From: an uncultured Methylophaga sp.
GTDB taxonomy: Bacteria > Pseudomonadota > Gammaproteobacteria > Nitrosococcales > Methylophagaceae
DNA length: 64,000 nt
Reading direction: 5' to 3'
Assembly: GCF_947259025.1 (NCBI RefSeq)
Contig: NZ_CAMYKO010000002.1
Location: 1 to 64,000, forward strand
This document shows, in pieces, positions 1-64,000 of the stretch. Position numbers and translations under genes: made by a program. The notes beneath the pieces are model-generated. The model did not search any database. It saw nothing but the letters and a program-made list of their open reading frames with translations, and was not told where the DNA came from. Numbering within the stretch: the stretch's first letter is position 1; each line of letters begins with the position of its first letter.

Positions 1-184
1 CACTTACAAGCATGGTGGTAAGCAGTACATCTCCATCCTGTCTGGTGTAGGCGGTTGGGCTGGTATCGGTATGGCTATCCCAAGCCTGGAAAACGACACA
101 GATGGTCTGGGCGCAGTCGGTGCATACCGTGCACTGTCTAGCTGGACCAACCTGGGTGGTGTTCTGAGCGTATTTAGCCTGTAA
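1..184 (+). CDS. xoxF: PQQ-dependent methanol dehydrogenase large subunit, 3' end (XoxF-type likely)
   Basis: Only the last 60 codons are in the window; codons start at base 2 and end with TAA at 182-184. The visible residues include [11 protein letters not shown] and [11 protein letters not shown] and end in GGVLSVFSL, the C-terminal pattern of quinoprotein alcohol dehydrogenases of the methanol dehydrogenase family. The protein would be a periplasmic eight-bladed propeller enzyme using PQQ. The chain stops at VFSL without the extra C-terminal stretch typical of MxaF (GKGPY...), so I favour a lanthanide-type XoxF over MxaF, but the metal-ligand region lies outside the window. The pqq genes directly downstream make its cofactor. 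Family call is firm; the subtype is inference. Confidence 0.75.
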
Positions 185-232
185 GACCAAGACCCAAACA
201 GATTAAACGATTAATCTGATAAGTCTGACAAA

Positions 233-267
233 AGGCCCGGCATCGCAAGATGTCGGGTCTTTTTTTG
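233..267 (+). terminator. Rho-independent terminator of the methanol dehydrogenase gene
   Basis: A 12-bp stem (233-244 with 249-260, two G-U pairs), GCAA tetraloop and a run of T residues at 260-266. It lies 49 nt after the methanol dehydrogenase stop. Confidence 0.85.
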
Positions 268-270
268 GGC

Positions 271-296
271 AAAAAAAAGCCGGGCGGTGCCCGGCT
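271..296 (-). terminator. Second hairpin, terminator-like on the minus strand
   Basis: Perfect 8-bp stem AGCCGGGC/GCCCGGCT with a 3-nt loop. The A-run at 271-278 becomes a T-run for transcripts arriving from the right on the minus strand. No minus-strand gene is known to end here, so it may only block antisense transcription. Confidence 0.45.
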
Positions 297-521
297 AAAT
301 AACCCTTGGCATGGGGAATGAACATGCCAAAACGAGAGATATATTATGAAGCTGAAATATATCAGTTATTTATTCTACGGATGTGGCAACAGCCTGACTT
401 GAGTCAAAAAACACTTTAAATCAGGTGTTTTTTCCCTTTTTAAGTAGAGAAAAATTTCCTGAACGCCGCCGCTGATCGAGCCGATAGTGCCAGCTAGAGG
501 GCTGTGTTGCCTGAGATGAAA

Positions 522-558
522 TCAGGAAAATCCTGAATGGCAAGGCGGGGAATCCTGA
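522..558. promoter_or_regulatory. Possible operator array upstream of pqqA (TCAGGA/TCCTGA boxes)
   Basis: TCAGGA-AAA-TCCTGA forms a palindrome at 522-536, and the octamer AATCCTGA recurs at 529-536 and 551-558, exactly 22 bp apart, about two helical turns. A further TCCTGA is at 457-462. The arrangement resembles binding sites of a dimeric regulator. The regulator is unknown. Confidence 0.35.
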
Positions 559-592
559 CGTCGCCCTATGCCGGGCTGTGTAGCATTATCTC

Positions 593-614
593 GTCACCTG
601 AATATAAGGGTGAC
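593..614. promoter_or_regulatory. Inverted repeat GTCACC-N10-GGTGAC before pqqA
   Basis: Perfect 6-bp arms separated by 10 nt, ending 34 nt before the pqqA start. It could be an operator, or a hairpin in the 5' leader if transcription starts upstream of it. Confidence 0.35.
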
Positions 615-648
615 AACAACTTTCTAATAATTTTGAGAGGAAATAACT

Positions 649-720
649 ATGTGGACTAAACCTGAATACTCAGATATGCGTTTTGGTTTCGAAGTAACCA
701 TGTACATTGCAAACCGTTAA
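649..720 (+). CDS. pqqA: PQQ precursor peptide PqqA
   Basis: A 23-residue peptide beginning MWTKPEY and ending MYIANR. It carries the conserved Glu and Tyr of PqqA in the order E15-V-T-M-Y19; these two side chains are cross-linked by PqqE and become the PQQ skeleton. The length matches PqqA peptides of methylotrophs. A GAGAGG ribosome-binding site at 635-640 sits 8 nt before the ATG. It is the first gene of pqqABCDE and is followed by a strong hairpin before pqqB. The peptide acts in the cytoplasm bound to the chaperone PqqD. Identification is secure despite the short length. Confidence 0.95.
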   Translation: MWTKPEYSDMRFGFEVTMYIANR

Positions 721-741
721 TAGCGGCTTATGATGTATGCT

Positions 742-761
742 CGGGGTTCTGCGGAACCCCG
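742..761 (+). terminator. Hairpin between pqqA and pqqB (attenuator-like)
   Basis: Perfect 8-bp stem CGGGGTTC/GAACCCCG with TGCG loop, 21 nt after the pqqA stop and 65 nt before pqqB. There is no T-run behind it, so it may act as a partial terminator or 3' stabiliser. Excess pqqA message over pqqB-E message is known in other PQQ producers; its role here is inference. Confidence 0.6.
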
Positions 762-826
762 GGCAACGTTAAACTCAATGCCATTCACCGAGTGCCATTT
801 GGTTTAGCAGAAGGATAGAGGATTTT

Positions 827-1741
827 ATGTTTGTACACGTTTTAGGGTCTGGTGCCGGCGGCGGTTTCCCGCAGTGGAACTGCAACTGCGCTAACTGCAA
901 AGGCGTCAGAGAAGGCACCATCAAAACCAGTCCACGTACCCAATCATCGATTGCGGTCAGCGCCAATGGCACAGACTGGATTTTGTTTAACACTTCGCCG
1001 GATATCAAAAAGCAGCTGGATGACTTTCCGGCGTTGCAACCGGCACGGGAAGTGCGGGATACCGCCATCACAGCCATTGTGATCACCGATGCCCAAATCG
1101 ACCATGTCACTGGCATTTTGACCCTGCGCGAACATAACAAACCGTGGGAAGTGTATACCACCAAAGCAGTGTACGAGGATTTGACCACCGGCTTCCCGGT
1201 ATTCAATATTCTCGGCCATTTCCGTGGTATCAACCACCATGAAATTGCCACCGATCACAGTTCATTCACAATCCCCACTGCAGAAGGGCTGGTATTTACC
1301 GCGGTGCCACTGAAGAGTGAAGCACCGCCGTATTCGCCGCACCGTCACAACACCGTGCCGGGTGACAATGTGGGCATTAAAATAGAAGACACCCGCACCG
1401 GCAAAAATCTGTTTTATGCGCCGGGCCTGGGCGTGGCGGAACCGCATGTGCTTGAGTACATGGAAAACGCCGACACCGTGCTGGTTGACGGCACCGTCTG
1501 GACCGATGACGAAATGTCCCACGAAGGCATCAGTGACAAGCGCGCCCAGGAAATGGGGCACCTGGACCAGTCGAGCGAGGGCGGCATTATGAGCCTGCTC
1601 AATGCGATGGAAAAACCACGCAAGATTCTAATTCACATCAATAATACCAACCCGATCCTCAACGAGGAGTCGGAGCAACGGCAGATTCTGAACAAAGCCG
1701 GTATTGAAGTCGCCTACGACGGCATGGATATCGAGTTATAA
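827..1741 (+). CDS. pqqB: PqqB, pyrroloquinoline quinone biosynthesis protein
   Basis: 304 residues, the usual PqqB length. The metallo-beta-lactamase-fold signature of the family is visible: [18 protein letters not shown] near the N-terminus, [17 protein letters not shown] around residues 87-103, and the [12 protein letters not shown] region near 220. PqqB is a cytoplasmic iron-dependent hydroxylase-like enzyme acting after PqqE and before PqqC, converting the cross-linked Glu-Tyr intermediate toward the PqqC substrate. An AGAGG motif lies shortly upstream of the ATG. Second gene of the pqq operon, separated from pqqA by a hairpin. The long minus-strand reading frames across it are codon-bias shadows. 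Confidence 0.96.
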
Positions 1742-1773
1742 AACGCTGCCCGAAGATTTAAGAGGAAGAGAGA

Positions 1774-2511
1774 ATGGCCGACAAACCTGCACCATGGTCC
1801 CGCGAGGAGTTTGAGCAGAAGCTGCGTGATAAGGAAGCCTTGTATCACATCAATCACCCGTTTCATAAATTGATGCATGCGGGCAAGCTGAATCAAAAGC
1901 AGGTTCAGGGCTGGGTTGCCAACCGTTTTTATTACCAGACTGCGATTCCGATCAAGGACGCTGCGATTATGGCCAATTGCGAAGATGCCGAAGTGCGTAA
2001 GCATTGGGTACAACGCATTCTTGACCATGATGGCTATGACGGTGAAGAGGGGGGCATCGAGGCCTGGCTGCAATTGGGTGAGGCTGTAGGCCTGACCCGG
2101 CAAGAACTCGAATCCTACGAGCATGTCTTACCAGGTGTAAGGTTTGCCATTGATGCTTACGTGAATTTTGCCCGCCGTGCATCCTGGCAGGAAGCCGCCG
2201 GTTCATCATTGACTGAACTGTTCGCGCCCAAGATTCACAAAGCGCGGCTGGATAACTGGCCGGAATTGTACCCATGGATTGATGAAAATGGTTACCGCTA
2301 TTTCCGTAAGCGTTTGAACGAAGCCAGACGCGATGTAGAGCATGGCCTGCAAATCACGCTGGATTACTGTGACACCCGTGAAAAGCAACAACGTGCGGTC
2401 GATCTGTTGCAGTTTAAACTGGATATTCTGTGGACGATGCTGGATGCGATGTGGCTGGCCTATGTTGAAAACCGTCCACCCTATTGCATGGATGTGGAAG
2501 TAGAAAAATGA
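1774..2511 (+). CDS. pqqC: PqqC, pyrroloquinoline-quinone synthase
   Basis: 245 residues, haem-oxygenase-like fold family. PqqC carries out the last step, ring closure and oxygen-dependent oxidation of AHQQ to PQQ without a metal. The family segments [22 protein letters not shown] and KDAAIMANC are all visible in the first third. It starts 33 nt after pqqB with a good AGAGGAAGAG leader, and its stop overlaps the pqqD start (ATGA). The gene is a stand-alone pqqC, not the pqqCD fusion seen in Methylobacterium. Cytoplasmic. Confidence 0.97.
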
Positions 2512-2792
2512 CAGATAAAACATTTAATGCTGACAGCGTACCGGTACTGGCACTGGGTTATCGCTTCCAGTGGGAGCCGGCGCAGGATTGTTACGTGTTG
2601 CTCTACCCGGAAGGCATGGTCAAGTTAAACCCGGCCGCCGGTGAAATCCTTAAGCGCGTCAGCGAAAAGAAACAAACCGTAGATGAACTCATCGCCGATT
2701 TGAAAGCCGCCTTCAACGGGGCTGATCTGGATGATGACGTCTATCAGTTTTTGGAGGAAGCTCATGACAACGACTGGATCAGAGCAGAATAA
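2508..2792 (+). CDS. pqqD: PqqD, PqqA-binding chaperone
   Basis: 94 residues from the ATG that overlaps the pqqC stop; a longer in-frame start inside pqqC exists but would add residues not seen in the family. Typical PqqD features are present: [20 protein letters not shown] in the first 45 residues and [11 protein letters not shown] just after, the core of the RiPP recognition element fold. PqqD binds PqqA and presents it to PqqE. The coding end overlaps the start of pqqE by 29 nt, implying translational coupling. Confidence 0.95.
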
Positions 2793-3957
2793 AGCACCCG
2801 GCAGCACCGGTGGTGCTGTTGGGGTCAATGCCAACGAAAGTATCAGACAGCCTTTATGGCTACTGGCAGAGCTCACCTATGCCTGTCCGTTGCAGTGTCC
2901 TTATTGCTCCAACCCGATGGACTACGCCAAAATCAAAAGCGAGCTGTCCACCGAAGAATGGATCGATGTATTCAAACAGGCACGGGCAATGGGGGCAACC
3001 CAGCTGGGCCTGTCAGGTGGTGAACCGCTGACCCGTCCTGATATCCTGGAATTGATACAGGAAGCCCGTAATCTGGGGTTCTACACAAACCTGATCACTT
3101 CCGGTATTGGTCTTGACGCGTCCAAGGCACAGGCATTTAAAGATGCCGGTCTGGATCATATCCAGGTCAGTTTCCAGGCCAGCTCCGCCGATTTGAACAA
3201 CCTGATTGCCGGCACTGATGCCTTCCAGCACAAAATTGATATGGCACGTGCGGTCAAAGCTGCTGGCTATCCGATGGTGCTGTGTTTTGTGACCCACCGT
3301 CAGAATATCGACCAACTGGATGAGATCCTGGACCTGGCGATCAACCTCGATGCCGACTATGTTGAGTTGGCGACGACGCAGTATTATGGCTGGGCCATGC
3401 ACAACCAGGATCAGCTTATGCCGCTGAAAGAGCAACTGGAACGAGCTGAAGCCACTGCTCACCGTTATCAGGAAGAGCAGAAGGGCAACATGAAGATCTA
3501 CTATGTGGTGCCCGACTACTTTGAGGAACGTCCCAAAGCCTGTATGAATGGCTGGGGTAATGTGTTCCTGACCGTGACGCCGGATGGTACAGCTTTGCCC
3601 TGTCACGCGGCGCGTGAATTGCCAGGTATGGAACTACCCAATGTCCGTGATATGAGCATCAGGGAAATCTGGGAAGGGTCGAATGACTTTAACCGCTTCC
3701 GTGGCTTTGACTGGATGAAAGAGCCCTGCCGCAGTTGTGATGAAAAAGAAAAAGACTTTGGCGGCTGCCGTTGTCAGGCCTATATGCTGACCGGTGATCC
3801 GGCCATGGCTGATCCCGTCTGCACCAAATCTCCTGATCGCCACCTGGTGGATGAAGCCATTCAGCGTGGCCGGGACGAGGCCAATAAAACTGCGCAGGAA
3901 GCCAAACCTCTGGTATTCAGAAACCCGAAAAACTCAAAAGAAATCAGTGGCCTCTAA
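2764..3957 (+). CDS. pqqE: PqqE, radical SAM PqqA cross-linking enzyme
   Basis: 397 residues from ATG 2764, chosen because GGAGGA lies 6-11 nt upstream. The radical SAM motif is C41-P-L-Q-C45-P-Y-C48, followed by LSGGEPL. The SPASM region holds the cysteines of the auxiliary iron-sulfur clusters ([37 protein letters not shown]). PqqE forms the carbon-carbon bond between Glu and Tyr of PqqA using S-adenosylmethionine. The C-terminus ends in a tail rich in Lys and Asn (about 30 residues after the last Cys). It overlaps pqqD at its start and the ABC ATPase gene at its end. Confidence 0.97.
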
Positions 3958-4879
3958 ATTTGCGATACAAGCCAGCGGCCTGACCAAAATCTATGGTCAG
4001 GCCGCTGCCGTTAATAAGCTCGACCTGAATATCCAGTCCGGCCAGTTCTATGGCCTGCTGGGTCCTAACGGTGCTGGTAAAACCACTACCATTCATATGC
4101 TCACCACCATGACTTCGCCCACTTCGGGGGAAGCCAGGATTGCCGATCAATCGGTGCTCGATGATCCGGTGGCTATCCGCGCCAGCGTTGGGCTGGTGTT
4201 CCAGGATTCGGCGTTGGACCGGATGATGACGGTGGACGAAAACCTGCAATTTGCAGCCGCGCTGTACAACCTCAAGCCAGCCAAAGCCAATCAGCGTATT
4301 AACGAGCTGCTGTCTATTTTCGGCCTGGAAAAGAAGCGCCATGTGAAACTGGTGGCGCTGTCTGGCGGCCAGCGCCGCGCTGTAGATATCGCCCGGGGCG
4401 TGCTGCATAAACCACGGGTGTTGTTTCTGGATGAACCCACTATCGGTCTTGACCTGCCCAATCGTCGTGCCATCTGGCGCTTTGTTGAGCAACTGCGCAA
4501 GCAGGAAGGTATGACCGTGTTTCTGACCACCCACTATCTGGAAGAAGCTGAGGCCTGCGACCGGGTCGACTTTATCCAGCAGGGTGAGCTGCAACATGGC
4601 GGCGCGCCTTCATCGCTGATTCGGGATCTCGCCAAATATATTCTTGAAATAGACTGTGCTGATACAGAAGCCGTCAATCAAGCCCTCAGTCCCCGTTTCG
4701 GCAATCCTGTCTGGGAAGATCAGCACCTGACTTTCCGGGTTAAGGACAAAGATGTCGATTTCAGCGAGCTGCAGCGCTCGCTGGGACAATCAGTGGTCTC
4801 GATGCAATGGCGCAGGCCCAACCTCAATGATGTGTATTTATGGACGGTATGTCCGCCGGAAACCGGAGTCGTAACATGA
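3947..4879 (+). CDS. ABC transporter ATP-binding protein, PQQ/alcohol-dehydrogenase-associated
   Basis: 310 residues if translation starts at GTG 3947, which overlaps the pqqE stop by 11 nt; a longer frame inside pqqE is unlikely. Walker A GPNGAGKT is at residues 39-46, then the Q-loop VFQDSALD, the signature LSGGQRR, Walker [13 protein letters not shown] and the switch histidine in [10 protein letters not shown]. The C-terminal third has the extra domain of ABC-2 exporters (NodI/DrrA type). A matching permease follows with an ATGA overlap. ABC pairs of this kind recur beside quinoprotein alcohol dehydrogenase systems; the cargo is unknown, and PQQ or a related molecule is an inference from position. 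Confidence 0.88.
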
Positions 4880-5664
4880 AAAACTGGCTGGCAGTCAAAG
4901 CTGTTGCCGGGCGTGAACTGAGCAAGGTATTCCGTCAGCGTGGCCGTCTGATAAGCAGCATGGTCAGGCCACTGATCTGGTTGCTGGTTATTGGCAGCGG
5001 CGTGGGCAGTATGCTGCAGGGGCCTGAGCAGGAAGGTTACCTGGGCTTTCTGGTGCCCGGCATTGTGGCGATGACGTTGTTATTTGCTGCCCTTTTATCG
5101 GCGCTGACCCTGGTCTATGACAAGGAGTTCGGCGTGATGCGGATGATGATGATCGCGCCCATTGAGCATTACTGGATTGTCATTGCTAAACTGATTGCCG
5201 CCACCATTACTGCCATGGTGCAGGCCCTGATGCTGCTGGTGATCCTGGCACTGATAGGACTGGTGGAGGTGAAGATTGCTTTATTGCTGTTGATACCGGC
5301 GTTTGCTACCGCCATTTGCTGCGCCGCAATAGGTGGTCTGATCGCGGCTTGGTCGAAAACACTGGATAACTTTGCGGTGATCATGAACTTCTTCATCTTC
5401 CCGCTGTTTTTCCTCAGCGGCGCCTTGTACCCGGTGAGTCAACTGCCTGAGCTATTGAAATACATTGTGCTGATTAACCCGTTCAGCTATGGCGTGGATC
5501 TGATGAAACATGCTGTGCCGACGGCCACAAGCGACTTTTCTATTATTACCGATATTGCCGTATTGCTGACTTTCTCGGCCGGGGCCATTGTCATCGCCTG
5601 TTGGCGTTTTTCCCGTGAGTCAGTGCACGAACCCTTGTTTCACCGGGCCAGTAAAAAAGGCTGA
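4876..5664 (+). CDS. ABC-2 type permease, partner of the upstream ATPase
   Basis: 262 residues from ATG 4876, overlapping the ATPase stop by 4 nt. About six hydrophobic segments are visible, including PLIWLLVIGSGVG, FLVPGIVAMTLLFAALLSAL, ALMLLVILALIGLV and FFIFPLFFLSGALYPVSQLP. The last, with a PLFFLSGALYP core, is the hallmark of the NodJ/DrrB-like ABC-2 family. It would form the inner-membrane channel, exporting an unknown small molecule or surface component. Last gene of the pqq transcription unit as judged from spacing. Confidence 0.88.
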   Translation: MKNWLAVKAVAGRELSKVFRQRGRLISSMVRPLIWLLVIGSGVGSMLQGPEQEGYLGFLVPGIVAMTLLFAALLSALTLVYDKEFGVMRMMMIAPIEHYWIVIAKLIAATITAMVQALMLLVILALIGLVEVKIALLLLIPAFATAICCAAIGGLIAAWSKTLDNFAVIMNFFIFPLFFLSGALYPVSQLPELLKYIVLINPFSYGVDLMKHAVPTATSDFSIITDIAVLLTFSAGAIVIACWRFSRESVHEPLFHRASKKG

Positions 5665-5725
5665 ACAAAAGCGGCATGTGAGCGGGAAATTTTCCGCTCT
5701 GAGTCATCTCTCCGCGTTTATTCAG

Positions 5726-5747
5726 AACAGGCAGGGAATTGCCTGTT
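5726..5747 (+). terminator. Weak hairpin after the pqq/ABC unit
   Basis: 8-bp stem AACAGGCA/TGCCTGTT with a 6-nt loop and only three T residues after it. It lies 61 nt after the permease stop and may end that unit weakly. Confidence 0.35.
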
Positions 5748-5808
5748 TCAGTGGCTTGCACCACTCTCGTAAAGCACCTATGCTTAGTGCTCCGACCCGT
5801 TTTGCGTG

Positions 5809-6483
5809 ATGCAACAGGACAAATCAGTGACACAGCCTCAAAAAGCCCATGCCAATATGGTGACCCAGCAGGTCCGGCCCAATGAAGTATTGGATGAGCG
5901 GGTGCTGGCGGCAATGAGCGCTATCCCGCGTGATAAGTTTGTAGCCCCTGCTTTGCAAGGCCTGGCTTATGCTGATGTGGCTTTACCCATTGGCTGTGAC
6001 CAAAGCCTGTTACCGCCGACACTGGAAGGACGGTTTCTGCAGGCGCTACAAATGAATAGCAATGAGACCATACTGGAAATTGGTACCGGTTCCGGCTACA
6101 TGACCGCTTTACTGGCCAGTCTCGCCGGGCGGGTGCTCACGGTGGAATATTTTGCTGAGCTCAGTGAGACTGCACAGTCTGAACTCGCTGAGTTAGACAT
6201 TGAAAATGTCGAGTATGCAGTCGGTGATGCTGCCAAAGGCTGGCCACTGACAGAGCGGGTGGATGCAATAGTGATCACGGCAGCCTTCGAAAACCTGCCC
6301 GAGGCCTATCTGCACAGCCTAAAGATAGGCGGGCGAATGATCGCTGTAGTCGGCAAAGCACCGGCGATGACGGTACAATTAATTGAACGTGTGGCTGAGC
6401 GCCAGTGGCAGACAAAGTCGCTGTTTGAAACGGTGATCCCGCCCATGATTCACGCAGAACCCAAAGCCGAATTTGAATTCTAA
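5809..6483 (+). CDS. Protein-L-isoaspartate O-methyltransferase-family protein, TolC-associated type
   Basis: 224 residues from ATG 5809; GTG 5827 is another possible start because the family core begins near NMVTQQVRPNEVLDERVL. The S-adenosylmethionine site ILEIGTGSGYMTALLA is clear around residues 87-102. The protein resembles Pcm but is a distinct paralogue, since a canonical Pcm lies at 46847. This paralogue type is often found, as here, in front of a rhodanese gene and tolC. Substrate is unknown; repair of isoaspartate is possible but not shown. No good Shine-Dalgarno sequence is seen at 5809. Confidence 0.8.
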   Translation: MQQDKSVTQPQKAHANMVTQQVRPNEVLDERVLAAMSAIPRDKFVAPALQGLAYADVALPIGCDQSLLPPTLEGRFLQALQMNSNETILEIGTGSGYMTALLASLAGRVLTVEYFAELSETAQSELAELDIENVEYAVGDAAKGWPLTERVDAIVITAAFENLPEAYLHSLKIGGRMIAVVGKAPAMTVQLIERVAERQWQTKSLFETVIPPMIHAEPKAEFEF

Positions 6484-6498
6484 GTCCAGAGATCAACA

Positions 6499-6822
6499 AT
6501 GAAACAAATGACAGCAACAGAGCTGCAGGCTCTTCTCGACAGTGGCGTTAAACCACTGATGATTGATGTCCGTGAAGGTCATGAACTGAGCAACGGTGTC
6601 ATAGAAGGTGCGGTGCACATACCAATGAATGAAGTCCCGGCAAGACTGGAAGACTTTGCAGCGCAACAGGATAAACCGGTCGTTTTAATCTGCCGCAGTG
6701 GCCAGCGCAGTGCCCAGGTAGGTCAGTTTATGGAACATGTGGGCTTTAATGACGTCATTAACCTGGATGGTGGGATGAATAGCTGGGCGACCGATGTCGA
6801 TACCAGTATGAACGTTTACTGA
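6499..6822 (+). CDS. Single-domain rhodanese-like protein
   Basis: 107 residues forming one rhodanese domain: LMIDVREGHELSNGVIEGA (about 20-38), then the active loop CRSGQRS with the catalytic Cys at residue 65, and LDGGMNSW near the end. Such proteins carry sulfur as a cysteine persulfide; the donor and acceptor here are unknown. No signal peptide, so cytoplasmic. It starts 15 nt after the methyltransferase stop with AGAGATC upstream and is probably co-transcribed with it and perhaps with tolC. Confidence 0.9.
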   Translation: MKQMTATELQALLDSGVKPLMIDVREGHELSNGVIEGAVHIPMNEVPARLEDFAAQQDKPVVLICRSGQRSAQVGQFMEHVGFNDVINLDGGMNSWATDVDTSMNVY

Positions 6823-6983
6823 GCCAGGCCATATTCAGCGGTGAAAGCGCCGCTGTAATCTGAACATGCCAAATGTCTCACGCCAGACAGCAATTGCGCC
6901 GTCGACATACCGACTGGTCGGATTGTAACAATAATGACTATTATCAGGCCGCTGTGCCCAGCAGGCAGGCTCAAGGAAAGAAG

Positions 6984-8309
6984 ATGAAAAAATTCGTGTT
7001 AAATACGTTACTGGCATCAGTGATGATGGCCCCGCCCGTAGTGATGGCTGAAGATTTGATAGCCGTGTTTAACTTGTCGCTGGAAAGCGATCCGCAATTA
7101 CTGGCTGAAGCCGCCTCTCGTCAGGCCGTGGGTGAGCTCGACGATCAGGCCATGGCCAATTTTCTGCCACAGTTAGATTTATCGGCCAATACCAATAAAA
7201 CCCGGGTTGATGCTTCGGCACAGAACTTTATTGGCGGCAGCACCGAATACAACGATCATGGCTACAGCTTGAGTCTGGTACAACCTGTCTACCGGCGTCA
7301 GAATTTTGTTCAGAGTGAGCAGGCGGATATCGCTATTGAGGGCGCTGCTGCCAGTTATGCTCTTGTCGAACAGTCGCTGATTGTCAGAGTGGCCGAACGT
7401 TATTTTGGTGTGCTGGGCGCTGAAGATGATCTGACCTTTGCAGAGGCCGAACGAGAGGCTATCGCCAAACAGCTTGAGCAGACTCAGCAACGATTTGATG
7501 TGGGCATGGCCACCATTACCGATGTGACCGAAGCACAGGCGGCTTTCGATCTGGCTAATGCGGCGGTTATCGAAGCACAAAACGCGCTGGCTAATGCCAA
7601 TGAACAGCTGCGCGAAACTTCCGGTACCTATATTGATGATTTATCCGGTCTGCAGGACGATTCACCACTGGTCAGTCCGGAACCTGCCAATATCAATGAC
7701 TGGAGCCAGACTGCCCTACAGCAGAATCCGGCCCTGGTTGTTGCCAAAAGTAACGTCGAGAGTGCAGAGCAAACCATTGAGTTCGAAAAAAGCGGGCATT
7801 ACCCCAGCCTGGATCTGGTGGCACAGAAAAACTACAGTTCGCAGAGTGATGGTAACTTCAGTGGTAGCACCAAAACTCACACCGACATCATCGGCCTGCA
7901 GTTAAACCTGCCGATTTATGCCGGCGGTGCAGTGGTATCCCGTACCCGTGAAGCAGGGTTCCGCCTCGACCAAGCCATGCAGGATGAGGAAGCACAACGG
8001 CGTGCCGTGACCCGTCAGACACGTGAGTCTTTCAATGGCGTGATGGCCGGGATCAGCCGTGTTAAAGCGCTGAAACAGGCGGTGGTATCCAACGAAAAGG
8101 CATTGGAGTCAACCCAGGCCGGCTATGATGTCGGCACCCGTACCACTGTCGATGTGCTCAACGCCCGCCGCAACCTGTTCAGTGCCCGTCGTGACTATGC
8201 GCGGTCACGTTATGACTACATTCTCAACAGTTTGCGTCTGAAGCAGGCAGCCGGTATCGTCACAATCAGCGATCTGGAACAAATCAATACCTGGTTGGGA
8301 GCATCGTAA
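6984..8309 (+). CDS. tolC: TolC-family outer-membrane efflux protein
   Basis: 441 residues from ATG 6984, which follows AAGGAAAG; the longer in-frame start lacks a signal peptide. Residues 1-22 form a signal peptide ending VVMA. Two repeats of the outer-membrane efflux domain follow, with landmarks YRRQNFVQSEQAD, QRFDVGMATITDV, LPIYAGGAVVSRTREA and YDVGTRTTVDVLNARRNL, the last being a strong TolC-type signature. It would trimerise into a channel-tunnel for type I secretion or RND/ABC efflux pumps. Its C-terminus ends without a long tail. No inner-membrane pump gene is adjacent. Confidence 0.93.
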   Translation: MKKFVLNTLLASVMMAPPVVMAEDLIAVFNLSLESDPQLLAEAASRQAVGELDDQAMANFLPQLDLSANTNKTRVDASAQNFIGGSTEYNDHGYSLSLVQPVYRRQNFVQSEQADIAIEGAAASYALVEQSLIVRVAERYFGVLGAEDDLTFAEAEREAIAKQLEQTQQRFDVGMATITDVTEAQAAFDLANAAVIEAQNALANANEQLRETSGTYIDDLSGLQDDSPLVSPEPANINDWSQTALQQNPALVVAKSNVESAEQTIEFEKSGHYPSLDLVAQKNYSSQSDGNFSGSTKTHTDIIGLQLNLPIYAGGAVVSRTREAGFRLDQAMQDEEAQRRAVTRQTRESFNGVMAGISRVKALKQAVVSNEKALESTQAGYDVGTRTTVDVLNARRNLFSARRDYARSRYDYILNSLRLKQAAGIVTISDLEQINTWLGAS

Positions 8310-8876
8310 ATGGAAATCAATATGTCGATCGCCGATAGCCACAACAGTGTGCTGATGGTTATCGATATTCAGGAAAAACTGACCACTGCTATGCCCAAAG
8401 GCGTGCGTGATCGGGTTATAGAACAGGTTGAAGTGCTGCTGACCGCGGCTGAAGCGCTGTCTGTACCGGTACTGGTGACCGAGCAATATCCCCGTGGTCT
8501 GGGCCATACTGAAGCGGCACTGCGAAACAAGCTGCCGCCCGATAGTCCGGTGATAGAAAAAACGCAGTTCTCATCGGCACAGGTTGAAGGTGTCACTGAT
8601 GCCCTGCAGGGGATGAAGCGTAAACAAATCTTCTTGGCAGGTATGGAAACCCATATCTGTGTTTTGCAGACTGCACTGGACTTGCTCAAACAGGGCTATG
8701 AAGTCTATGTGATTGAAGATGCGGTCAGCTCCCGCGCCAAGGGTAATCAGTTCAATGCCCTGCAGCGACTGCGACTCGCCGGTGCTGTCATTACCAATGT
8801 CGAATCTTTACTGTTTGAATGGCTGGGGGATGCCAGTCACCCTGAGTTCAAAAGACTTGCCAAGCTGATTGTTTAA
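8310..8876 (+). CDS. Isochorismatase-family cysteine hydrolase
   Basis: 188 residues. The catalytic triad of the family is visible: D19 in VIDIQEK, K84 in EKTQFSS and C117 in METHICVLQT, with the cis-peptide region just before the Cys. The start codon abuts the tolC stop; an internal ATG four codons later is possible. Family members hydrolyse isochorismate, nicotinamide or other amides, and many are uncharacterised YcaC-like hydrolases. The substrate here cannot be predicted. Cytoplasmic, probably co-transcribed with tolC. Confidence 0.88.
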   Translation: MEINMSIADSHNSVLMVIDIQEKLTTAMPKGVRDRVIEQVEVLLTAAEALSVPVLVTEQYPRGLGHTEAALRNKLPPDSPVIEKTQFSSAQVEGVTDALQGMKRKQIFLAGMETHICVLQTALDLLKQGYEVYVIEDAVSSRAKGNQFNALQRLRLAGAVITNVESLLFEWLGDASHPEFKRLAKLIV

Positions 8877-8878
8877 CG

Positions 8879-9067
8879 CTAACCGCGGCGGGTTCTGAGT
8901 TCACGACGCCGCTGACAGTTATCCAGTGTTTGCTGGCGCTGGTCACTGTTCATCGCTTCCCAGCCGATAATTTCCTCGATCGAACGAAAACAACCACGGC
9001 AGATCTCGCGTTCGTCGAGGCCGCATTTTCGTATGCAGGGGCTGGGGATGAAGGTTTGTTGGTTCAT
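8879..9067 (-). CDS. DUF1289 protein, small four-cysteine protein
   Basis: 62 residues with cysteines at 11, 15, 23 and 26 in the family pattern SPCIRKCGLDEREICRGCFR, followed by EEIIGW. The spacing suggests a small zinc or iron-sulfur binding knuckle. The function of DUF1289 proteins is unknown to me. It converges on the hydrolase gene with 2 nt between the stops. Upstream (9079-9098) there is a 7-bp hairpin TTTACAG/CTGTAAA. Confidence 0.88.
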   Translation of the reverse strand: MNQQTFIPSPCIRKCGLDEREICRGCFRSIEEIIGWEAMNSDQRQQTLDNCQRRRELRTRRG

Positions 9068-9162
9068 TGGTTGGGTATTTTACAGGTTCGGCTGTAAATT
9101 TCTGTGTAGCTTTTGGTTATCAAGTTGTTTCCGAGTTGACGAGGTAGTTCGGTTAAAGCAAC

Positions 9163-9560
9163 TTTTCGCCTTTATGGCGAGTCAGGGATTTGCTCGCCCA
9201 AATCCCTAACAACCCTAGGGCGCCCCACTGTGCTGGCCTGACGGCTCCACTGCGTTGCTCGGTTTATCTGGGGATTGGCCGAAACTCGCTAGCGCTCAGA
9301 CACTGCCCAATCCTTATCCAGATAAACCTGCGCTACTTGTCAGCACACAGGGGGTAAGGGACTACTCTTCTTCCCGTTTATTGTCGCCAAAAATTGAGTT
9401 TGGTTGATGGATTAAGTGGTCGAGTGTTTGAGCGAAGCGAGTTTTCGGCCACGCCATCAACCAAACTCAATTTTTGGAATCAAGGCAATAGCGGGTGCCG
9501 TTTTGTTTGGTTCGTTTATTTTGGGCATGCAAAATAAATGAACTCGCCATTTAGGCGAAA
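9163..9560. repeat. Composite intergenic repeat A (398 bp, terminal inverted repeats)
   Basis: Both ends carry a roughly 20-bp imperfect inverted repeat: left TTTCGCCTTTATGGCGAGTC, right (reverse complement) TTTCGCCTAAATGGCGAGTT. The interior, read on the minus strand, has the same block order as element B at 51619-52148: a block with CATTTATTTTGCATGCCC, an AACCAAACAAAA block, a hairpin around an AAAACTCGC motif, and a roughly 185-bp 3' block about 90 percent identical to B by eye. Three stems are visible: 9184-9207, 9261-9328 and the 24-bp hairpin at 9387-9477. No transposase or sensible protein is encoded. It looks like a MITE-like or structured-RNA element. Confidence 0.8.
9387..9477. repeat. 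Perfect 24-bp inverted repeat inside repeat A
   Basis: Arms 9387-9410 and 9454-9477 are exact reverse complements over 24 bp; the 43-nt loop contains a second, imperfect stem (GTGGTCGAG with TTCGGCCAC) around TGAGCGAAGCGAGTTTT. This is the longest perfect hairpin I noticed in the window. Confidence 0.9.
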
Positions 9561-9640
9561 GTACAAACTTGGGTGTTGGTTCAGGGCAGAGGTAATTAGC
9601 TGATAGCTTGATGACTGACCCCAAGCCAAGAGAGAAACCC

Positions 9641-11164
9641 TCACCCATGCTGCATCTGCCGCTTATTAGCAACACCGGCCTTGGATTTTTTAGTCAGACT
9701 GGGTAAGTTCTCATAATCCGGCACACCCTTGATATTGGCACGGGCATAATCCAGTTTCAGCTGGGCTTTGACCCGTTCAGGGGCAATACCCAGTTCTTCA
9801 GTCATCACCACATAAATCATCTCAAACAGCCGCCTCAGGTTAATCTTGTAACTCTGACCGGCCAGGTCAAACAGCTTATCTGACAGTTGCATAAAGCGAT
9901 TAAACGGTTCTTCACCTAATATCAGTGGCAGCGTATTGATAAAGCGGCCCGAGTTGCCAATCATGTCCCAGAAGCGGGCAAAGCGATTGACGCGTTGCAT
10001 CTGCATAAAGTCGATGTCGCTAGTCGACAAAATATTGTAGGGCGCCTGCGGATTGAAACGCAGATCATAGTTCTGGTTGTGCCGGTTTAACGGCGCGCCG
10101 CGCAGTCGTTTAAGAATGCCTAACTGGATTTCATGCGGGTTCAGCGCCACCAGTTGATCAAAGCTATCGGCAAAGTTTTCCAGCGTATCGCCGGGCAGGC
10201 CGAATATCAGGTCAGTGTGCAGGTGAGCACCGGTGTGTTCGCGCAGCCAGCGGATGTTGTCGCGGGTTTTATCATTATTCTGCCGGCGGCTGATCAGTGT
10301 TTGAATCTCCGGATCAAAAGTCTGAATACCGATTTCGAACTGCAGACTGTGCGGTGGGAAACGCTTCAGCGTCTCTTTCAGTTTTTCCGGCAGGTTGTCG
10401 GGCACCAGTTCGAAGTGCAGATACAGATCGTCGCTCATACGATCAAGGAAAAACTCAAGAATGCGGATACTGGTGCTGACTTTGAGGTTGAACGTGCGGT
10501 CGATAAACTTGAAGTTACGCACGCCGCGCTGCCAGAGCTGATCCATTTCCTGCAGAAAGGCTTCCAGCGGAAACGGTGTGGCTGTTTTATCCAACGCAGA
10601 CAGGCAGAACTCGCATTTAAACGGACAGCCCCGTGAGGCTTCGACGTAGATCAGCCGGTTGCGAATGTCCTCGTCGTCGTAAAAACGGTAGGGCAACACC
10701 AGTTCATCCAGCTTCATCGGCTGGCCTTCAATCAGTTTCTGCTTCGGCGGCGTGCCTGCCAGCAATTGCTTACACAGATCATGAAAACTCTGCTCGCCCT
10801 GGCCGCTGATGACATAATCGGCCTGCTCGCAGACTTCTGGCAGATCGGGGGCGTGACTGACTTCCGGGCCGCCCAGCACAATGGTGACATCAGGGGCGAT
10901 TTGTTTGATTAAAGCGACGGTGTCAGTGATTTCACGCACATTCCAGATATAGACACTGAAACCGATGATTTGAGGGTTAAAGCTGAGCAAATTTTCCGCA
11001 ATATTGAGTGGTCTTTCCTGAATGGTGAATTCCACAATTTCGGCTTCTGACTGTAAGGCCCCCAGATTGGCATAGAGGTAACGCAGGCCAAATGCAGTAT
11101 GCATATAGCGGGCGTTTAAGGTGCTCAGGAGTATCGTCATATCAGTCAGGGCTGGCGTCATCAT
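9641..11164 (-). CDS. B12-binding-domain radical SAM protein with DUF4080
   Basis: 507 residues; a start at residue 9 (MTILLSTLNARY, base 11140) is also possible and neither has a strong ribosome-binding site. Residues 10-140 form a cobalamin-binding Rossmann domain with VLGGPEVSH and VISGQGEQSF. The radical SAM motif is C180-P-F-K-C184-E-F-C187, and QFEIGIQTFDPE plus DLIFGLPGDT follow. The C-terminal part matches DUF4080. Such proteins usually methylate or rearrange unreactive carbons; the substrate is unknown. A terminator separates it from the TonB receptor gene upstream, and its 3' end abuts the repeat-A region. Confidence 0.88.
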   Translation of the reverse strand: MMTPALTDMTILLSTLNARYMHTAFGLRYLYANLGALQSEAEIVEFTIQERPLNIAENLLSFNPQIIGFSVYIWNVREITDTVALIKQIAPDVTIVLGGPEVSHAPDLPEVCEQADYVISGQGEQSFHDLCKQLLAGTPPKQKLIEGQPMKLDELVLPYRFYDDEDIRNRLIYVEASRGCPFKCEFCLSALDKTATPFPLEAFLQEMDQLWQRGVRNFKFIDRTFNLKVSTSIRILEFFLDRMSDDLYLHFELVPDNLPEKLKETLKRFPPHSLQFEIGIQTFDPEIQTLISRRQNNDKTRDNIRWLREHTGAHLHTDLIFGLPGDTLENFADSFDQLVALNPHEIQLGILKRLRGAPLNRHNQNYDLRFNPQAPYNILSTSDIDFMQMQRVNRFARFWDMIGNSGRFINTLPLILGEEPFNRFMQLSDKLFDLAGQSYKINLRRLFEMIYVVMTEELGIAPERVKAQLKLDYARANIKGVPDYENLPSLTKKSKAGVANKRQMQHG

Positions 11165-11220
11165 TTATCAGGAAGGTTCCATTCTACTGATGCTAAGGCC
11201 TGTTTTCATTCTCAACACAT

Positions 11221-11250
11221 AAAAAAGGCCGGACTGTGCCGGCCTTTTTG
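11221..11250 (-). terminator. Terminator of the TonB-receptor gene (bidirectional form)
   Basis: Stem AAGGCCGG/CCGGCCTT with A-run before and T-run after, 19 nt past the receptor stop on the minus strand. The minus-strand T-run at 11221-11226 fits a rho-independent terminator. Confidence 0.85.
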
Positions 11251-11268
11251 ACTGAAAAGCGGTCGCCT

Positions 11269-13392
11269 TTACCAGGATAAAGTAGCGACGATGCCAACCA
11301 CACGTGGATCGCCGTAGACGGCATTGCCATAGAGTGAATTTTCATTGAAGCGCTCTGTGCGGTAATCCTTGTCGAACAGGTTGTTAGCGTACAGGTAAGC
11401 GCCCCACTGATCCTGTTCATAGCCTACTTTAAGGTTAACCAGCGCGTAGGCATCGAGTTCAGTGTTTTCAGTGCCCAGACGATCCTCACCTTTATTGGCA
11501 TAAGACATATTCCCGTTGATAAACCAGCCGTTGTCGAAGCGGTAGGTACTGGCGAAGTTGGCAGTCCAGTTTCTGGAAAATTGGAACTCATCACCGGAGT
11601 AGTCAACACCATTGGCCTCAAAATCATCAAACTCGGTCTTGCTGTAACCAATACCTGCCAACAGATCCCAGTTGTTATTGACAGCGAACTTGCCTTCAAT
11701 TTCAAAGCCAAAGAGTTTGGATTCAGCAGCATTGATGATAAAAACATCTAGTGGATTAAATGCACCCGGTGGTGCCACGGTGACCTGCTGATCTTTCCAG
11801 TCGGTATAGAACACGTTGACGTTCAGATTCAGGCGTTTATCCAGGTGCAGGGAACGCAGAGAAGCCTCGTAATGGGTGGTAAACTCTTCATCAAACGAAC
11901 GGGCCTGGCCGCGAATCGGGTTGGTGGAAATACCGCCCGGACGATAACCACGCTGAACCACAAAACCGGTGGACAGCGTCTCAGACCACATATAGTTGAA
12001 ACCCAGTTTCGGTAACAGGTTGAAGTAGCTTTCATCTCCATCCTGCTGACCGCTGAGGCCGGCGAGAAAGCCATCAATTGTTGGGTCAAAAGGCCCATAA
12101 GACGCATTTCGTTCAATCAGCGTTTCGACATTACTGTCCCGCTTTTCATAATCAGCACGCAGGCCGGCCAGCAGGGTCAGTTTATCAGTCAGGTCGAAGT
12201 CAACGTCGGCAAACAACGCAGCGGTTTCAAATTCCTCATCAATAGCGTTGATTGAGTTGACAACGATGTCAAAGCCCAGGAGTCCAGTTGTCGGTGCCTG
12301 CACATTATCAGTGTTGTAGGCATCCTCCAGCTTTCCTTTGGCGAAAAATGCTCCGGCGACCGCCCGGACACGGTCCTTATCATATTTCAGCAAAAACTCC
12401 TGATTGAATTTGTACTCGTCGGTTTCCTGAGACAGCAGTGCATCCCCCGGACTGCCATCGAAGTCGGTATCGCGTTCAAAATCGCTGTTTACATAGCCGG
12501 TTCTGGATTCAAATGTCAGCACCTCATTGAGAGGCTGGATGATATCCAGTGATACGGTGTTGCTCTCGGTTTCCCAACTACTGGGAAAATTCAGCCGACT
12601 TTGATGACCACTCTGACGATCATCGACTGCACCGTCACCATGCTCATAGAAGCGATTGTTGTTGACAGTCAGCATAATCTCACCATCATTGGGGGTGAGG
12701 TAAAGTAACTTACCACGCATATTGGCGTTGTAGTTCCGATTAAAGTCGCTGTCGCCCAGAATATCGTTATCAACAAAACCATCTGTGCTTTGATAATCAC
12801 CAGTGATTCGGTATGCCAGATTATCGGTGATCGCACCGGTCTGCATAATCGCTGTCTGGTAGGTATTGTCCTCACCGTAAGCGACTTTGGCTTTACCGTT
12901 ACTGATGAATTCCGGATCTTTGGTTTTCAGTCGAATCTCACCAGCCAAGGAGTTACGGCCTGAAGTTGTTGACTGAGGACCACGCAGAACCTCCACGCTC
13001 TCCAGATCCCAGGTACTGATGGCATTATCCTGAATGCTTCGCGCTGTCAGCAGCCCATTGTCGATATAGATACCGATGGTGCCGGCACCACTGTCAGCCC
13101 CGGTAGCACCGGCATTGGCGATGCCGCGGATCGCCAGGCTATTAAAACCACTGGTGTTGGTGACATTGGGCAGCATCTCTATCAGCTCATAAAGGTTGTC
13201 ATTGCGGGTGCCGTTTTCCAGTTCCTCACTATCGACAACGCGGACACTCGACACCGTCTCCATCTGGCTGCGTTCTATTTTCTGGCCGGTGACAATAACG
13301 GGAGAGAGTTGTGTGGGTGATTCTGCCGAAAGTGCTGCGGCAGGGGTGAGCGCAGCGAGAATTAAACAGCAGAGAGTGCGCGGTTTATACAT
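11269..13392 (-). CDS. TonB-dependent outer-membrane receptor
   Basis: 707 residues. Signal peptide of about 23 residues (cleavage after LSA), then a TonB-box-like SPVIVTGQ, the plug domain with LAIRGIANAGA, VEVLRGPQSTTSGRNSLAG, and a beta-barrel ending in the aromatic VATLSW typical of outer-membrane proteins. Plug plus barrel length is normal. A Fur-like box lies about 70 nt upstream, so an iron-chelate ligand is the simplest guess; the sequence does not fix the ligand. It sits downstream of sbcB in the same direction with 124 nt between them, enough for its own promoter. The TonB2-type energiser is encoded 5 kb away. Confidence 0.92.
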   Translation of the reverse strand: MYKPRTLCCLILAALTPAAALSAESPTQLSPVIVTGQKIERSQMETVSSVRVVDSEELENGTRNDNLYELIEMLPNVTNTSGFNSLAIRGIANAGATGADSGAGTIGIYIDNGLLTARSIQDNAISTWDLESVEVLRGPQSTTSGRNSLAGEIRLKTKDPEFISNGKAKVAYGEDNTYQTAIMQTGAITDNLAYRITGDYQSTDGFVDNDILGDSDFNRNYNANMRGKLLYLTPNDGEIMLTVNNNRFYEHGDGAVDDRQSGHQSRLNFPSSWETESNTVSLDIIQPLNEVLTFESRTGYVNSDFERDTDFDGSPGDALLSQETDEYKFNQEFLLKYDKDRVRAVAGAFFAKGKLEDAYNTDNVQAPTTGLLGFDIVVNSINAIDEEFETAALFADVDFDLTDKLTLLAGLRADYEKRDSNVETLIERNASYGPFDPTIDGFLAGLSGQQDGDESYFNLLPKLGFNYMWSETLSTGFVVQRGYRPGGISTNPIRGQARSFDEEFTTHYEASLRSLHLDKRLNLNVNVFYTDWKDQQVTVAPPGAFNPLDVFIINAAESKLFGFEIEGKFAVNNNWDLLAGIGYSKTEFDDFEANGVDYSGDEFQFSRNWTANFASTYRFDNGWFINGNMSYANKGEDRLGTENTELDAYALVNLKVGYEQDQWGAYLYANNLFDKDYRTERFNENSLYGNAVYGDPRVVGIVATLSW

Positions 13393-13458
13393 TTCCTTGT
13401 GTTCTTCGTATTGATGAGGCTCAAACTTTCACAAAGTTTACACAAGAAAATCAAAAAT

Positions 13459-13477
13459 GTTAATGATTATGAGAATT
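13459..13477 (-). promoter_or_regulatory. Fur-box-like site upstream of the TonB receptor
   Basis: 19 bases match the inverted-repeat Fur consensus (GATAATGATTATCATTATC) at 14 of 19 positions by eye, including the unbroken core TAATGATTAT at 13461-13470. It lies 67-85 nt before the receptor start, in an A/T-rich promoter region. Confidence 0.6.
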
Positions 13478-13516
13478 GTTTCTATTTGCTTTTTAGTGTT
13501 TTATTCTGGAAAACGT

Positions 13517-14959
13517 TCAGATGTTATTCACTTCTTTCTTCAGCGACATACCGTATGATTCGAGTTGCTCCAGTATTTGTTGCTGTTCCGGCGACAGTGG
13601 CTGTTGTCGACTCTCGCTGAGCGCCTCGGCAAAACGATTGAAGTTCAGTATCTGAGCAGGCGCCTCATCACCCAGTCGCTGCTGTCTGTACTGTTGCCAA
13701 ATGGCCTGTTCCTCGGCATTCAATGTGTGTGGCCAGTTACGCGCCCGGTAGCGGAATAACAGTTCCGGCAGACGGCTATCTTCGAAAGGAATGGAAAGGG
13801 TCTGCAGCATCTCCGGTTCAGCACTGCGGATCACTTCCATTTTGCGCTTGTCACTGTCGCTGAAAAAGCCACCGCCATAGAGGCTGGCATCCGGATCATC
13901 AATAGCATCAAACTGGGGTTTGGTGAAGATGGCATTGAGTTTGGCGCTTAAATCCCCAGCGACGTTAAGTTGCTGCAAATGCAGGTCGTGCTGTTCACGA
14001 TCAATCTGCAGCCTGTCGGCGGCAGCATCATCCAGTGTGGCCGCCGGTACCACCACCGGACATTTATTGATATGCAGGGTCTTTAATGCGGGCCGTGTGA
14101 CGCCTTCAGGCAGATCAGCGCTGGCGGTAAACAAACGCTCGCGCAGGGTGTCTGCATCAAGATTAATCAGATCGGAAGGGTCATAACGCAGATCATAGAC
14201 GATAATGCCGTTGCTGTTATGCGGGTCTTTGGCCAGCGGCACCACCAGGGCTGTACCGCAGTAGTCACTGGGATACATGCGCGAGACATGAATCACCGGT
14301 TTGCGCTCATGCAGGTTTAGTAAGGGCGCGACATCGTGTTTACGGCGGTGGTTAAAGACAAAGTCATACAGCTTGGGCTGGGCTTTTTTAATCAGTTTTG
14401 CCATTTCAATGGTGGCATACACGTCGGCCAGCGCATCATGCGCACCGCTGTGTTCAATGCCATTGGCGGCAGTCAGTTCCTCCAGCCGGAAGCTGGGGTT
14501 GCCATCCTCGCGATCAGGCCAGTTGATACCTTCCGGCCGCAAAGCCCGCGTCAGCCTGACCATATCAATAATGTCCCAGCGGGAGTTACCGTTTTGCCAT
14601 TCTCGCGCGTAGGCATCGTAAAAATTACGAAACAGCGTGAAGCGGGTGAATTCGTCATCAAAACGCAGACTGTTGTAACCCACCCCGCAGGTACCGGGCT
14701 CGGCCAGCTCCTCATGAATACGGGCGATAAACTCGGCCTCGTTCAGCCCTTCTTTTTCGGCAAGTTGTGGTGACAGCCCTGTGACCAGCGCAGCTTGTGG
14801 ATGGGGGAGAAAGTCACCAGCCGGTTTGCAGTAGATCATCAGTGGCTCACCGATGATATTTAAATCTTCATCAGTGCGGATGCCGGCAAACTGCAAAGGC
14901 CGATCAAAACGCGGATCGATGCCGGAAGTTTCATAATCGTGCCAGTAAAGCGTGGTCAT
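13517..14959 (-). CDS. sbcB: Exodeoxyribonuclease I
   Basis: 480 residues, normal for ExoI. The DEDD exonuclease begins at once: WHDYETSGIDPRFDRPLQFA gives D8 and E10, GYNSLRFDDEFTRF the middle Asp, and SGAHDALADVYATIEMAKL the last acidic residue with its His. The SH3-like and C-terminal helical parts follow (VVPLAKDP, LLFRYRARNWP, LNAEEQAIW). It degrades single-stranded DNA from the 3' end in recombination and mismatch repair. Divergent short spacing to hemL's terminator suggests a single-gene unit. Confidence 0.96.
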   Translation of the reverse strand: MTTLYWHDYETSGIDPRFDRPLQFAGIRTDEDLNIIGEPLMIYCKPAGDFLPHPQAALVTGLSPQLAEKEGLNEAEFIARIHEELAEPGTCGVGYNSLRFDDEFTRFTLFRNFYDAYAREWQNGNSRWDIIDMVRLTRALRPEGINWPDREDGNPSFRLEELTAANGIEHSGAHDALADVYATIEMAKLIKKAQPKLYDFVFNHRRKHDVAPLLNLHERKPVIHVSRMYPSDYCGTALVVPLAKDPHNSNGIIVYDLRYDPSDLINLDADTLRERLFTASADLPEGVTRPALKTLHINKCPVVVPAATLDDAAADRLQIDREQHDLHLQQLNVAGDLSAKLNAIFTKPQFDAIDDPDASLYGGGFFSDSDKRKMEVIRSAEPEMLQTLSIPFEDSRLPELLFRYRARNWPHTLNAEEQAIWQQYRQQRLGDEAPAQILNFNRFAEALSESRQQPLSPEQQQILEQLESYGMSLKKEVNNI

Positions 14960-15024
14960 AGTGTCTGTCCGGGAAGTGAAGGGTCTAACTTAACCGAGTG
15001 ATCAGCAGCGAACAAGGTGATAAC

Positions 15025-15057
15025 AAAAAGCCATACATCGCAAAACGATGTATGGCT
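15025..15057 (-). terminator. Terminator of hemL
   Basis: Perfect 12-bp stem (15029-15040 with 15046-15057) and 5-nt loop; the A-run at 15025-15029 gives a T-run on the minus strand. It lies 19 nt past the hemL stop. Confidence 0.85.
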
Positions 15058-15075
15058 AATGCACCAGGCTCAGTT

Positions 15076-16356
15076 TCAGAGGCTGGCAAATGCTTCGCGA
15101 GCTGCAGTCAGGGTCGCTTCAATTTCAGTATCGCCGTGTGCCGCCGAAATAAATCCGGCTTCAAAAGCGGAAGGCGCCAGATAAACACCGCGATCAAGCA
15201 TGGCATGGAAGAATTTTTTGAAGCGTTCCTGATCGCTGGCAGCCACCTGTTCAAAATGACGTACCTTTATATCTTCAGTGAAGAACAGGCCGAACATGCC
15301 ACCGACATGGTTGGTGGTCATGGCAATGCCATTATCATCAGCAGCTTGCTGCAGACCTTTGACCAGTTTATCGGTAGCAGCACTCAGCTCGTCATGAAAG
15401 CCGGGAGACTGCAGCAGTTTCAGTGTGGCAAGACCGGCGGCCATGGCTATCGGGTTACCCGACAAGGTACCGGCCTGATAAACCGGGCCTAGTGGTGCGA
15501 TATGCTCCATGACTTCACGTTTGCCACCAAACGCGCCCACAGGCAGACCGCCGCCAATGACTTTACCGAAAGTGGTCAGGTCGGGGGTGACGCCATAATG
15601 CGCCTGAGCGCCGCCCAGTGCTACGCGAAAACCAGTCATCACTTCATCAAAGATGAGTACGGTGCCGTACTCGTCACAGATCTCGCGCAGGCCCTCGAGG
15701 AAACCGGGCTCGGGTGGAATACAATTCATATTACCGGCGACCGGTTCGATAATGATGCAGGCAATCTCGTTACCAGCTTCGCGGAAGCAGTCGCGCACTG
15801 AATCCAGATCATTAAATCGCAGGGTCAGGGTGTGCTGGGCCAGAGACTCGGGCACACCAGCAGAGGAGGGCACGCCCAGTGTCAGCGCACCGGAACCGGC
15901 CTTGACCAGCAGCGAGTCAGCGTGGCCGTGGTAGCAGCCTTCAAACTTCACAATCTTATCGCGTCCGGTATAACCACGGGCCAGACGAATCGCGCTCATG
16001 GTGGCTTCGGTACCGGAACTGACCATACGCACCAGTTCCATTGATGGCACCAGTTCACAGACCAGATCAGCCATTTCGGTTTCAATCTGTGTCGGGGCGC
16101 CAAAACCCAGACCATGCTGCACCGCTTCTGTCACTGCGCTGAGCACCTCTGGATGGGCATGGCCCACGATCATCGGCCCCCAAGAGCCGATATAGTCAAC
16201 GTACTGCTTGCCCTCGGCATCGGTCAGCCAGGCACCTTTGCCTTCGCGGAAAAAGACCGGGTCGCCACCCACGCCTTTGAAGGCTCTTACGGGTGAATTC
16301 ACGCCGCCGGGAATGTGTTTTTGTGCGTTTTGAAACAGTGACTGATTGGTTTGCAT
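15076..16356 (-). CDS. hemL: Glutamate-1-semialdehyde 2,1-aminomutase
   Basis: 426 residues from the ATG at 16356, preceded by AGGGA; a start 13 codons upstream is less likely since family members begin near [21 protein letters not shown]-dependent class III aminotransferase fold with the cofactor lysine in [18 protein letters not shown] and the tetrapyrrole-enzyme pattern [15 protein letters not shown]. It converts glutamate-1-semialdehyde into 5-aminolevulinate in the C5 pathway of haem and cobalamin synthesis, in the cytoplasm. It is transcribed away from the two-component genes. Confidence 0.97.
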
Positions 16357-16433
16357 GCCGCTCCCTAATTCTCTCCGAATAATGTGTAGAAACAAGATAT
16401 GCGATAATTCTAACTTATCTATGCAATAAGCAA

Positions 16434-17864
16434 ATGATCATGAGTTTAAAATTACGATTGTTGATCATCGTGACGATTATCCTGCTGATTAACTTCGCTG
16501 CTGCGGGGTATCTGATGGTACAGAATGCCCGCCAGGCGCTGGCGCAGGAAATGGCTTCCAGTACTCAGCTGGCAAAAGGTCTGTTGGTCAATGCCTTACC
16601 GACATTACGTTTTTCCAATGATTTGAGCGAACGCCTGACACTGATCGTCGACAGTGTGCGCCACACCCGCCATATTCGAGCCTGGTTTGAAGATATGAAC
16701 GGTATGCCGCTGATCGGCCAGGAAGATCAGACCGGTTTTTTCAACAAGCCGGATGCGCCCGACTGGTTTATCCGCATGATGGAGCCGGAGGCCGTGGCGT
16801 TCAGGCGACTGATTACCAAGGGCAGTAAATCCTATGGCTATCTGGTGGTGGAAGCCGATCCCAGCGATGAGGTGACCGAGGTCTGGCAGGATATCAACAC
16901 CCTGTTCTGGCTGGGCTTTGCCTTCCTGCTGTTGATCCTGGCACTCATCTATCTGGCATTGCGGCAGGGCCTGAAACCCTTGTCACAGCTCTCCAATGCC
17001 TTGGGTCACCTGGAGCAGGGCGATTTTTCGGCGCGCGTCGATACCTCGGCGGTAAAAGAGCTTAACCCGATTCAGATCCGCTTTAACCATATGGCCAGTG
17101 TGTTGGAAAAAACCATGGCGGAAAACCATGCGCTGGCCGGTAATATGCTCAGCCTGCAGGAATCCGAACGCCGTGATCTGGCGCGTGAGCTGCATGATGA
17201 ATTGGCACCGTGCCTGTTTGGTATCCGCGTCGATCTGGGCGAAATTGAGCGCCTGGCCGGTGACAATGAGGTGCCGCAAATCGAAGAAAAAGTCGGCTCG
17301 GTCAAACTGATAACCAATCACATTCAGTCGCTGGTGCGTAAAATGCTCAGTCGGCTGCGGCCGATGACTTTGGATGATCTGGGGCTGGCTGAAGCATTGC
17401 GAGATATGTTGCACAACTGGCGCGACCGGCAGCCGGAGATTGACTGGGAATGGGACTTTGTCGGTGATTTTCATGATCTGCCCGACACGCTTCAGGTCAC
17501 GGTGTACCGGGTGGTGCAGGAATGTACCACCAACTGCGTACGCCACGCCGAGGCCAGCCACGTCAAAGTCGAGGTCAGACGTGAGGATGAAGCCATGAAA
17601 GTGGCCGTGACCGACGACGGTAAGGGGCTGGACTCCAACCTGGTGCGCGGTTTCGGCCTGATTGGTATGCGTGAACGGGTATCGGCTTTGGGCGGCCGCA
17701 TTGCGTTTGATACGGAAGAGGGACACGGCCTGCAGGTGCGGGTATTAATTCCATTGAAAGGTGAGACAAACAATGAAACAGGCAGTAACGATATTGGTGG
17801 TGGACGATCATCCGATAGTCAGGGCGGGCTGTCGACAGCTGATACAGCAAATTCCCACGGCTAA
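16434..17864 (+). CDS. NarX/DegS-type sensor histidine kinase
   Basis: 476 residues (ATG 16440 also possible). One membrane helix at about 6-26, a periplasmic sensor region of some 130 residues, a second helix ([18 protein letters not shown], about 162-179), a HAMP segment, then HisKA_3 with the phospho-acceptor in [10 protein letters not shown] and an HATPase_c domain (N-box [14 protein letters not shown]-boxes DDGKGLD and [11 protein letters not shown]). The last 30 residues after VLIPLKGE are Gly/Ser/Asn/Asp-rich and are encoded inside the downstream response-regulator gene, a 92-nt overlap. The signal is unknown. Partner is the regulator at 17773. Confidence 0.9.
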
Positions 17865-18408
17865 CGTACTGGAAGCAGAAACCGGCGAAGAAGGCTATCG
17901 TCTGTTTCAGGAGCAGTATCCGGATATGGTGTTGCTCGATATTACCCTGCCGGGCATGGGCGGGCTGGAAGTCTTACGACGCATCCGCGCGAACCGCGAA
18001 GATGCCAAGGTGCTGATGTTCAGCATGCATGAAGATCCGGTGTTTGCCTCACGGGCAATGCAGTCCGGCGCCAAGGGCTATATCACCAAGAATAATGCCG
18101 CTGATCACCTGGTGGAAGCAGTGGAAAAAGTACTGGACGGCAAAATCTACCTGAGCCCGGATATGGCGCAGCAACTGGCCATGCTCAATATCGATGCCGG
18201 CACCAGCGCGCTCAGTGACCTCTCGCGGCGCGAGCTGGAAATTCTGCGCCTGCTGGGTGAGGGCAAGAGCATGAATGAGATTTCCGACGTGTTGGGGATT
18301 AGTTATAAAACTGTGGCCAACAACCTGACGCAGATTAAGAGCAAACTGGATATCAACAAAACCGCTGAATTAATGCGTTTTGCTATCAGTCATGGTCTAT
18401 CGTCATAG
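17773..18408 (+). CDS. NarL/FixJ-family response regulator
   Basis: 211 residues from ATG 17773, preceded by AAGGTGAG; an upstream in-frame ATG at 17761 is less well placed. The receiver domain shows DD in VVDDHPIVR, the phospho-acceptor Asp in MVLLDITLPGMGG and the Lys in KGYITKNNA. The C-terminal LuxR-type helix-turn-helix reads LSRRELEILRLLGEGKSMNEI and YKTVANNLTQIKSKL. It pairs with the preceding kinase. Targets are unknown; kinases and regulators of this family often control methanol-oxidation genes in methylotrophs, but no site in the window ties it to them. Confidence 0.92.
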   Translation: MKQAVTILVVDDHPIVRAGCRQLIQQIPTANVLEAETGEEGYRLFQEQYPDMVLLDITLPGMGGLEVLRRIRANREDAKVLMFSMHEDPVFASRAMQSGAKGYITKNNAADHLVEAVEKVLDGKIYLSPDMAQQLAMLNIDAGTSALSDLSRRELEILRLLGEGKSMNEISDVLGISYKTVANNLTQIKSKLDINKTAELMRFAISHGLSS

Positions 18409-18577
18409 GCGCCGCTAAATGACTGATTTAGAAGGAAGAGAAACGCAGGAATAAATTCCCGTTTTATTGGGATAAGTCGCTCATTCCAGAAAGACTTGCA
18501 AGCTGTAACATTTACATCAAGTTATAGAAATTTCAGCTTCTATAGTCTTATATTTCTCTCTCCTTCTATGAAGGTTG

Positions 18578-18607
18578 GCCGGGTACCCTGTTACCCGGCT
18601 TTTTTTT
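18578..18607 (+). terminator. Rho-independent terminator
   Basis: Perfect 8-bp stem GCCGGGTA/TACCCGGC with 6-nt loop followed by eight T residues. It lies 170 nt after the response-regulator stop, so the long 3' region, or a small RNA ending here, is possible. Confidence 0.9.
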
Positions 18608-18637
18608 GCCTGAAATCTGGCTACTTCCTCTCTAATT

Positions 18638-18656
18638 GCGAATCTTTATCATTTAC
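18638..18656 (+). promoter_or_regulatory. Weak Fur-box-like site before the TonB2-like operon
   Basis: About 12 of 19 positions match the Fur consensus by eye; the right half TTTATCATTTAC is the better part. It lies 86 nt before the first gene of the operon. TonB2-type operons are commonly iron-regulated, which supports but does not prove the site. Confidence 0.35.
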
Positions 18657-18741
18657 GCCGCTGATCATCTCTTGTTAAGATAGCAAGCCTTAGCAAATTT
18701 TTGTCATGCCGGGACTCCGGCGAATATAGGACCTAAAGTCT

Positions 18742-19518
18742 ATGCAGTTGAAGCAGATGATAAGACGGTACTGGCCGTTGGCGGTGATCACCGCGCTTCC
18801 CCTCGTGGCCACTGCCGGTGCCCTGGATGAAGCCATTGATACCCAGGTTGACACCGATGTGGCTGCCCAGCAGTCACAGGAAAAGATCGACAACCTGGCC
18901 GATGAAACCACCGATATGCTGGCCGAGTACCGTGATATTTTGCGCCAGACCCAGAGTCTGCGGGCCTATAACGATCAACTCGAGCAACTGGTCAGCTCGC
19001 AGCGCAGTGAGCTGGATTCAATCGACCGCCAACTCAATAATATTGAAACCACCCAGCGCGATATCGTGCCGCTGATGACCAAGATGATCGATGTACTGGA
19101 ACAGTTTGTCGCGCTTGATATCCCCTTCCTGCAGCAGGAACGGAATAGCCGCATTGTTGCACTCAAAACGATGATGGGCCGGGCTGACGTCACCTTGTCA
19201 GAAAAATACCGCCGCATTATGGAGGCCTATCAGGTTGAGACTGAATATGGCCGCACTATTGAAGCTTACCAGGCCGATCTGAGTCAGGGCGGTGATAACC
19301 GCACCGTCGATTTTCTCCGTATTGGCCGCGTCAGTCTCTATTATCTGACGCTGGATGGCCGGGAGGCTGGTGTCTGGGATGCTGAAAGTCAAAGCTGGCA
19401 GCAGCTCTCTGATGAGTATCTACAGCCGGTGGCAGATGGCCTCAAGGTGGCGCGTAAACAACTACCGCCCGATCTGCTGACCCTGCCGGTTAAAAAAACA
19501 TCAGGAGGTGAACAATGA
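18742..19518 (+). CDS. DUF3450 periplasmic coiled-coil protein
   Basis: 258 residues with a signal peptide of about 26 residues (cleavage near ATAGA). Residues 35-110 form a long coiled coil rich in Gln, Glu and Leu (EKIDNLADETTDML, LRAYNDQLEQLVSSQRSELDS), then a compact C-terminal part with YYLTLDGREAGVWD. DUF3450 proteins are the first gene of Vibrio-type TonB2 loci, in the same order as here. The molecular role is not established; a periplasmic accessory to the TonB complex is inferred. The stop overlaps the next start (ATGA). Confidence 0.88.
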   Translation: MQLKQMIRRYWPLAVITALPLVATAGALDEAIDTQVDTDVAAQQSQEKIDNLADETTDMLAEYRDILRQTQSLRAYNDQLEQLVSSQRSELDSIDRQLNNIETTQRDIVPLMTKMIDVLEQFVALDIPFLQQERNSRIVALKTMMGRADVTLSEKYRRIMEAYQVETEYGRTIEAYQADLSQGGDNRTVDFLRIGRVSLYYLTLDGREAGVWDAESQSWQQLSDEYLQPVADGLKVARKQLPPDLLTLPVKKTSGGEQ

Positions 19519-20870
19519 AAACCTTAACCTCGCTGATGTTAATGCTCAGCCTCAGCCTGCCGCTGATGGCCGTTGACAAACCCGCCAACCTGGATGAACT
19601 GCTGGATCAGGTCAAGCGTGAACGGGTGTTGGAGCAGCAACAGAACAAAATGCGTGAAGCCGAGTTTGTCGAAGCTCACGATCAACAGGCACAACTGCTT
19701 CAGCAAGCCCGTGAACAACTGGCCAACGAAGAACAGCGCAGTACCCGCCTCAATGAGACTTTCACCGAGCAGGAGCAGACCCTGGCAGAGCAGCAAAGCC
19801 TGCTGGATGAACGCTCCGGGTCGCTCGGTGAACTGTTTGGCACGGTCAGACAGGTGGCCAACGATAGTCGCGGTACGCTGGAAAGCTCAATGACTTCAGT
19901 ACAGAAGACCGAACGACTGGGTTTTTTGAATAAACTGAGCGATAGCAAACAACAACCCACCATCGACGAATTGCGCCAGTTGTGGCTGACCCTGCAGGAA
20001 GAGATGACCGCATCCGGTAAGGTTGAAGAATTTGAAGCACCGGTGATTACCGTCAGCGGTGAAGTGGCACAACAGCCGGTCACTCGTATTGGTGTTTTCA
20101 CCGCCTTCAGTGATGGCAAATTCCTGCGCTATCTGTCCGAGACCGGCAATCTGGTCGAACTGGCTCGCCAGCCGGTGGACAGACTGCAGAATCTGGCACG
20201 TGATTTTGAACAGGCGGGGGCCGGTGAACTGCTACCCACCGTCATCGATCCTACCCGTGGTGCGATTATGGCGCTGCTGGTGCAAACACCGACAGTGAAA
20301 GAGCGCATTGCGCAGGGTGGCTGGATTGGCTACATCATTCTGGTGCTGGGGGCGGTAGGCTTATTGGTGGCCTTGCTGCAATTCCTGTCTTTACTGCGTG
20401 CCGGTCGCGGCGTCGCTAAGCAGCAGAAACAGGATGAACCCAGTCAGAAAAACCCGCTGGGTCGCATCCTGTCAGTTTACAACGCCAAACTGGCGGAAGA
20501 TGTGGAAACCCTGCAGCTCAAGCTGGATGAAGCCATCCTGCGTGAAATGCCCAAGCTTGAACGCGGTCTGATTACACTGGCGATTCTGGCAGCGATTGCA
20601 CCGATGCTGGGCCTGCTGGGCACCGTCTCGGGCATGATTGAAACCTTCCAGTCGATCACCCTGTTCGGAACCGGTGATCCGAAGCTGATGTCCGGCGGTA
20701 TTTCACAGGCGCTGGTGACGACAGAGCTGGGGCTGGCGGTGGCTATTCCACTGCTGCTGATCCACAGCGGTCTGTCCAGTAAGTCTAATCGCCTGATCCA
20801 GATCCTGGATGAGGAAAGTGCCGCCATTGTTGCCCGTAACGCAGAAAAGCACCATGGAAACACTGACTGA
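19515..20870 (+). CDS. ttpC: TtpC-like MotA/TolQ/ExbB proton channel protein with periplasmic coiled coil
   Basis: 451 residues. Signal peptide to about residue 20, then a periplasmic coiled coil (residues 25-125) and globular region, a membrane helix near 275-295 (GWIGYIILVLGAVGLLVALLQF), and a MotA/TolQ/ExbB domain in the last 130 residues with LAAIAPMLGLLGTVSGMIETFQ and GGISQALVTTELGLAVAIPLLL. This architecture is that of TtpC, the extra component of TonB2 systems, rather than plain ExbB. It sits directly before a short exbB, overlapping it by 17 nt. Confidence 0.9.
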   Translation: MKTLTSLMLMLSLSLPLMAVDKPANLDELLDQVKRERVLEQQQNKMREAEFVEAHDQQAQLLQQAREQLANEEQRSTRLNETFTEQEQTLAEQQSLLDERSGSLGELFGTVRQVANDSRGTLESSMTSVQKTERLGFLNKLSDSKQQPTIDELRQLWLTLQEEMTASGKVEEFEAPVITVSGEVAQQPVTRIGVFTAFSDGKFLRYLSETGNLVELARQPVDRLQNLARDFEQAGAGELLPTVIDPTRGAIMALLVQTPTVKERIAQGGWIGYIILVLGAVGLLVALLQFLSLLRAGRGVAKQQKQDEPSQKNPLGRILSVYNAKLAEDVETLQLKLDEAILREMPKLERGLITLAILAAIAPMLGLLGTVSGMIETFQSITLFGTGDPKLMSGGISQALVTTELGLAVAIPLLLIHSGLSSKSNRLIQILDEESAAIVARNAEKHHGNTD

Positions 20871-21378
20871 CGGTCTTTTCCGAATTCAATTGCTGATGGA
20901 GAGCGGCGGCTTCGTGCTGTGGCTGATCCTGCTGGCTTCGATCATGATGTGGTCGCTGATCATTGAACGCTATCTTTTTGTTTATGTTCAGCACCCGCGT
21001 CAGGTCCGCAAACTGATCGATGAGTGGCATCAGCGACGTGACCGCACCAGTTGGTATGCCCATCAGATCCGTCAGGGCATGATCGCAGAAAGCCGGGTGT
21101 CGCTGTCGCGCTACCTGATGCTGATCAAGACCCTGACCGTGGCCCTGCCGATGCTGGGGCTGCTGGGCACCGTCAATGGCATGATTCAGACTTTCGATGT
21201 CATGACCGTATTTGGCACTGGTAATACCCGCGGCATGGCCGGGGGGATTTCGGTGGCATTGATTACCACCATGGGCGGCTTGTTGACGGCTTTATCGGGC
21301 CTGTATTTCAGCACCCAACTGAGCCAGCGGGTGTCACGGGAAGTGGATAACGTGGCCGACGCACTGCGCAGAGACTAG
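20854..21378 (+). CDS. exbB: ExbB-like proton channel subunit
   Basis: 174 residues from ATG 20854; the longer frame upstream lies in ttpC. Typical MotA/TolQ/ExbB residues: LWLILLASIMMWSLIIERYLF in the first helix, then LPMLGLLGTVNGMIQTFDVM and GGISVALITTMGGLLTALSGLYF. The short length is typical of ExbB2. With ExbD it forms the inner-membrane proton-driven motor that energises TonB. Overlaps ttpC and is followed by exbD after 9 nt. Confidence 0.92.
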   Translation: METLTDGLFRIQLLMESGGFVLWLILLASIMMWSLIIERYLFVYVQHPRQVRKLIDEWHQRRDRTSWYAHQIRQGMIAESRVSLSRYLMLIKTLTVALPMLGLLGTVNGMIQTFDVMTVFGTGNTRGMAGGISVALITTMGGLLTALSGLYFSTQLSQRVSREVDNVADALRRD

Positions 21379-21387
21379 GAATTAGAG

Positions 21388-21795
21388 ATGAGAACGCGAC
21401 ATTCACGCCGACAAAGCGGTGGTATTGCAGATATCAACATGACGCCATTGATCGATATGGTGTTCATTCTGCTGATCTTTTTCATCGTCACCACCTCCTT
21501 TGTCAAGGAAACCGGGGTTGATGTAAACCGGCCCACGGCCAAGACTGCGGTCAAGAAAGAACGGGCCAATATTCTGATTTCCATCCGCGCCAATGACGAA
21601 ATCTGGATGGACAAACGCCAGATTGATCGCCGAGCCGTGCGCGCCAATGTTGAGCGCATGCATGCCGAAAACCCGGAAGGCTCGGTCATTATTCTGGCCG
21701 ATGAAGAAGCCAAGACTGGTCTGCTGATTGAAGTCATGGACCAGGCGCGGTTGGCCGGCGTGGCCAATGTGTCGATCGCGGCTGAGCGGGAATAA
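21388..21795 (+). CDS. exbD: ExbD-like proton channel subunit
   Basis: 135 residues with one N-terminal membrane helix. The family signature DINMTPLIDMVFILLIFFIV carries the proton-relaying Asp in PLIDMVF. The periplasmic domain follows (RANILISIRANDEIWMDKR, VIILADEEAKTGLLIEVMDQ). AGGAATTAGAG precedes the start. It completes the ExbB/ExbD motor of this operon. Confidence 0.94.
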   Translation: MRTRHSRRQSGGIADINMTPLIDMVFILLIFFIVTTSFVKETGVDVNRPTAKTAVKKERANILISIRANDEIWMDKRQIDRRAVRANVERMHAENPEGSVIILADEEAKTGLLIEVMDQARLAGVANVSIAAERE

Positions 21796-21806
21796 CGGCA
21801 ACGGCT

Positions 21807-22472
21807 ATGAGATTGACGATAGGGATCATTCTGGCGCTGCTGGTCAACTTCGGCCTGTTTATGCTGATGCAGCACATGACCAGCAATAAAGAAGTCGACA
21901 AGCAGGTCATCGAAGAGGTGCGCCTGCTTGACTTTGTGCGGGTCAAACGCGAGGAAGCCCAGCCGGAAACCAAAAAACGGCAAATGCCTAAAAAGCCGCC
22001 ACCACCGGATGAGCCACCGCCACCGCCGGAAACCCCAGCGCCTCAGACACCGAAACCGGATGCACCCACCCCCAAAATGGATGTGCCCAATGTTGATGTG
22101 CCGATGGATATTACCGGTGGTCCCTACCTGGGTGACTTTGCCAAAGCGCCGGCGCCAGCCCCGGCACCGGCGCCTGCGCCAGTGGAAGGGCCGATTATTG
22201 ATAATGAAGTGGTGCCTTTGGTGCGCATTCCGCCCAAGTATCCGCGGGTTGCTGCAAGGCGTGGTATCGAGGGCATCGTTACCGTGCGCTTTATCATTAC
22301 CAAAGACGGCACGGTCAGGGACGCCCAGGTCATCGAAGCCAAGCCGTCCAATGTATTCAATGATGAGGCCATTGAAGCTGTACTTAAATGGAAGTTCAAG
22401 CCGAAACTGGTTGAAGGTCAGCCAGTCGAAAGACAAGCGACCCAGGATATCGAGTTTAAACTGTCACGATGA
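21807..22472 (+). CDS. tonB: TonB2-type energy transducer
   Basis: 221 residues. N-terminal membrane helix (LTIGIILALLVNFGLFMLM), an acidic/basic linker, proline-rich segments at about 66-95 (PKKPPPPDEPPPPPE) and an Ala-Pro repeat at about 113-126, then the C-terminal TonB domain with PPKYPRVAARRGIEGIVTVRF and EAIEAVLKWKFKPK. It spans the periplasm to contact TonB boxes of outer-membrane receptors; the receptor at 11269 is a candidate client. The stop overlaps the TPR gene (ATGA). Confidence 0.94.
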   Translation: MRLTIGIILALLVNFGLFMLMQHMTSNKEVDKQVIEEVRLLDFVRVKREEAQPETKKRQMPKKPPPPDEPPPPPETPAPQTPKPDAPTPKMDVPNVDVPMDITGGPYLGDFAKAPAPAPAPAPAPVEGPIIDNEVVPLVRIPPKYPRVAARRGIEGIVTVRFIITKDGTVRDAQVIEAKPSNVFNDEAIEAVLKWKFKPKLVEGQPVERQATQDIEFKLSR

Positions 22473-23698
22473 AAATAACGCTGCTACCTCTTTTTCTGTT
22501 GGTATTGAATCTGGGCCTGCTGCCGTCGGTACAGGCGCAGGACAGTGAATACCTGCTGACCGAGAAAACCTACAACGCGCTCAACGAAGCCCAGGAAATG
22601 ATGGCCAATGAGCAGTATCGCCAGGCTGGGCAGCGGCTGACCCAATTGCTGGGACAGACCGATGAGGGCAGTTATGACCGGGCGGTGGTGCAGCAGACTA
22701 TCGGTTATCTGTACTCAGAACAGCAGCAGTACGACAAGGCCGCTGCAGCATTTGAAAAAGCGCTCGATGCCGATGCCCTGCCTGAAGATGTCACACACAA
22801 TCTGCGTTACAACCTGGCGCAGATCCTGATTGCAGATGGTCAGTACCAACGCGGTATCGGCCTGATGGAAAGCTGGCTGGCCAATGAAGCCAAGCCGCAA
22901 AACAGCGTTTATGTGCTGCTGGCCAGTGCCTACTACCGCCTGGATAACCACAGCAAGGTCATCGAGTATATCCGCACGGCTATTAAAAACGATCCCGATC
23001 CCAAGGAAGACTGGTACCGGATGCAACTGTCGGCGCATATGTCTCTGCGTCAGTACAAGTCGGCCATCAATGTGCTGGAAATTCTGATTCCGCGCTATCC
23101 GCACCGCAAGGTCTACTGGGATCAACTGGCAGCGCTATATCAGGAACAGGATAAGGAATTCACCTCGCTGGCCGTACGGATGCTGGCTGACCGTCTGGAT
23201 CTGGGCGATGCCGAAACCCTGGTCAATCTAGCCGATATGTACCGTTATCTGCGTGTGCCCTACAAATCCGGCAAGTTACTGCAAAAAGCCATGGATGACG
23301 GCGTCATTCGCAGTGATTTCAAACACCTGCAGAAACTTGCCGATAGCTGGATGGCAGCCCGGGAGCAGGAACTGGCTGCTCAGACGCTGAACCGCATGTT
23401 GTCAATGGACAGCAGCGGTGAGACGCATCTGAGGCTGGGGCAGGTCTACGTCAGCATGGAACAGTGGCAGCAGGCCATTGAAGTGCTGAACCAGGCTGTG
23501 CAGAGATTAGAGGGCGGCCAGCAAGGCCGGGCTCATCTGCTAATGGGCACCAGTCATTTTTACCTGGATCAACTGGAACAGGCCAAAGCGGCGTTCGGCC
23601 GTGCCATTGCTTACGAGGACCTGAGCAGCCAGGCTGGTCAGTGGTTACGGCATATTGAAGACCTGCTGGAGAGGCAAAGCGATGAAGAGGCTGCCTGA
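22469..23698 (+). CDS. Periplasmic TPR-repeat protein of the TonB2 operon
   Basis: 409 residues with a signal peptide ending VQAQD (about residue 24). Tetratricopeptide-like repeats fill the chain, the clearest being QQTIGYLYSEQQQYDKAAAAFEKAL and HLRLGQVYVSMEQWQQAIEVLNQ. A TPR gene closes the Vibrio TonB2 locus in the same place, so the six-gene set DUF3450-ttpC-exbB-exbD-tonB-TPR is complete. Its role, perhaps a periplasmic scaffold, is inferred. The next gene starts 17 nt before its stop. Confidence 0.88.
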   Translation: MKITLLPLFLLVLNLGLLPSVQAQDSEYLLTEKTYNALNEAQEMMANEQYRQAGQRLTQLLGQTDEGSYDRAVVQQTIGYLYSEQQQYDKAAAAFEKALDADALPEDVTHNLRYNLAQILIADGQYQRGIGLMESWLANEAKPQNSVYVLLASAYYRLDNHSKVIEYIRTAIKNDPDPKEDWYRMQLSAHMSLRQYKSAINVLEILIPRYPHRKVYWDQLAALYQEQDKEFTSLAVRMLADRLDLGDAETLVNLADMYRYLRVPYKSGKLLQKAMDDGVIRSDFKHLQKLADSWMAAREQELAAQTLNRMLSMDSSGETHLRLGQVYVSMEQWQQAIEVLNQAVQRLEGGQQGRAHLLMGTSHFYLDQLEQAKAAFGRAIAYEDLSSQAGQWLRHIEDLLERQSDEEAA

Positions 23699-24257
23699 TC
23701 TGCAGCAGTTGAAGCAGGATCTGGTGCAGCACTATCAATGGCTGCGCCAATATGGTTGCAATGACTCGCACAGTGGCAATGCTTCTTTTCGCTGGCATGA
23801 CGAAGTTTGGGTGACGCCCACCGGTTGTTGTGCTGACACGCTGAGCGTTGATGATCTGGTTCGCTGCCATATCAGCGGCGATAGCGAAGCCGGTGCCTCG
23901 CTCGATGCGCCTTTGCATATCGAGGTCTATCGCCACAACCCGGAGGCGCGGGCGATATTCCACAGTCACGGCCCGCATGCCGTGGCCTTGACGCTCAATG
24001 GTGAGGATTTTGTCCCGGTCGATTTTGAAGGCCAGTATTATTTCCCGTTTGTGCCGGTTATCAGCATTCCCTATGATGATTATGTGAGCCGTTCACCACG
24101 CGCTGTGGCCGAACAACTGGCGACACACAAAGTTGCTGTGGTCCGTGGTCACGGTGTCTATGCCTGTGCAGAAAGCATCAATCTGGCGTATAAATGGAGC
24201 TGTTCGCTGGAATTATCTGCCAAAACCGCCTGGCTGGCGAAGCAGATAGGTCCTTAA
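23682..24257 (+). CDS. Class II aldolase/adducin-family protein
   Basis: 191 residues from ATG 23682, preceded by GGAGAGG, with the start lying inside the end of the TPR gene. Family landmarks: GCNDSHSGNASFR (glycine-rich substrate loop), TPTGCCADTLSVDDLV, LHIEVYRHNPEARAIFHSHGPHAVAL with two zinc-binding His, and VVRGHGVYA with the third. Family members are sugar-phosphate aldolases, dehydratases such as MtnB, or decarboxylases. The substrate is not deducible, and why it is coupled to a TonB operon is unclear. Confidence 0.85.
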   Translation: MKRLPDLQQLKQDLVQHYQWLRQYGCNDSHSGNASFRWHDEVWVTPTGCCADTLSVDDLVRCHISGDSEAGASLDAPLHIEVYRHNPEARAIFHSHGPHAVALTLNGEDFVPVDFEGQYYFPFVPVISIPYDDYVSRSPRAVAEQLATHKVAVVRGHGVYACAESINLAYKWSCSLELSAKTAWLAKQIGP

Positions 24258-24351
24258 ATTAGACAGGGCCATCTTTTCGCAACAATTTCACGCTTGAATA
24301 GTCAGTAATATTCCACCGAAACAACACTCGCCTTTTGTGATGGAGTACCGA

Positions 24352-26487
24352 ATGACTGCTGATAGCACGCTCAAAAAAGCACTCACTGAAAATATTCATC
24401 TGCGCACGCCGTTGCTGGATGGCAGAGATGCGGCTGCCAAACGCCAGCAGATCGCGGATTATTTCAACTTTACTTATGAGCGCTACGAGTCGCTGTTTGA
24501 AACTCTCAGATCGGATGAGGCGTTTTATCAGAAGTCGATTCCGCTGCGTCACCCGCTGATCTTCTATTACGGCCATACCGCCACATTCTTCGTCAATAAA
24601 ATGCTGCTGGCCGGGCTGATTGATAAACGCATCAACCCGAAGTTCGAATCGATGTTTGCTGTCGGTGTCGATGAAATGAGCTGGGATGATCTGGATGAGG
24701 CGCATTACGACTGGCCGCCGGTGGCGGAGGTCACGGCCTATCGCCAGCAGGTCAAGGCGATGATCAACAAAATTATCCATAAAGCACCGTTGAAACTGCC
24801 GATTGACTGGGATAACCCCTGGTGGGCAATCCTAATGGGGATTGAGCATGAGCAGATTCATCTGGAAACCTCATCGGTGTTGATCCGCCAACAGCAACTG
24901 GACTTGGTCAAACCCCACCCGGACTGGCGTCCGTGCAGCGAATATGGTGATGCGCCGGAAAACAGTCTGGTTGAGATTCCCGCAGGCCAGGTCAAGATCG
25001 GCAAGACCTTTGATGACCGCATCTACGGCTGGGACAATGAATACGGTGAACATGAAGCGGAGATTGATGATTTCCAGGCTTCACGCCTTTTGGTCAGCAA
25101 CGGTGAATTCTTGCAGTTTGTGGAAGCGGGGGGCTATGACCATGATGCTTACTGGGAAGAAGAAGGGCTGGCCTGGCGTCAGTTCACCAAAGCCCAACAT
25201 CCTACTTTCTGGCACAAGGACAAACAGGGCTGGCAGTTACGATTGATGACTGAGCTGGTGGCTATGCCCTGGAATTGGCCGGTGGATGTCAACTATCACG
25301 AAGCCAAGGCATTTTGTCACTGGAAAGCTGAACAAACCGGACAGCCGGTGCGCATGCCTAGCGAGGATGAGTGGTACCGAATCTATGATCATGCCGGCAT
25401 TGAGGAACTGGGCGAACAGCAGGCGCCAGCTAATATTCATCTGGATTACGCTGCTTCATCCTGTCCGGTCGATCAGTTTGCTCATGGCGATTTATACGAC
25501 GTTGTGGGCAATGTCTGGCAGTGGACAGAAACCCCGACCTATCCGTTTGATGGCTTCAAGGTGCACCCTATTTACGATGATTTCACCACGCCCACCTTTG
25601 ATGGTCAGCATAACCTGATTAAGGGTGGTTCATGGATTTCCTGCGGTAACGAAAGCCGCCGGGCATCGCGCTATGCTTTCCGCCGCCATTTCTTCCAGCA
25701 TGCCGGTTTTCGTTATGTTGTTTCGGACGCCGAGGTGGAGCAGCACAGCTCCAATTATGAAACCGACAGCATGCTGTCGCAGTATGCCGAGTTTCATTAT
25801 GGCGAAACCTATTTTGATGTGCCCAACTTCCCGAGAACGCTGGCAGAGCTGGCGGTTGAGGTGATGGGCGACCAGCCCAAAACTAAAGCCCTGGATCTGG
25901 GGTGCGCGGTTGGCCGTGCCAGCTTTGAACTGGCCCGGCATTTTGACCAAGTCACTGGTATTGATTTCTCGGCGCGCCTGATTAATCTTGGCGTACAAAT
26001 GGCCCAGGAAGGCGTGATTCGCTACACCATTACCGATGAAGGTGATCTGGTGCATTATGAGGAGCGCCGACTCGACCAACTGGGGCTGGCCGAAGTGGCC
26101 AACAAAGTTGAGTTTCTGCAGGGCGATGCCTGTAACCTCAAATCCTTGTTCCGTGGCTATGATCTGATCCTGGCTGCTAACCTTATCGACAGGCTTTACA
26201 ACCCGGCCCAGTTCCTGCGCAGCGTGCATGAGCGCATCAACCAGGGCGGTATTCTGATGCTGGCCTCACCCTATACCTGGCTGGAAGAACACACTGACAA
26301 GGAAGACTGGCTGGGCGGTTTCAAAAAAGACGGTGAGAGCTTCACCACGCTGGATGGCCTGAAGGCGATTCTCGAATCCCATTTCGAACTGGTTCGTGGT
26401 CCGGAGTCAGTGCCGTTTGTGATCCGTGAGACCAGCCGCAAATTCCAGCATACCCTGTCCGAGGTCACTGTCTGGAAGCGCAGGTAA
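24352..26487 (+). CDS. ovoA: OvoA, 5-histidylcysteine sulfoxide synthase / mercaptohistidine methyltransferase
   Basis: 711 residues from ATG 24352, chosen because GGAG lies 7 nt upstream; upstream GTG/ATG starts are weaker. Three domains: DinB-like iron-binding N-terminus with the His of FYYGHTATFF and the HX3HXE motif in GIEHEQIHLETS; a formylglycine-generating-enzyme-like domain (NGEFLQFVEAGGYD, VGNVWQWTETPTYPF, KGGSWISCGNESRRASRY); and a C-terminal SAM methyltransferase (ALDLGCAVGRASFELARHF). OvoA joins cysteine to C5 of histidine with oxidation and later methylates the product, making ovothiol A. The full-length three-domain form separates it from EgtB. Confidence 0.92.
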   Translation: MTADSTLKKALTENIHLRTPLLDGRDAAAKRQQIADYFNFTYERYESLFETLRSDEAFYQKSIPLRHPLIFYYGHTATFFVNKMLLAGLIDKRINPKFESMFAVGVDEMSWDDLDEAHYDWPPVAEVTAYRQQVKAMINKIIHKAPLKLPIDWDNPWWAILMGIEHEQIHLETSSVLIRQQQLDLVKPHPDWRPCSEYGDAPENSLVEIPAGQVKIGKTFDDRIYGWDNEYGEHEAEIDDFQASRLLVSNGEFLQFVEAGGYDHDAYWEEEGLAWRQFTKAQHPTFWHKDKQGWQLRLMTELVAMPWNWPVDVNYHEAKAFCHWKAEQTGQPVRMPSEDEWYRIYDHAGIEELGEQQAPANIHLDYAASSCPVDQFAHGDLYDVVGNVWQWTETPTYPFDGFKVHPIYDDFTTPTFDGQHNLIKGGSWISCGNESRRASRYAFRRHFFQHAGFRYVVSDAEVEQHSSNYETDSMLSQYAEFHYGETYFDVPNFPRTLAELAVEVMGDQPKTKALDLGCAVGRASFELARHFDQVTGIDFSARLINLGVQMAQEGVIRYTITDEGDLVHYEERRLDQLGLAEVANKVEFLQGDACNLKSLFRGYDLILAANLIDRLYNPAQFLRSVHERINQGGILMLASPYTWLEEHTDKEDWLGGFKKDGESFTTLDGLKAILESHFELVRGPESVPFVIRETSRKFQHTLSEVTVWKRR

Positions 26488-26494
26488 GCACGGG

Positions 26495-27664
26495 ATGAGT
26501 TTCGATTTTGACCAAGCCGTTGATCGCAGCGGTTCATCCAGTGTGAAGTTTGATGCCCGCAAGGCTTACTTTGGACGCGAAGATGTGATGCCAATGTGGG
26601 TGGCAGATATGGATTTCGCTGCGCCGGCCGAGGTGAGCGAGGCACTGGTGGCACGGGCCAGGCACCCGGTATATGGTTATACGCTCTATCCCGACAGTCT
26701 TTACCAGTCACTGATTGACTGGTGTGACAGACGCTATAACTGGTCGCTTAAGCGCAATCAGATCATGATGTGCCCGGGGGTTGTGCCATCGATTCATGCT
26801 GCAATCCAGGGCGTGACGCAGCCCGGTGACAAAGTGATTGTGCAACCCCCGGTCTATTTCCCGTTTTTCAGCGCCGTGACCAAAACCGGAAGGGAGTTGG
26901 TATTAAATCCGCTCAAGCTGGAAAACGGCCATTACTCGATGGATCTGAACCATCTGGAAGACTGCGCCCGCCAGGGTGCCAAAATGCTGCTGTTGTGTTC
27001 ACCGCACAATCCGGTCGGCCGGGTCTGGCGCCGCCAGGAACTGGAAGCTTTGCTGTCGCTGGCCGAACGTTACCAGATGACCATTATTTCCGACGAGATT
27101 CATGCGGATTTGATTTATCCGGGCGAAACGCATTTACCACTGGCTGATTTGAGCGATTCGGTGAATGTGCTGACCACGGTTGCGCCCAGCAAGACTTTCA
27201 ATATTCCCGGGTTGGGTCTGTCTGCGCTGGTGGTGCCTGACAAAGCCGATAGAAAGGCAATCAAACAGGTTTTTGATAGCTGGCATGTCAGTGCCGCTAA
27301 CCCGTTCAGCATCAGTGCTTTCGAAGCGGCCTACAATTATGGTGAAGCCTGGCTAGATGCACTGATGCAATACCTGCAGCAAAGCCGCGATGAGGCGGCA
27401 CAGTTTATCGACGAGGCGCTGCCTGATATCAAGCTGATCCAGCCGCAGGGTACCTACCTGTTATGGCTGGATTGTCGGCAGATGGGGCTGGATAATCCGA
27501 CCTTGAGACAATTTTTTATTGAACAGGCCGGGGTGGGCATGAATCCAGGCTATGTGTTTGGCGACAATGGCAGCGGTTTTATGCGGCTTAATATAGGCAC
27601 CCCGCGTGCCCGCGTTGAGCGGGCATTGCAGAAAATCGCCGTGGTCATGCCTGTCAGTCGCTGA
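26495..27664 (+). CDS. ovoB: MalY/PatB-family PLP C-S lyase, candidate OvoB
   Basis: 389 residues from ATG 26495, 7 nt after the ovoA stop. Fold-type I PLP enzyme of the MalY/PatB group: PMWVADMDFAAP, YGYTLYPDS, CSPHNPVGRVW, ISDEIHADLIY and the cofactor lysine in APSKTFNIPGLG. MalY/PatB enzymes cleave carbon-sulfur bonds, e.g. of cystathionine. The ovothiol pathway needs a PLP sulfoxide lyase (OvoB) to release 5-thiohistidine from the OvoA product, so tight linkage to ovoA makes this the likely role; that step is inference. The alternative is a housekeeping cystathionine beta-lyase. Confidence 0.8.
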   Translation: MSFDFDQAVDRSGSSSVKFDARKAYFGREDVMPMWVADMDFAAPAEVSEALVARARHPVYGYTLYPDSLYQSLIDWCDRRYNWSLKRNQIMMCPGVVPSIHAAIQGVTQPGDKVIVQPPVYFPFFSAVTKTGRELVLNPLKLENGHYSMDLNHLEDCARQGAKMLLLCSPHNPVGRVWRRQELEALLSLAERYQMTIISDEIHADLIYPGETHLPLADLSDSVNVLTTVAPSKTFNIPGLGLSALVVPDKADRKAIKQVFDSWHVSAANPFSISAFEAAYNYGEAWLDALMQYLQQSRDEAAQFIDEALPDIKLIQPQGTYLLWLDCRQMGLDNPTLRQFFIEQAGVGMNPGYVFGDNGSGFMRLNIGTPRARVERALQKIAVVMPVSR

Positions 27665-27753
27665 ATGGGTGCATCCGGGCAGCATCATGCTCTGTAATAG
27701 TGCGCTATACTGTCATTTCATTGCAAAAAACGGTCACTAACATGGGGAGAGAA

Positions 27754-27770
27754 TTGGCATAAAGATTGCC
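27754..27770 (+). promoter_or_regulatory. Putative sigma-54 (-24/-12) promoter
   Basis: TTGGCAT-AAAGA-TTGCC carries the invariant GG and GC exactly 10 nt apart, as the -24/-12 consensus (TGGCAC-N5-TTGC) requires. It lies 39 nt before the winged-helix gene. No enhancer site was identified. Confidence 0.6.
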
Positions 27771-27809
27771 GATTATTCATGGAACACACCCCATTCCAAG
27801 GAGATAACA

Positions 27810-28007
27810 ATGACCGATCCCATTGGCCCGGCTGCGGGTAAAATCTGGCATTACCTGCAACAGAACGGTACGGCCTCAGCCAGCCGCATTGGCAAGGATA
27901 CTGAGCTGGACAGCAAAGTCTTGCAGCGTGCCATCGGATGGCTGGCCAAAGAAGAAAAGCTCAGCTTTGAGAATAAAGGCCGCAATGAACTGATCAGCCT
28001 GAAATAA
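27810..28007 (+). CDS. Small winged-helix protein (DUF2582-like)
   Basis: 65 residues that are nearly all one winged helix-turn-helix: GKIWHYLQQNGTASASRIGK, then LDSKVLQRAIGWLAKEEKL and a short wing with NKGRNELISL. AAGGAG precedes the ATG by 8 nt. Close relatives are annotated as winged-helix domain proteins of unknown function; no partner domain is present. A sigma-54-like promoter directly upstream suggests conditional expression. It may bind DNA or act as a protein-interaction domain. Confidence 0.85.
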   Translation: MTDPIGPAAGKIWHYLQQNGTASASRIGKDTELDSKVLQRAIGWLAKEEKLSFENKGRNELISLK

Positions 28008-28013
28008 AAGACT

Positions 28014-28592
28014 TTACTGGTCCTCGACTTCACGGCTGACAGTGAAGGCACCACGGATGTCGCCCAGTTTGAAGCCAGTCGCCATATCTTCCGGATAATA
28101 CTGATCGATCATCGCCTGCACCGGCTCAGCAATTTTGCTGCCGTGACAGGACAAGCAGAGCTTGTCGGTGGGTATGGCTTTCATCATGCGTCGGTTGCTG
28201 CCCAGTTCAGTCTCAACTTTCTCACTGAAAGTCAGTTTCTGTATCGCCTCGCCACCGTTGAGCCGGTTCTGAAACTGTTGCAAAACACTGGTTTCCCAGA
28301 CATCGGCTTCATTGGCAGGGTTTCGAACACGGAGGCTGGTGCGGCCGATTTCCATCCCGTACTTTTTCGACATTTCGGCGGCAATGGTGGGTGCCACCAG
28401 ATTACACACGGCTATCGACTCAATCGGGCCGCCATCTTTCATGGCTTCCATCAAGGCATTTTTAAGGCTGCTGGCAAATTCCTTGATGGCGACAGCAGCC
28501 TGCTGTTCAAACTCTTGTTGTGCATCGTTGTTCGCCTGCAGGCTGAGCGGAACAGACAAAAGCAAGGTCAGCAGGGTGGGTAAGACTCGCAT
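28014..28592 (-). CDS. DUF3365 periplasmic c-type haem protein
   Basis: 192 residues. Signal peptide of about 20 residues (LLLSVPLSLQAN). The DUF3365/Tll0287-like domain follows, with a single haem c attachment motif in LCLSCHGSK near residue 147. The segments AVCNLVAPTIAAEMSKKYG and IGRTSLRVRNPANEAD are family hallmarks. Members are seen as sensor or redox haem domains; here the domain is stand-alone and periplasmic. Converges with the winged-helix gene, 6 nt between stops, and diverges from parE. Confidence 0.87.
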   Translation of the reverse strand: MRVLPTLLTLLLSVPLSLQANNDAQQEFEQQAAVAIKEFASSLKNALMEAMKDGGPIESIAVCNLVAPTIAAEMSKKYGMEIGRTSLRVRNPANEADVWETSVLQQFQNRLNGGEAIQKLTFSEKVETELGSNRRMMKAIPTDKLCLSCHGSKIAEPVQAMIDQYYPEDMATGFKLGDIRGAFTVSREVEDQ

Positions 28593-28787
28593 TGCAGCAT
28601 CCTCGACTTGAAAAATGTTCAGCCTGCTTCAGTTTGCAGACTGTCAATGATTGGACAACGGCAAATCCACATTATCATCCGCCACCGCCACTGGGAAGAG
28701 CGACGGGGCACTGACAGATAGTTGCCAGTTGTGTGTTAGGCTTTGATGCTGATAATCTTCGTGACAATAATTCAACTTGATTTGTAA

Positions 28788-30692
<1,905 letters not shown>

Positions 30693-30710
30693 GCAACAAC
30701 AGAGAAACTT

Positions 30711-32954
30711 ATGACTGCCATTGTCGATGATTTGGAACAACTGCCGCTAAGCGACTTTACCGAGAAGGCATATCTGGATTATTCGATGTATGTCATTCTC
30801 GATCGCGCCCTGCCGCATATCGGCGACGGTCTGAAACCGGTTCAGCGCCGCATTATCTATGCGATGTCAGAACTGGGCCTGAGCGCCCTGTCCAAGCATA
30901 AGAAATCGGCCCGTACCGTCGGTGATGTCCTGGGTAAATACCATCCGCATGGCGACTCGGCCTGTTATGAAGCCATGGTGCTGATGGCGCAGCCATTCTC
31001 TTACCGTTACACGCTGATTGATGGTCAGGGTAACTGGGGCTCGATTGACGATCCCAAGTCCTTCGCCGCCATGCGCTATACCGAGGCGCGTCTGGCCCCT
31101 TACGCCCAGGTTTTGCTGAGCGAACTGGGGCAGGGCACCGCCGACTGGGTGCCGAACTTTGATGGCACCATGGAAGAACCTTCCCTGCTGCCAGCGCGCT
31201 TGCCCAATCTGCTGTTAAACGGCACTACCGGGATTGCGGTGGGCATGGCCACCGATATTCCGCCGCATAATCTGCGTGAAGTGGTGGCAGCCAGCCTCAA
31301 ATTGCTCAAGTCCTCACGCACCACGCTGGATGATCTGCTGGAGGATATTCAGGGCCCGGATTTCCCCACCGGTGCTGAAATCGTCTCCAGCCAGAGCGAA
31401 ATCCGCAAGATTTACGAAACCGGTCACGGCTCAATCAAACAACGTGCGTCCTACAGCAAAGTCGATGGTGAGATCATCATTGATGCGCTGCCTTACCAGG
31501 TGTCGGGTGCCAAGATCCTGGAACAGATCGCTGCCCAGATGCAGGCCAAGAAACTGCCGATGGTCGCCGATTTACGTGACGAATCCGATCATGAGCACCT
31601 GGTCAGACTGGTGATTGTGCCGCGCTCCAACCGGGTTGATATCGAAGGCCTGATGTCGCACCTCTTTGCCACTACCGATCTGGAACGCGGTCACCGCGTC
31701 AACATGAACATGATTGGCATGGACGGTCGGCCGCAGGTCAAAAACCTGCGTGATATGCTGCAGGAATGGCTGCAGTACCGTATCGAAACCGTCCGCCGCC
31801 GACTGCAGTACCGGCTGGATAAAGTCCTCGACCGCATGCATGTGCTGAAAGGCCTGCTGATTGCCTACCTCAATATTGATGAGGTCATTGCCATCATCCG
31901 CAACGAGGACGAGCCCAAGCAGGTGATGAAGGAACGTTTCGGTATCACCGACCGTCAGGCTGAAGCCATTCTGGAACTGCGCTTGCGGCATTTGGCTAAG
32001 CTGGAAGAGATGAAGATCCGCGGTGAAATGGATGAACTCACCAAGGAACGCAAGCAACTGGAACTGCTGCTGGGCTCCGAGACCCGGTTGAAAACGCTGA
32101 TCCGTAAAGAGCTGACTGCCGATGCCGAGAAATATGGCGATGATCGCCGCTCGCATATCGTTGAGCGCCAGGCAGCCAGGGCTATGGATGCTACCGAACT
32201 GTTGCCCACCGAGCCGCTGACTATCGTCTTGTCGGAAAGTGGCTGGGTGAGGGCGGCCAAGGGGCATGATGTCGATCCGGTGTCTTTGAACTATCGCACC
32301 GGTGACCGCTACTTTACCTCGGTCAAGGCGCGCAGTAATCAACAGATTGTGTTCCTCGACGAGACCGGCCGCAGTTACTCGCTGTCGGCGCATAGTCTGC
32401 CATCAGCGCGCGGCCAGGGTGAGCCCCTGAGCGGTCGACTACAGTCAGCAGCGGAAGTGCGTTTTGTCGCGGTGATGGCGGTCGATAATCCTGACAAACC
32501 GGTGTTGCTAACTAATACTGCCGGTTACGGTTTTGTCACCACGCTGGAGAACCTGCTGGCCAAGAACAAGGCCGGTAAGGCGGTATTTAATCTGCCTGAT
32601 GGCGCTAAAATTCTGCCACCATTGTTACTGGATAAGCCCGAACAGGACCAGGTCGCAGTCGCCTCCGGTGATGGCCGTTTGCTGGTGTTCCCGGTTAGCG
32701 ACATTCCGCCGCTCAACAAAGGCAAGGGCGTGCGTCTGATTAATATTCCGCAGGCCCGCTTCAGTGGCGGTCAGGAATGGCTTCAATCGGTGATTATTGT
32801 GCCCGAAGGCCACAGTCTGACCCTGCATGCCGGCCGTCGTCATCTGACCCTGAAACCGGCTGACCTGACGCATTATGCGGGTGAACGTGGCAAGCGCGGT
32901 CACAAGCTGCCACGCGGTTTGCAGAAGGTGAGCGGGGTCGAGGTCGCTGACTGA
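30711..32954 (+). CDS. parC: DNA topoisomerase IV subunit A
   Basis: 747 residues. Type IIA breakage-reunion domain with the QRRIIYAM segment, [20 protein letters not shown] (the quinolone-determining region) and the catalytic tyrosine in [10 protein letters not shown]. Coiled-coil and tower regions follow, then a C-terminal beta-pinwheel domain shorter than GyrA's and without a clear GyrA box, ending with [17 protein letters not shown]. Forms the A2B2 enzyme with ParE just upstream. Confidence 0.97.
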
Positions 32955-32994
32955 CAGCAAAAAACTTTCGCTTGGCCCCATCAGTCGAAATAAC

Positions 32995-33468
32995 ATGCAG
33001 GCATTTCCCTCAGATCGGTTTACGGTAAGCGCTGTGTTGCTGCGAAAACCCAGCAGCCATCGTTGGCTCAAGGCATCTTGGCAGTTACTGGGCTTTGTAC
33101 CGGGGCTGGAACAGGATGAGTTGCAGCGGGCTGCAGCGCAGGGCGAATTAATCTATCTCACCGATCTGGAGTTCAGGCTGCATAAAGAATTCTGCGATGC
33201 CTATTATCACAACCTGATGTCACCACAGCCCAAGGGCTATCTAATCTGCAGTGAAGAAGGCGAAAACCTGGCGCCAATGCGGGCGACCGTCGATTTTGAC
33301 GAAGCCGCTTCCTTTATGGAAACCGATGAAGTGGTTTTCGATGCGCCGCTGGCCGATGCTTTATGCGTCTGGCTGGAGCACTTCGTTGTTGCCTACTACA
33401 AACCGGCGCCGCCCAAGAAACGCAAACGCCGTAAATGGCATGATGCGGAGAAGGGGGACGCAAAATGA
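32995..33468 (+). CDS. DUF3305 protein of the formate dehydrogenase locus
   Basis: 157 residues; recognisable as DUF3305 by VLLRKPSSHRWLKASWQLLGFVPG near the start and ICSEEGENLAPMRATVDFDEA in the middle. The tail is very basic (PPKKRKRRKWHDAEKG). Genes of this family sit at the head of formate dehydrogenase and other molybdo-enzyme operons, followed by DUF3306 as here; a maturation role is inferred. Its stop overlaps the DUF3306 start (ATGA). Confidence 0.85.
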   Translation: MQAFPSDRFTVSAVLLRKPSSHRWLKASWQLLGFVPGLEQDELQRAAAQGELIYLTDLEFRLHKEFCDAYYHNLMSPQPKGYLICSEEGENLAPMRATVDFDEAASFMETDEVVFDAPLADALCVWLEHFVVAYYKPAPPKKRKRRKWHDAEKGDAK

Positions 33469-33902
33469 CCCAGGAACAAGATGGCTTTCTGTCACGCTGG
33501 TCCAGGCGCAAGCTGGATGCCGACGAGGCCGAGCAGCAAGCTGAAGAAACCAGGCCGGAGCAGGACGCGGCGCCCGACATCAGCGAGCCGGAGGCTGCTT
33601 CCCAGGCTGAGGAAAAACCGATCTGGCAGCGTGATGATGTCGATGCCGACACCAAAAAGGCTGCACTGAGAAAGCTGTTTCATAAACCGGAATTCAATCT
33701 GCGTGACGGTCTGAATGAGTACGATGATGACTTCACCCAGTTTGCCGGTCTGGGCAGTGTGGTGACTCACGAAATGAAACGTATGCTGAAACTGGCCGAG
33801 GAAAATACCCGCCCCTCAGAACAAACACCGGCCAAAGAGGCGAAGACCGAACAGGACAACAGCCAGAGCAACCGTGACAAAGAGGATAACGATCTTGCTT
33901 AA
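33465..33902 (+). CDS. DUF3306 protein of the formate dehydrogenase locus
   Basis: 145 residues. N-terminal SRWSRRKLDA and the central KKAALRKLFHKPEFNLRDGLNEYDDDFTQFAGLG define DUF3306; both flanks are low-complexity, Glu/Gln/Ala-rich and probably disordered. Overlaps DUF3305 and the following ferredoxin gene (29 nt), so the three are likely translated together. Function unknown; association with formate dehydrogenase assembly is from context. Confidence 0.85.
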   Translation: MTQEQDGFLSRWSRRKLDADEAEQQAEETRPEQDAAPDISEPEAASQAEEKPIWQRDDVDADTKKAALRKLFHKPEFNLRDGLNEYDDDFTQFAGLGSVVTHEMKRMLKLAEENTRPSEQTPAKEAKTEQDNSQSNRDKEDNDLA

Positions 33903-35445
33903 TGCCGTGTTACAAGCCGGACAGATTGATATTGAACCGGAAGAGCCCATTGTCTTCGAGTCCCGGGGGCGTTGCCTGTTGATTGGCCCGGCTGTTGTGC
34001 TGAACAGCATTGTGCCGCGTCTGTCTGAGCTCACTCTGTATTGCCTGGCCAGTGATGATGAGACGCTGGAGCTTGATGCATCGGTCACCGTCATCAAACA
34101 GCCGCTTAAGTCCTTGTCCGGTTGGCTGGGGGCTTTTAAAGCCCAATTCGGCGAACATGAGTTAACGCTGGATCTGGTGCTGGATTTAAGCGAGTCGCCG
34201 TTTATCAGCAGCAAGGTGGCGCCGCTGGGTTACTTTGCCCCCGGTGACAATCAACAGGCCCTGGCTGAAGCCCTGCAGCAACTGCCGGATTTGGTGGGCG
34301 AGTTTGATAAACCGCGCTTTTTCAATTACCAGGCTGATATCTGCGCCCACAGCCGCCGCGGTGTTCAAGCCTGCAGCAACTGTATTGATGCCTGCCCGGC
34401 TGAAGCTATCAGCAGCGGCGATGATTTAATCAACGTCAACCCCAACCTGTGTCAGGGCTGCGGCAGTTGTACCGTGGTGTGCCCGTCGGGGGCTATCAGC
34501 TATGCCTTGCCGACACTGGATAAAAGTATCGACCGGCTGCGGCAGATGCTGGATCGTTATGCAGAACTTCACAGCGGTCCAGTGCAGTTGCTGATCCATG
34601 ATGAAACCAGCGGCCAGGAACGCCTGGAAGCCTATGACTATCCGTTTGCCGATGATGTCGTGCCATTTTCGATCGAGGAAATTGGCGCTCTGGGCCAGCC
34701 GTTCTGGCTGACCGCATTGGCCTATGGCGTCGCCCGCATCGTGATCTGGGATTCTGGCAGCCATGATGATCATGACTGGCAGGAATTACAGGCCAGTATC
34801 AAGGAAACCAACAGCATGGTAGCCGAACTGGGCCTGGGGTCGCAGCGGCTGCAGTTTCTCCAAAGCCGTGATATCAATAGCCTGAAACAGGTCTTTGCTC
34901 AAGCAGATGATGTGATGGCTGTCACGCCAGCCCGCTTTGCCGGGGTCGATGATAAACGCCGTATGACCACGATGGCTTTGACTCATCTGCACCAACAAGC
35001 CCCACAGCAGCCCGAAAAGATGGCGCTGGATCAATCTGCCGCTTTTGGTGAAATCGAGGTGGATAAGCAGGCCTGCACCCTGTGCATGTCCTGCGTCTCG
35101 GTGTGTCCGGTGGGAGCGGTGATTGACGGCGTGGATCAGCCGCAGCTCAACTTTATTGAGGATATCTGTGTACAGTGCGGCATGTGCGAGACCGCCTGTC
35201 CCGAAGATGCCATCAATCTCCAGCCGCGTTATCTGTTTGATCGCAATCAGGCCCGGCAGAAACGGCTGCTACATGAAGAGCCGATCTTCCACTGCATCAG
35301 CTGCAATAAACCGTTTGCGACCCAGAAAATGATCGATACCATGATTGGCAAACTGGCCGATCACCCGATGTTCCAGGACGGTAAGCTGGATACCCTGAAA
35401 ATGTGCGAGGATTGCCGAGTCAAGGCAATGTTCAAAAACGCCTAG
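33874..35445 (+). CDS. Multi-cluster 4Fe-4S ferredoxin of the formate dehydrogenase locus
   Basis: 523 residues if GTG 33874 is used; TTG 33895 after AAAGAGG is a good alternative. Two ferredoxin pairs are visible: CSNCIDACPAEAI and CQGCGSCTVVCPSGAI around residues 170-215, and CTLCMSCVSVCPVGAV and CVQCGMCETACPEDAI around 400-450. A last set of cysteines (HCISCNKPF, MCEDCRVKAM) resembles a zinc site. This long soluble ferredoxin follows DUF3305/3306 in many FDH loci. It may supply electrons or clusters during enzyme maturation; the exact job is unknown. Confidence 0.85.
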   Translation: MTKRITILLNAVLQAGQIDIEPEEPIVFESRGRCLLIGPAVVLNSIVPRLSELTLYCLASDDETLELDASVTVIKQPLKSLSGWLGAFKAQFGEHELTLDLVLDLSESPFISSKVAPLGYFAPGDNQQALAEALQQLPDLVGEFDKPRFFNYQADICAHSRRGVQACSNCIDACPAEAISSGDDLINVNPNLCQGCGSCTVVCPSGAISYALPTLDKSIDRLRQMLDRYAELHSGPVQLLIHDETSGQERLEAYDYPFADDVVPFSIEEIGALGQPFWLTALAYGVARIVIWDSGSHDDHDWQELQASIKETNSMVAELGLGSQRLQFLQSRDINSLKQVFAQADDVMAVTPARFAGVDDKRRMTTMALTHLHQQAPQQPEKMALDQSAAFGEIEVDKQACTLCMSCVSVCPVGAVIDGVDQPQLNFIEDICVQCGMCETACPEDAINLQPRYLFDRNQARQKRLLHEEPIFHCISCNKPFATQKMIDTMIGKLADHPMFQDGKLDTLKMCEDCRVKAMFKNA

Positions 35446-35453
35446 GAAGCAAC

Positions 35454-36020
35454 ATGACTGAACAGGAACAGTGGCGGGCGCAGGTATACGCCTTGCTGGC
35501 AACATTATTGTCGGCGCCGCCGGAACAGGCTTTGCTGGACAATATCAGCCAACTACAGGTGACCGAGCCGGATTCATCGCTGGGCCAGGCCTGGCAGCAA
35601 TTGAAGCAGGCCGCGGCTGAGGCAGAGATTGCTGCCGTCAACCAGGAATATCATGCCCTGTTTATCGGCCTGACACAGGGGGAACTGGTGCCCTACGGAT
35701 CCTATTACCAGACCGGCTTTCTAAACGAGGAACCGCTGGCTGAACTAAGACAGGATCTGGGCCTGCTGGGGCTGGAACGCCAGCAGGATAAAAGAGAACC
35801 AGAAGACCATATTGCTGCCGAATTAGATGTGATGCGTTTGATCCTGACTGCGCAGGGTACGCCGGTGGTGGATGCCAAAACATTCTTCAGCCGACATATT
35901 TCGCCCTGGGCACAGCGGTTTTTCAGTGATCTGGAAAAGGCTGGCAGTGCAAACTTCTACCGGGGCGTAGCCGGATTGGGGCAGGCTTTCATCCACAGCG
36001 AGACGCAGCAGTTCAAATAA
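35454..36020 (+). CDS. TorD-family molybdoenzyme chaperone
   Basis: 188 residues from ATG 35454, preceded by AGGAAG. All-helical TorD/DmsD family pattern: EQWRAQVYALLATLLSAPP at the N-terminus, EYHALFIGLTQGELVPYGSYY in the middle (the EYxxLFxG...PYxSxY signature), and EDHIAAELDVMRLIL. These chaperones bind the Tat signal of the catalytic subunit and assist cofactor loading in the cytoplasm. The client is presumably the FDH alpha subunit encoded 0.4 kb downstream. Confidence 0.92.
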   Translation: MTEQEQWRAQVYALLATLLSAPPEQALLDNISQLQVTEPDSSLGQAWQQLKQAAAEAEIAAVNQEYHALFIGLTQGELVPYGSYYQTGFLNEEPLAELRQDLGLLGLERQQDKREPEDHIAAELDVMRLILTAQGTPVVDAKTFFSRHISPWAQRFFSDLEKAGSANFYRGVAGLGQAFIHSETQQFK

Positions 36021-36182
36021 GCAAAAAACAACATATTTTATCGATAAACCCTTGATAGACCTGCATAGCTGCGCGATACTCTGAGTTAACACTATAAAAA
36101 CATTAATGCGGGCTCGAAAGCGCCGCCATAATGACTAATTGGGGCTCACCCCAGTAAATTAACTCGGTTTTTCGGAGGCGAT

Positions 36183-36389
36183 ATGAATTCGCAACATTCC
36201 CGCTCGCGTCGGGACTTTATCTCCAAATTTACTGCTGTTGTCAGCGGCGGCGCTGCTCTGGCTACCACCTCCGGCATGGTGCAGGCAGCTCCGGAGCCTG
36301 ATCCGGCGCCCGTGGCCGAAAAACCTGCGTCCAAGGGTTATCAACGCACAGAACATGTTGATACCTATTATCGCCTCGCCGATTTCTAA
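36183..36389 (+). CDS. Small Tat-signal subunit of formate dehydrogenase (FdhX-type)
   Basis: 68 residues. Twin arginines R9-R10 in SRRDFISKF are followed by a hydrophobic stretch (TAVVSGGAALATTSG) and a short tail EHVDTYYRLADF. It matches the family of small Tat-targeted proteins encoded just before FDH alpha subunits. CGGAGG lies upstream of the ATG at a good distance. The promoter region 36021-36182 carries a small hairpin TGGGG/CCCCA. Its function is not known; a role in export or assembly is likely. Confidence 0.88.
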   Translation: MNSQHSRSRRDFISKFTAVVSGGAALATTSGMVQAAPEPDPAPVAEKPASKGYQRTEHVDTYYRLADF

Positions 36390-36407
36390 CCCCGCTGAGT
36401 TGCTGCC

Positions 36408-39299
36408 ATGAAACTGACCAAACGCTCTGCTACGTCCGTTAACAGCGATGGCGTTAATCGCCGCGCCTTCCTCAGAGGCTCCGGTATCGCAGCCGGTGGC
36501 GCCGCTTTTATGTCGATGTTACCGCCGGCGATGATGCAAAAGGCCGATGCCGCCGAGGGCAAACGCCATAGTTACGATGAAGGCGAAATCACTACCAAAC
36601 GCAGTGTTTGCACTCACTGTAGTGTCGGCTGTGGTGTCGTTGCCGAAGTACAAAACGGCGTCTGGATTGGTCAGGAACCCAGTTTTGAGCATCCCTTCAA
36701 CCTCGGTTCGCACTGCGCTAAAGGCGCCTCGGTGCGTGAGCACGGCCATGGCGATAAACGGCTTAAATACCCGCTGAAAAAAGTTGCCGGCCAATGGCAG
36801 CGTATTTCCTGGGAACAGGCGATTGAAGAGATCGGCGACCAGATGCTGTCGATCCGCGAAGAATCCGGTCCTGACTCCGTCTACTGGCTGGGCAGTGCCA
36901 AGTATTCCAATGAACAGGCATATCTGTTCCGAAAATTTGCTTCGCTGTGGGGCACCAACAATGTCGACCATCAGGCGCGGATCTGTCACTCGACCACCGT
37001 TGCCGGGGTAGCCAATACCTGGGGCTACGGGGCGATGACCAACTCCTACAACGATATTCATAATTCCAAGGCGATCTTCATTATCGGTGCCAATCCGGCC
37101 GAGGCGCATCCGGTATCGCTGCAGCATATCTTCCGCGGTAAAGAGCGCGGCGCACCGCTGATTGTGGTGGACCCGCGGATGACCCGCACCGCGGCGCATG
37201 CTGATCAGTTTATCCGTATCCGTCCCGGTACTGATGTACCGTTTGTCTGGGGCATGCTCTGGCATATCTTTGAAAACGGCTGGGAAGATAAGGAATTTAT
37301 CCGCCAGCGGGTGTACGGCATGGACGAAATCCGCAAGGAAGTCGCCAAATGGACGCCATCCGAAGTGGAACGCGTCACCGGTGCCAAGGAAGAAGCCGTT
37401 TATCAGGCGGCTAAAACCATGGCCGAGCATCGTCCTGGCACCTTTGTCTGGTGCATGGGCGGTACCCAGCACACCATTGGTAACAACAACACCCGTGCCT
37501 ACTGCGTATTCCAGCTGGCACTCGGCAACATGGGCGTTTCCGGCGGTGGTACCAATATCTTCCGCGGTCATGACAATGTGCAGGGGGCGACTGACCTGGG
37601 TGTGTTGTCACACACTTTACCCGGCTACTATGGCCTCACCGAAGGCGCCTGGCAACACTGGGCCAGGGTCTGGGATATCGATTTTGACTGGCTGAAAAAC
37701 CAGTTTGACCAGAAAGTGCATGAGCCTGAGGCCGGTATGGGCGAAGAGGGCCCGACAGCACCCGGCCAGTCACCGATGTATACTAACGGTATTCCGGTTT
37801 CACGCTGGATAGACGGGGTGCTGGAAGACAAAGAAAACATTGCGCAGAACGAAATTATCCGTGCCATGGTATTGTGGGGGCACGCGCCCAACAGCCAGAC
37901 CCGCGGCCCGGAAATGAAAGCAGCCATGGAAAAGCTGGATATGTTGGTTATTGTCGATCCGTATCCAACGGTATCGGCGGTAATGAATGACCGTACCGAC
38001 GGGGTTTACTTACTACCTGCCGCTACCCAGTTTGAAACTTACGGTTCAGTGACTTCATCCAACCGTTCGGTTCAGTGGCGTGAGCAGATTATCGATCCCC
38101 TGTTCGAGTCTCTGCCCGATCACACCATCATCTACAAGTTTGCCAAGAAATTCGGCTTTGCCGACAAGCTGTGCAAACACATTGCGGTCAATGGTGAAGA
38201 GCCGCTGGTGGAGGATATCACCCGCGAATTCAACCGTGGTATGTGGACGGTTGGCTACACCGGTCAGTCACCGGAGCGGATGAAACTGCAGCAGCAAAAT
38301 CTGCATACCTTTGATAAAACCACCTTACGTGCCCAGGGTGGGCCTTGTGATGGCGAGTATTACGGTCTGCCGTGGCCTTGCTGGGGTACACCGGAAATGA
38401 AACACCCGGGCAGCCCGATTTTGTATGACACCTCGGTGCCGGTGAAAGAGGGCGGTCTGCCATTCCGCGCCCGTTTCGGTGTTGAGCGCGATGGTGTCAA
38501 CCTGCTGGCTGAAGACTCATTCACCAAAGACTCTGATATCGAGGATGGTTATCCTGAGTTCACCGCCGATATGCTGAAAGAACTCGGCTGGTGGAATGAT
38601 TTAACGCCGGCAGAACAACAGGCTGCCGAAGGTAAAAACTGGAAAACCGACTTGTCCGGCGGTATCCAGCGGGTGGTGATCAACCACGGCTGTGCACCTT
38701 ACGGTAATGCCAAGGCCCGCGCGATTGTCTGGCAGTTCCCGGATCCGGTGCCGATTCACCGTGAGGCGCTTTACACCAACCGCTATGACCTGGTGAAAGA
38801 ATTCCCGACCTATGAGGATCGCCGTAGTTTCTATCGTCTGCCAACCCGTTACGGTTCGATCCAGGCCAAGGATTTCAGCCAGGACTTCCCGCTGCTGATG
38901 ACCAGCGGCCGCCTGGTGGAATATGAAGGTGGCGGTGATGAAACCCGCTCCAACCCCTGGCTGGCGGAACTGCAGCAGGATATGTTCATTGAGATGCATC
39001 CTGCCGATGCCAATAACGTCGGCGTCACGCACCAGGATATGGTCTGGGTGGATGGCCCCGAAGGCGGTTCCATCAAGGTCATGGCGTTTGTCACTGAGCG
39101 GGTCAGCCGTGGTGAAGTATTTATGCCCTTCCACTTTGGTGGCCATTACCAGGGGCAGGATTTGCGGGATAAATATCCGGAAGGCACCGATCCGCATGTG
39201 CTGGGTGAGTCCTGTAACGTTGTGTTCACCTACGGCTACGATTCCGTGACCATGATGCAGGAGACCAAAGTGTCGCTGTGTCGGGTCAGAGCAGCTTAA
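36408..39299 (+). CDS. fdhA: Periplasmic formate dehydrogenase, molybdopterin catalytic subunit
   Basis: 963 residues. Tat signal with R18-R19 in NRRAFLRGSG. The N-terminal 4Fe-4S site is CTHCSVGCGVV with a later Cys in GSHCAKGA; the molybdopterin domains follow. The active-site residue is Cys in ARICHSTTV, where selenocysteine sits in E. coli FdnG, with the His beside it conserved. The C-terminal dinucleotide-binding domain ends near SLCRVRAA. It oxidises periplasmic formate to CO2 and passes electrons to the beta subunit. Whether Mo or W is bound cannot be read from sequence. Confidence 0.95.
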   Translation: MKLTKRSATSVNSDGVNRRAFLRGSGIAAGGAAFMSMLPPAMMQKADAAEGKRHSYDEGEITTKRSVCTHCSVGCGVVAEVQNGVWIGQEPSFEHPFNLGSHCAKGASVREHGHGDKRLKYPLKKVAGQWQRISWEQAIEEIGDQMLSIREESGPDSVYWLGSAKYSNEQAYLFRKFASLWGTNNVDHQARICHSTTVAGVANTWGYGAMTNSYNDIHNSKAIFIIGANPAEAHPVSLQHIFRGKERGAPLIVVDPRMTRTAAHADQFIRIRPGTDVPFVWGMLWHIFENGWEDKEFIRQRVYGMDEIRKEVAKWTPSEVERVTGAKEEAVYQAAKTMAEHRPGTFVWCMGGTQHTIGNNNTRAYCVFQLALGNMGVSGGGTNIFRGHDNVQGATDLGVLSHTLPGYYGLTEGAWQHWARVWDIDFDWLKNQFDQKVHEPEAGMGEEGPTAPGQSPMYTNGIPVSRWIDGVLEDKENIAQNEIIRAMVLWGHAPNSQTRGPEMKAAMEKLDMLVIVDPYPTVSAVMNDRTDGVYLLPAATQFETYGSVTSSNRSVQWREQIIDPLFESLPDHTIIYKFAKKFGFADKLCKHIAVNGEEPLVEDITREFNRGMWTVGYTGQSPERMKLQQQNLHTFDKTTLRAQGGPCDGEYYGLPWPCWGTPEMKHPGSPILYDTSVPVKEGGLPFRARFGVERDGVNLLAEDSFTKDSDIEDGYPEFTADMLKELGWWNDLTPAEQQAAEGKNWKTDLSGGIQRVVINHGCAPYGNAKARAIVWQFPDPVPIHREALYTNRYDLVKEFPTYEDRRSFYRLPTRYGSIQAKDFSQDFPLLMTSGRLVEYEGGGDETRSNPWLAELQQDMFIEMHPADANNVGVTHQDMVWVDGPEGGSIKVMAFVTERVSRGEVFMPFHFGGHYQGQDLRDKYPEGTDPHVLGESCNVVFTYGYDSVTMMQETKVSLCRVRAA

Positions 39300-39317
39300 G
39301 ACTGAAGAGGTTTAATC

Positions 39318-39902
39318 ATGGCTCGAATGAAGTTTTTATGTGATGCCGAACGTTGTATCGAATGCAACGCCTGTGTCACAGCCTGTAAAAACGAGCATGA
39401 AGTGCCCTGGGGGGTAAACCGTCGCCGGGTGGTGACCATCGACGACGGCTTGCAGGAAGAAAAGTCCATTTCAGTGGCTTGTATGCATTGTACTGATGCG
39501 CCCTGTCAGGCGGTTTGTCCGGTGGATTGTTTCTACACCACCGAAGACGGCCTGGTGCTGCATGACAAAGATATCTGCATCGGTTGTGGTTACTGCTTCT
39601 ACGCCTGTCCGTTCGGCGCACCGCAATATCCACAAGAAGGCGCTTTTGGTGCCCGCGGAAAAATGGATAAATGCACTTTCTGCGCTGGTGGCCCGGAAGA
39701 GGATAATTCCCAGGAAGAACTGAATAAATACGGTCGCAACCGCCTTGCCGAGGGGAAGTTGCCGCTGTGTGCCGAAATGTGTTCCACCAAGGCCCTACTC
39801 GCCGGTGATGGTGATATTGTCGCTGATCTTTTCCGCAGCCGGGTCGTGCGCCGGGGCGGGCGTCCTGACAACTGGGGCTGGGGAACAGCCTACAAGGCCT
39901 GA
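39318..39902 (+). CDS. fdhB: Formate dehydrogenase iron-sulfur (beta) subunit
   Basis: 194 residues. Cysteine groups for four 4Fe-4S clusters: CIECNACVTACKNEH, CMHCTDAPCQAVCPVDC, CIGCGYCFYACPFGA and the widely spaced set KCTFC...CAEMCSTKAL. No membrane helix at the C-terminus, so it relies on the gamma subunit for anchoring. It conducts electrons from FdhA to the cytochrome b subunit. AAGAGG precedes the start; a small lipoprotein gene follows after 3 nt. Confidence 0.95.
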   Translation: MARMKFLCDAERCIECNACVTACKNEHEVPWGVNRRRVVTIDDGLQEEKSISVACMHCTDAPCQAVCPVDCFYTTEDGLVLHDKDICIGCGYCFYACPFGAPQYPQEGAFGARGKMDKCTFCAGGPEEDNSQEELNKYGRNRLAEGKLPLCAEMCSTKALLAGDGDIVADLFRSRVVRRGGRPDNWGWGTAYKA

Positions 39903-39905
39903 GCC

Positions 39906-40085
39906 ATGAGATTGTTACTGACTGTTTTCTTATTTTTGGGGCTGACAGCCTGTTACGAAGACACAGATGTCACGCTGCACGAGCCGGGTGTCTACAAAGG
40001 CAGCGAGGATGAGCACGCGATGTCGGCTGAAGAGCGGGCTGATATTCTGGCAAAACGATTCAATCAGGTTCAAACCGATCGCTAG
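39906..40085 (+). CDS. Small lipoprotein of the formate dehydrogenase operon
   Basis: 59 residues beginning MRLLLTVFLFLGLTACYED: a signal peptide with lipobox L-T-A-C, Cys at 16 as lipidation site. The mature part contains HEPGVYKGSEDE and a basic end KRFNQVQTDR. It is embedded between fdhB (3 nt) and fdhC (10 nt) on the same strand, so it is almost certainly translated with them. It overlaps a spurious upstream extension of the fdhC frame. Function unknown; an assembly or docking role at the periplasmic face is a guess. Confidence 0.8.
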   Translation: MRLLLTVFLFLGLTACYEDTDVTLHEPGVYKGSEDEHAMSAEERADILAKRFNQVQTDR

Positions 40086-40095
40086 CGGAGGCGCA

Positions 40096-41106
40096 ATGGC
40101 AGGGGCAGGCGCATTGAATAAACGCAAGAAATTGATGCTCTGGACCAGCGTGCTGATGCTGCTGGCCATTTTTGTATTGCCAATGAGTGGTTATCTGTTC
40201 ACTGCCACCCAGGCCGAACAGCAGGCTGAAGCCACCAATCCGCGGTCTGACACCTGGCGTCAGGTTAGGCAGGGCAATGAAGGATATACCGCGGTTCAGG
40301 GACGGGAAACGAATGAACTGATCCAGGGCAGTGGTGAAACCTGGCGCCAGGTGCGCAACGGGCCGCTGGCGACCTATGGCAGCTGGTTACTGGGCTTTAT
40401 ATTACTGGCCATCCTCACATTTTATATTGCCCGTGGCCGGGTTGAACTGACGCATCCTCGCACCGGTGAAACCGTCGAGCGCTGGACCCTCAATGAGCGT
40501 CGTCTGCACTGGACCACGGCGATTCTGTTTATCGTTCTGGGTATCACCGGCCTCAGTTTGCTGTACGGCCGTCATGTCCTGATTCCGCTGATGGGCTATC
40601 CCGGTTTTTCTGTTTATGCTGCCGGCGCCAAGTGGCTGCACAACATTCTGGGCCCGGTATTCATGATCGCTTTGTTCACCATTCTGGTGAAGTTTTTCAG
40701 ACATAACTTTATCAACAAGGTGGACATCGAGTGGTTCAAGGCTTTCGGTGGCATGGTGGGTGATAAGCACCCCTCAGCCGGCCGCATGAATGGCGGCGAA
40801 AAAGTCTGGTACTGGACGCTGGCCACCGCCGGTGTGGCTCTGTGTCTGTCCGGGCTGGTGCTGGATTTCCCCAACTTTGATCAGGAACGCGAAGTGATCC
40901 AACTGGCCCACGTCATCCACCTGGTGACGGCGCTGGTGTTGCTGGCATTCTCTTTCGGCCACATCTACATCGGCACTATCGGCACTGAAGGTGCACTGGA
41001 AGGAATGACCAGCGGGCAGGTGGATGTGACCTGGGCCCGGCAACATCACGATCTGTGGCTGGAAGAAAAACAACAAGCCGAGCGGCAAAATCAGCAAAAA
41101 GACTAA
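40096..41106 (+). CDS. fdhC: Formate dehydrogenase cytochrome b (gamma) subunit
   Basis: 336 residues from ATG 40096, chosen because GGAGG lies 4 nt upstream spacing-wise well placed and longer frames overlap the lipoprotein gene. A first membrane helix (WTSVLMLLAIFVLPMSGYLF), then a periplasmic stretch with LIQGSGETWRQVRNGPL, typical of FDH gamma subunits, then four helices with haem-ligand candidates in RRLHWTTAILF, KWLHNILGP and HVIHLVTALVLLAFSFGHIYIG. It anchors the complex and transfers electrons to the quinone pool. Final gene of the operon. Confidence 0.93.
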   Translation: MAGAGALNKRKKLMLWTSVLMLLAIFVLPMSGYLFTATQAEQQAEATNPRSDTWRQVRQGNEGYTAVQGRETNELIQGSGETWRQVRNGPLATYGSWLLGFILLAILTFYIARGRVELTHPRTGETVERWTLNERRLHWTTAILFIVLGITGLSLLYGRHVLIPLMGYPGFSVYAAGAKWLHNILGPVFMIALFTILVKFFRHNFINKVDIEWFKAFGGMVGDKHPSAGRMNGGEKVWYWTLATAGVALCLSGLVLDFPNFDQEREVIQLAHVIHLVTALVLLAFSFGHIYIGTIGTEGALEGMTSGQVDVTWARQHHDLWLEEKQQAERQNQQKD

Positions 41107-41486
41107 ATTTGCGCAAAATGACATAAATGACTAGTGTTCACGGCCAAATATGTCGTCACTGTGCCACTTATTTTGCTAGATAAATCAGTTTTTTGCCGCG
41201 AACCCGGCAGAACTACCACTTTTTAGTAGTATCAATGACTTACAAAATCCACTAGTTTTTGAATATGCACAAGAAAGGTGCTTTAACAGCTTTATGCATG
41301 AAATAGGTGCACCGTTGCCACTGAACAAAGCATTGAAAATGCACCAAAAAAAGGCAAATGGTTGTTTTAAAATAAGTTATAGGGCATAGATGACTTCATT
41401 GTAAAACTAAGTCGTGCTAGCTTTTGTCTGTTTAACTAGTACTAGAAATGCCAATGAAGGCATAGATTGAGAGAGAGACCTTATCC
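41107..41486. other. 380-nt promoter region between the two formate dehydrogenase loci
   Basis: A/T-rich, no gene, no terminator with a T-run found after fdhC. It contains the half-site array at 41266-41345. I found no -24/-12 element. A possible but poor sigma-70 pair is TTGTTT at 41362 with CATAGA at 41385. Confidence 0.55.
41266..41345. promoter_or_regulatory. Array of TGCACC/GGTGCA half-sites before the NAD-linked formate dehydrogenase
   Basis: TGCACA-AGAAA-GGTGCT (41266-41282) is a near match to a dyad TGCACY-N5-GGTGCA; the palindrome GGTGCACC is at 41306-41313 and TGCACC at 41340-41345. The dyad form resembles the NtrC-type enhancer consensus, but no sigma-54 promoter was seen, so another regulator is possible. 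Confidence 0.45.
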
Positions 41487-43187
41487 ATGAGTGGTCAGCA
41501 GCGTATCAGTGCACAGAAGCTGGGCAAAGAGCTCAAACTTCCACGCGCCGTCAATAAGGGCAGACAGGTTGAACCCAAGGCTTTGGCCGAGGTTCAGGCC
41601 CTGCTGGGTGAGGAATCCCGGCAAAAAGACCTGTTAATCGAACATTTGCACAAAATACAGGATACTTATAAATACATTTCGGCAAGCCACCTTGTAGCGC
41701 TGGCCCATGAAATGAAATTATCCCGTGCCGAGGTCTACGAAGTCGCCACCTTCTATCATCATTTTGATGTCATCAAAGAAGATCAGACACCGCCCCCACA
41801 ACTGACCGTCAGAGTCTGTGATTCGATGACCTGCGAGATGTTGGGCGCTGATGAATTGGTTGATTCGCTGGAGCAAGGCTTGGGTGAGGATGTGCGGGTG
41901 CAACGTGTCCCCTGCATTGGCCGTTGTGACAGCGCTCCGGTCGCAGTCGTCGGCATGAATCCTGTGCCCCACGCTGACACCGCAAAAGTCGCTGAACGGG
42001 TCGAACAGAAACAGATACAGCCGGAAACCATCGAGCCGATCCTTTTTGAGCCATACATCGCCCAGGGCGGTTACAACACCTACAAGCTGTGCATGGAAGG
42101 CCAGTTTGATGTAGAGAAAGTACTCGACACCATGGACGACTCTGGCCTGCGTGGTCTGGGTGGTGCCGGTTTCCCGGTCGGGCGTAAATGGCGCATTGTC
42201 AGAGACCAGCCGGCGCCCAAGCTGATGGCCGTCAATATCGATGAAGGCGAGCCCGGCACTTTCAAAGATAAATATTTCCTCGACCGCGACCCGCACTGTT
42301 TCCTGGAAGGCTGTTTGATTGCTGCATGGGCAGTAGGGATTGATGAAATTTATATTTACCTGCGTGATGAATACGCCGCGATCCGCGAAATGCTGGAAAA
42401 GGAAATGGCAAAACTGATTGCCAACCCGCCAGTGGAGAATATGCCCAAACTGCATCTGCGCCGCGGTGCCGGTGCCTATATCTGCGGTGAAGAATCGGCC
42501 ATGATTGAGTCGATTGAAGGCAAGCGCGGCATGCCGCGTCTGCGTCCGCCCTACGTGGCCCAGGTTGGCCTGTTTGGCAGACCGACGCTGGAACACAACA
42601 TGGAGTCACTTTACTGGGTACGCGATATCCTGGAAAAAGGGCCGCAATGCCTGACTGATCACGGCCGCAATGGCCGCACCGGTCTGCGTGCGTTTTCGGT
42701 CAGTGGCCGCGTCAATAAGCCGGGCGTGCATCTTGCACCTGCCGGTATCACCATGCGCGAGCTGATTGATGAATACTGTGAAGGCATGCAGCAAGGCCAT
42801 GAGTTTTACGGTTACTTCCCGGGCGGTGCCTCAGGCGGCATCCTGCCAGCATCGATGGGCGATGTTCCGCTGGATTTCGATACCCTCAATGAGTATGGCT
42901 GCTTTATCGGCTCAGCCGCGATTGTGGTGTTTTCAGATCAGGATAAAGCGCGGGAACTGGCGGTGAATGCAATGCGATTCTTTGAAGATGAATCCTGTGG
43001 CCAGTGCACCCCATGCCGCGTGGGCACGGCCAAGGCAGTCACCCTGATGAAAGAGAAACAATGGGATCAGGACTTGCTTGAAGAGTTATCACAGGTAATG
43101 GTTGATGCCTCTATCTGTGGCCTCGGCCAGGCAGCACCAAACCCGCTGCGCTGTGTAATCAAGTACTTCCCTGAGGAGTTGAAATAA
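41487..43187 (+). CDS. fdh1B: NAD-linked formate dehydrogenase beta subunit (NuoE-NuoF fusion, FDH1 type)
   Basis: 566 residues. The N-terminal 190 residues are NuoE-like with the 2Fe-2S cysteines in VCDSMTCEMLG and RVPCIGRCDSAP. The rest is NuoF-like: FMN site GLRGLGGAGFPVGRKW, NADH site GAGAYICGEESAMIESIEG, and the 4Fe-4S ligands in ESCGQCTPCRVG plus CGLGQAAPNP. It receives electrons from the alpha subunit and reduces NAD. The NuoE-NuoF fusion and its partner match the tungsten FDH1 of Methylobacterium. GAGAGAGAC precedes the ATG. Its stop overlaps the alpha start by one base. Confidence 0.94.
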   Translation: MSGQQRISAQKLGKELKLPRAVNKGRQVEPKALAEVQALLGEESRQKDLLIEHLHKIQDTYKYISASHLVALAHEMKLSRAEVYEVATFYHHFDVIKEDQTPPPQLTVRVCDSMTCEMLGADELVDSLEQGLGEDVRVQRVPCIGRCDSAPVAVVGMNPVPHADTAKVAERVEQKQIQPETIEPILFEPYIAQGGYNTYKLCMEGQFDVEKVLDTMDDSGLRGLGGAGFPVGRKWRIVRDQPAPKLMAVNIDEGEPGTFKDKYFLDRDPHCFLEGCLIAAWAVGIDEIYIYLRDEYAAIREMLEKEMAKLIANPPVENMPKLHLRRGAGAYICGEESAMIESIEGKRGMPRLRPPYVAQVGLFGRPTLEHNMESLYWVRDILEKGPQCLTDHGRNGRTGLRAFSVSGRVNKPGVHLAPAGITMRELIDEYCEGMQQGHEFYGYFPGGASGGILPASMGDVPLDFDTLNEYGCFIGSAAIVVFSDQDKARELAVNAMRFFEDESCGQCTPCRVGTAKAVTLMKEKQWDQDLLEELSQVMVDASICGLGQAAPNPLRCVIKYFPEELK

Positions 43188-45985
43188 TGGCTATCAATCC
43201 GGAAATTGAAAGCGAACTGATTGCCTTTGATCTCAACGGCAAAAAAGTCTTTGCAGAAGAAGGTGAAACCATTCTCCAGGCCGCCGAGCGCCACGGTGTG
43301 GAAATCCCCCACCTGTGCTACTCCGAAGCGCAGGGACAGGACGGTAACTGCCGCGCCTGCATGGTGGAAGTCGATGGTGAACGCGTATTAGCGCCTTCCT
43401 GCTGTCGCTATCCCAGCGAGGGCATGAAAGTCGACTCTCAGAGCAAACGTGCGCTGCATTCACAGAAAATGGTGCTGGAGATGCTCAAGGCAGATGTCTC
43501 CGAGCAGCCGCACACACTAAATTCAGAGCTCGATTACTGGGCCGGTAAACTGGATATCAGCACGCCGCGTTTCAAACCGCGTGAAAATCCTCAGGCCGAT
43601 CTCTCGCATCCGGCGATTGCCGTCAATATGGATGCCTGTATCCAGTGCACCCGCTGTGTGCGCGCCTGCCGTGATGAACAGAACAATGATGTTATCGGTC
43701 TGGCTCAGCGTGGCCATCATACCGAGATCGTGTTTGACCTCGATGATCCGATGGGTGACAGCTCCTGCGTTGCCTGTGGTGAGTGTGTTCAGGCCTGTCC
43801 GACCGGCGCCCTGATGCCGGCCAATGACGTGGCGATGGTCGAACCTGATAAAAAAGTCGATTCGGTCTGCCCTTATTGCGGTGTCGGTTGTCAGCTCACT
43901 TACAACATCAAAGATAACAAGATCCTGCATGTCGAGGGCCGCGATGGCCCGGCTAACCACGGCCGCCTCTGTGTCAAAGGCCGCTATGGTTTCGACTATG
44001 TGCATCATCCGCATCGCCTGACCAAACCGTTGATCCGCCGGGAAGATGCGCCCAAGTATCCTGATTTTGAAATGGATCCCAACGATATCGACAAGGTCTT
44101 CCGTGAAGCGAGCTGGGAAGAGGCGCTGGAATGTGCGGCCAAGGGCCTGGTTGATATCCGCGATAACAATGGCCCGCATGCGCTGGCTGGTTTCGGCAGT
44201 GCCAAAGGCAGTAACGAAGAAGCCTATTTGTTCCAGAAACTGATCCGTGTTGGCTTTAAAACCAATAACGTCGATCACTGCACCCGACTGTGTCACGCCT
44301 CATCGGTGGTGGCCCTGCTGGAGTGTCTGGGTTCCGGTGCGGTATCCAATCCGGTAGCCGATGTGGAGAAAGCCGAGGTCATCGTGCTGATCGGTGCCAA
44401 CCCGACGGTGAACCATCCGGTCGGTGCGACCTGGATGAAAAATGCCATTCGTAACGGCACCAAGCTGATCCTGATGGATCCGCGTGGCACTGAGTTACGT
44501 CGTGAAGCCAGCTATCACCTGCAGTTCAAGCCGGGCTCCGACGTGCCCATGCTCAATGCCATGATGCATACCATCGTCGAAGAAGGCCTAGTGGATGAAA
44601 GCTTTATTGCCGAGCGCACCGATGGCTTTGAGGCGATGAAGCAGCATCTGGAAAAATACACACCGGAGCTGATGGAGTCGGTCTGCGGTATTCCCGCTGA
44701 GACCCTGCGTGAAGTAGCGCGGGTTTACGCCAAGTCCAAAGGCTCAATGATTCTCTGGGGCATGGGCGTTTCCCAGCATGTTCACGGTACCGACAATGCC
44801 CGCTGCCTGATTTCGCTGGCTCTGATGACCGGTCAGATTGGCCGTCCGGGTACAGGTCTGCACCCACTGCGTGGGCAGAATAACGTGCAGGGCGCGTCCG
44901 ATATGGGCCTGATCCCGATGTGTCTGCCTGATTATGCAAGAGTGGAAGACAAGGCGGCCCGTGAAAATATGCAAAAATTGTGGGGCGGTGAAATCAGTGA
45001 CCAGACGGGGCTGACCGTGGTGGAGATCATGGATCAGATCCACGCCGGCAATCTGCATGGCATGTACATCATGGGTGAAAACCCGGCGATGTCGGATCCG
45101 GATGTGGATCATGCCCGTCAGGCCTTGTCTGAACTCAAACACCTGGTGGTGCAGGACTTGTTCCTGACCGAAACCGCCTACCTGGCTGATGTTGTATTAC
45201 CGGCTTCTGGCTTCCCCGAAAAAACCGGCACCTTCACCAATACCGACCGTCTGGTGCAACTGGGCCGTCAGGCCATTGATCCGCCGGGCGATGCCCGCCA
45301 GGATTTGTGGATCATCCAGCAGATTGCCAACCGCATGGGGCTGGACTGGCATTACAACGGCCCGGCCGATGTGTTTGCCGAAATCCGCAAGGCGGTGCCG
45401 TCTATGGCAGGCATCAACTGGGAACGTCTGGAAAATGAACATGCGGTGGTTTACCCCTGTGAGCAGGAAGGCGATCCCGGTGATCCGATTATCTTTACCG
45501 AGGACTTTCCGACTGAAAGTGGTCGCGGCAAGTTTGTGCCGGCCGATATTGTGCCGCCGGATGAGCGCCCCGACGAGGAGTTCCCGTTCGTACTGATTAC
45601 CGGCCGCATGCTGGAACACTGGCATACCGGTTCCATGACCCGTCGTTCGAACGTGCTGGACTCACTGGAGCCGGAAGCGGTAGCGACCGTCAACCCGATT
45701 ACCCTGGATGAAATTGGCGTTGAACCAGGTGAACTGATCACCATGTCCACCCGCCGGGGCAGTGTTTCGGCTATTGCCCGCGCTGATATTGGCGTGCCCA
45801 CCGGGGCCGTGTTCATGGCGTTCTGCTACTACGAAGCCGCGGTCAATAAACTGTCCAACGCGGCGCTGGATCCGGCAGCCAAGATCCCCGAGTTCAAGTA
45901 CTGTGCGGTGAAAGTCACGCCGGGTGGTGAACCGATGCAGTTTTACAGCTACGGTGGCGGTCAGTCGAATAACGTGCTGCTTTAA
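43187..45985 (+). CDS. fdh1A: NAD-linked formate dehydrogenase alpha subunit (FDH1 type)
   Basis: 932 residues, no Tat signal, so cytoplasmic. N-terminal 2Fe-2S domain (LCYSEAQGQDGNCRACMVEV, SCCRYP). The His-Cys3 cluster site of NuoG is absent from the following helix region. Two 4Fe-4S motifs come next (CIQCTRCVRACRDEQ, CVACGECVQACPTGA), then the catalytic-domain 4Fe-4S site CPYCGVGCQLTYN...LCVKGRYG and the active-site Cys in TRLCHASSVVALL. The layout and many residues agree with Methylobacterium FDH1, a tungsten enzyme; metal use here is inference. It oxidises formate to CO2 and, with the beta subunit, yields NADH. Confidence 0.94.
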   Translation: MAINPEIESELIAFDLNGKKVFAEEGETILQAAERHGVEIPHLCYSEAQGQDGNCRACMVEVDGERVLAPSCCRYPSEGMKVDSQSKRALHSQKMVLEMLKADVSEQPHTLNSELDYWAGKLDISTPRFKPRENPQADLSHPAIAVNMDACIQCTRCVRACRDEQNNDVIGLAQRGHHTEIVFDLDDPMGDSSCVACGECVQACPTGALMPANDVAMVEPDKKVDSVCPYCGVGCQLTYNIKDNKILHVEGRDGPANHGRLCVKGRYGFDYVHHPHRLTKPLIRREDAPKYPDFEMDPNDIDKVFREASWEEALECAAKGLVDIRDNNGPHALAGFGSAKGSNEEAYLFQKLIRVGFKTNNVDHCTRLCHASSVVALLECLGSGAVSNPVADVEKAEVIVLIGANPTVNHPVGATWMKNAIRNGTKLILMDPRGTELRREASYHLQFKPGSDVPMLNAMMHTIVEEGLVDESFIAERTDGFEAMKQHLEKYTPELMESVCGIPAETLREVARVYAKSKGSMILWGMGVSQHVHGTDNARCLISLALMTGQIGRPGTGLHPLRGQNNVQGASDMGLIPMCLPDYARVEDKAARENMQKLWGGEISDQTGLTVVEIMDQIHAGNLHGMYIMGENPAMSDPDVDHARQALSELKHLVVQDLFLTETAYLADVVLPASGFPEKTGTFTNTDRLVQLGRQAIDPPGDARQDLWIIQQIANRMGLDWHYNGPADVFAEIRKAVPSMAGINWERLENEHAVVYPCEQEGDPGDPIIFTEDFPTESGRGKFVPADIVPPDERPDEEFPFVLITGRMLEHWHTGSMTRRSNVLDSLEPEAVATVNPITLDEIGVEPGELITMSTRRGSVSAIARADIGVPTGAVFMAFCYYEAAVNKLSNAALDPAAKIPEFKYCAVKVTPGGEPMQFYSYGGGQSNNVLL

Positions 45986-46000
45986 GTGGCCACTTCCTCC

Positions 46001-46030
46001 AAAAAAGGCATCTTCGGATGCCTTTTTTTT
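46001..46030 (+). terminator. Terminator after the NAD-linked formate dehydrogenase genes
   Basis: Stem AAAAAAGGCATC/GATGCCTTTTTT with TTCG tetraloop, T-run to 46030, 15 nt past the alpha-subunit stop. Confidence 0.95.
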
Positions 46031-46098
46031 AACCCGAAGTGCTTATTCTTGCTAAGATATGGAGCGTATTTTGAAGCTCCAAACAGGCTACAACTATA

Positions 46099-46845
46099 AT
46101 GAAAATCCTGATCAGCAATGATGATGGTTATATGGCCCAGGGAATTCGAACCCTGGCCGATGCATTAAGCAGTTTTGGTGATATTACCGTGGTGGCGCCG
46201 GACCGCAATCGCAGTGGTGCCAGTAACTCCCTGACCCTGGAGAACCCGCTGCGTCTGGACAAGCAGGATGACGGCGTCTATCGCGTAGAGGGCACGCCCA
46301 CTGATTGCGTGCATCTGGCAATAACCGGCCTGCTCGATGATGAACCTGATATGGTGGTTTCAGGCATCAATGCTGGTGCCAATCTGGGCGACGATGTGCT
46401 CTATTCGGGCACGGTGGCAGCGGCGATGGAAGGACGTTTTCTGGGCCTGCCGGCGATTGCGATTTCACTGGCTTCACACACCGGTACCCATTACGAAACC
46501 GCGGGCTGGGTTGCGCAGAAGCTGGTATCAAGGCTTAAAGATTCGGCGCTGCCCGCCGACACGATTCTCAACGTCAATGTCCCGGATCTGCCGATAGAGC
46601 AGATCACTGGCATTGAAAGTACCCGTCTGGGACATCGTCACAAGGCAGAGCCGGTCATTAAAGAATTTGATCCACGTGGCCGTCCGATGTACTGGATCGG
46701 CCCGGCTGGTGGCGAGGAAGATGCCGGGCCCGGCACTGATTTTGATGCTATTCGCAGAGGCGCCGTGTCAGTTACGCCCCTGCAAATCGACCTGACCCGC
46801 TATGATGCTATTGATGGCGTCTCTGCCTGGTTGAAAGATTGCTGA
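46099..46845 (+). CDS. surE: 5'-nucleotidase SurE
   Basis: 248 residues. The metal-binding [12 protein letters not shown] motif at the N-terminus, [17 protein letters not shown], and [26 protein letters not shown] are all diagnostic. SurE dephosphorylates nucleoside monophosphates and is linked to stationary-phase survival. It heads the conserved run surE-pcm-yqaA-nlpD with a 1-nt gap to pcm. Confidence 0.97.
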
Positions 46846-46846
46846 T

Positions 46847-47506
46847 ATGAACATGGATCCCCGCGGTATAGGCATGACCTCACAACGGACTCGCGACCGG
46901 CTGGTCGGACGTCTGCTTGAGCGCGGTATCAGTAACTCGGATGTACTCAGTGTGATTCGTGAAATGCCGCGTCATTTATTTGTTGATGAGGCACTGGCCA
47001 GTCGTGCTTATGAGGACACGGCCCTGCCCATCGGTCACGGTCAGACCATCTCCCAGCCTTATATTGTGGCTAAGATGACCGAGATTCTGCTGGAAGGCGC
47101 AGCACGTGGCAAAGTGCTGGAAGTCGGCACCGGCTCCGGTTATCAGACAGCCGTATTGTCACAACTGGTAGAGCGGGTTTTCAGCGTCGAGCGCATCGCG
47201 CCCCTGCAGAACCAGGCGCGTGAGCGTTTCTATCAACTCAAGCTTAATAACATCAAACTCAAACACAGTGACGGCAATTGGGGCTGGGAGTGGTATGCGC
47301 CCTATGATGGCATTATCGTCACTTGTGCACCGGAACAGGTGCCTAATGAACTGTTACTACAACTCGCACCGGGTGGCCGGCTGGTGATACCGGTGGGAGG
47401 CAGCAGTGGTCAGTCACTGCGGGTGATTGACCGGATTGAAGATCGTTACGAAGAAGTGGAACTGGACGCAGTCAGTTTTGTACCGCTGTTGAGCGGTCAG
47501 GTCTGA
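46847..47506 (+). CDS. pcm: Protein-L-isoaspartate O-methyltransferase
   Basis: 219 residues; ATG 46874 ([10 protein letters not shown]) is the more usual family start, so up to nine residues at the front may not be translated. Canonical Pcm pattern: [36 protein letters not shown] and the SAM motif [15 protein letters not shown]. It repairs isoaspartyl damage in ageing proteins. Overlaps the next gene by one base and follows surE, the classic gene order. Confidence 0.96.
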
Positions 47507-48081
47507 TGCAGCTGTTTTCCCGATTGTACGCCCGGGTTATGATCTGGGCCCGCCATAAACATGCTGCTTTCTGGCTGGCATTGGTCAGCTTCAGCGAGTC
47601 TTCCTTTTTTATCGTGCCACCTGATGTAATGCTGGCGCCGATGACGCTGGCCAGGCCCGATAAAGCCTGGTTTTATGCAGGGCTGACCACGGTCATGTCG
47701 GTACTGGGGGGCCTGCTGGGCTATCTGATTGGCCTGTTTGCGTTTCACCTGGCGGAACCCTGGTTGATTTCTCTTGACTATATGCATGCTTATCAGCAGG
47801 CGTCGGCTTGGTTCGACGAGTGGGGCTTCTGGGCAATCTTCGTCGCCGGTTTTACCCCGATTCCCTATAAAATTTTTACTATCGCTGCCGGGGCTGCCAA
47901 TATGATGTTGCTGCCGTTTGTGATCGGCTCAATCATCGGTCGTGGTATGCGTTTTTTCCTGGTCGCCGGCCTGATGCGCTGGGGTGGCCCGCAACTGGAA
48001 GCGAGTCTGCATATCTGGGTCGATCGGCTGGGCTGGCTGACAGTATTGATTTTGATAATAGGCTATCTGCTACTGGCTTGA
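47506..48081 (+). CDS. yqaA: YqaA-family membrane protein (DedA/SNARE-associated superfamily)
   Basis: 191 residues with about five hydrophobic segments. Family hallmarks: FWLALVSFSESSFFIVPPDVML, GGLLGYLIG and GFTPIPYKIFTIAAGAA. Members are polytopic inner-membrane proteins related to DedA lipid scramblase-like proteins; the specific function of YqaA is not known. It sits between pcm and nlpD as in many gammaproteobacteria. Confidence 0.9.
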   Translation: MQLFSRLYARVMIWARHKHAAFWLALVSFSESSFFIVPPDVMLAPMTLARPDKAWFYAGLTTVMSVLGGLLGYLIGLFAFHLAEPWLISLDYMHAYQQASAWFDEWGFWAIFVAGFTPIPYKIFTIAAGAANMMLLPFVIGSIIGRGMRFFLVAGLMRWGGPQLEASLHIWVDRLGWLTVLILIIGYLLLA

Positions 48082-48084
48082 CCG

Positions 48085-48885
48085 ATGAAATGGATTGTAC
48101 CGCTACTGCTGATGATCACCCTGACCGCATGTGGCGGTGGCGGAAGAGCTGTGGCGCCGGTTGGCAACTACGATTATGACCGTGATCAGCGAAAAATAGC
48201 CACGCCGCCCAGCTATTACACGGTCAGAAAGGGCGATACTTTGTATTCCATCAGCTGGCGCTACGGCATGGACTACAAGGATGTGGCACGCATGAACGGC
48301 ATCCGCTCGCCTTATACCATTTATGTAGGACAGAAAATTCGATTCAAACCCGGCAGTCGCAGTACTTCAAGCAGCAGGGCCAGCAGCCAGAGTTCAACGA
48401 CCCGCTCGGTAAAACCGGCACCGGCGCCAAAACCGGTGGCCAAACCCAAAACCACTAGCCCTAAATCTCAAGCCAAGCCGGCTCCAGCCCAGCAAACCTT
48501 CGTTGGCAATCAGAACCTGCAGTGGCGTTGGCCGACCCAGGGACGTGTGGTGTCGACCTATTCCAACAGCAGTCCGGGGCGCAAGGGTATTGATATTGCC
48601 GGTAAAGCGGGTCAGTCAATCATTGCCGCCGCATCGGGCAAAGTGGTTTATAGCGGCAACAGCCTGCCGCGCTATGGCAACCTGCTGATTATCAAGCATA
48701 ATGATGTTTATCTCAGTGCCTATGCGCACAGCGATAAACTGCTGGTGAAAGAAGGCCAGATCGTCAAAGCCGGTCAGAAAATCGCCTTAATGGGCCGCAC
48801 CGGCACCCAGCGTGATCAGCTGCATTTCGAGATCCGCCGCAACGGCAAACCAGTCGATCCGATCCGCTTCCTGCCGAAACGCTAA
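48085..48885 (+). CDS. nlpD: NlpD-family LysM/M23 lipoprotein
   Basis: 266 residues. Lipoprotein signal with lipobox LTAC (Cys 16), LysM domain around residues 48-92 (YYTVRKGDTLYSISWRYG), a Ser/Pro/Lys-rich linker, and an M23 domain in the last 125 residues. The first zinc-ligand His of active M23 peptidases is replaced (GRKGIDIA), while YAHSD and LHFEIRR remain, so it is probably a non-enzymatic activator of a cell-wall amidase, as for E. coli NlpD. In most gammaproteobacteria rpoS follows; here prfB does. Confidence 0.92.
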   Translation: MKWIVPLLLMITLTACGGGGRAVAPVGNYDYDRDQRKIATPPSYYTVRKGDTLYSISWRYGMDYKDVARMNGIRSPYTIYVGQKIRFKPGSRSTSSSRASSQSSTTRSVKPAPAPKPVAKPKTTSPKSQAKPAPAQQTFVGNQNLQWRWPTQGRVVSTYSNSSPGRKGIDIAGKAGQSIIAAASGKVVYSGNSLPRYGNLLIIKHNDVYLSAYAHSDKLLVKEGQIVKAGQKIALMGRTGTQRDQLHFEIRRNGKPVDPIRFLPKR

Positions 48886-48952
48886 ATCCGTTACAATATA
48901 GCGTTTTGCCGGTTTCTGACCGGAACTCAAATCATTTATTCAGAGGTTTACC

Positions 48953-50048
48953 TTGGAACTAGGCGCACCATTGCAACGCATTAAAGACCTTCGGGATCGC
49001 AGTGACGATCTTAGGGGGTATCTTTGACTTCGATGAGAAGTCAGAACGCTTAACCGAAGTCACCCGTGAACTGGAAGTCCCCAGCATCTGGGACGATCCC
49101 GAGTATGCCCAGAAACTGGGTCAGGAACGGGCCAGCCTGGAAAAAATCGTCACCACCTTGTCGCAGCACCGTGACACGCTGGACGATGCCCAGGATCTGC
49201 TGGAGCTCGCTGCCGAGGAAGAGGATCAGGACACTTTCGATGCGGTGATTGCCGATCTGGACGAACTGGAAAAAGGTCTGGAAAAACTCGAATTCCAGCG
49301 CATGTTCTCCGGCGATCTGGATAAAAACAGTGCCTATGTGGATATCCAGTCCGGTTCCGGTGGTACTGAAGCCCAGGACTGGGCCAATATTCTGTTGCGC
49401 ATGTACCTGCGCTGGGGTGAGTCGCATGACTACAAAGTCGAGCTGATGGAAGTCTCGGCCGGTGAGGTGGCCGGTATCAAAAGCGCTACCGTCAGACTGG
49501 AAGGTGAATACGCCTTTGGCATGCTGCGCACTGAAACCGGCGTCCACCGGTTGGTGCGTAAATCGCCATTTGATTCCGGCGCCCGCCGCCATACCTCTTT
49601 TGCCTCGGTCTTCGTTTACCCGGAGGTGGATGACACGATTGAGATTGATATCAACCCGGCCGATCTGCGGGTCGATACCTACCGCTCCAGTGGCGCCGGT
49701 GGTCAGCACGTCAACACCACCGACTCGGCAGTGCGGATTACCCACATCCCTACCAACACAGTGGTCCAGTGTCAGACCGAGCGCTCTCAGCATCAGAACC
49801 GTGACCGGGCGATGAACCAGTTACGGGCCAAGCTCTACGAGCTGGAATTGATGAAGCAGAACGAGGTCAAACAGGCGGCCGAGGAATCCAAGTCCGATAT
49901 TGGCTGGGGCAGTCAGATCCGCTCCTATGTTTTGGATCAATCGCGTATCAAAGACCTGCGTACCAATGTAGAAACCGGCAACACCCAGGCGGTGCTCGAT
50001 GGTGATCTGGATCAGTTCATCGAAGCCTCGCTGAAATCAGGATTATAA
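48953..50048 (+). CDS. prfB: Peptide chain release factor 2 (programmed +1 frameshift)
   Basis: Translation starts at TTG 48953 (AGAGG 6 nt upstream), runs 24 codons, meets UGA at 49025-49027 and continues in the +1 frame to 50048, giving about 364 residues, the normal RF2 length. The junction reads LRGYL-DFDEK. The RF2 anticodon tripeptide SPF is in VRKSPFDSG and the catalytic GGQ in [15 protein letters not shown]. It releases peptides at UGA and UAA stops. lysS follows after 2 nt, a common pairing. Confidence 0.97.
49010..49028 (+). promoter_or_regulatory. Programmed +1 frameshift site of prfB
   Basis: CTTAGGGGGTATCTTTGAC: an internal Shine-Dalgarno-like AGGGGG (49013-49018), the slippery CTT and the in-frame UGA (49025-49027). 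Low RF2 favours slippage and so restores RF2, the classic autoregulation. Confidence 0.97.
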
Positions 50049-50050
50049 GA

Positions 50051-51550
50051 ATGAGTAATGAAAACGAAACCGAATTCGACGAGAACCGCCTGATTGCGCA
50101 GCGCCGCGAGAAACTGGCCGAATTGCGCGAGCAGGGCAATGCCTTCCCCAACGATTTTCGTCGCAACGTCATGCATGCTGAGCTTAGCAGCGAGTATGAA
50201 AACTGGTCAGCCGAAGAGCTCAAGGACAAACCGCATCGGGTCAAGATTGCCGGACGCCTGATGACCAAGCGGGTGATGGGTAAAGCCAGCTTTGCCAATA
50301 TCCGTGATATGTCCGGTGATATGCAGCTTTATGTCAGACGTGATGATCTGCCGGAAGGCGTCTATGCCGAATTCAAACGCTGGGACCTGGGCGACATTAT
50401 CGCTGCCGAAGGTGTCATGTTCCGCACCCAGAAAGGCGAACTATCGGTACTGGTGGATAATATCCGCCTGTTGACCAAGTCGCTGCGACCGCTGCCGGAA
50501 AAATTCCACGGCCTGTCCGATCAGGAAACCCGCTATCGCCAGCGCTATGTTGATTTGATCATGAATGAAGCCAGCCGCGATATTTTCAAATTGCGGACCC
50601 GCATTATCGACGGTGTGCGTCGTTATCTGATGGATAACGACTACCTGGAAGTGGAAACACCGATGATGCAGGCTATTCCCGGTGGTGCCACTGCCAGACC
50701 GTTTACTACGTATCACAACGCGCTGGATATGGACCTGTTCCTGCGCATTGCCCCCGAGCTCTATCTCAAGCGCCTGATTGTCGGCGGTTTCGAACGGGTG
50801 TTTGAAATCAACCGTAACTTCCGTAATGAAGGCCTGTCGACGCGGCATAACCCGGAATTCACCATGGTCGAGTTCTACCAGGCTTACGCCGATTACAATG
50901 ACCTGATGGATCTCACCGAAAACATGCTGCGTCATGTCACCAAGGACGTGCTGGGCACTTCACAGGTGCATTACCAGGGCCTCGATATCGACTTTGAAAA
51001 GCCATTCACCCGCATGAGCGTTAAGGATTCGATCCTGCACTTCAACCCGGATCTCAAGCCTGAACAACTAGAATCGCTGGAGGAGGCGCGTCAAGTGGCC
51101 GAAGGTCTGTCGATTCCGCTTAAAGACAGCTATGGTCTGGGCAAGGTGCAAATCGAAATCTTCGAAAAAACCGTCGAACACCGCCTGATGGACCCCACCT
51201 TCATCACTGAGTACCCGACCGAAGTCTCACCGCTGGCCCGTCGCAGCGATGACGATCCGTTTGTTACCGAACGTTTCGAGTTCTTTGTCGGTGGCCGTGA
51301 GATCGCCAATGGTTTCTCGGAGCTCAATGATGCCGAAGATCAGGCTGAGCGCTTCCAGGCACAGGTGGCTGAAAAAGATGCCGGTGATGATGAAGCCATG
51401 CATTTTGATGCCGACTATATCCGCGCGCTGGAGTACGGTATGCCACCGACGGCCGGTGAGGGGATTGGGATTGATCGTTTGGTCATGCTGTTGACTGACT
51501 CACCGTCGATTCGGGATGTGCTTTTGTTTCCGCATATGCGGCCGGAATAA
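50051..51550 (+). CDS. lysS: Lysyl-tRNA synthetase, class II
   Basis: 499 residues. OB-fold anticodon-binding domain in the first 150 residues ([21 protein letters not shown]), then class II motifs: motif 2 [20 protein letters not shown] and motif 3 [20 protein letters not shown]. It charges tRNA-Lys in the cytoplasm. It begins 2 nt after prfB, likely co-transcribed, and is followed by a strong terminator. Confidence 0.97.
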
Positions 51551-51574
51551 GTTTTCATAAAAAACTTTTTCTAG

Positions 51575-51610
51575 AAACGGGCAGGGGATTAATTCTCTGC
51601 CCGTTTTTTT
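51575..51610 (+). terminator. Terminator of prfB-lysS
   Basis: Stem of about 13 bp (AACGGGCAGGGGA with TCTCTGCCCGTT, one G-U) and a T-run to 51610, about 25 nt after the lysS stop. Confidence 0.93.
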
Positions 51611-51618
51611 ATGGCTTT

Positions 51619-52148
51619 TTTCGCCTGAAAGTCGAGTTCATTTATTTTGCATGCCCACAAATTCATTGGTAATGAATTTGGACGCCGCGGGCGCCCGCAG
51701 GGTGAGTGACAGGGAAGTCACGAATCAAATTAAACTAACCAAACAAAAGGGCAGCCCACTGCTTGCCCTTCGGGTCCCCTGTGCTTCTCAATCATTTTGT
51801 AACACGACGAAAACTCGCTACGCTCAGACACTCGTCATGTTTGATCCAAACTGATTTGCGATGCTCGGCTGCGCACAGGGCGGTGACACCCTCACCCCAG
51901 CCCTCTCCCATCAAGGGAGAGGGTGACGAGAACAGGATTGGCGGCGAACACCAAGTATCCCCTTTTGTGCTGACGAGTAGCGCAGGCTTATCTGGATAAG
52001 GATTGGGCAGTGTTTGAGCGTTAGCGAGTTTTGGCCAATCCCCAGATAAGCCGAGCAACGCAGTGGAGCCGCAGGCCAGCACAATGGGGTGCCCTAGGGT
52101 TGTTAGGGAAATGGGCAAGCATTTCCCTGACTCGCCATTAAGGCGAAA
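51619..52148. repeat. Composite intergenic repeat B (530 bp, inverted relative to A)
   Basis: It has the same ends as repeat A: TTTCGCCTGAAAGTCGAGTT at the left and, read inward from the right, TTTCGCCTTAATGGCGAGTC. Blocks shared with A in the same order are the CGAGTTCATTTATTTTGCATGCCC block near 51632-51656, AACCAAACAAAA, a hairpin with AAAACTCGC at 51805-51839 and the roughly 185-bp 3' block at 51963-52148. B has extra material, including a CCCTCTCCC/GGGAGAGGG hairpin. Stop-free frames here are not convincing genes. Confidence 0.8.
51902..51924. repeat. CCCTCTCCC/GGGAGAGGG hairpin, second repeat family inside B
   Basis: Perfect 9-bp stem with ATCAA loop, preceded by CCCTCACCCCAG. This is a REP-like intergenic repeat seen in many gammaproteobacteria from memory. 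It is absent from repeat A, so it was probably inserted into B. Confidence 0.75.
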
Positions 52149-52240
52149 CATAAGACTGTGAAATGAAAATAAGCTTTAAAACCAAACACCCAATATAATC
52201 AGCCAATCAATCAATCAACACGTCTTGATGGAGGCTTAAA

Positions 52241-52561
52241 ATGAACAAACTCACAACCACCGCCATAGTGATGGCAATCACTTTCTTATCCGCCTGTGGT
52301 GTCAAAACCTCCGGCGTCCGCAGCCTCAGCCCGGACACCTACACCATCTCCGCCGATGATCTGGATGAAGCGGTAGCCAAAGGCACCGCACTAGGCCTGG
52401 CTGAAAACCACTGTAATGAAATAGGTAAAAAGATGCTGGTGACCCAGGTCTATAAACAGCATCGGGTTCGTTATACCTATGACGTGAAGTTCCAGTGCCT
52501 GGAGTCGGGTGACCCCCGGCTGGATAATCCCGAGTATGAAACGATTTACCGTTCAGAATAA
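52241..52561 (+). CDS. Small lipoprotein of unknown function
   Basis: 106 residues. Signal peptide with lipobox LSAC (Cys 19). The mature part has SPDTYTISADDLDEAVAKGTALGLAENHC, a pattern seen in small YecR-like or osmotically induced lipoproteins, but I do not recognise a named family. Cysteines at about 58 and 87 could form a disulfide. A GGAGG motif precedes the ATG. Likely outer-membrane anchored. Function not assigned. Confidence 0.75.
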   Translation: MNKLTTTAIVMAITFLSACGVKTSGVRSLSPDTYTISADDLDEAVAKGTALGLAENHCNEIGKKMLVTQVYKQHRVRYTYDVKFQCLESGDPRLDNPEYETIYRSE

Positions 52562-52594
52562 TGCTAGGGTAGCGGTTTTGGGTGATGACAAGTC

Positions 52595-53017
52595 ATGATG
52601 CAAAAACTGCTGCCTCTGATATTTATGTTGTTGTGCGTGCCGCTTCAGGCACAACAGGCGGATTCCCAGTTATCGCTTCAGGTCACGGATACTGAGCAGA
52701 GCCTGACTGTAGAGGGGATGACGGCGGTGCTGTACCGCTTTTCTGATACCAGTGGTGCCTGGCAGCACATTGATACCAAAAAGACGGATACTTCAGGGCG
52801 CATAGACGATGTGCTGCAGGGCGTGCAGCATGAGGGTGTGTATCGTCTGGTATTACGCAGCCGGCAGTATTTCAGACAACAGGAAATCGCCCGCTTTTAT
52901 CCGCTGATTCCGATTGTTTTCAGTCTGGAAAAAGGCCAGCCGCTGCATTTATCGCTTGCCCTGACTGAACAGGGGTACCGCATTTCCCGGGGTGAGCCGG
53001 GACAGACTGAGCCTTAA
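52595..53017 (+). CDS. Periplasmic transthyretin-like protein, degenerate HIUase relative
   Basis: 140 residues (start at 52598 equally possible). Signal peptide ending LQAQQ (about residue 20). The mature part follows the transthyretin / 5-hydroxyisourate hydrolase fold: VEGMTAVLYRF, TDTSGRIDD, GVYRLVLRSRQYFRQQ, FYPLIPIVFSL, then LHLSLALTEQGYRISRG. The Arg of SGRI and the His before the last strand are kept, but the N-terminal catalytic His (HVLD) and the terminal YRGS are not. Enzymatic activity is doubtful. Overlaps the convergent DUF3617 gene by 4 nt. Confidence 0.75.
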   Translation: MMQKLLPLIFMLLCVPLQAQQADSQLSLQVTDTEQSLTVEGMTAVLYRFSDTSGAWQHIDTKKTDTSGRIDDVLQGVQHEGVYRLVLRSRQYFRQQEIARFYPLIPIVFSLEKGQPLHLSLALTEQGYRISRGEPGQTEP

Positions 53018-53436
53018 CAGTCTCCCACGCGTTTGGCATTGAAAGTCATATTCATCAGCATTTTACCCAGCGGCGTGTCAGTCTCACTGTGCATTTGACC
53101 CTGCAGCGTGTCGCCATTGAAATCGGTGTGGCCCTCGTAGCTGGATGTCATACCGCCCATATTACAACTGGCGGCAAAGTCTGCCCGATCGCGTTTGATA
53201 TCGACCCGGGTCAAGGTGCATTGCTCGGGAATATTGAGCATATCCACCCCTTTGTCCAGATCCTGCTGTTGCAGGCATTCCTGATTTTTACTCGACTGCG
53301 GGGGCAATGACACCGCGCCTTCAATGGTGGTCACATGGGTATAAGCCCACAGGCCCGGCTGCAGGTTAGGTGTCTCAGCCTGAACCAGGCTGGTAAACAA
53401 TGAAAGGGCTATTACAGAGAGAACATTACGCATCAC
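53014..53436 (-). CDS. DUF3617 periplasmic protein
   Basis: 140 residues with a signal peptide ending VQAE (about residue 21). DUF3617 pattern: LQPGLWAYTHVTTIEG at the start and GDTLQGQMHSETDTPLGKMLMNMTFNAKRVGDC at the end, with four cysteines likely paired in disulfides. Family function is unknown. Co-directional with the NlpC/P60 gene 18 nt upstream. Confidence 0.85.
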   Translation of the reverse strand: MMRNVLSVIALSLFTSLVQAETPNLQPGLWAYTHVTTIEGAVSLPPQSSKNQECLQQQDLDKGVDMLNIPEQCTLTRVDIKRDRADFAASCNMGGMTSSYEGHTDFNGDTLQGQMHSETDTPLGKMLMNMTFNAKRVGDC

Positions 53437-53454
53437 GGTCAGAGCTCCTAGAGA

Positions 53455-53970
53455 TCAGCGATTACTGTTTGCTGATTGTACCCGAATTGATCGCCAGTAT
53501 TTGCGTGCCCAATAGATATTATTCATATCGGAAATGGTGACGCCAAGGCGGGTTGAGGCGTGCAGAAACTTCTCATTTTCCAGGTAAATACCGACATGAC
53601 GACCACCCCGGAAAAATACCAGATCACCGGTTTGCAGATCCGACTTGCTGATTTTCTGGCCAACATGGACTTGCTGGCTGGTGGTGCGCGGCAATCTGAT
53701 GCCAAACAAATCATTAAAAGTGAGTTGCACAAACGCGGAACAGTCAATACCGCTGCGGCTCTGTCCGCCCAGCCGGTAAGGCGTGCCCTGCCACAGAGCA
53801 TGCTGCTGGTAGAGTTTTGTTAGCGCATGTGGCTGGCCCGGCCTGGCATCAATGGCAGGGATCGTTTTGGGGTTGCTGCCACAGGCAGAAAGCAGGAGCA
53901 CGCTACATACAGTCAGCAAGCGAAGAAGTTTGAGGTAAACAAGTTCAGTTTTTGGCATCAAGCAGGGCAC
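53455..53970 (-). CDS. NlpC/P60 peptidoglycan hydrolase lipoprotein
   Basis: 171 residues; the start may be a few codons later (residue 5 is also Met). Lipobox LSAC with Cys 30. NlpC/P60 catalytic residues: Cys in SGIDCSAFVQLTF, His in GRHVGIYLE and the polar third residue in KFLHAST. QGTPYRLGGQS precedes the Cys as usual. It cuts D-Glu-DAP bonds in cell-wall peptides, similar to Spr/MepS. Probably outer-membrane anchored. Confidence 0.92.
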   Translation of the reverse strand: MPCLMPKTELVYLKLLRLLTVCSVLLLSACGSNPKTIPAIDARPGQPHALTKLYQQHALWQGTPYRLGGQSRSGIDCSAFVQLTFNDLFGIRLPRTTSQQVHVGQKISKSDLQTGDLVFFRGGRHVGIYLENEKFLHASTRLGVTISDMNNIYWARKYWRSIRVQSANSNR

Positions 53971-54034
53971 ATTAAAACGACATACTCAGCTTACCGCAGA
54001 TCTGCCACAAAAGATCATGAGCGCATCACAGGCC

Positions 54035-54541
54035 CTACTCAGTCAGTCGGTAAAAGGTTTCAGTGCTGATATTGTACTCATCACAAAGCTCCGACACCGT
54101 GCCGCCGCAGGCAATGCGGTACTGCATTTCTTCGATCTGGTTATAGGAGAGCCGGGCTTCTTTGTCGCTGGATTGCGCCTCGCTGTCAGCCGCCTCTGTG
54201 TCACCGTCAAGCTGAGCAATAGCCGCCATCAGCGAATAAAAATTATCCGTACTTTGGCGGGTATCAATGTCCTGTTCCAGTACTACCAGATCAACGCCCA
54301 AGCGCTGCAGTTTATCCGTCACGCTGGTTAGAAAACGGGTGGAGGAGGCCAGTCGATCCAGGCGGGTGACGAACAGGGTATCGCCATCATTAAGAATCGC
54401 CAGGCAGGCTTTTAGTTTGGGCTGAGACACAGCAGAGTCTGCTGCCTTGTCACTGAATACCGTATCGCACTGCTCAAGCGCCTCGAGTTGGATTTCCAGC
54501 GCTTGTCCGCGGATACCTTGTCGTGCGTAGCCAATTTTCAT
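54035..54541 (-). CDS. Resolvase-like protein lacking the catalytic serine
   Basis: 168 residues from ATG 54541, preceded by GGGAG at 8 nt. Residues 1-115 align with the serine-recombinase catalytic domain (MKIGYAR at the start, GDTLFVTRLDRLASS, GVDLVVLEQDIDT) and the C-terminus carries a resolvase-type helix-turn-helix (GTVSELCDEYNISTETFYRL). In active enzymes YARVS supplies the serine; here it reads YARQG, and the second Arg of DRLGR is replaced (DRLASS). It should bind DNA but not cut it. No transposon ends surround it. A palindrome lies just upstream. Confidence 0.8.
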   Translation of the reverse strand: MKIGYARQGIRGQALEIQLEALEQCDTVFSDKAADSAVSQPKLKACLAILNDGDTLFVTRLDRLASSTRFLTSVTDKLQRLGVDLVVLEQDIDTRQSTDNFYSLMAAIAQLDGDTEAADSEAQSSDKEARLSYNQIEEMQYRIACGGTVSELCDEYNISTETFYRLTE

Positions 54542-54597
54542 TACATGCACTCCCTGTTGATTTCATCATGCCCATTTATGTAATAGTCAACATTGCG

Positions 54598-54630
54598 GGT
54601 GTGGCTTATCCACGCGCGTGGGTAACACAG
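54598..54630. promoter_or_regulatory. Palindrome upstream of the resolvase-like gene
   Basis: The 12-bp perfect palindrome CCACGCGCGTGG (54610-54621) sits within a longer imperfect inverted repeat (TGTGGCTTATCCACGCG with CGCGTGGGTAACACA), about 57-88 nt before the gene start. It could be an operator, possibly of the resolvase-like protein itself, or an HDOD-gene terminator without T-run. Confidence 0.45.
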
Positions 54631-54676
54631 TTTCAGCTTAACAAGATTCAGCGGCCATTGTCAGATCCAACCAGTC

Positions 54677-55522
54677 TTAGCTCATATTAAACAGCGCCAG
54701 CGCTTCGCGGTATTCCTCGCTGTCTTCATCCAGTTCTTCGACGCTGAATCCGGTATCGGCGCCCACCTGTTTAAAGGCCATCACTTTATTGAGCGAGGTC
54801 GGATCCAGCGCTTTTTCAGTACCACTGAAGTGTTGCAATACCGCAACCTGAACCACATCGACCAGGTCCGGGCCGTTAGCGCCGCTGTTGCGGTTGAGGT
54901 TACGGTGTTCGGCCGCGACAGCGATCAGATTTTCCGGGAAATCCCAGTCTTTGAGGATGCTGGCACCCAGTCGGGGATAGAGATTATCAATTAGTTGATC
55001 CAGTTTTTTACTGTCTTTGTTAAGATCGCCGTCAGCATCAGCTTTCATCAAGATAGGCAAAACGCCGATAGCGTGGATCAGGCCGGCCAGCATGGCTTCA
55101 TCATTTTTGATGCCCGGCAACTTGGCTGCAATGACTTGCGAGGCGGCGGCCACTTGCGTGCTTTGTTGCCACAGCTCCCGCAGTCTTTTGTCGAGGCGGT
55201 TGCTGGTGGCCTGGAACATTTGTTCCATCACCAGGCTGGTGACCAGATTGCGAACTAATGACAGGCCCAGGCGGGACACCGCCATTTGCACACTTTCGAT
55301 AGCCACGCGGCCACGATAGAGCGGACTGTTGGCAACTTTCAGCAAGCGTGCTGACAAGGCGGCATCAGTGGTAATGATGTCGGCCAGTTGTTTGGCGGTG
55401 GCATCGGGGTCATCGACGACTTCCCTGACTTGCAGCGCCACTTCGGGAAGCGTTGGCAGAACGAGCTTGCCGCTCTCCATGTCTTTAAGAATGGTATTGT
55501 AAAATTGGTCTTGTTCGCTCAT
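54677..55522 (-). CDS. HDOD-domain signalling protein
   Basis: 281 residues. HDOD domain from about residue 18: KLVLPTLPEVALQVREVVDD, LADIITTDAALSARLLKVANSP, IESVQMAVSRLGLSLVRNLV and AGLIHAIGVLPIL. The HD residues of true phosphohydrolases are not conserved, as is usual for HDOD. Such proteins act in signalling downstream of two-component or c-di-GMP systems; no partner is adjacent. Transcribed away from the aminotransferase gene. Confidence 0.9.
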   Translation of the reverse strand: MSEQDQFYNTILKDMESGKLVLPTLPEVALQVREVVDDPDATAKQLADIITTDAALSARLLKVANSPLYRGRVAIESVQMAVSRLGLSLVRNLVTSLVMEQMFQATSNRLDKRLRELWQQSTQVAAASQVIAAKLPGIKNDEAMLAGLIHAIGVLPILMKADADGDLNKDSKKLDQLIDNLYPRLGASILKDWDFPENLIAVAAEHRNLNRNSGANGPDLVDVVQVAVLQHFSGTEKALDPTSLNKVMAFKQVGADTGFSVEELDEDSEEYREALALFNMS

Positions 55523-55616
55523 GAGTTTCGCTTTCGATAAATGAATTTGAAGTGTTGATGAATTTCAGTTATTTTGCTTAGTTTGCCGACAGTTTTAGCT
55601 ATTCACAGGTATTGAG

Positions 55617-56795
55617 TTGAACGACGAGTTTCCGAGAATCAAGCGCCTCCCGCCCTATGTTTTCAACATTGTAAATGATTTGAAAGCAAAAGCACGTGCT
55701 CGTGGCGAGGACATTATCGACTTTGGTATGGGTAATCCGGACAAGCCGGCACCGGCCCATATTGTTGATAAACTGGTCGAGGCCGCACAACGTCCCGATA
55801 CCCATCGCTACTCGGTGTCCAGAGGCATTCCGCGTCTCAGAAAAGCCTGCTGCGACTGGTACAAACGTAAATTTGACGTTGATGTCGATCCCGATTCCGA
55901 GTGTATCGTGACTATCGGCTCAAAGGAAGGCCTGGCGCATCTGGCGCTGGCCACCATGAGCCAGGGCGATGCGGTGATGGTGCCTAATCCGGCCTACCCG
56001 ATTCATCCTTATGGTTTTGTGATTGCCGGCGCTGATATCCGCCACGTGCCGCTGACGCCGGATGTGGATTTCTTTGCAGAGCTGGAAAAGTCGGTCAAGG
56101 ACTCCTGGCCAAAGCCCAAAATGCTGGTGCTCAACTTCCCCGGCAACCCGACTACGCAATGTGTCGATCTGGAGTTCTTTGAACGCATCGTCGCCTTTGC
56201 CAAGGAACATCAAATCTGGGTGGTGCACGATCTCGCCTACGGTGAAATCTGCTTTGACGGCTATCAGGCGCCGTCTATTCTGCAGGTACCGGGTGCTAAA
56301 GAAGTGGCAGTCGAGTTTTATACCCTGTCGAAAACCTATAATATGCCCGGCTGGCGGGTCGGCTTCATGTCCGGCAACCCGACGCTGGTGGCCGCATTGG
56401 CACGGATGAAGTCCTACCTCGACTACGGCATGTTCACGCCGATTCAGGTGGCGGCGATCAGTGCCTTGGAAGGCCCGCAGGACTGCGTTGAAGACATCGT
56501 CGCGACTTACAAAAGCCGCCGTGATGTACTCTGCGACGGCCTCAATGCCATCGGCTGGGAAGTGGAAAAACCCAAGGCAACCATGTTTGTCTGGGCCAGA
56601 ATTCCCGAGCGTTATCGTGAAATGGGCTCGCTCGAATTCAGTAAAAAATTACTCAAGGAAGCGAAAGTGGCTGTTTCTCCCGGCGTGGGTTTCGGTGAGT
56701 ACGGCGATGACTACGTTCGCTTTGGCTTGATTGAAAACGAACATCGTACACGTCAGGCGATCCGCGGGATCCGTGACATGTTTAGAAAAGCTTAG
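55617..56795 (+). CDS. alaC: AlaC-type pyridoxal-phosphate aminotransferase
   Basis: 392 residues starting at TTG 55617; no ATG fits the family start, which begins like [16 protein letters not shown]. Class I aminotransferase with [47 protein letters not shown] and the PLP lysine in [15 protein letters not shown]. The closest family is AlaC/YfdZ, glutamate-pyruvate transaminase making alanine. It lies 8 nt before hom, so it may serve the aspartate-family branch as well. Confidence 0.88.
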
Positions 56796-56803
56796 GGGGC
56801 TGT

Positions 56804-58117
<1,314 letters not shown>

Positions 58118-58150
58118 CCCACACAGCATTTAGTTTAGAGGAAAACCACT

Positions 58151-59296
58151 ATGTCTTTTCGACCCCGTTACACTGGACTGATTGAACGTTACCGCGATCG
58201 GTTACCGGTCAATGACGATACTCGCCTGATCAGTCTGGGCGAGGGCAATACACCGCTTATCAAGCTCAATCACATCACCAAGGAGCTGGGTAAGGATGTT
58301 GATATTTACGTCAAATACGAGGGCCTGAACCCGACCGGTTCGTTCAAAGACCGTGGCATGACCATGGCGGTGACCAAGGCGGTGGAAGAGGGCAGTAAAG
58401 CCATTATCTGTGCCTCCACCGGTAACACTTCAGCAGCGGCTGCGGCCTATGCCTCACGTGCCGGTATTGCAGCCTTTGTCCTGATTCCCGACGGTAAGAT
58501 TGCCCAGGGCAAACTGGCCCAGGCGATGATGCACGGTGCCACCGTGATTCAGATCAAAGGCAACTTTGATGAAGGTATGCGCCTGGTTAAGGAGGTCGCT
58601 GAACACGCACCGGTCACTATCGTTAACTCGATTAATCCTTACCGCCTGCAGGGCCAGAAAACCGCGGCTTTTGAAATTGTCGAAGAACTGGGCCGGGCAC
58701 CGGATTATCACTGCCTGCCTGTGGGCAATGCCGGCAATATCACTGCGCACTGGATTGGTTACAGTGAGCTCGCTTCAGAAGATGGCGCCCATGTGACGGA
58801 GTCCTGCTCGTATTGTGGTGGCAAATGTAAATATGCCGGTGGTGCCATCGTTGGAAGCAAGCCGGTGATGGTCGGTTATCAGGCATCCGGCAGTGCACCG
58901 TTTATGCGCGGTGAAATGGTCGATGATCCGGAAACTGTCGCCACTGCCATCCGTATCGGTCATCCGCAGAGTTGGGATAAAGCCTGGCAGGTCAAAGAAG
59001 AATCCGGCGGCTGGTTTGATGAGTGCTCGGATGAAGAAATCCTGGCGGCGCAGAAACTGCTGGCGGAAAAAGAAGGCGTGTTCTGTGAACCGGCTTCGGC
59101 GACCTCACTGGCTGGCGCACTGCGTGATGTGAAATCGGGCAAGATTCCGGAAGGCAGCAGCATCGTATGTACCCTGACCGGTCATGGTCTGAAAGATCCG
59201 GATACTGCGATCAAACAGAGCACCTCATCCGTAGTCACCGTCGATGCCAACCTGGAATCGGTGCGTGATGCCATTATCAACAATATGGTTGAATAA
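58151..59296 (+). CDS. thrC: Threonine synthase
   Basis: 381 residues. Fold-type II PLP enzyme with cofactor lysine K66 in NPTGSFKDRGMT and the phosphate-binding CASTGNTSAAAAAYASRAG. It converts O-phosphohomoserine to threonine. TTTAGAGG precedes the ATG. Placed 33 nt after hom; thrB is not in the window. Confidence 0.96.
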   Translation: MSFRPRYTGLIERYRDRLPVNDDTRLISLGEGNTPLIKLNHITKELGKDVDIYVKYEGLNPTGSFKDRGMTMAVTKAVEEGSKAIICASTGNTSAAAAAYASRAGIAAFVLIPDGKIAQGKLAQAMMHGATVIQIKGNFDEGMRLVKEVAEHAPVTIVNSINPYRLQGQKTAAFEIVEELGRAPDYHCLPVGNAGNITAHWIGYSELASEDGAHVTESCSYCGGKCKYAGGAIVGSKPVMVGYQASGSAPFMRGEMVDDPETVATAIRIGHPQSWDKAWQVKEESGGWFDECSDEEILAAQKLLAEKEGVFCEPASATSLAGALRDVKSGKIPEGSSIVCTLTGHGLKDPDTAIKQSTSSVVTVDANLESVRDAIINNMVE

Positions 59297-59818
59297 ATGA
59301 GTCAACTGCCCGAGCCGGATGAGCAGGAGATATCAGCAGCTAAGATTCCGCATGATATTTTCCTGAGTAACCTGATCGGTAACCACATTTTGTTGTTTAC
59401 CGCGATTGCCACCTTCGGTTCGGCTTATATGAAGTATCTGGTCATTGTGCCGCTGATTTCGATGGCGGTGCTGGCCTTTACTTATTTTCGCTCCAGCCGG
59501 GTCAGACGTGAAGACAGTGAGTTTGTCTGGGCCCACTGGCAACTGGCCCGCCGCTGGAGCAAAATGTTTTTTTTCATGCTACTGCTACTGCTCAGCGTAT
59601 CGTTGCTGGGCTGGCTGGGGAAAACCTACCTGGGCGTGATGAAAGAAGCTGTTTACGGCATGATCGGTGGTCTGGGCATTCTGCCCACCCTGGTCAGTGT
59701 GTTGATTCTTATCGTCATTGAGTCAGATTCCCTGCACCATGCCCGTGTGGGAACCTTGCCCAAGTGGGCGCTGCAGCGTTTTCTGGGGATTGAAGCCGAG
59801 CCTGCGCCTCAGGACTGA
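59297..59818 (+). CDS. Four-helix membrane protein of unknown function
   Basis: 173 residues starting one base after the thrC stop. Four hydrophobic segments are visible (around 30-48, 49-66, 92-110 and 122-143: ILLFTAIATFG, LVIVPLISMAVLAFTYF, MFFFMLLLLLSVSLLGWLG, GGLGILPTLVSVLILIVI). Both ends are polar and Glu-rich. I do not recognise the family. It overlaps the convergent MOSC gene by 10 nt. Translation coupled to thrC suggests co-expression, not a shared function. Confidence 0.75.
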   Translation: MSQLPEPDEQEISAAKIPHDIFLSNLIGNHILLFTAIATFGSAYMKYLVIVPLISMAVLAFTYFRSSRVRREDSEFVWAHWQLARRWSKMFFFMLLLLLSVSLLGWLGKTYLGVMKEAVYGMIGGLGILPTLVSVLILIVIESDSLHHARVGTLPKWALQRFLGIEAEPAPQD

Positions 59819-60462
59819 GCCAGTCGCTTTTCCAGTTGCTGTCGCCACTCACCGGACAAGGCTGTAATCTCCAGCGCCTGTTCCAGCACCGGGTTTTTGT
59901 CTTCAGCAGGCAGGGATTTATCAAAATACGCGCGGAACAAGCGCTGTACGCTAAGCCGGGCCGGATGGGCTTTTAGCAGGCTGACGTTGTCACCGGCTTT
60001 CACTGCACCGGTTTCTATCACCCGGAAATAAATACCGGTCGCCGCATGCTTCACGAACAGTCTGGGCATATCATCACGTTCAAAAGCCAGTCCCAGCTTG
60101 AAGCAGGGGACTCTGGGCTGGGTGATTTCCAGTACCGTTTGTCCTGCCTGTAGTTGATCGCCGATGCAGAGTCGGCGCTCATCAAGGCCGGAAATGGTCA
60201 GATTCTCGCCGAACTTGCCAAAAGGCAGGGTCTGCAGCTCAAGTTTGTCCTGCCAGAACGGATAATGATCGGCGGAAAACCCATAAACGGCTTTGTGCTC
60301 ACCGCCATGGTTGACTTGATCGACTTGCTGGTCGCCTTTCAGGTTGAGCCTGCTGACCGATACAGCGCCGCTGATAGGCTGTTTGAAAATGCCGGTGGAG
60401 ACCGTTTTGTTTTTGTGCTGAACCTGTTTGGGCAGGGAAACGTTAACGCTGCGGATGATCAC
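59809..60462 (-). CDS. MOSC-domain protein, YiiM-like
   Basis: 217 residues. MOSC pattern: KGDQQVDQVNHGGEHKAVYGF, FGKFGENLTISGLDE, VLEITQPRVPCFKLGL with the conserved Cys, then TGIYFRVIETGAVKAGD, and a short C-terminal helical extension typical of YiiM. YiiM reduces N-hydroxylated compounds such as 6-hydroxylaminopurine with a molybdenum cofactor. Enzyme activity here is inferred from the family. Confidence 0.9.
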   Translation of the reverse strand: MIIRSVNVSLPKQVQHKNKTVSTGIFKQPISGAVSVSRLNLKGDQQVDQVNHGGEHKAVYGFSADHYPFWQDKLELQTLPFGKFGENLTISGLDERRLCIGDQLQAGQTVLEITQPRVPCFKLGLAFERDDMPRLFVKHAATGIYFRVIETGAVKAGDNVSLLKAHPARLSVQRLFRAYFDKSLPAEDKNPVLEQALEITALSGEWRQQLEKRLAQS

Positions 60463-60467
60463 AAATA

Positions 60468-60764
60468 TCAGGGCTGCTCATCACGGATGATGACTGAGTG
60501 CAGTACCTTGTCATATTCGAAAAAGACTTCAAAGTCCTGATAGATCCAGCGGCTGATCGGCGGATCGCCCACCGCCGGTTTTTTGCTTTGCGGTGCGCCG
60601 AAATGCTGTTCCACTGAAGCCATATTCATGCCCTGTTTGGGCCGCATCACGCCGTTGCTGCTGTTGGGCACATCGTAACGCGGGTCGGCAATCGACAGCA
60701 CGTCGGCCTGAGCAGTGGTTATGGTAAACAGCAACCCTGCTAAAAATAGGCTGAACTTAGGCAT
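60468..60764 (-). CDS. Small periplasmic protein of unknown function
   Basis: 98 residues from ATG 60764 (GGAGCG upstream). Signal peptide ending TTAQA (about 20). The mature part has RPKQGMNMASVEQHFGAP, a SmpA/OmlA-like stretch, and PPISRWIYQDFEVFFEYDKVLHSVI. It looks like a small beta-lactamase-inhibitor-protein-like or SmpA-like fold, but I cannot name a family with certainty. Lies between the MOSC and hemW genes on the same strand. Confidence 0.75.
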   Translation of the reverse strand: MPKFSLFLAGLLFTITTAQADVLSIADPRYDVPNSSNGVMRPKQGMNMASVEQHFGAPQSKKPAVGDPPISRWIYQDFEVFFEYDKVLHSVIIRDEQP

Positions 60765-60797
60765 CGCAACGCTCCTTGAATCATTAAACACAGAATA

Positions 60798-61958
60798 CTA
60801 CGCCGTCAGAAATAGCTCAATCAGACTATTGAGATAGAGTTGGCCTTTTTGTGTAGGCCGCAGCCGTTCAATGGTATGTTCCAGTAAGCCCAGTTCTTCT
60901 GCCCGGGCCAGCGGCTTTTTAATGGATGAGATAGGCACGCCGGTGTGCTGCTGAAACAAGGGAGTGGGCACGCCCCCGGTCAGGCGCATGGCATTGAGGA
61001 TAAATTCAAAGCCCACTTCTTCATCACTGACCTGGGTTTGTTCCAGCAGACAGGCATCGCTACCGGCGGTGTCGATATAAGCCTGAGGCTGTTTCTGCTT
61101 GACCCGCCGCACAATCTGTTGCGGGGCAGCGCTGCTGATCTTGCCGTGTGCCCCGGCGCCGATACCGATATAGTCACCGAACTGCCAGTAATTGACGTTA
61201 TGACGACAGCGCTTCCCGTGTCGGGCATAGGCAGAGGTTTCGTATTGCTGGTAGCCGGCTTCAGCCAGTCGCGTCTGGCTGGCAAGCTGCCAGTCAAAAA
61301 TCGGATCCTCCGGCGGCAAGGTCGGTGGCTGCGCATAAAACAGGGTATTGGGCTCAATAGTGAGCTGGTAGTAGGAGATATGCGCCGGTGCCAGGGCGAT
61401 GGCCGTGTCCACATCCTGCCGTGCTTTAGCAGCATCCTGCCCCGGCAGGCCGAACATCAGATCCAGATTGAAATTGTCGTAGCCGGCCTGCTGGGCGGCT
61501 TCCACGGCTTTGACAGCCTGGCCGCTGTCGTGAATTCGACCCAGTAACTTGAGCGCCTCGTTATCAAAACTCTGTATGCCAATCGACAGCCTGTTAATGC
61601 CCAGCGCACGGTAGTCCTGAAAGCGGCCGGCTTCCACGGTGCCGGGGTTGGCTTCCAGCGTAATTTCGGCATCGTGATGCAAGGGCAGCAGCGCGCGGAT
61701 GGCGGAAAACAGCCGATCATAGGCCTCAGCTGACAACAGGCTGGGCGTGCCGCCACCGATAAAGATGGTTTGCACCGAGCGGCCCCAGATCAATGGCACT
61801 TCCTGTTCCAGATCGCGAATCAGCGCATCGACATACGCCTCTTCGGGAATATCCTGCGGGCTGTTATGCGAGTTGAAATCACAATAGGGGCATTTTTTCA
61901 CGCACCAGGGCACGTGGATATAAAGGCTCAGCGGCGGTAGGGCAGTAAAATTAAACAT
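60798..61958 (-). CDS. hemW: HemW, radical SAM haem chaperone
   Basis: 386 residues from ATG 61958, which overlaps the upstream gene's stop by one base; a longer frame is less likely. Radical SAM cysteines C19, C23, C26 in PWCVKKCPYCDFN, then FIGGGTPSLL and RLSIGIQSFDNEALK. The HemW-specific HNVNYW motif is present, so it is HemW and not coproporphyrinogen oxidase HemN. It hands haem to respiratory enzymes. Part of the rph-rdgB-lipoprotein-hemW run. Confidence 0.94.
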   Translation of the reverse strand: MFNFTALPPLSLYIHVPWCVKKCPYCDFNSHNSPQDIPEEAYVDALIRDLEQEVPLIWGRSVQTIFIGGGTPSLLSAEAYDRLFSAIRALLPLHHDAEITLEANPGTVEAGRFQDYRALGINRLSIGIQSFDNEALKLLGRIHDSGQAVKAVEAAQQAGYDNFNLDLMFGLPGQDAAKARQDVDTAIALAPAHISYYQLTIEPNTLFYAQPPTLPPEDPIFDWQLASQTRLAEAGYQQYETSAYARHGKRCRHNVNYWQFGDYIGIGAGAHGKISSAAPQQIVRRVKQKQPQAYIDTAGSDACLLEQTQVSDEEVGFEFILNAMRLTGGVPTPLFQQHTGVPISSIKKPLARAEELGLLEHTIERLRPTQKGQLYLNSLIELFLTA

Positions 61959-62629
61959 CAGTTCTCTGGCTCGGGTTGCCAGCCTTGTTTCCATTCTGAC
62001 ATCAATACAATGGCCGGTGGTTGGCCATTGGCGAAATACCAGGAGTCCACAGCATAACGCTGCCGGCTCTGAGTATCGATAATACTGGCCGTGTTATGGG
62101 GAGCCTGTCCGCTCAGCGGGCCGCGCGACGTGCGGGGCGCACTCTGGTGCCAGTACAGCAGGTCTTCCGATTCCATCATGCGTAGATAAACAGAGGTATT
62201 GGTGGCTTCATCAATACAATCCAGTTGTCCCTGGCGGCTAGCGGTCAAAACATTCTTGGCATGGTCACCGCCAGTGCCGGTTTTGTTTCCCACCAACTGT
62301 TCCAGCAGGGCGACGGCTTGTTTTATTTGCAGACGTTCAGTCTGAGCTGAGTCAGCTTGAGGTTCAAATAATAGACGAACTTGCTGCCATTCAGACTGAT
62401 TCAGACTGACCTCGGAGACGCGATGACAGCTCAAATCATGGCACACAGAAAAGGCGTCGGGTGTGGGGAAACCGATAAAATTCCGATGCGATGACTGCCA
62501 GCTTTGATGCAGGTGTTGCTGTAAAAAAATGGGTTTGATCGCCACTTCACTATAGGGCTGGCTGCTACAGGCTGCTTGCAGCAAAACCATCAAGGCTATC
62601 GAAGCGAAACCAGCTGTTTGCCGCATCAA
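61958..62629 (-). CDS. Probable lipoprotein of unknown function, between rdgB and hemW
   Basis: 223 residues. N-terminal hydrophobic stretch ending LLQAACSSQP; the lipobox LQAAC is not ideal, so either lipidation at Cys 21 or ordinary cleavage is possible. The body contains FPTPDAFSVCHDLSCHRVSEV, YLRMMESEDLLYWHQ and YAVDSWYFANGQPP. I do not recognise the family by name. Position in a conserved-looking run with rdgB and hemW is the only functional clue. Confidence 0.75.
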   Translation of the reverse strand: MMRQTAGFASIALMVLLQAACSSQPYSEVAIKPIFLQQHLHQSWQSSHRNFIGFPTPDAFSVCHDLSCHRVSEVSLNQSEWQQVRLLFEPQADSAQTERLQIKQAVALLEQLVGNKTGTGGDHAKNVLTASRQGQLDCIDEATNTSVYLRMMESEDLLYWHQSAPRTSRGPLSGQAPHNTASIIDTQSRQRYAVDSWYFANGQPPAIVLMSEWKQGWQPEPEN

Positions 62630-62640
62630 AAAACGACAGC

Positions 62641-63246
62641 TCAGGGCAGGTGCCGGATATACTGAAATTCTTGGATAAAGCGACGCATGGCCTGGCCCCG
62701 GTGACTGATGGCGTGTTTTTGCTGTGCCGATAGTTCCGCTGCACTGCAGTCGGTCTCCGGCACAAAAAACACCGGGTCGTAGCCAAAGCCGCTGTCGCCG
62801 GTCGGTTCACTCATGATCTGGCCGTGCCAGGTTCCCTGGCAAATCAGCGGCGTCGGATCCTCGGCATGGCGCATAAAGACCAGCACACACTGAAAGCGGG
62901 CACTACGCTCGCCCTCAGGGGCGCCATCCAACGCTTTGAGCAAGGCCTGAACATTGTCTTCGTCACTGGCATCGAGCCCGGCATAGCGTGAGGAATAGAT
63001 GCCGGGTGCGCCGCGCAGCGCATCGACTTCAATACCGGAATCGTCGGCAATCGCCGGCAGTCCGGTCTGGTCACAGGCATTACGTGCCTTGAGGATAGCA
63101 TTCTCAACAAAGCTCAGCCCGGTCTCATCCGCTTCGATCACGTCGAGCTCGGACTGTGTGACGATGTCGATATTAAGTGGTGCCAGCAGTTGCGCGAATT
63201 CGCGCAACTTTCCCTGGTTACCACTGGCCAGTACGATTTGGCTCAT
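62641..63246 (-). CDS. rdgB: XTP/dITP pyrophosphatase
   Basis: 201 residues. Signature [16 protein letters not shown] at the start, [22 protein letters not shown] in the middle and [18 protein letters not shown], then ISHRGQAMR near the end. It removes non-canonical purine nucleotides by hydrolysis to monophosphates. Its start overlaps the rph stop by 4 nt. Confidence 0.97.
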
Positions 63247-63962
63247 GATGTTGCCAACGCTTCCCGTTGTTTTTCCATCAATTGCTCAATCCCGTGTTTA
63301 GCAAGGTCCAGCATGGATTGCAGCTCATCAGCACGGAAGGCATGACCTTCTGCCGTGCCTTGTAATTCAATATACGCCCCGGCTTCGTTCATGACTACAT
63401 TCATATCGGTTTCGGCAGTGGAATCCTCGGCATAATCCAGATCCAGCACCGGGGTGCCGTCAAAGATACCCACCGAAATCGACGCTACCTGGCCAAACAG
63501 CGGGCTGGATTTGATCTTCTTCTTTTTGAGCAGGAAGTTAACGGCATCCTGCAGCGCGACATAAGCACCGGTAATGGAGGCGGTGCGGGTGCCACCGTCA
63601 GCCTGGATGACATCGCAGTCGATAGTAATGGTGCGTTCGCCCAGCGATTTTAAATCGATAGCGGCGCGCAGAGAGCGACCAATCAGGCGCTGAATTTCCA
63701 TGGTGCGGCCACCCTGTTTGCCGCGGGCCGCTTCACGGCCCATACGGGAACCGGTGGAGCGGGGCAGCATGCCGTACTCGGCGGTGACCCAGCCTTCGCC
63801 AGTGCCGCGCAGAAATGGCGGGATACGTTCCTCTACCGAGGCATTACACAACACTTTGGTGTCGCCGAACTCAACCAGCACCGATCCTTCAGCATGTTTG
63901 GTGTAATTGCGGGTGATGGTAATTTGTCTTAATTCGTTGGTTTGACGACCACTTGGACGCAT
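63243..63962 (-). CDS. rph: Ribonuclease PH
   Basis: 239 residues, complete family length. [20 protein letters not shown] at the N-terminus, [18 protein letters not shown] and [23 protein letters not shown] in the core. It is a phosphorolytic 3' exonuclease trimming tRNA ends. GGGAGAGA precedes the ATG. First gene of the minus-strand run. Confidence 0.97.
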
Positions 63963-63993
63963 AATCTGAATCTCTCCCAGTCAAATTTGCCAC

Positions 63994-63999
63994 ATTATA
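63994..63999 (-). promoter_or_regulatory. Putative -10 element of the rph operon
   Basis: Minus-strand TATAAT, a perfect -10, 31 nt before the rph ATG; the -35 region lies outside the window. Confidence 0.55.
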
Positions 64000-64000
64000 C

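Follow-up and report, generated by a model that had tools for sequence, protein, structure and literature searches.

Integron attC sites recombine as folded single strands in which the end boxes, R'' and R' (consensus RYYYAAC / GTTRRRY), are kept and the middle varies. REPs are 20-40 bp long with a GTAG or CGTC tag according to PMC3733652, and an HUH enzyme processes them in the form of folded ssDNA (PMC8266576 and PMC3733652). An earlier note on the present window, a stretch of 64,000 nucleotides from an uncultured Methylophaga sp., had reported two distant copies of a composite element, and both were found at the positions given there: A (9164-9560) and B (51619-52148). The reported sharing of internal blocks in inverted orientation was confirmed, with 91% identity at A positions 2-192 (E 1.8e-71) and 90% identity at A positions 357-398. 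Both copies lie between ORFs, and the adjoining ORFs match no transposase family, in agreement with the description of the copies as intergenic and without a transposase. The end arms of A (9164-9182 vs. 9542-9560) were 89% complementary, as expected of the proposed terminal inverted repeats (TIRs), but conservation of the flanks indicated that these are not classical TIRs and correspond to the 3' termini of two oppositely oriented modules. Judged from their sequence, A and B are head-to-head pairs, each composed of two ~190-nt modules on opposite strands, and belong to one gene-less element family.

Most module boundaries of A and B were checked computationally, and the remainder were set by eye. 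The left module of A (9164-9355, minus strand) is of the M1 type with a hairpin, a pseudoknot, and a terminal hairpin, and its 3' end forms the left "TIR"; it was delimited by flank conservation and its boundaries were checked. Its apical loop GTGTCTGAGCGCTAGCGAGTTT (9282-9303, minus strand) carries a GNNA-type cap, and its predicted H-type pseudoknot with a G-rich first loop (9181-9222, minus strand; coordinates by eye) corresponds to helices 6 and 7 of the covariation structure. The right module of A (9372-9560, plus strand), for which 3' end conservation was observed and boundaries were checked, contains a long hairpin, a pseudoknot, and a terminal hairpin, and its 3' end forms the right "TIR." Its apical loop GTGTTTGAGCGAAGCGAGTTTT (9424-9445, plus strand) is an exact match, and its H-type pseudoknot (9496-9543, plus strand; coordinates by eye), supported by the pseudoknot scan and by triplex covariation, has a T-rich first loop, the predicted third strand. 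When folded as ssDNA, both modules of A were far below shuffled sequences (z -5.72, left; z -8.49, right).

The left module of B (51619-51881, minus strand; upper boundary by eye) is of the M2 type and was identified by searches, flank conservation, and the boundary check; its apical loop GTGTCTGAGCGTAGCGAGTTTT (51810-51831, minus strand) is an exact match. It additionally holds a 70-bp insert, element D (51658-51727, plus strand), placed at its pseudoknot between GCATGCCCA and AATTAAAC by a partial match of the D query, the boundaries, and comparable junctions. The right module of B (51958-52148, plus strand) is of the M1 type, with checked boundaries, and was counted in the covariation test as row L003 of the M1 alignment; it has an apical loop GTGTTTGAGCGTTAGCGAGTTTT with a GTTA cap (52010-52032, plus strand) and an H-type pseudoknot predicted from the covariation structure (52090-52131, plus strand; coordinates by eye). 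The spacer between the modules of B contains a further palindrome, CACCCTCACCCCAGCCCTCTCCC...GGGAGAGGGTG (window 51888-51928), which we take to be a very common proteobacterial intergenic repeat.

At the 3' end of the M1 type, the conserved signal extended through TCGCCnnnnGGCGAAA, with 1.35-1.64 bits in the last five columns (54 distinct 3' flanks), and then dropped to ≤0.3 bits except for two later columns at 0.57 and 0.40. At the 5' end, a T preceded CCCC (1.62 bits), and the upstream columns were all ≤0.65 (27 distinct 5' flanks); the 54 and 27 flanks are not all independent because some represent orthologous loci. In 71 flanks of the other module type, the end was either a hairpin like that of the M1 type or GCCCnGCGGCAGC. 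Modules were also found singly, tail-to-tail (in genomes G016 and G017), and as tandem repeats of pairs, and the single module was therefore taken as the unit. None of six open frames across modules matched Pfam or NCBIfam at E≤0.01. Among 36 head-to-head pairs with distinct flanks, a target duplication of ≥3 bp was present in one compared to 1.4 expected by shuffling, that is, none beyond chance. A classical MITE, the deletion derivative of a DDE transposon with TIRs whose transposase has been lost from the host genome, would be intergenic and gene-less as these copies are, and their paired ends resemble TIRs. This explanation was already weak on the target duplications, tail-to-tail and single modules exist as well, and a MITE has no need of a covarying internal structure; we regard it as highly improbable.

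The prediction for each module is a single-strand fold with three parts: a long hairpin with GTGTYTGAGCGNAGCGAGTTTT as its cap loop, then an H-type pseudoknot, and last a small hairpin at the 3' end. This structure is well supported. The arms of the long hairpin change freely yet remain complementary. The named structure (47 pairs including the pseudoknot) was applied to an alignment of 33 M1 modules, out of 42 distinct ones identified; the rows are related. In it, 93.0% of the cells were paired, both-sided changes occurred in 30 of the 47 pairs (169 such cells), and none of 500 shuffles reached any of the five measures. When the partners were slid by 1-3 columns, at most 16 pairs demonstrated a both-sided change, in a control that favors the named structure, which was taken from one alignment row. 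The median arm score of 179 distinct loop instances was 18, compared to 0 when one arm was that of another copy, and the cut of 16 was reached in only 117 of the 179. Stem mismatches on the loop-forward strand were one-sided (G.T 136 vs. A.C 35; purine-purine 307 vs. pyrimidine-pyrimidine 63), and this strand was therefore taken as the folding strand.

The core of the cap loop was GC-GNA-GC in 187 and GC-GNNA-GC in 13 of 204 instances; the closing pair was G-C in 186, C-G in 13, and a non-pair in 5 of the 204, and 12 of the 13 four-base loops were not GNRA. According to PMC4686876, DNA mini-hairpins are extraordinarily stable when a GNA or GNNA loop is combined with at least two G-C pairs, and because the module loops are of this kind, the cap leans to DNA. 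Our interpretation leans toward a folded form of ssDNA rather than RNA, against which it counts that the G.U-type asymmetry and the 3' pseudoknot would suit RNA too. No Rfam match reached the gathering score in the whole 64-kb window. Below that score, the long hairpin of A matched eukaryotic miRNA-precursor models (best MIR6297, 38 bits, E 1.7e-5, gathering score 114), and eight further weak matches were found in seven loci, including SIB_RNA (E 0.71), which may overlap a second hairpin in L101; all of them were taken for chance similarity to hairpins. In the module sequence, T-runs were visible after GC-rich stems.

In pseudoknots with a T-rich first loop, parallel-register covariation links that loop to the A-rich strand of stem 2, as expected if the loop forms the third strand of a triple helix. 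The pyrimidine triplex rules are C+.G-C and G.T-A. Among 56 distinct combinations with interrupted tracts, the loop base opposite the interruption of the A-tract was C over G in 30, G over T in 22, and G over G in 4; run lengths after the interruption agreed in 50, and a Watson-Crick register fitted 1 of the 56. The base rule of the triplex was thus broken by 4 and the run-length rule by 6 of the 56 pseudoknots. After collapse to 24 different numeric combinations, 18 agreed, a value equaled by none of 100,000 permutations. A broader triplex test on 59 combinations, which include a few chance pseudoknots from outside the family, gave a mean fraction of 0.812 versus 0.703, with 0.744 as the highest of 500 shuffles. 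The triplex tests were controlled by shuffles; the reversed-sequence control of the pseudoknot scan was uninformative because reversal retains pairing. Both kinds of interruption were present in Methylophaga and Thermodesulfovibrionia records. With the G-rich first loops of the M1 type, symmetry is too high for a third strand to be distinguished from another Watson-Crick pairing, and the triplex claim therefore rests on the T-rich type. The motif TTTTGCATGCCC ... AACCAAACAAAA, remembered in the earlier note, proved to be the module pseudoknot (stem 2 and the third-strand loop, on the other strand), and its recurrence in other lineages was borne out.

The pattern of covariation bears on two further explanations. 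Correction of imperfect palindromes by template switching, a known process for quasi-palindromes, would yield covarying arms and keep them complementary as a fold without function. It accounts neither for a loop shared by several phyla nor for covariation of the pseudoknot stem 1 strands (helix 6), which lie within other stems, and it is largely disfavored by the parallel-register covariation of the third strand, which it does not produce either; it appears hardly credible here. Alternatively, the modules may be a structured ncRNA family, perhaps a SINE-like retroposon, in which the 3' triple-helix pseudoknot would protect the module RNA or bind a reverse transcriptase and the copy would be re-inserted. 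The covariation with G.U tolerated on one strand is consistent with this, and triple-helix pseudoknots are known in RNA, for example in telomerase RNA. The GNA or GNNA cap loops, 12 of 13 four-base loops being other than GNRA, and the lack of an Rfam match at the gathering score argue against it, and we consider a module RNA unlikely, if still a serious contender.

Nine loci were found with the A and B queries in the host genome (2.70 Mb), on C1, C2, C3, C4, and C8. B matched 36 of the 58 genomes searched (host included) at E≤0.001, comprising, besides the host, 22 of 23 congeners, 9 of 11 members of the family outside the genus, 2 of 6 members of the order outside the family, and 2 of 17 members of the class outside the order. 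The nine loci and 36 genomes indicate that A and B are more than two chance-related stretches, and shared ends and further members were found. An exact scan for GTGTYTGAGCGNAGCGAGTTTT yielded at least 111 stretches, with about 0.2 expected by chance by our own arithmetic. The contexts of 34 loop loci and two viral ones were read, and most showed a hairpin whose arms were unrelated to the others, from records with the titles Dysgonomonas, Parabacteroides, Tenacibaculum, Saprospiraceae, Cellulosilyticum, Desulfobacula, Thermodesulfovibrionia, Thiodiazotropha, Lysobacterales, and others; loop identity in this cross-phylum set is partly by construction because the set was selected by exact loop match. 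Clear arms were missing at the viral loop loci and a few others. The two viral-contig stretches, which had the same flanks and no visible complementary arms, were treated as chance.

Dysgonomonas sp. 25, a record not marked as a MAG, contained four copies with a hairpin and a pseudoknot, and their tails end in GCGCGGCAG, as do some Methylophaga tails. The Desulfobacula copies resembled one long hairpin, and the pseudoknot is not universal among loop carriers. The loop was patchy: in a sample of 299 genomes from across the phylum, 3 (host included) carried it with one mismatch allowed. No match was found in plasmids, searched with A only, or in phages, searched with B only, and none of the titles and abstract openings listed from the open-access literature described the module family. 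Two genomes of another gammaproteobacterial genus (G192 and G228; L327-L345) contained 19 and 13 simple hairpins with a loop variant ending in GAGTTCT and conserved asymmetric bulges, in which no pseudoknot was seen.

Orthologous loci were compared between relatives. Of the 17 relatives fetched for the A locus, 10 were read; module sequence was present in 3 (G013, G006, and G016) and absent in 7. Downstream of lysS, it was present in 4 of 11 loci read, one of them with a tail piece only. The xerC-polA gap contained modules in 13 of 17 loci printed, most of which were chosen because of a module close to a xer match, with gene names assigned partly by eye. G007 and G022 were compared at three module-bearing stretches, with flank identities of 94.9 to 98.8%; two of the three had been exchanged whole, and no clean filled/empty pair for a whole module was found in this comparison. 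If the modules were ordinary intergenic regulators, either bidirectional terminators or mRNA stabilizers spread via gene exchange at hot spots, their frequent location between convergent genes such as xerC and polA and the T-runs after GC-rich stems would be explained. For a terminator, however, an invariant loop and a covarying third strand are both unnecessary, and many orthologous gaps hold no module (at the A locus, those of 7 of 10 relatives), which makes this improbable.

Other insertions and repeats were observed at the module loci. In G007, a 395-aa transposase gene (L322:10100-11410), IS481-like by eye, has been inserted into a module and separates its hairpin from its pseudoknot, and an accessory block between modules (L320:7900-13540), by eye an AraC-type regulator and a phosphonate/phosphite transport operon, was absent from G022 there. 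In the xerC-polA gap (L284, L293, L294, and L302), the repeats AACCACAGAGGCACAGAGGGCAC and ATCCGCAGATTACGCAGAT formed inverted pairs around modules. Short hairpin repeats, GTCATTCCCGCG..CGGGAATCC and TGTCATTGCGAGCATAGCGAAGCAATCC, which resemble CGTC-tagged REPs, stood at sites that hold modules in other species, in L240 and L241 (downstream of lysS) and in L303 (the A locus of G003).

Element D, 70 bp in B, represents a second gene-less element. A 69-base D query matched 20 of 23 genomes of the genus sample, with 63 places among the matches listed. Copies were kept if they covered the query from 1-3 to 66-69 and had 45 bases of flank; shorter matches, for example in G009, were dropped and are unplaced. 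Of the 44 distinct full-length copies, 28 came from 28 of the 30 loci that the D query brought in, and the others from loci fetched for modules; repeated spread of D via recombination between modules would make the number of independent insertions lower. On reading, D was within module sequence in 44 of the 44 full-length copies examined, at loops or loop edges, and an uninterrupted counterpart across the junction was found for 42 of 44 (weakest, 76-80% identity). By eye, the junctions were in the apical loop in 15 copies in one orientation and 13 in the other, at the pseudoknot in 12, in internal loops in 2, and in hybrids without a counterpart in 2; the automatic labels were cruder (11, 13, 8, and 12 "other"). 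CA or GA preceded D in 42 of 44, and no duplication past one ambiguous base was found in the 44 copies. The insertion of D in both orientations is a further point against a module RNA.

No match to Y1_Tnp (PF01797) was found in the host genome, and a RAYT/Y1 transposase was rejected as the present mover on this basis. Nine of 24 congeneric genomes (host included) were without Y1_Tnp at E≤0.001, all nine with module matches; in G004, Y1 matches were present and a module match was absent. After clustering of 539 frames within 2.5 kb of modules, no recurring mover gene was recognized among the 14 largest clusters; by eye, the largest of them consisted of frames across modules, and the others were taken as ordinary chromosomal genes or could not be named. 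Integron cassettes were considered because IntI (TIGR02249) matches over the cut-off adjoin lysS, the locus where B lies in the host genome, in G006 (C1:926847-928207; L243) and G019 (C12:274753-276365; L240). The host's own IntI match over the cut-off is on C5:533464-534411, and its nine module loci are on C1, C2, C3, C4, and C8.

From these data we infer both mobility and a mover. In the explanation that we favor, on balance and with moderate confidence, the module is a non-autonomous element dispersed via a folded single strand, probably ssDNA, by a putative enzyme. It would be exposed as a single strand during replication or DNA transfer, and the folded module would be cut and joined by this enzyme; HUH-like chemistry would fit because the modules are without target duplication. 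The loop and the pseudoknot would serve as the recognition surface, and two modules back to back would form an A/B-type unit, as two REPs form a REPIN. We favor dispersal of a folded strand because of the fold, the covariation of the arms and the third strand, the strand-asymmetric mismatches, the GNA/GNNA caps, the sharp ends, the lack of target duplication in 36 pairs, the locus-by-locus presence and absence, and the location of D inside modules in 44 of 44 copies. The original suggestion of a non-autonomous mobile element or a structured RNA family holds in outline, given the sharp ends, the presence that varies between species at the same locus, the covarying structure, and the lack of an Rfam match at the gathering score; it is modified in that the unit is the single ~190-nt module, with A and B as pairs, and in that the cap loops lean to ssDNA over RNA.

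A bolder version, which we put forward tentatively, is that these are widespread gene-less ssDNA elements whose folded "key" for a putative widespread enzyme would be made up of a hairpin with a GNA cap and a DNA pseudoknot containing a true third strand, and that the parasite D would insert at exposed loops, recording the fold as ssDNA in living cells. If true, a natural triple helix in a dispersed bacterial element would have been found from covariation alone, and D would be a natural record of open loops. The hairpin cap common to several phyla, without a known protein partner, could be used as bait for finding that partner. The spread of extragenic palindromes without a transposase, an old question, would become directly testable.

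Several known systems resemble the module in part. Its pseudoknot is like the telomerase type in being H-type and in having a first loop rich in T/U that is placed over an A-rich stem 2 strand, but the module is a dispersed bacterial repeat without a demonstrated link to a reverse transcriptase. ERIC and bcr1 are likewise dispersed and gene-less with conserved secondary structure; they are described from restricted lineages and with other sequences. Elements derived from IS200/IS605 share subterminal hairpins, the lack of target duplication, and the single-strand route, but no tnpA-like or recurring gene was recognized beside the modules, and we know of no covarying pseudoknot or cross-phylum loop in such elements. 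As for a fixed short target at the module end, only the T before the 5' end was conserved (1.62 bits). REPs, REPINs, and BIMEs, according to PMC8266576 and PMC3733652, are extragenic, gene-less, palindromic, and often in head-to-head or tail-to-tail pairs, as the modules are, whereas the module is ~190 nt long with a pseudoknot, compared to the tagged 20-40 bp of a REP, and the host genome is without a Y1_Tnp match. GTAG was present in an internal loop of the M1 type and, by eye, not at the corresponding place in the M2 type. With attC sites, the module shares the predicted folded single strand, and an IntI match in the host genome exceeds the cut-off. By eye, GTTAGGG is present in the M1 pseudoknot and breaks GTTRRRY, and, in contrast to attC sites, the modules keep the loop constant, vary in their arms, and are dispersed.
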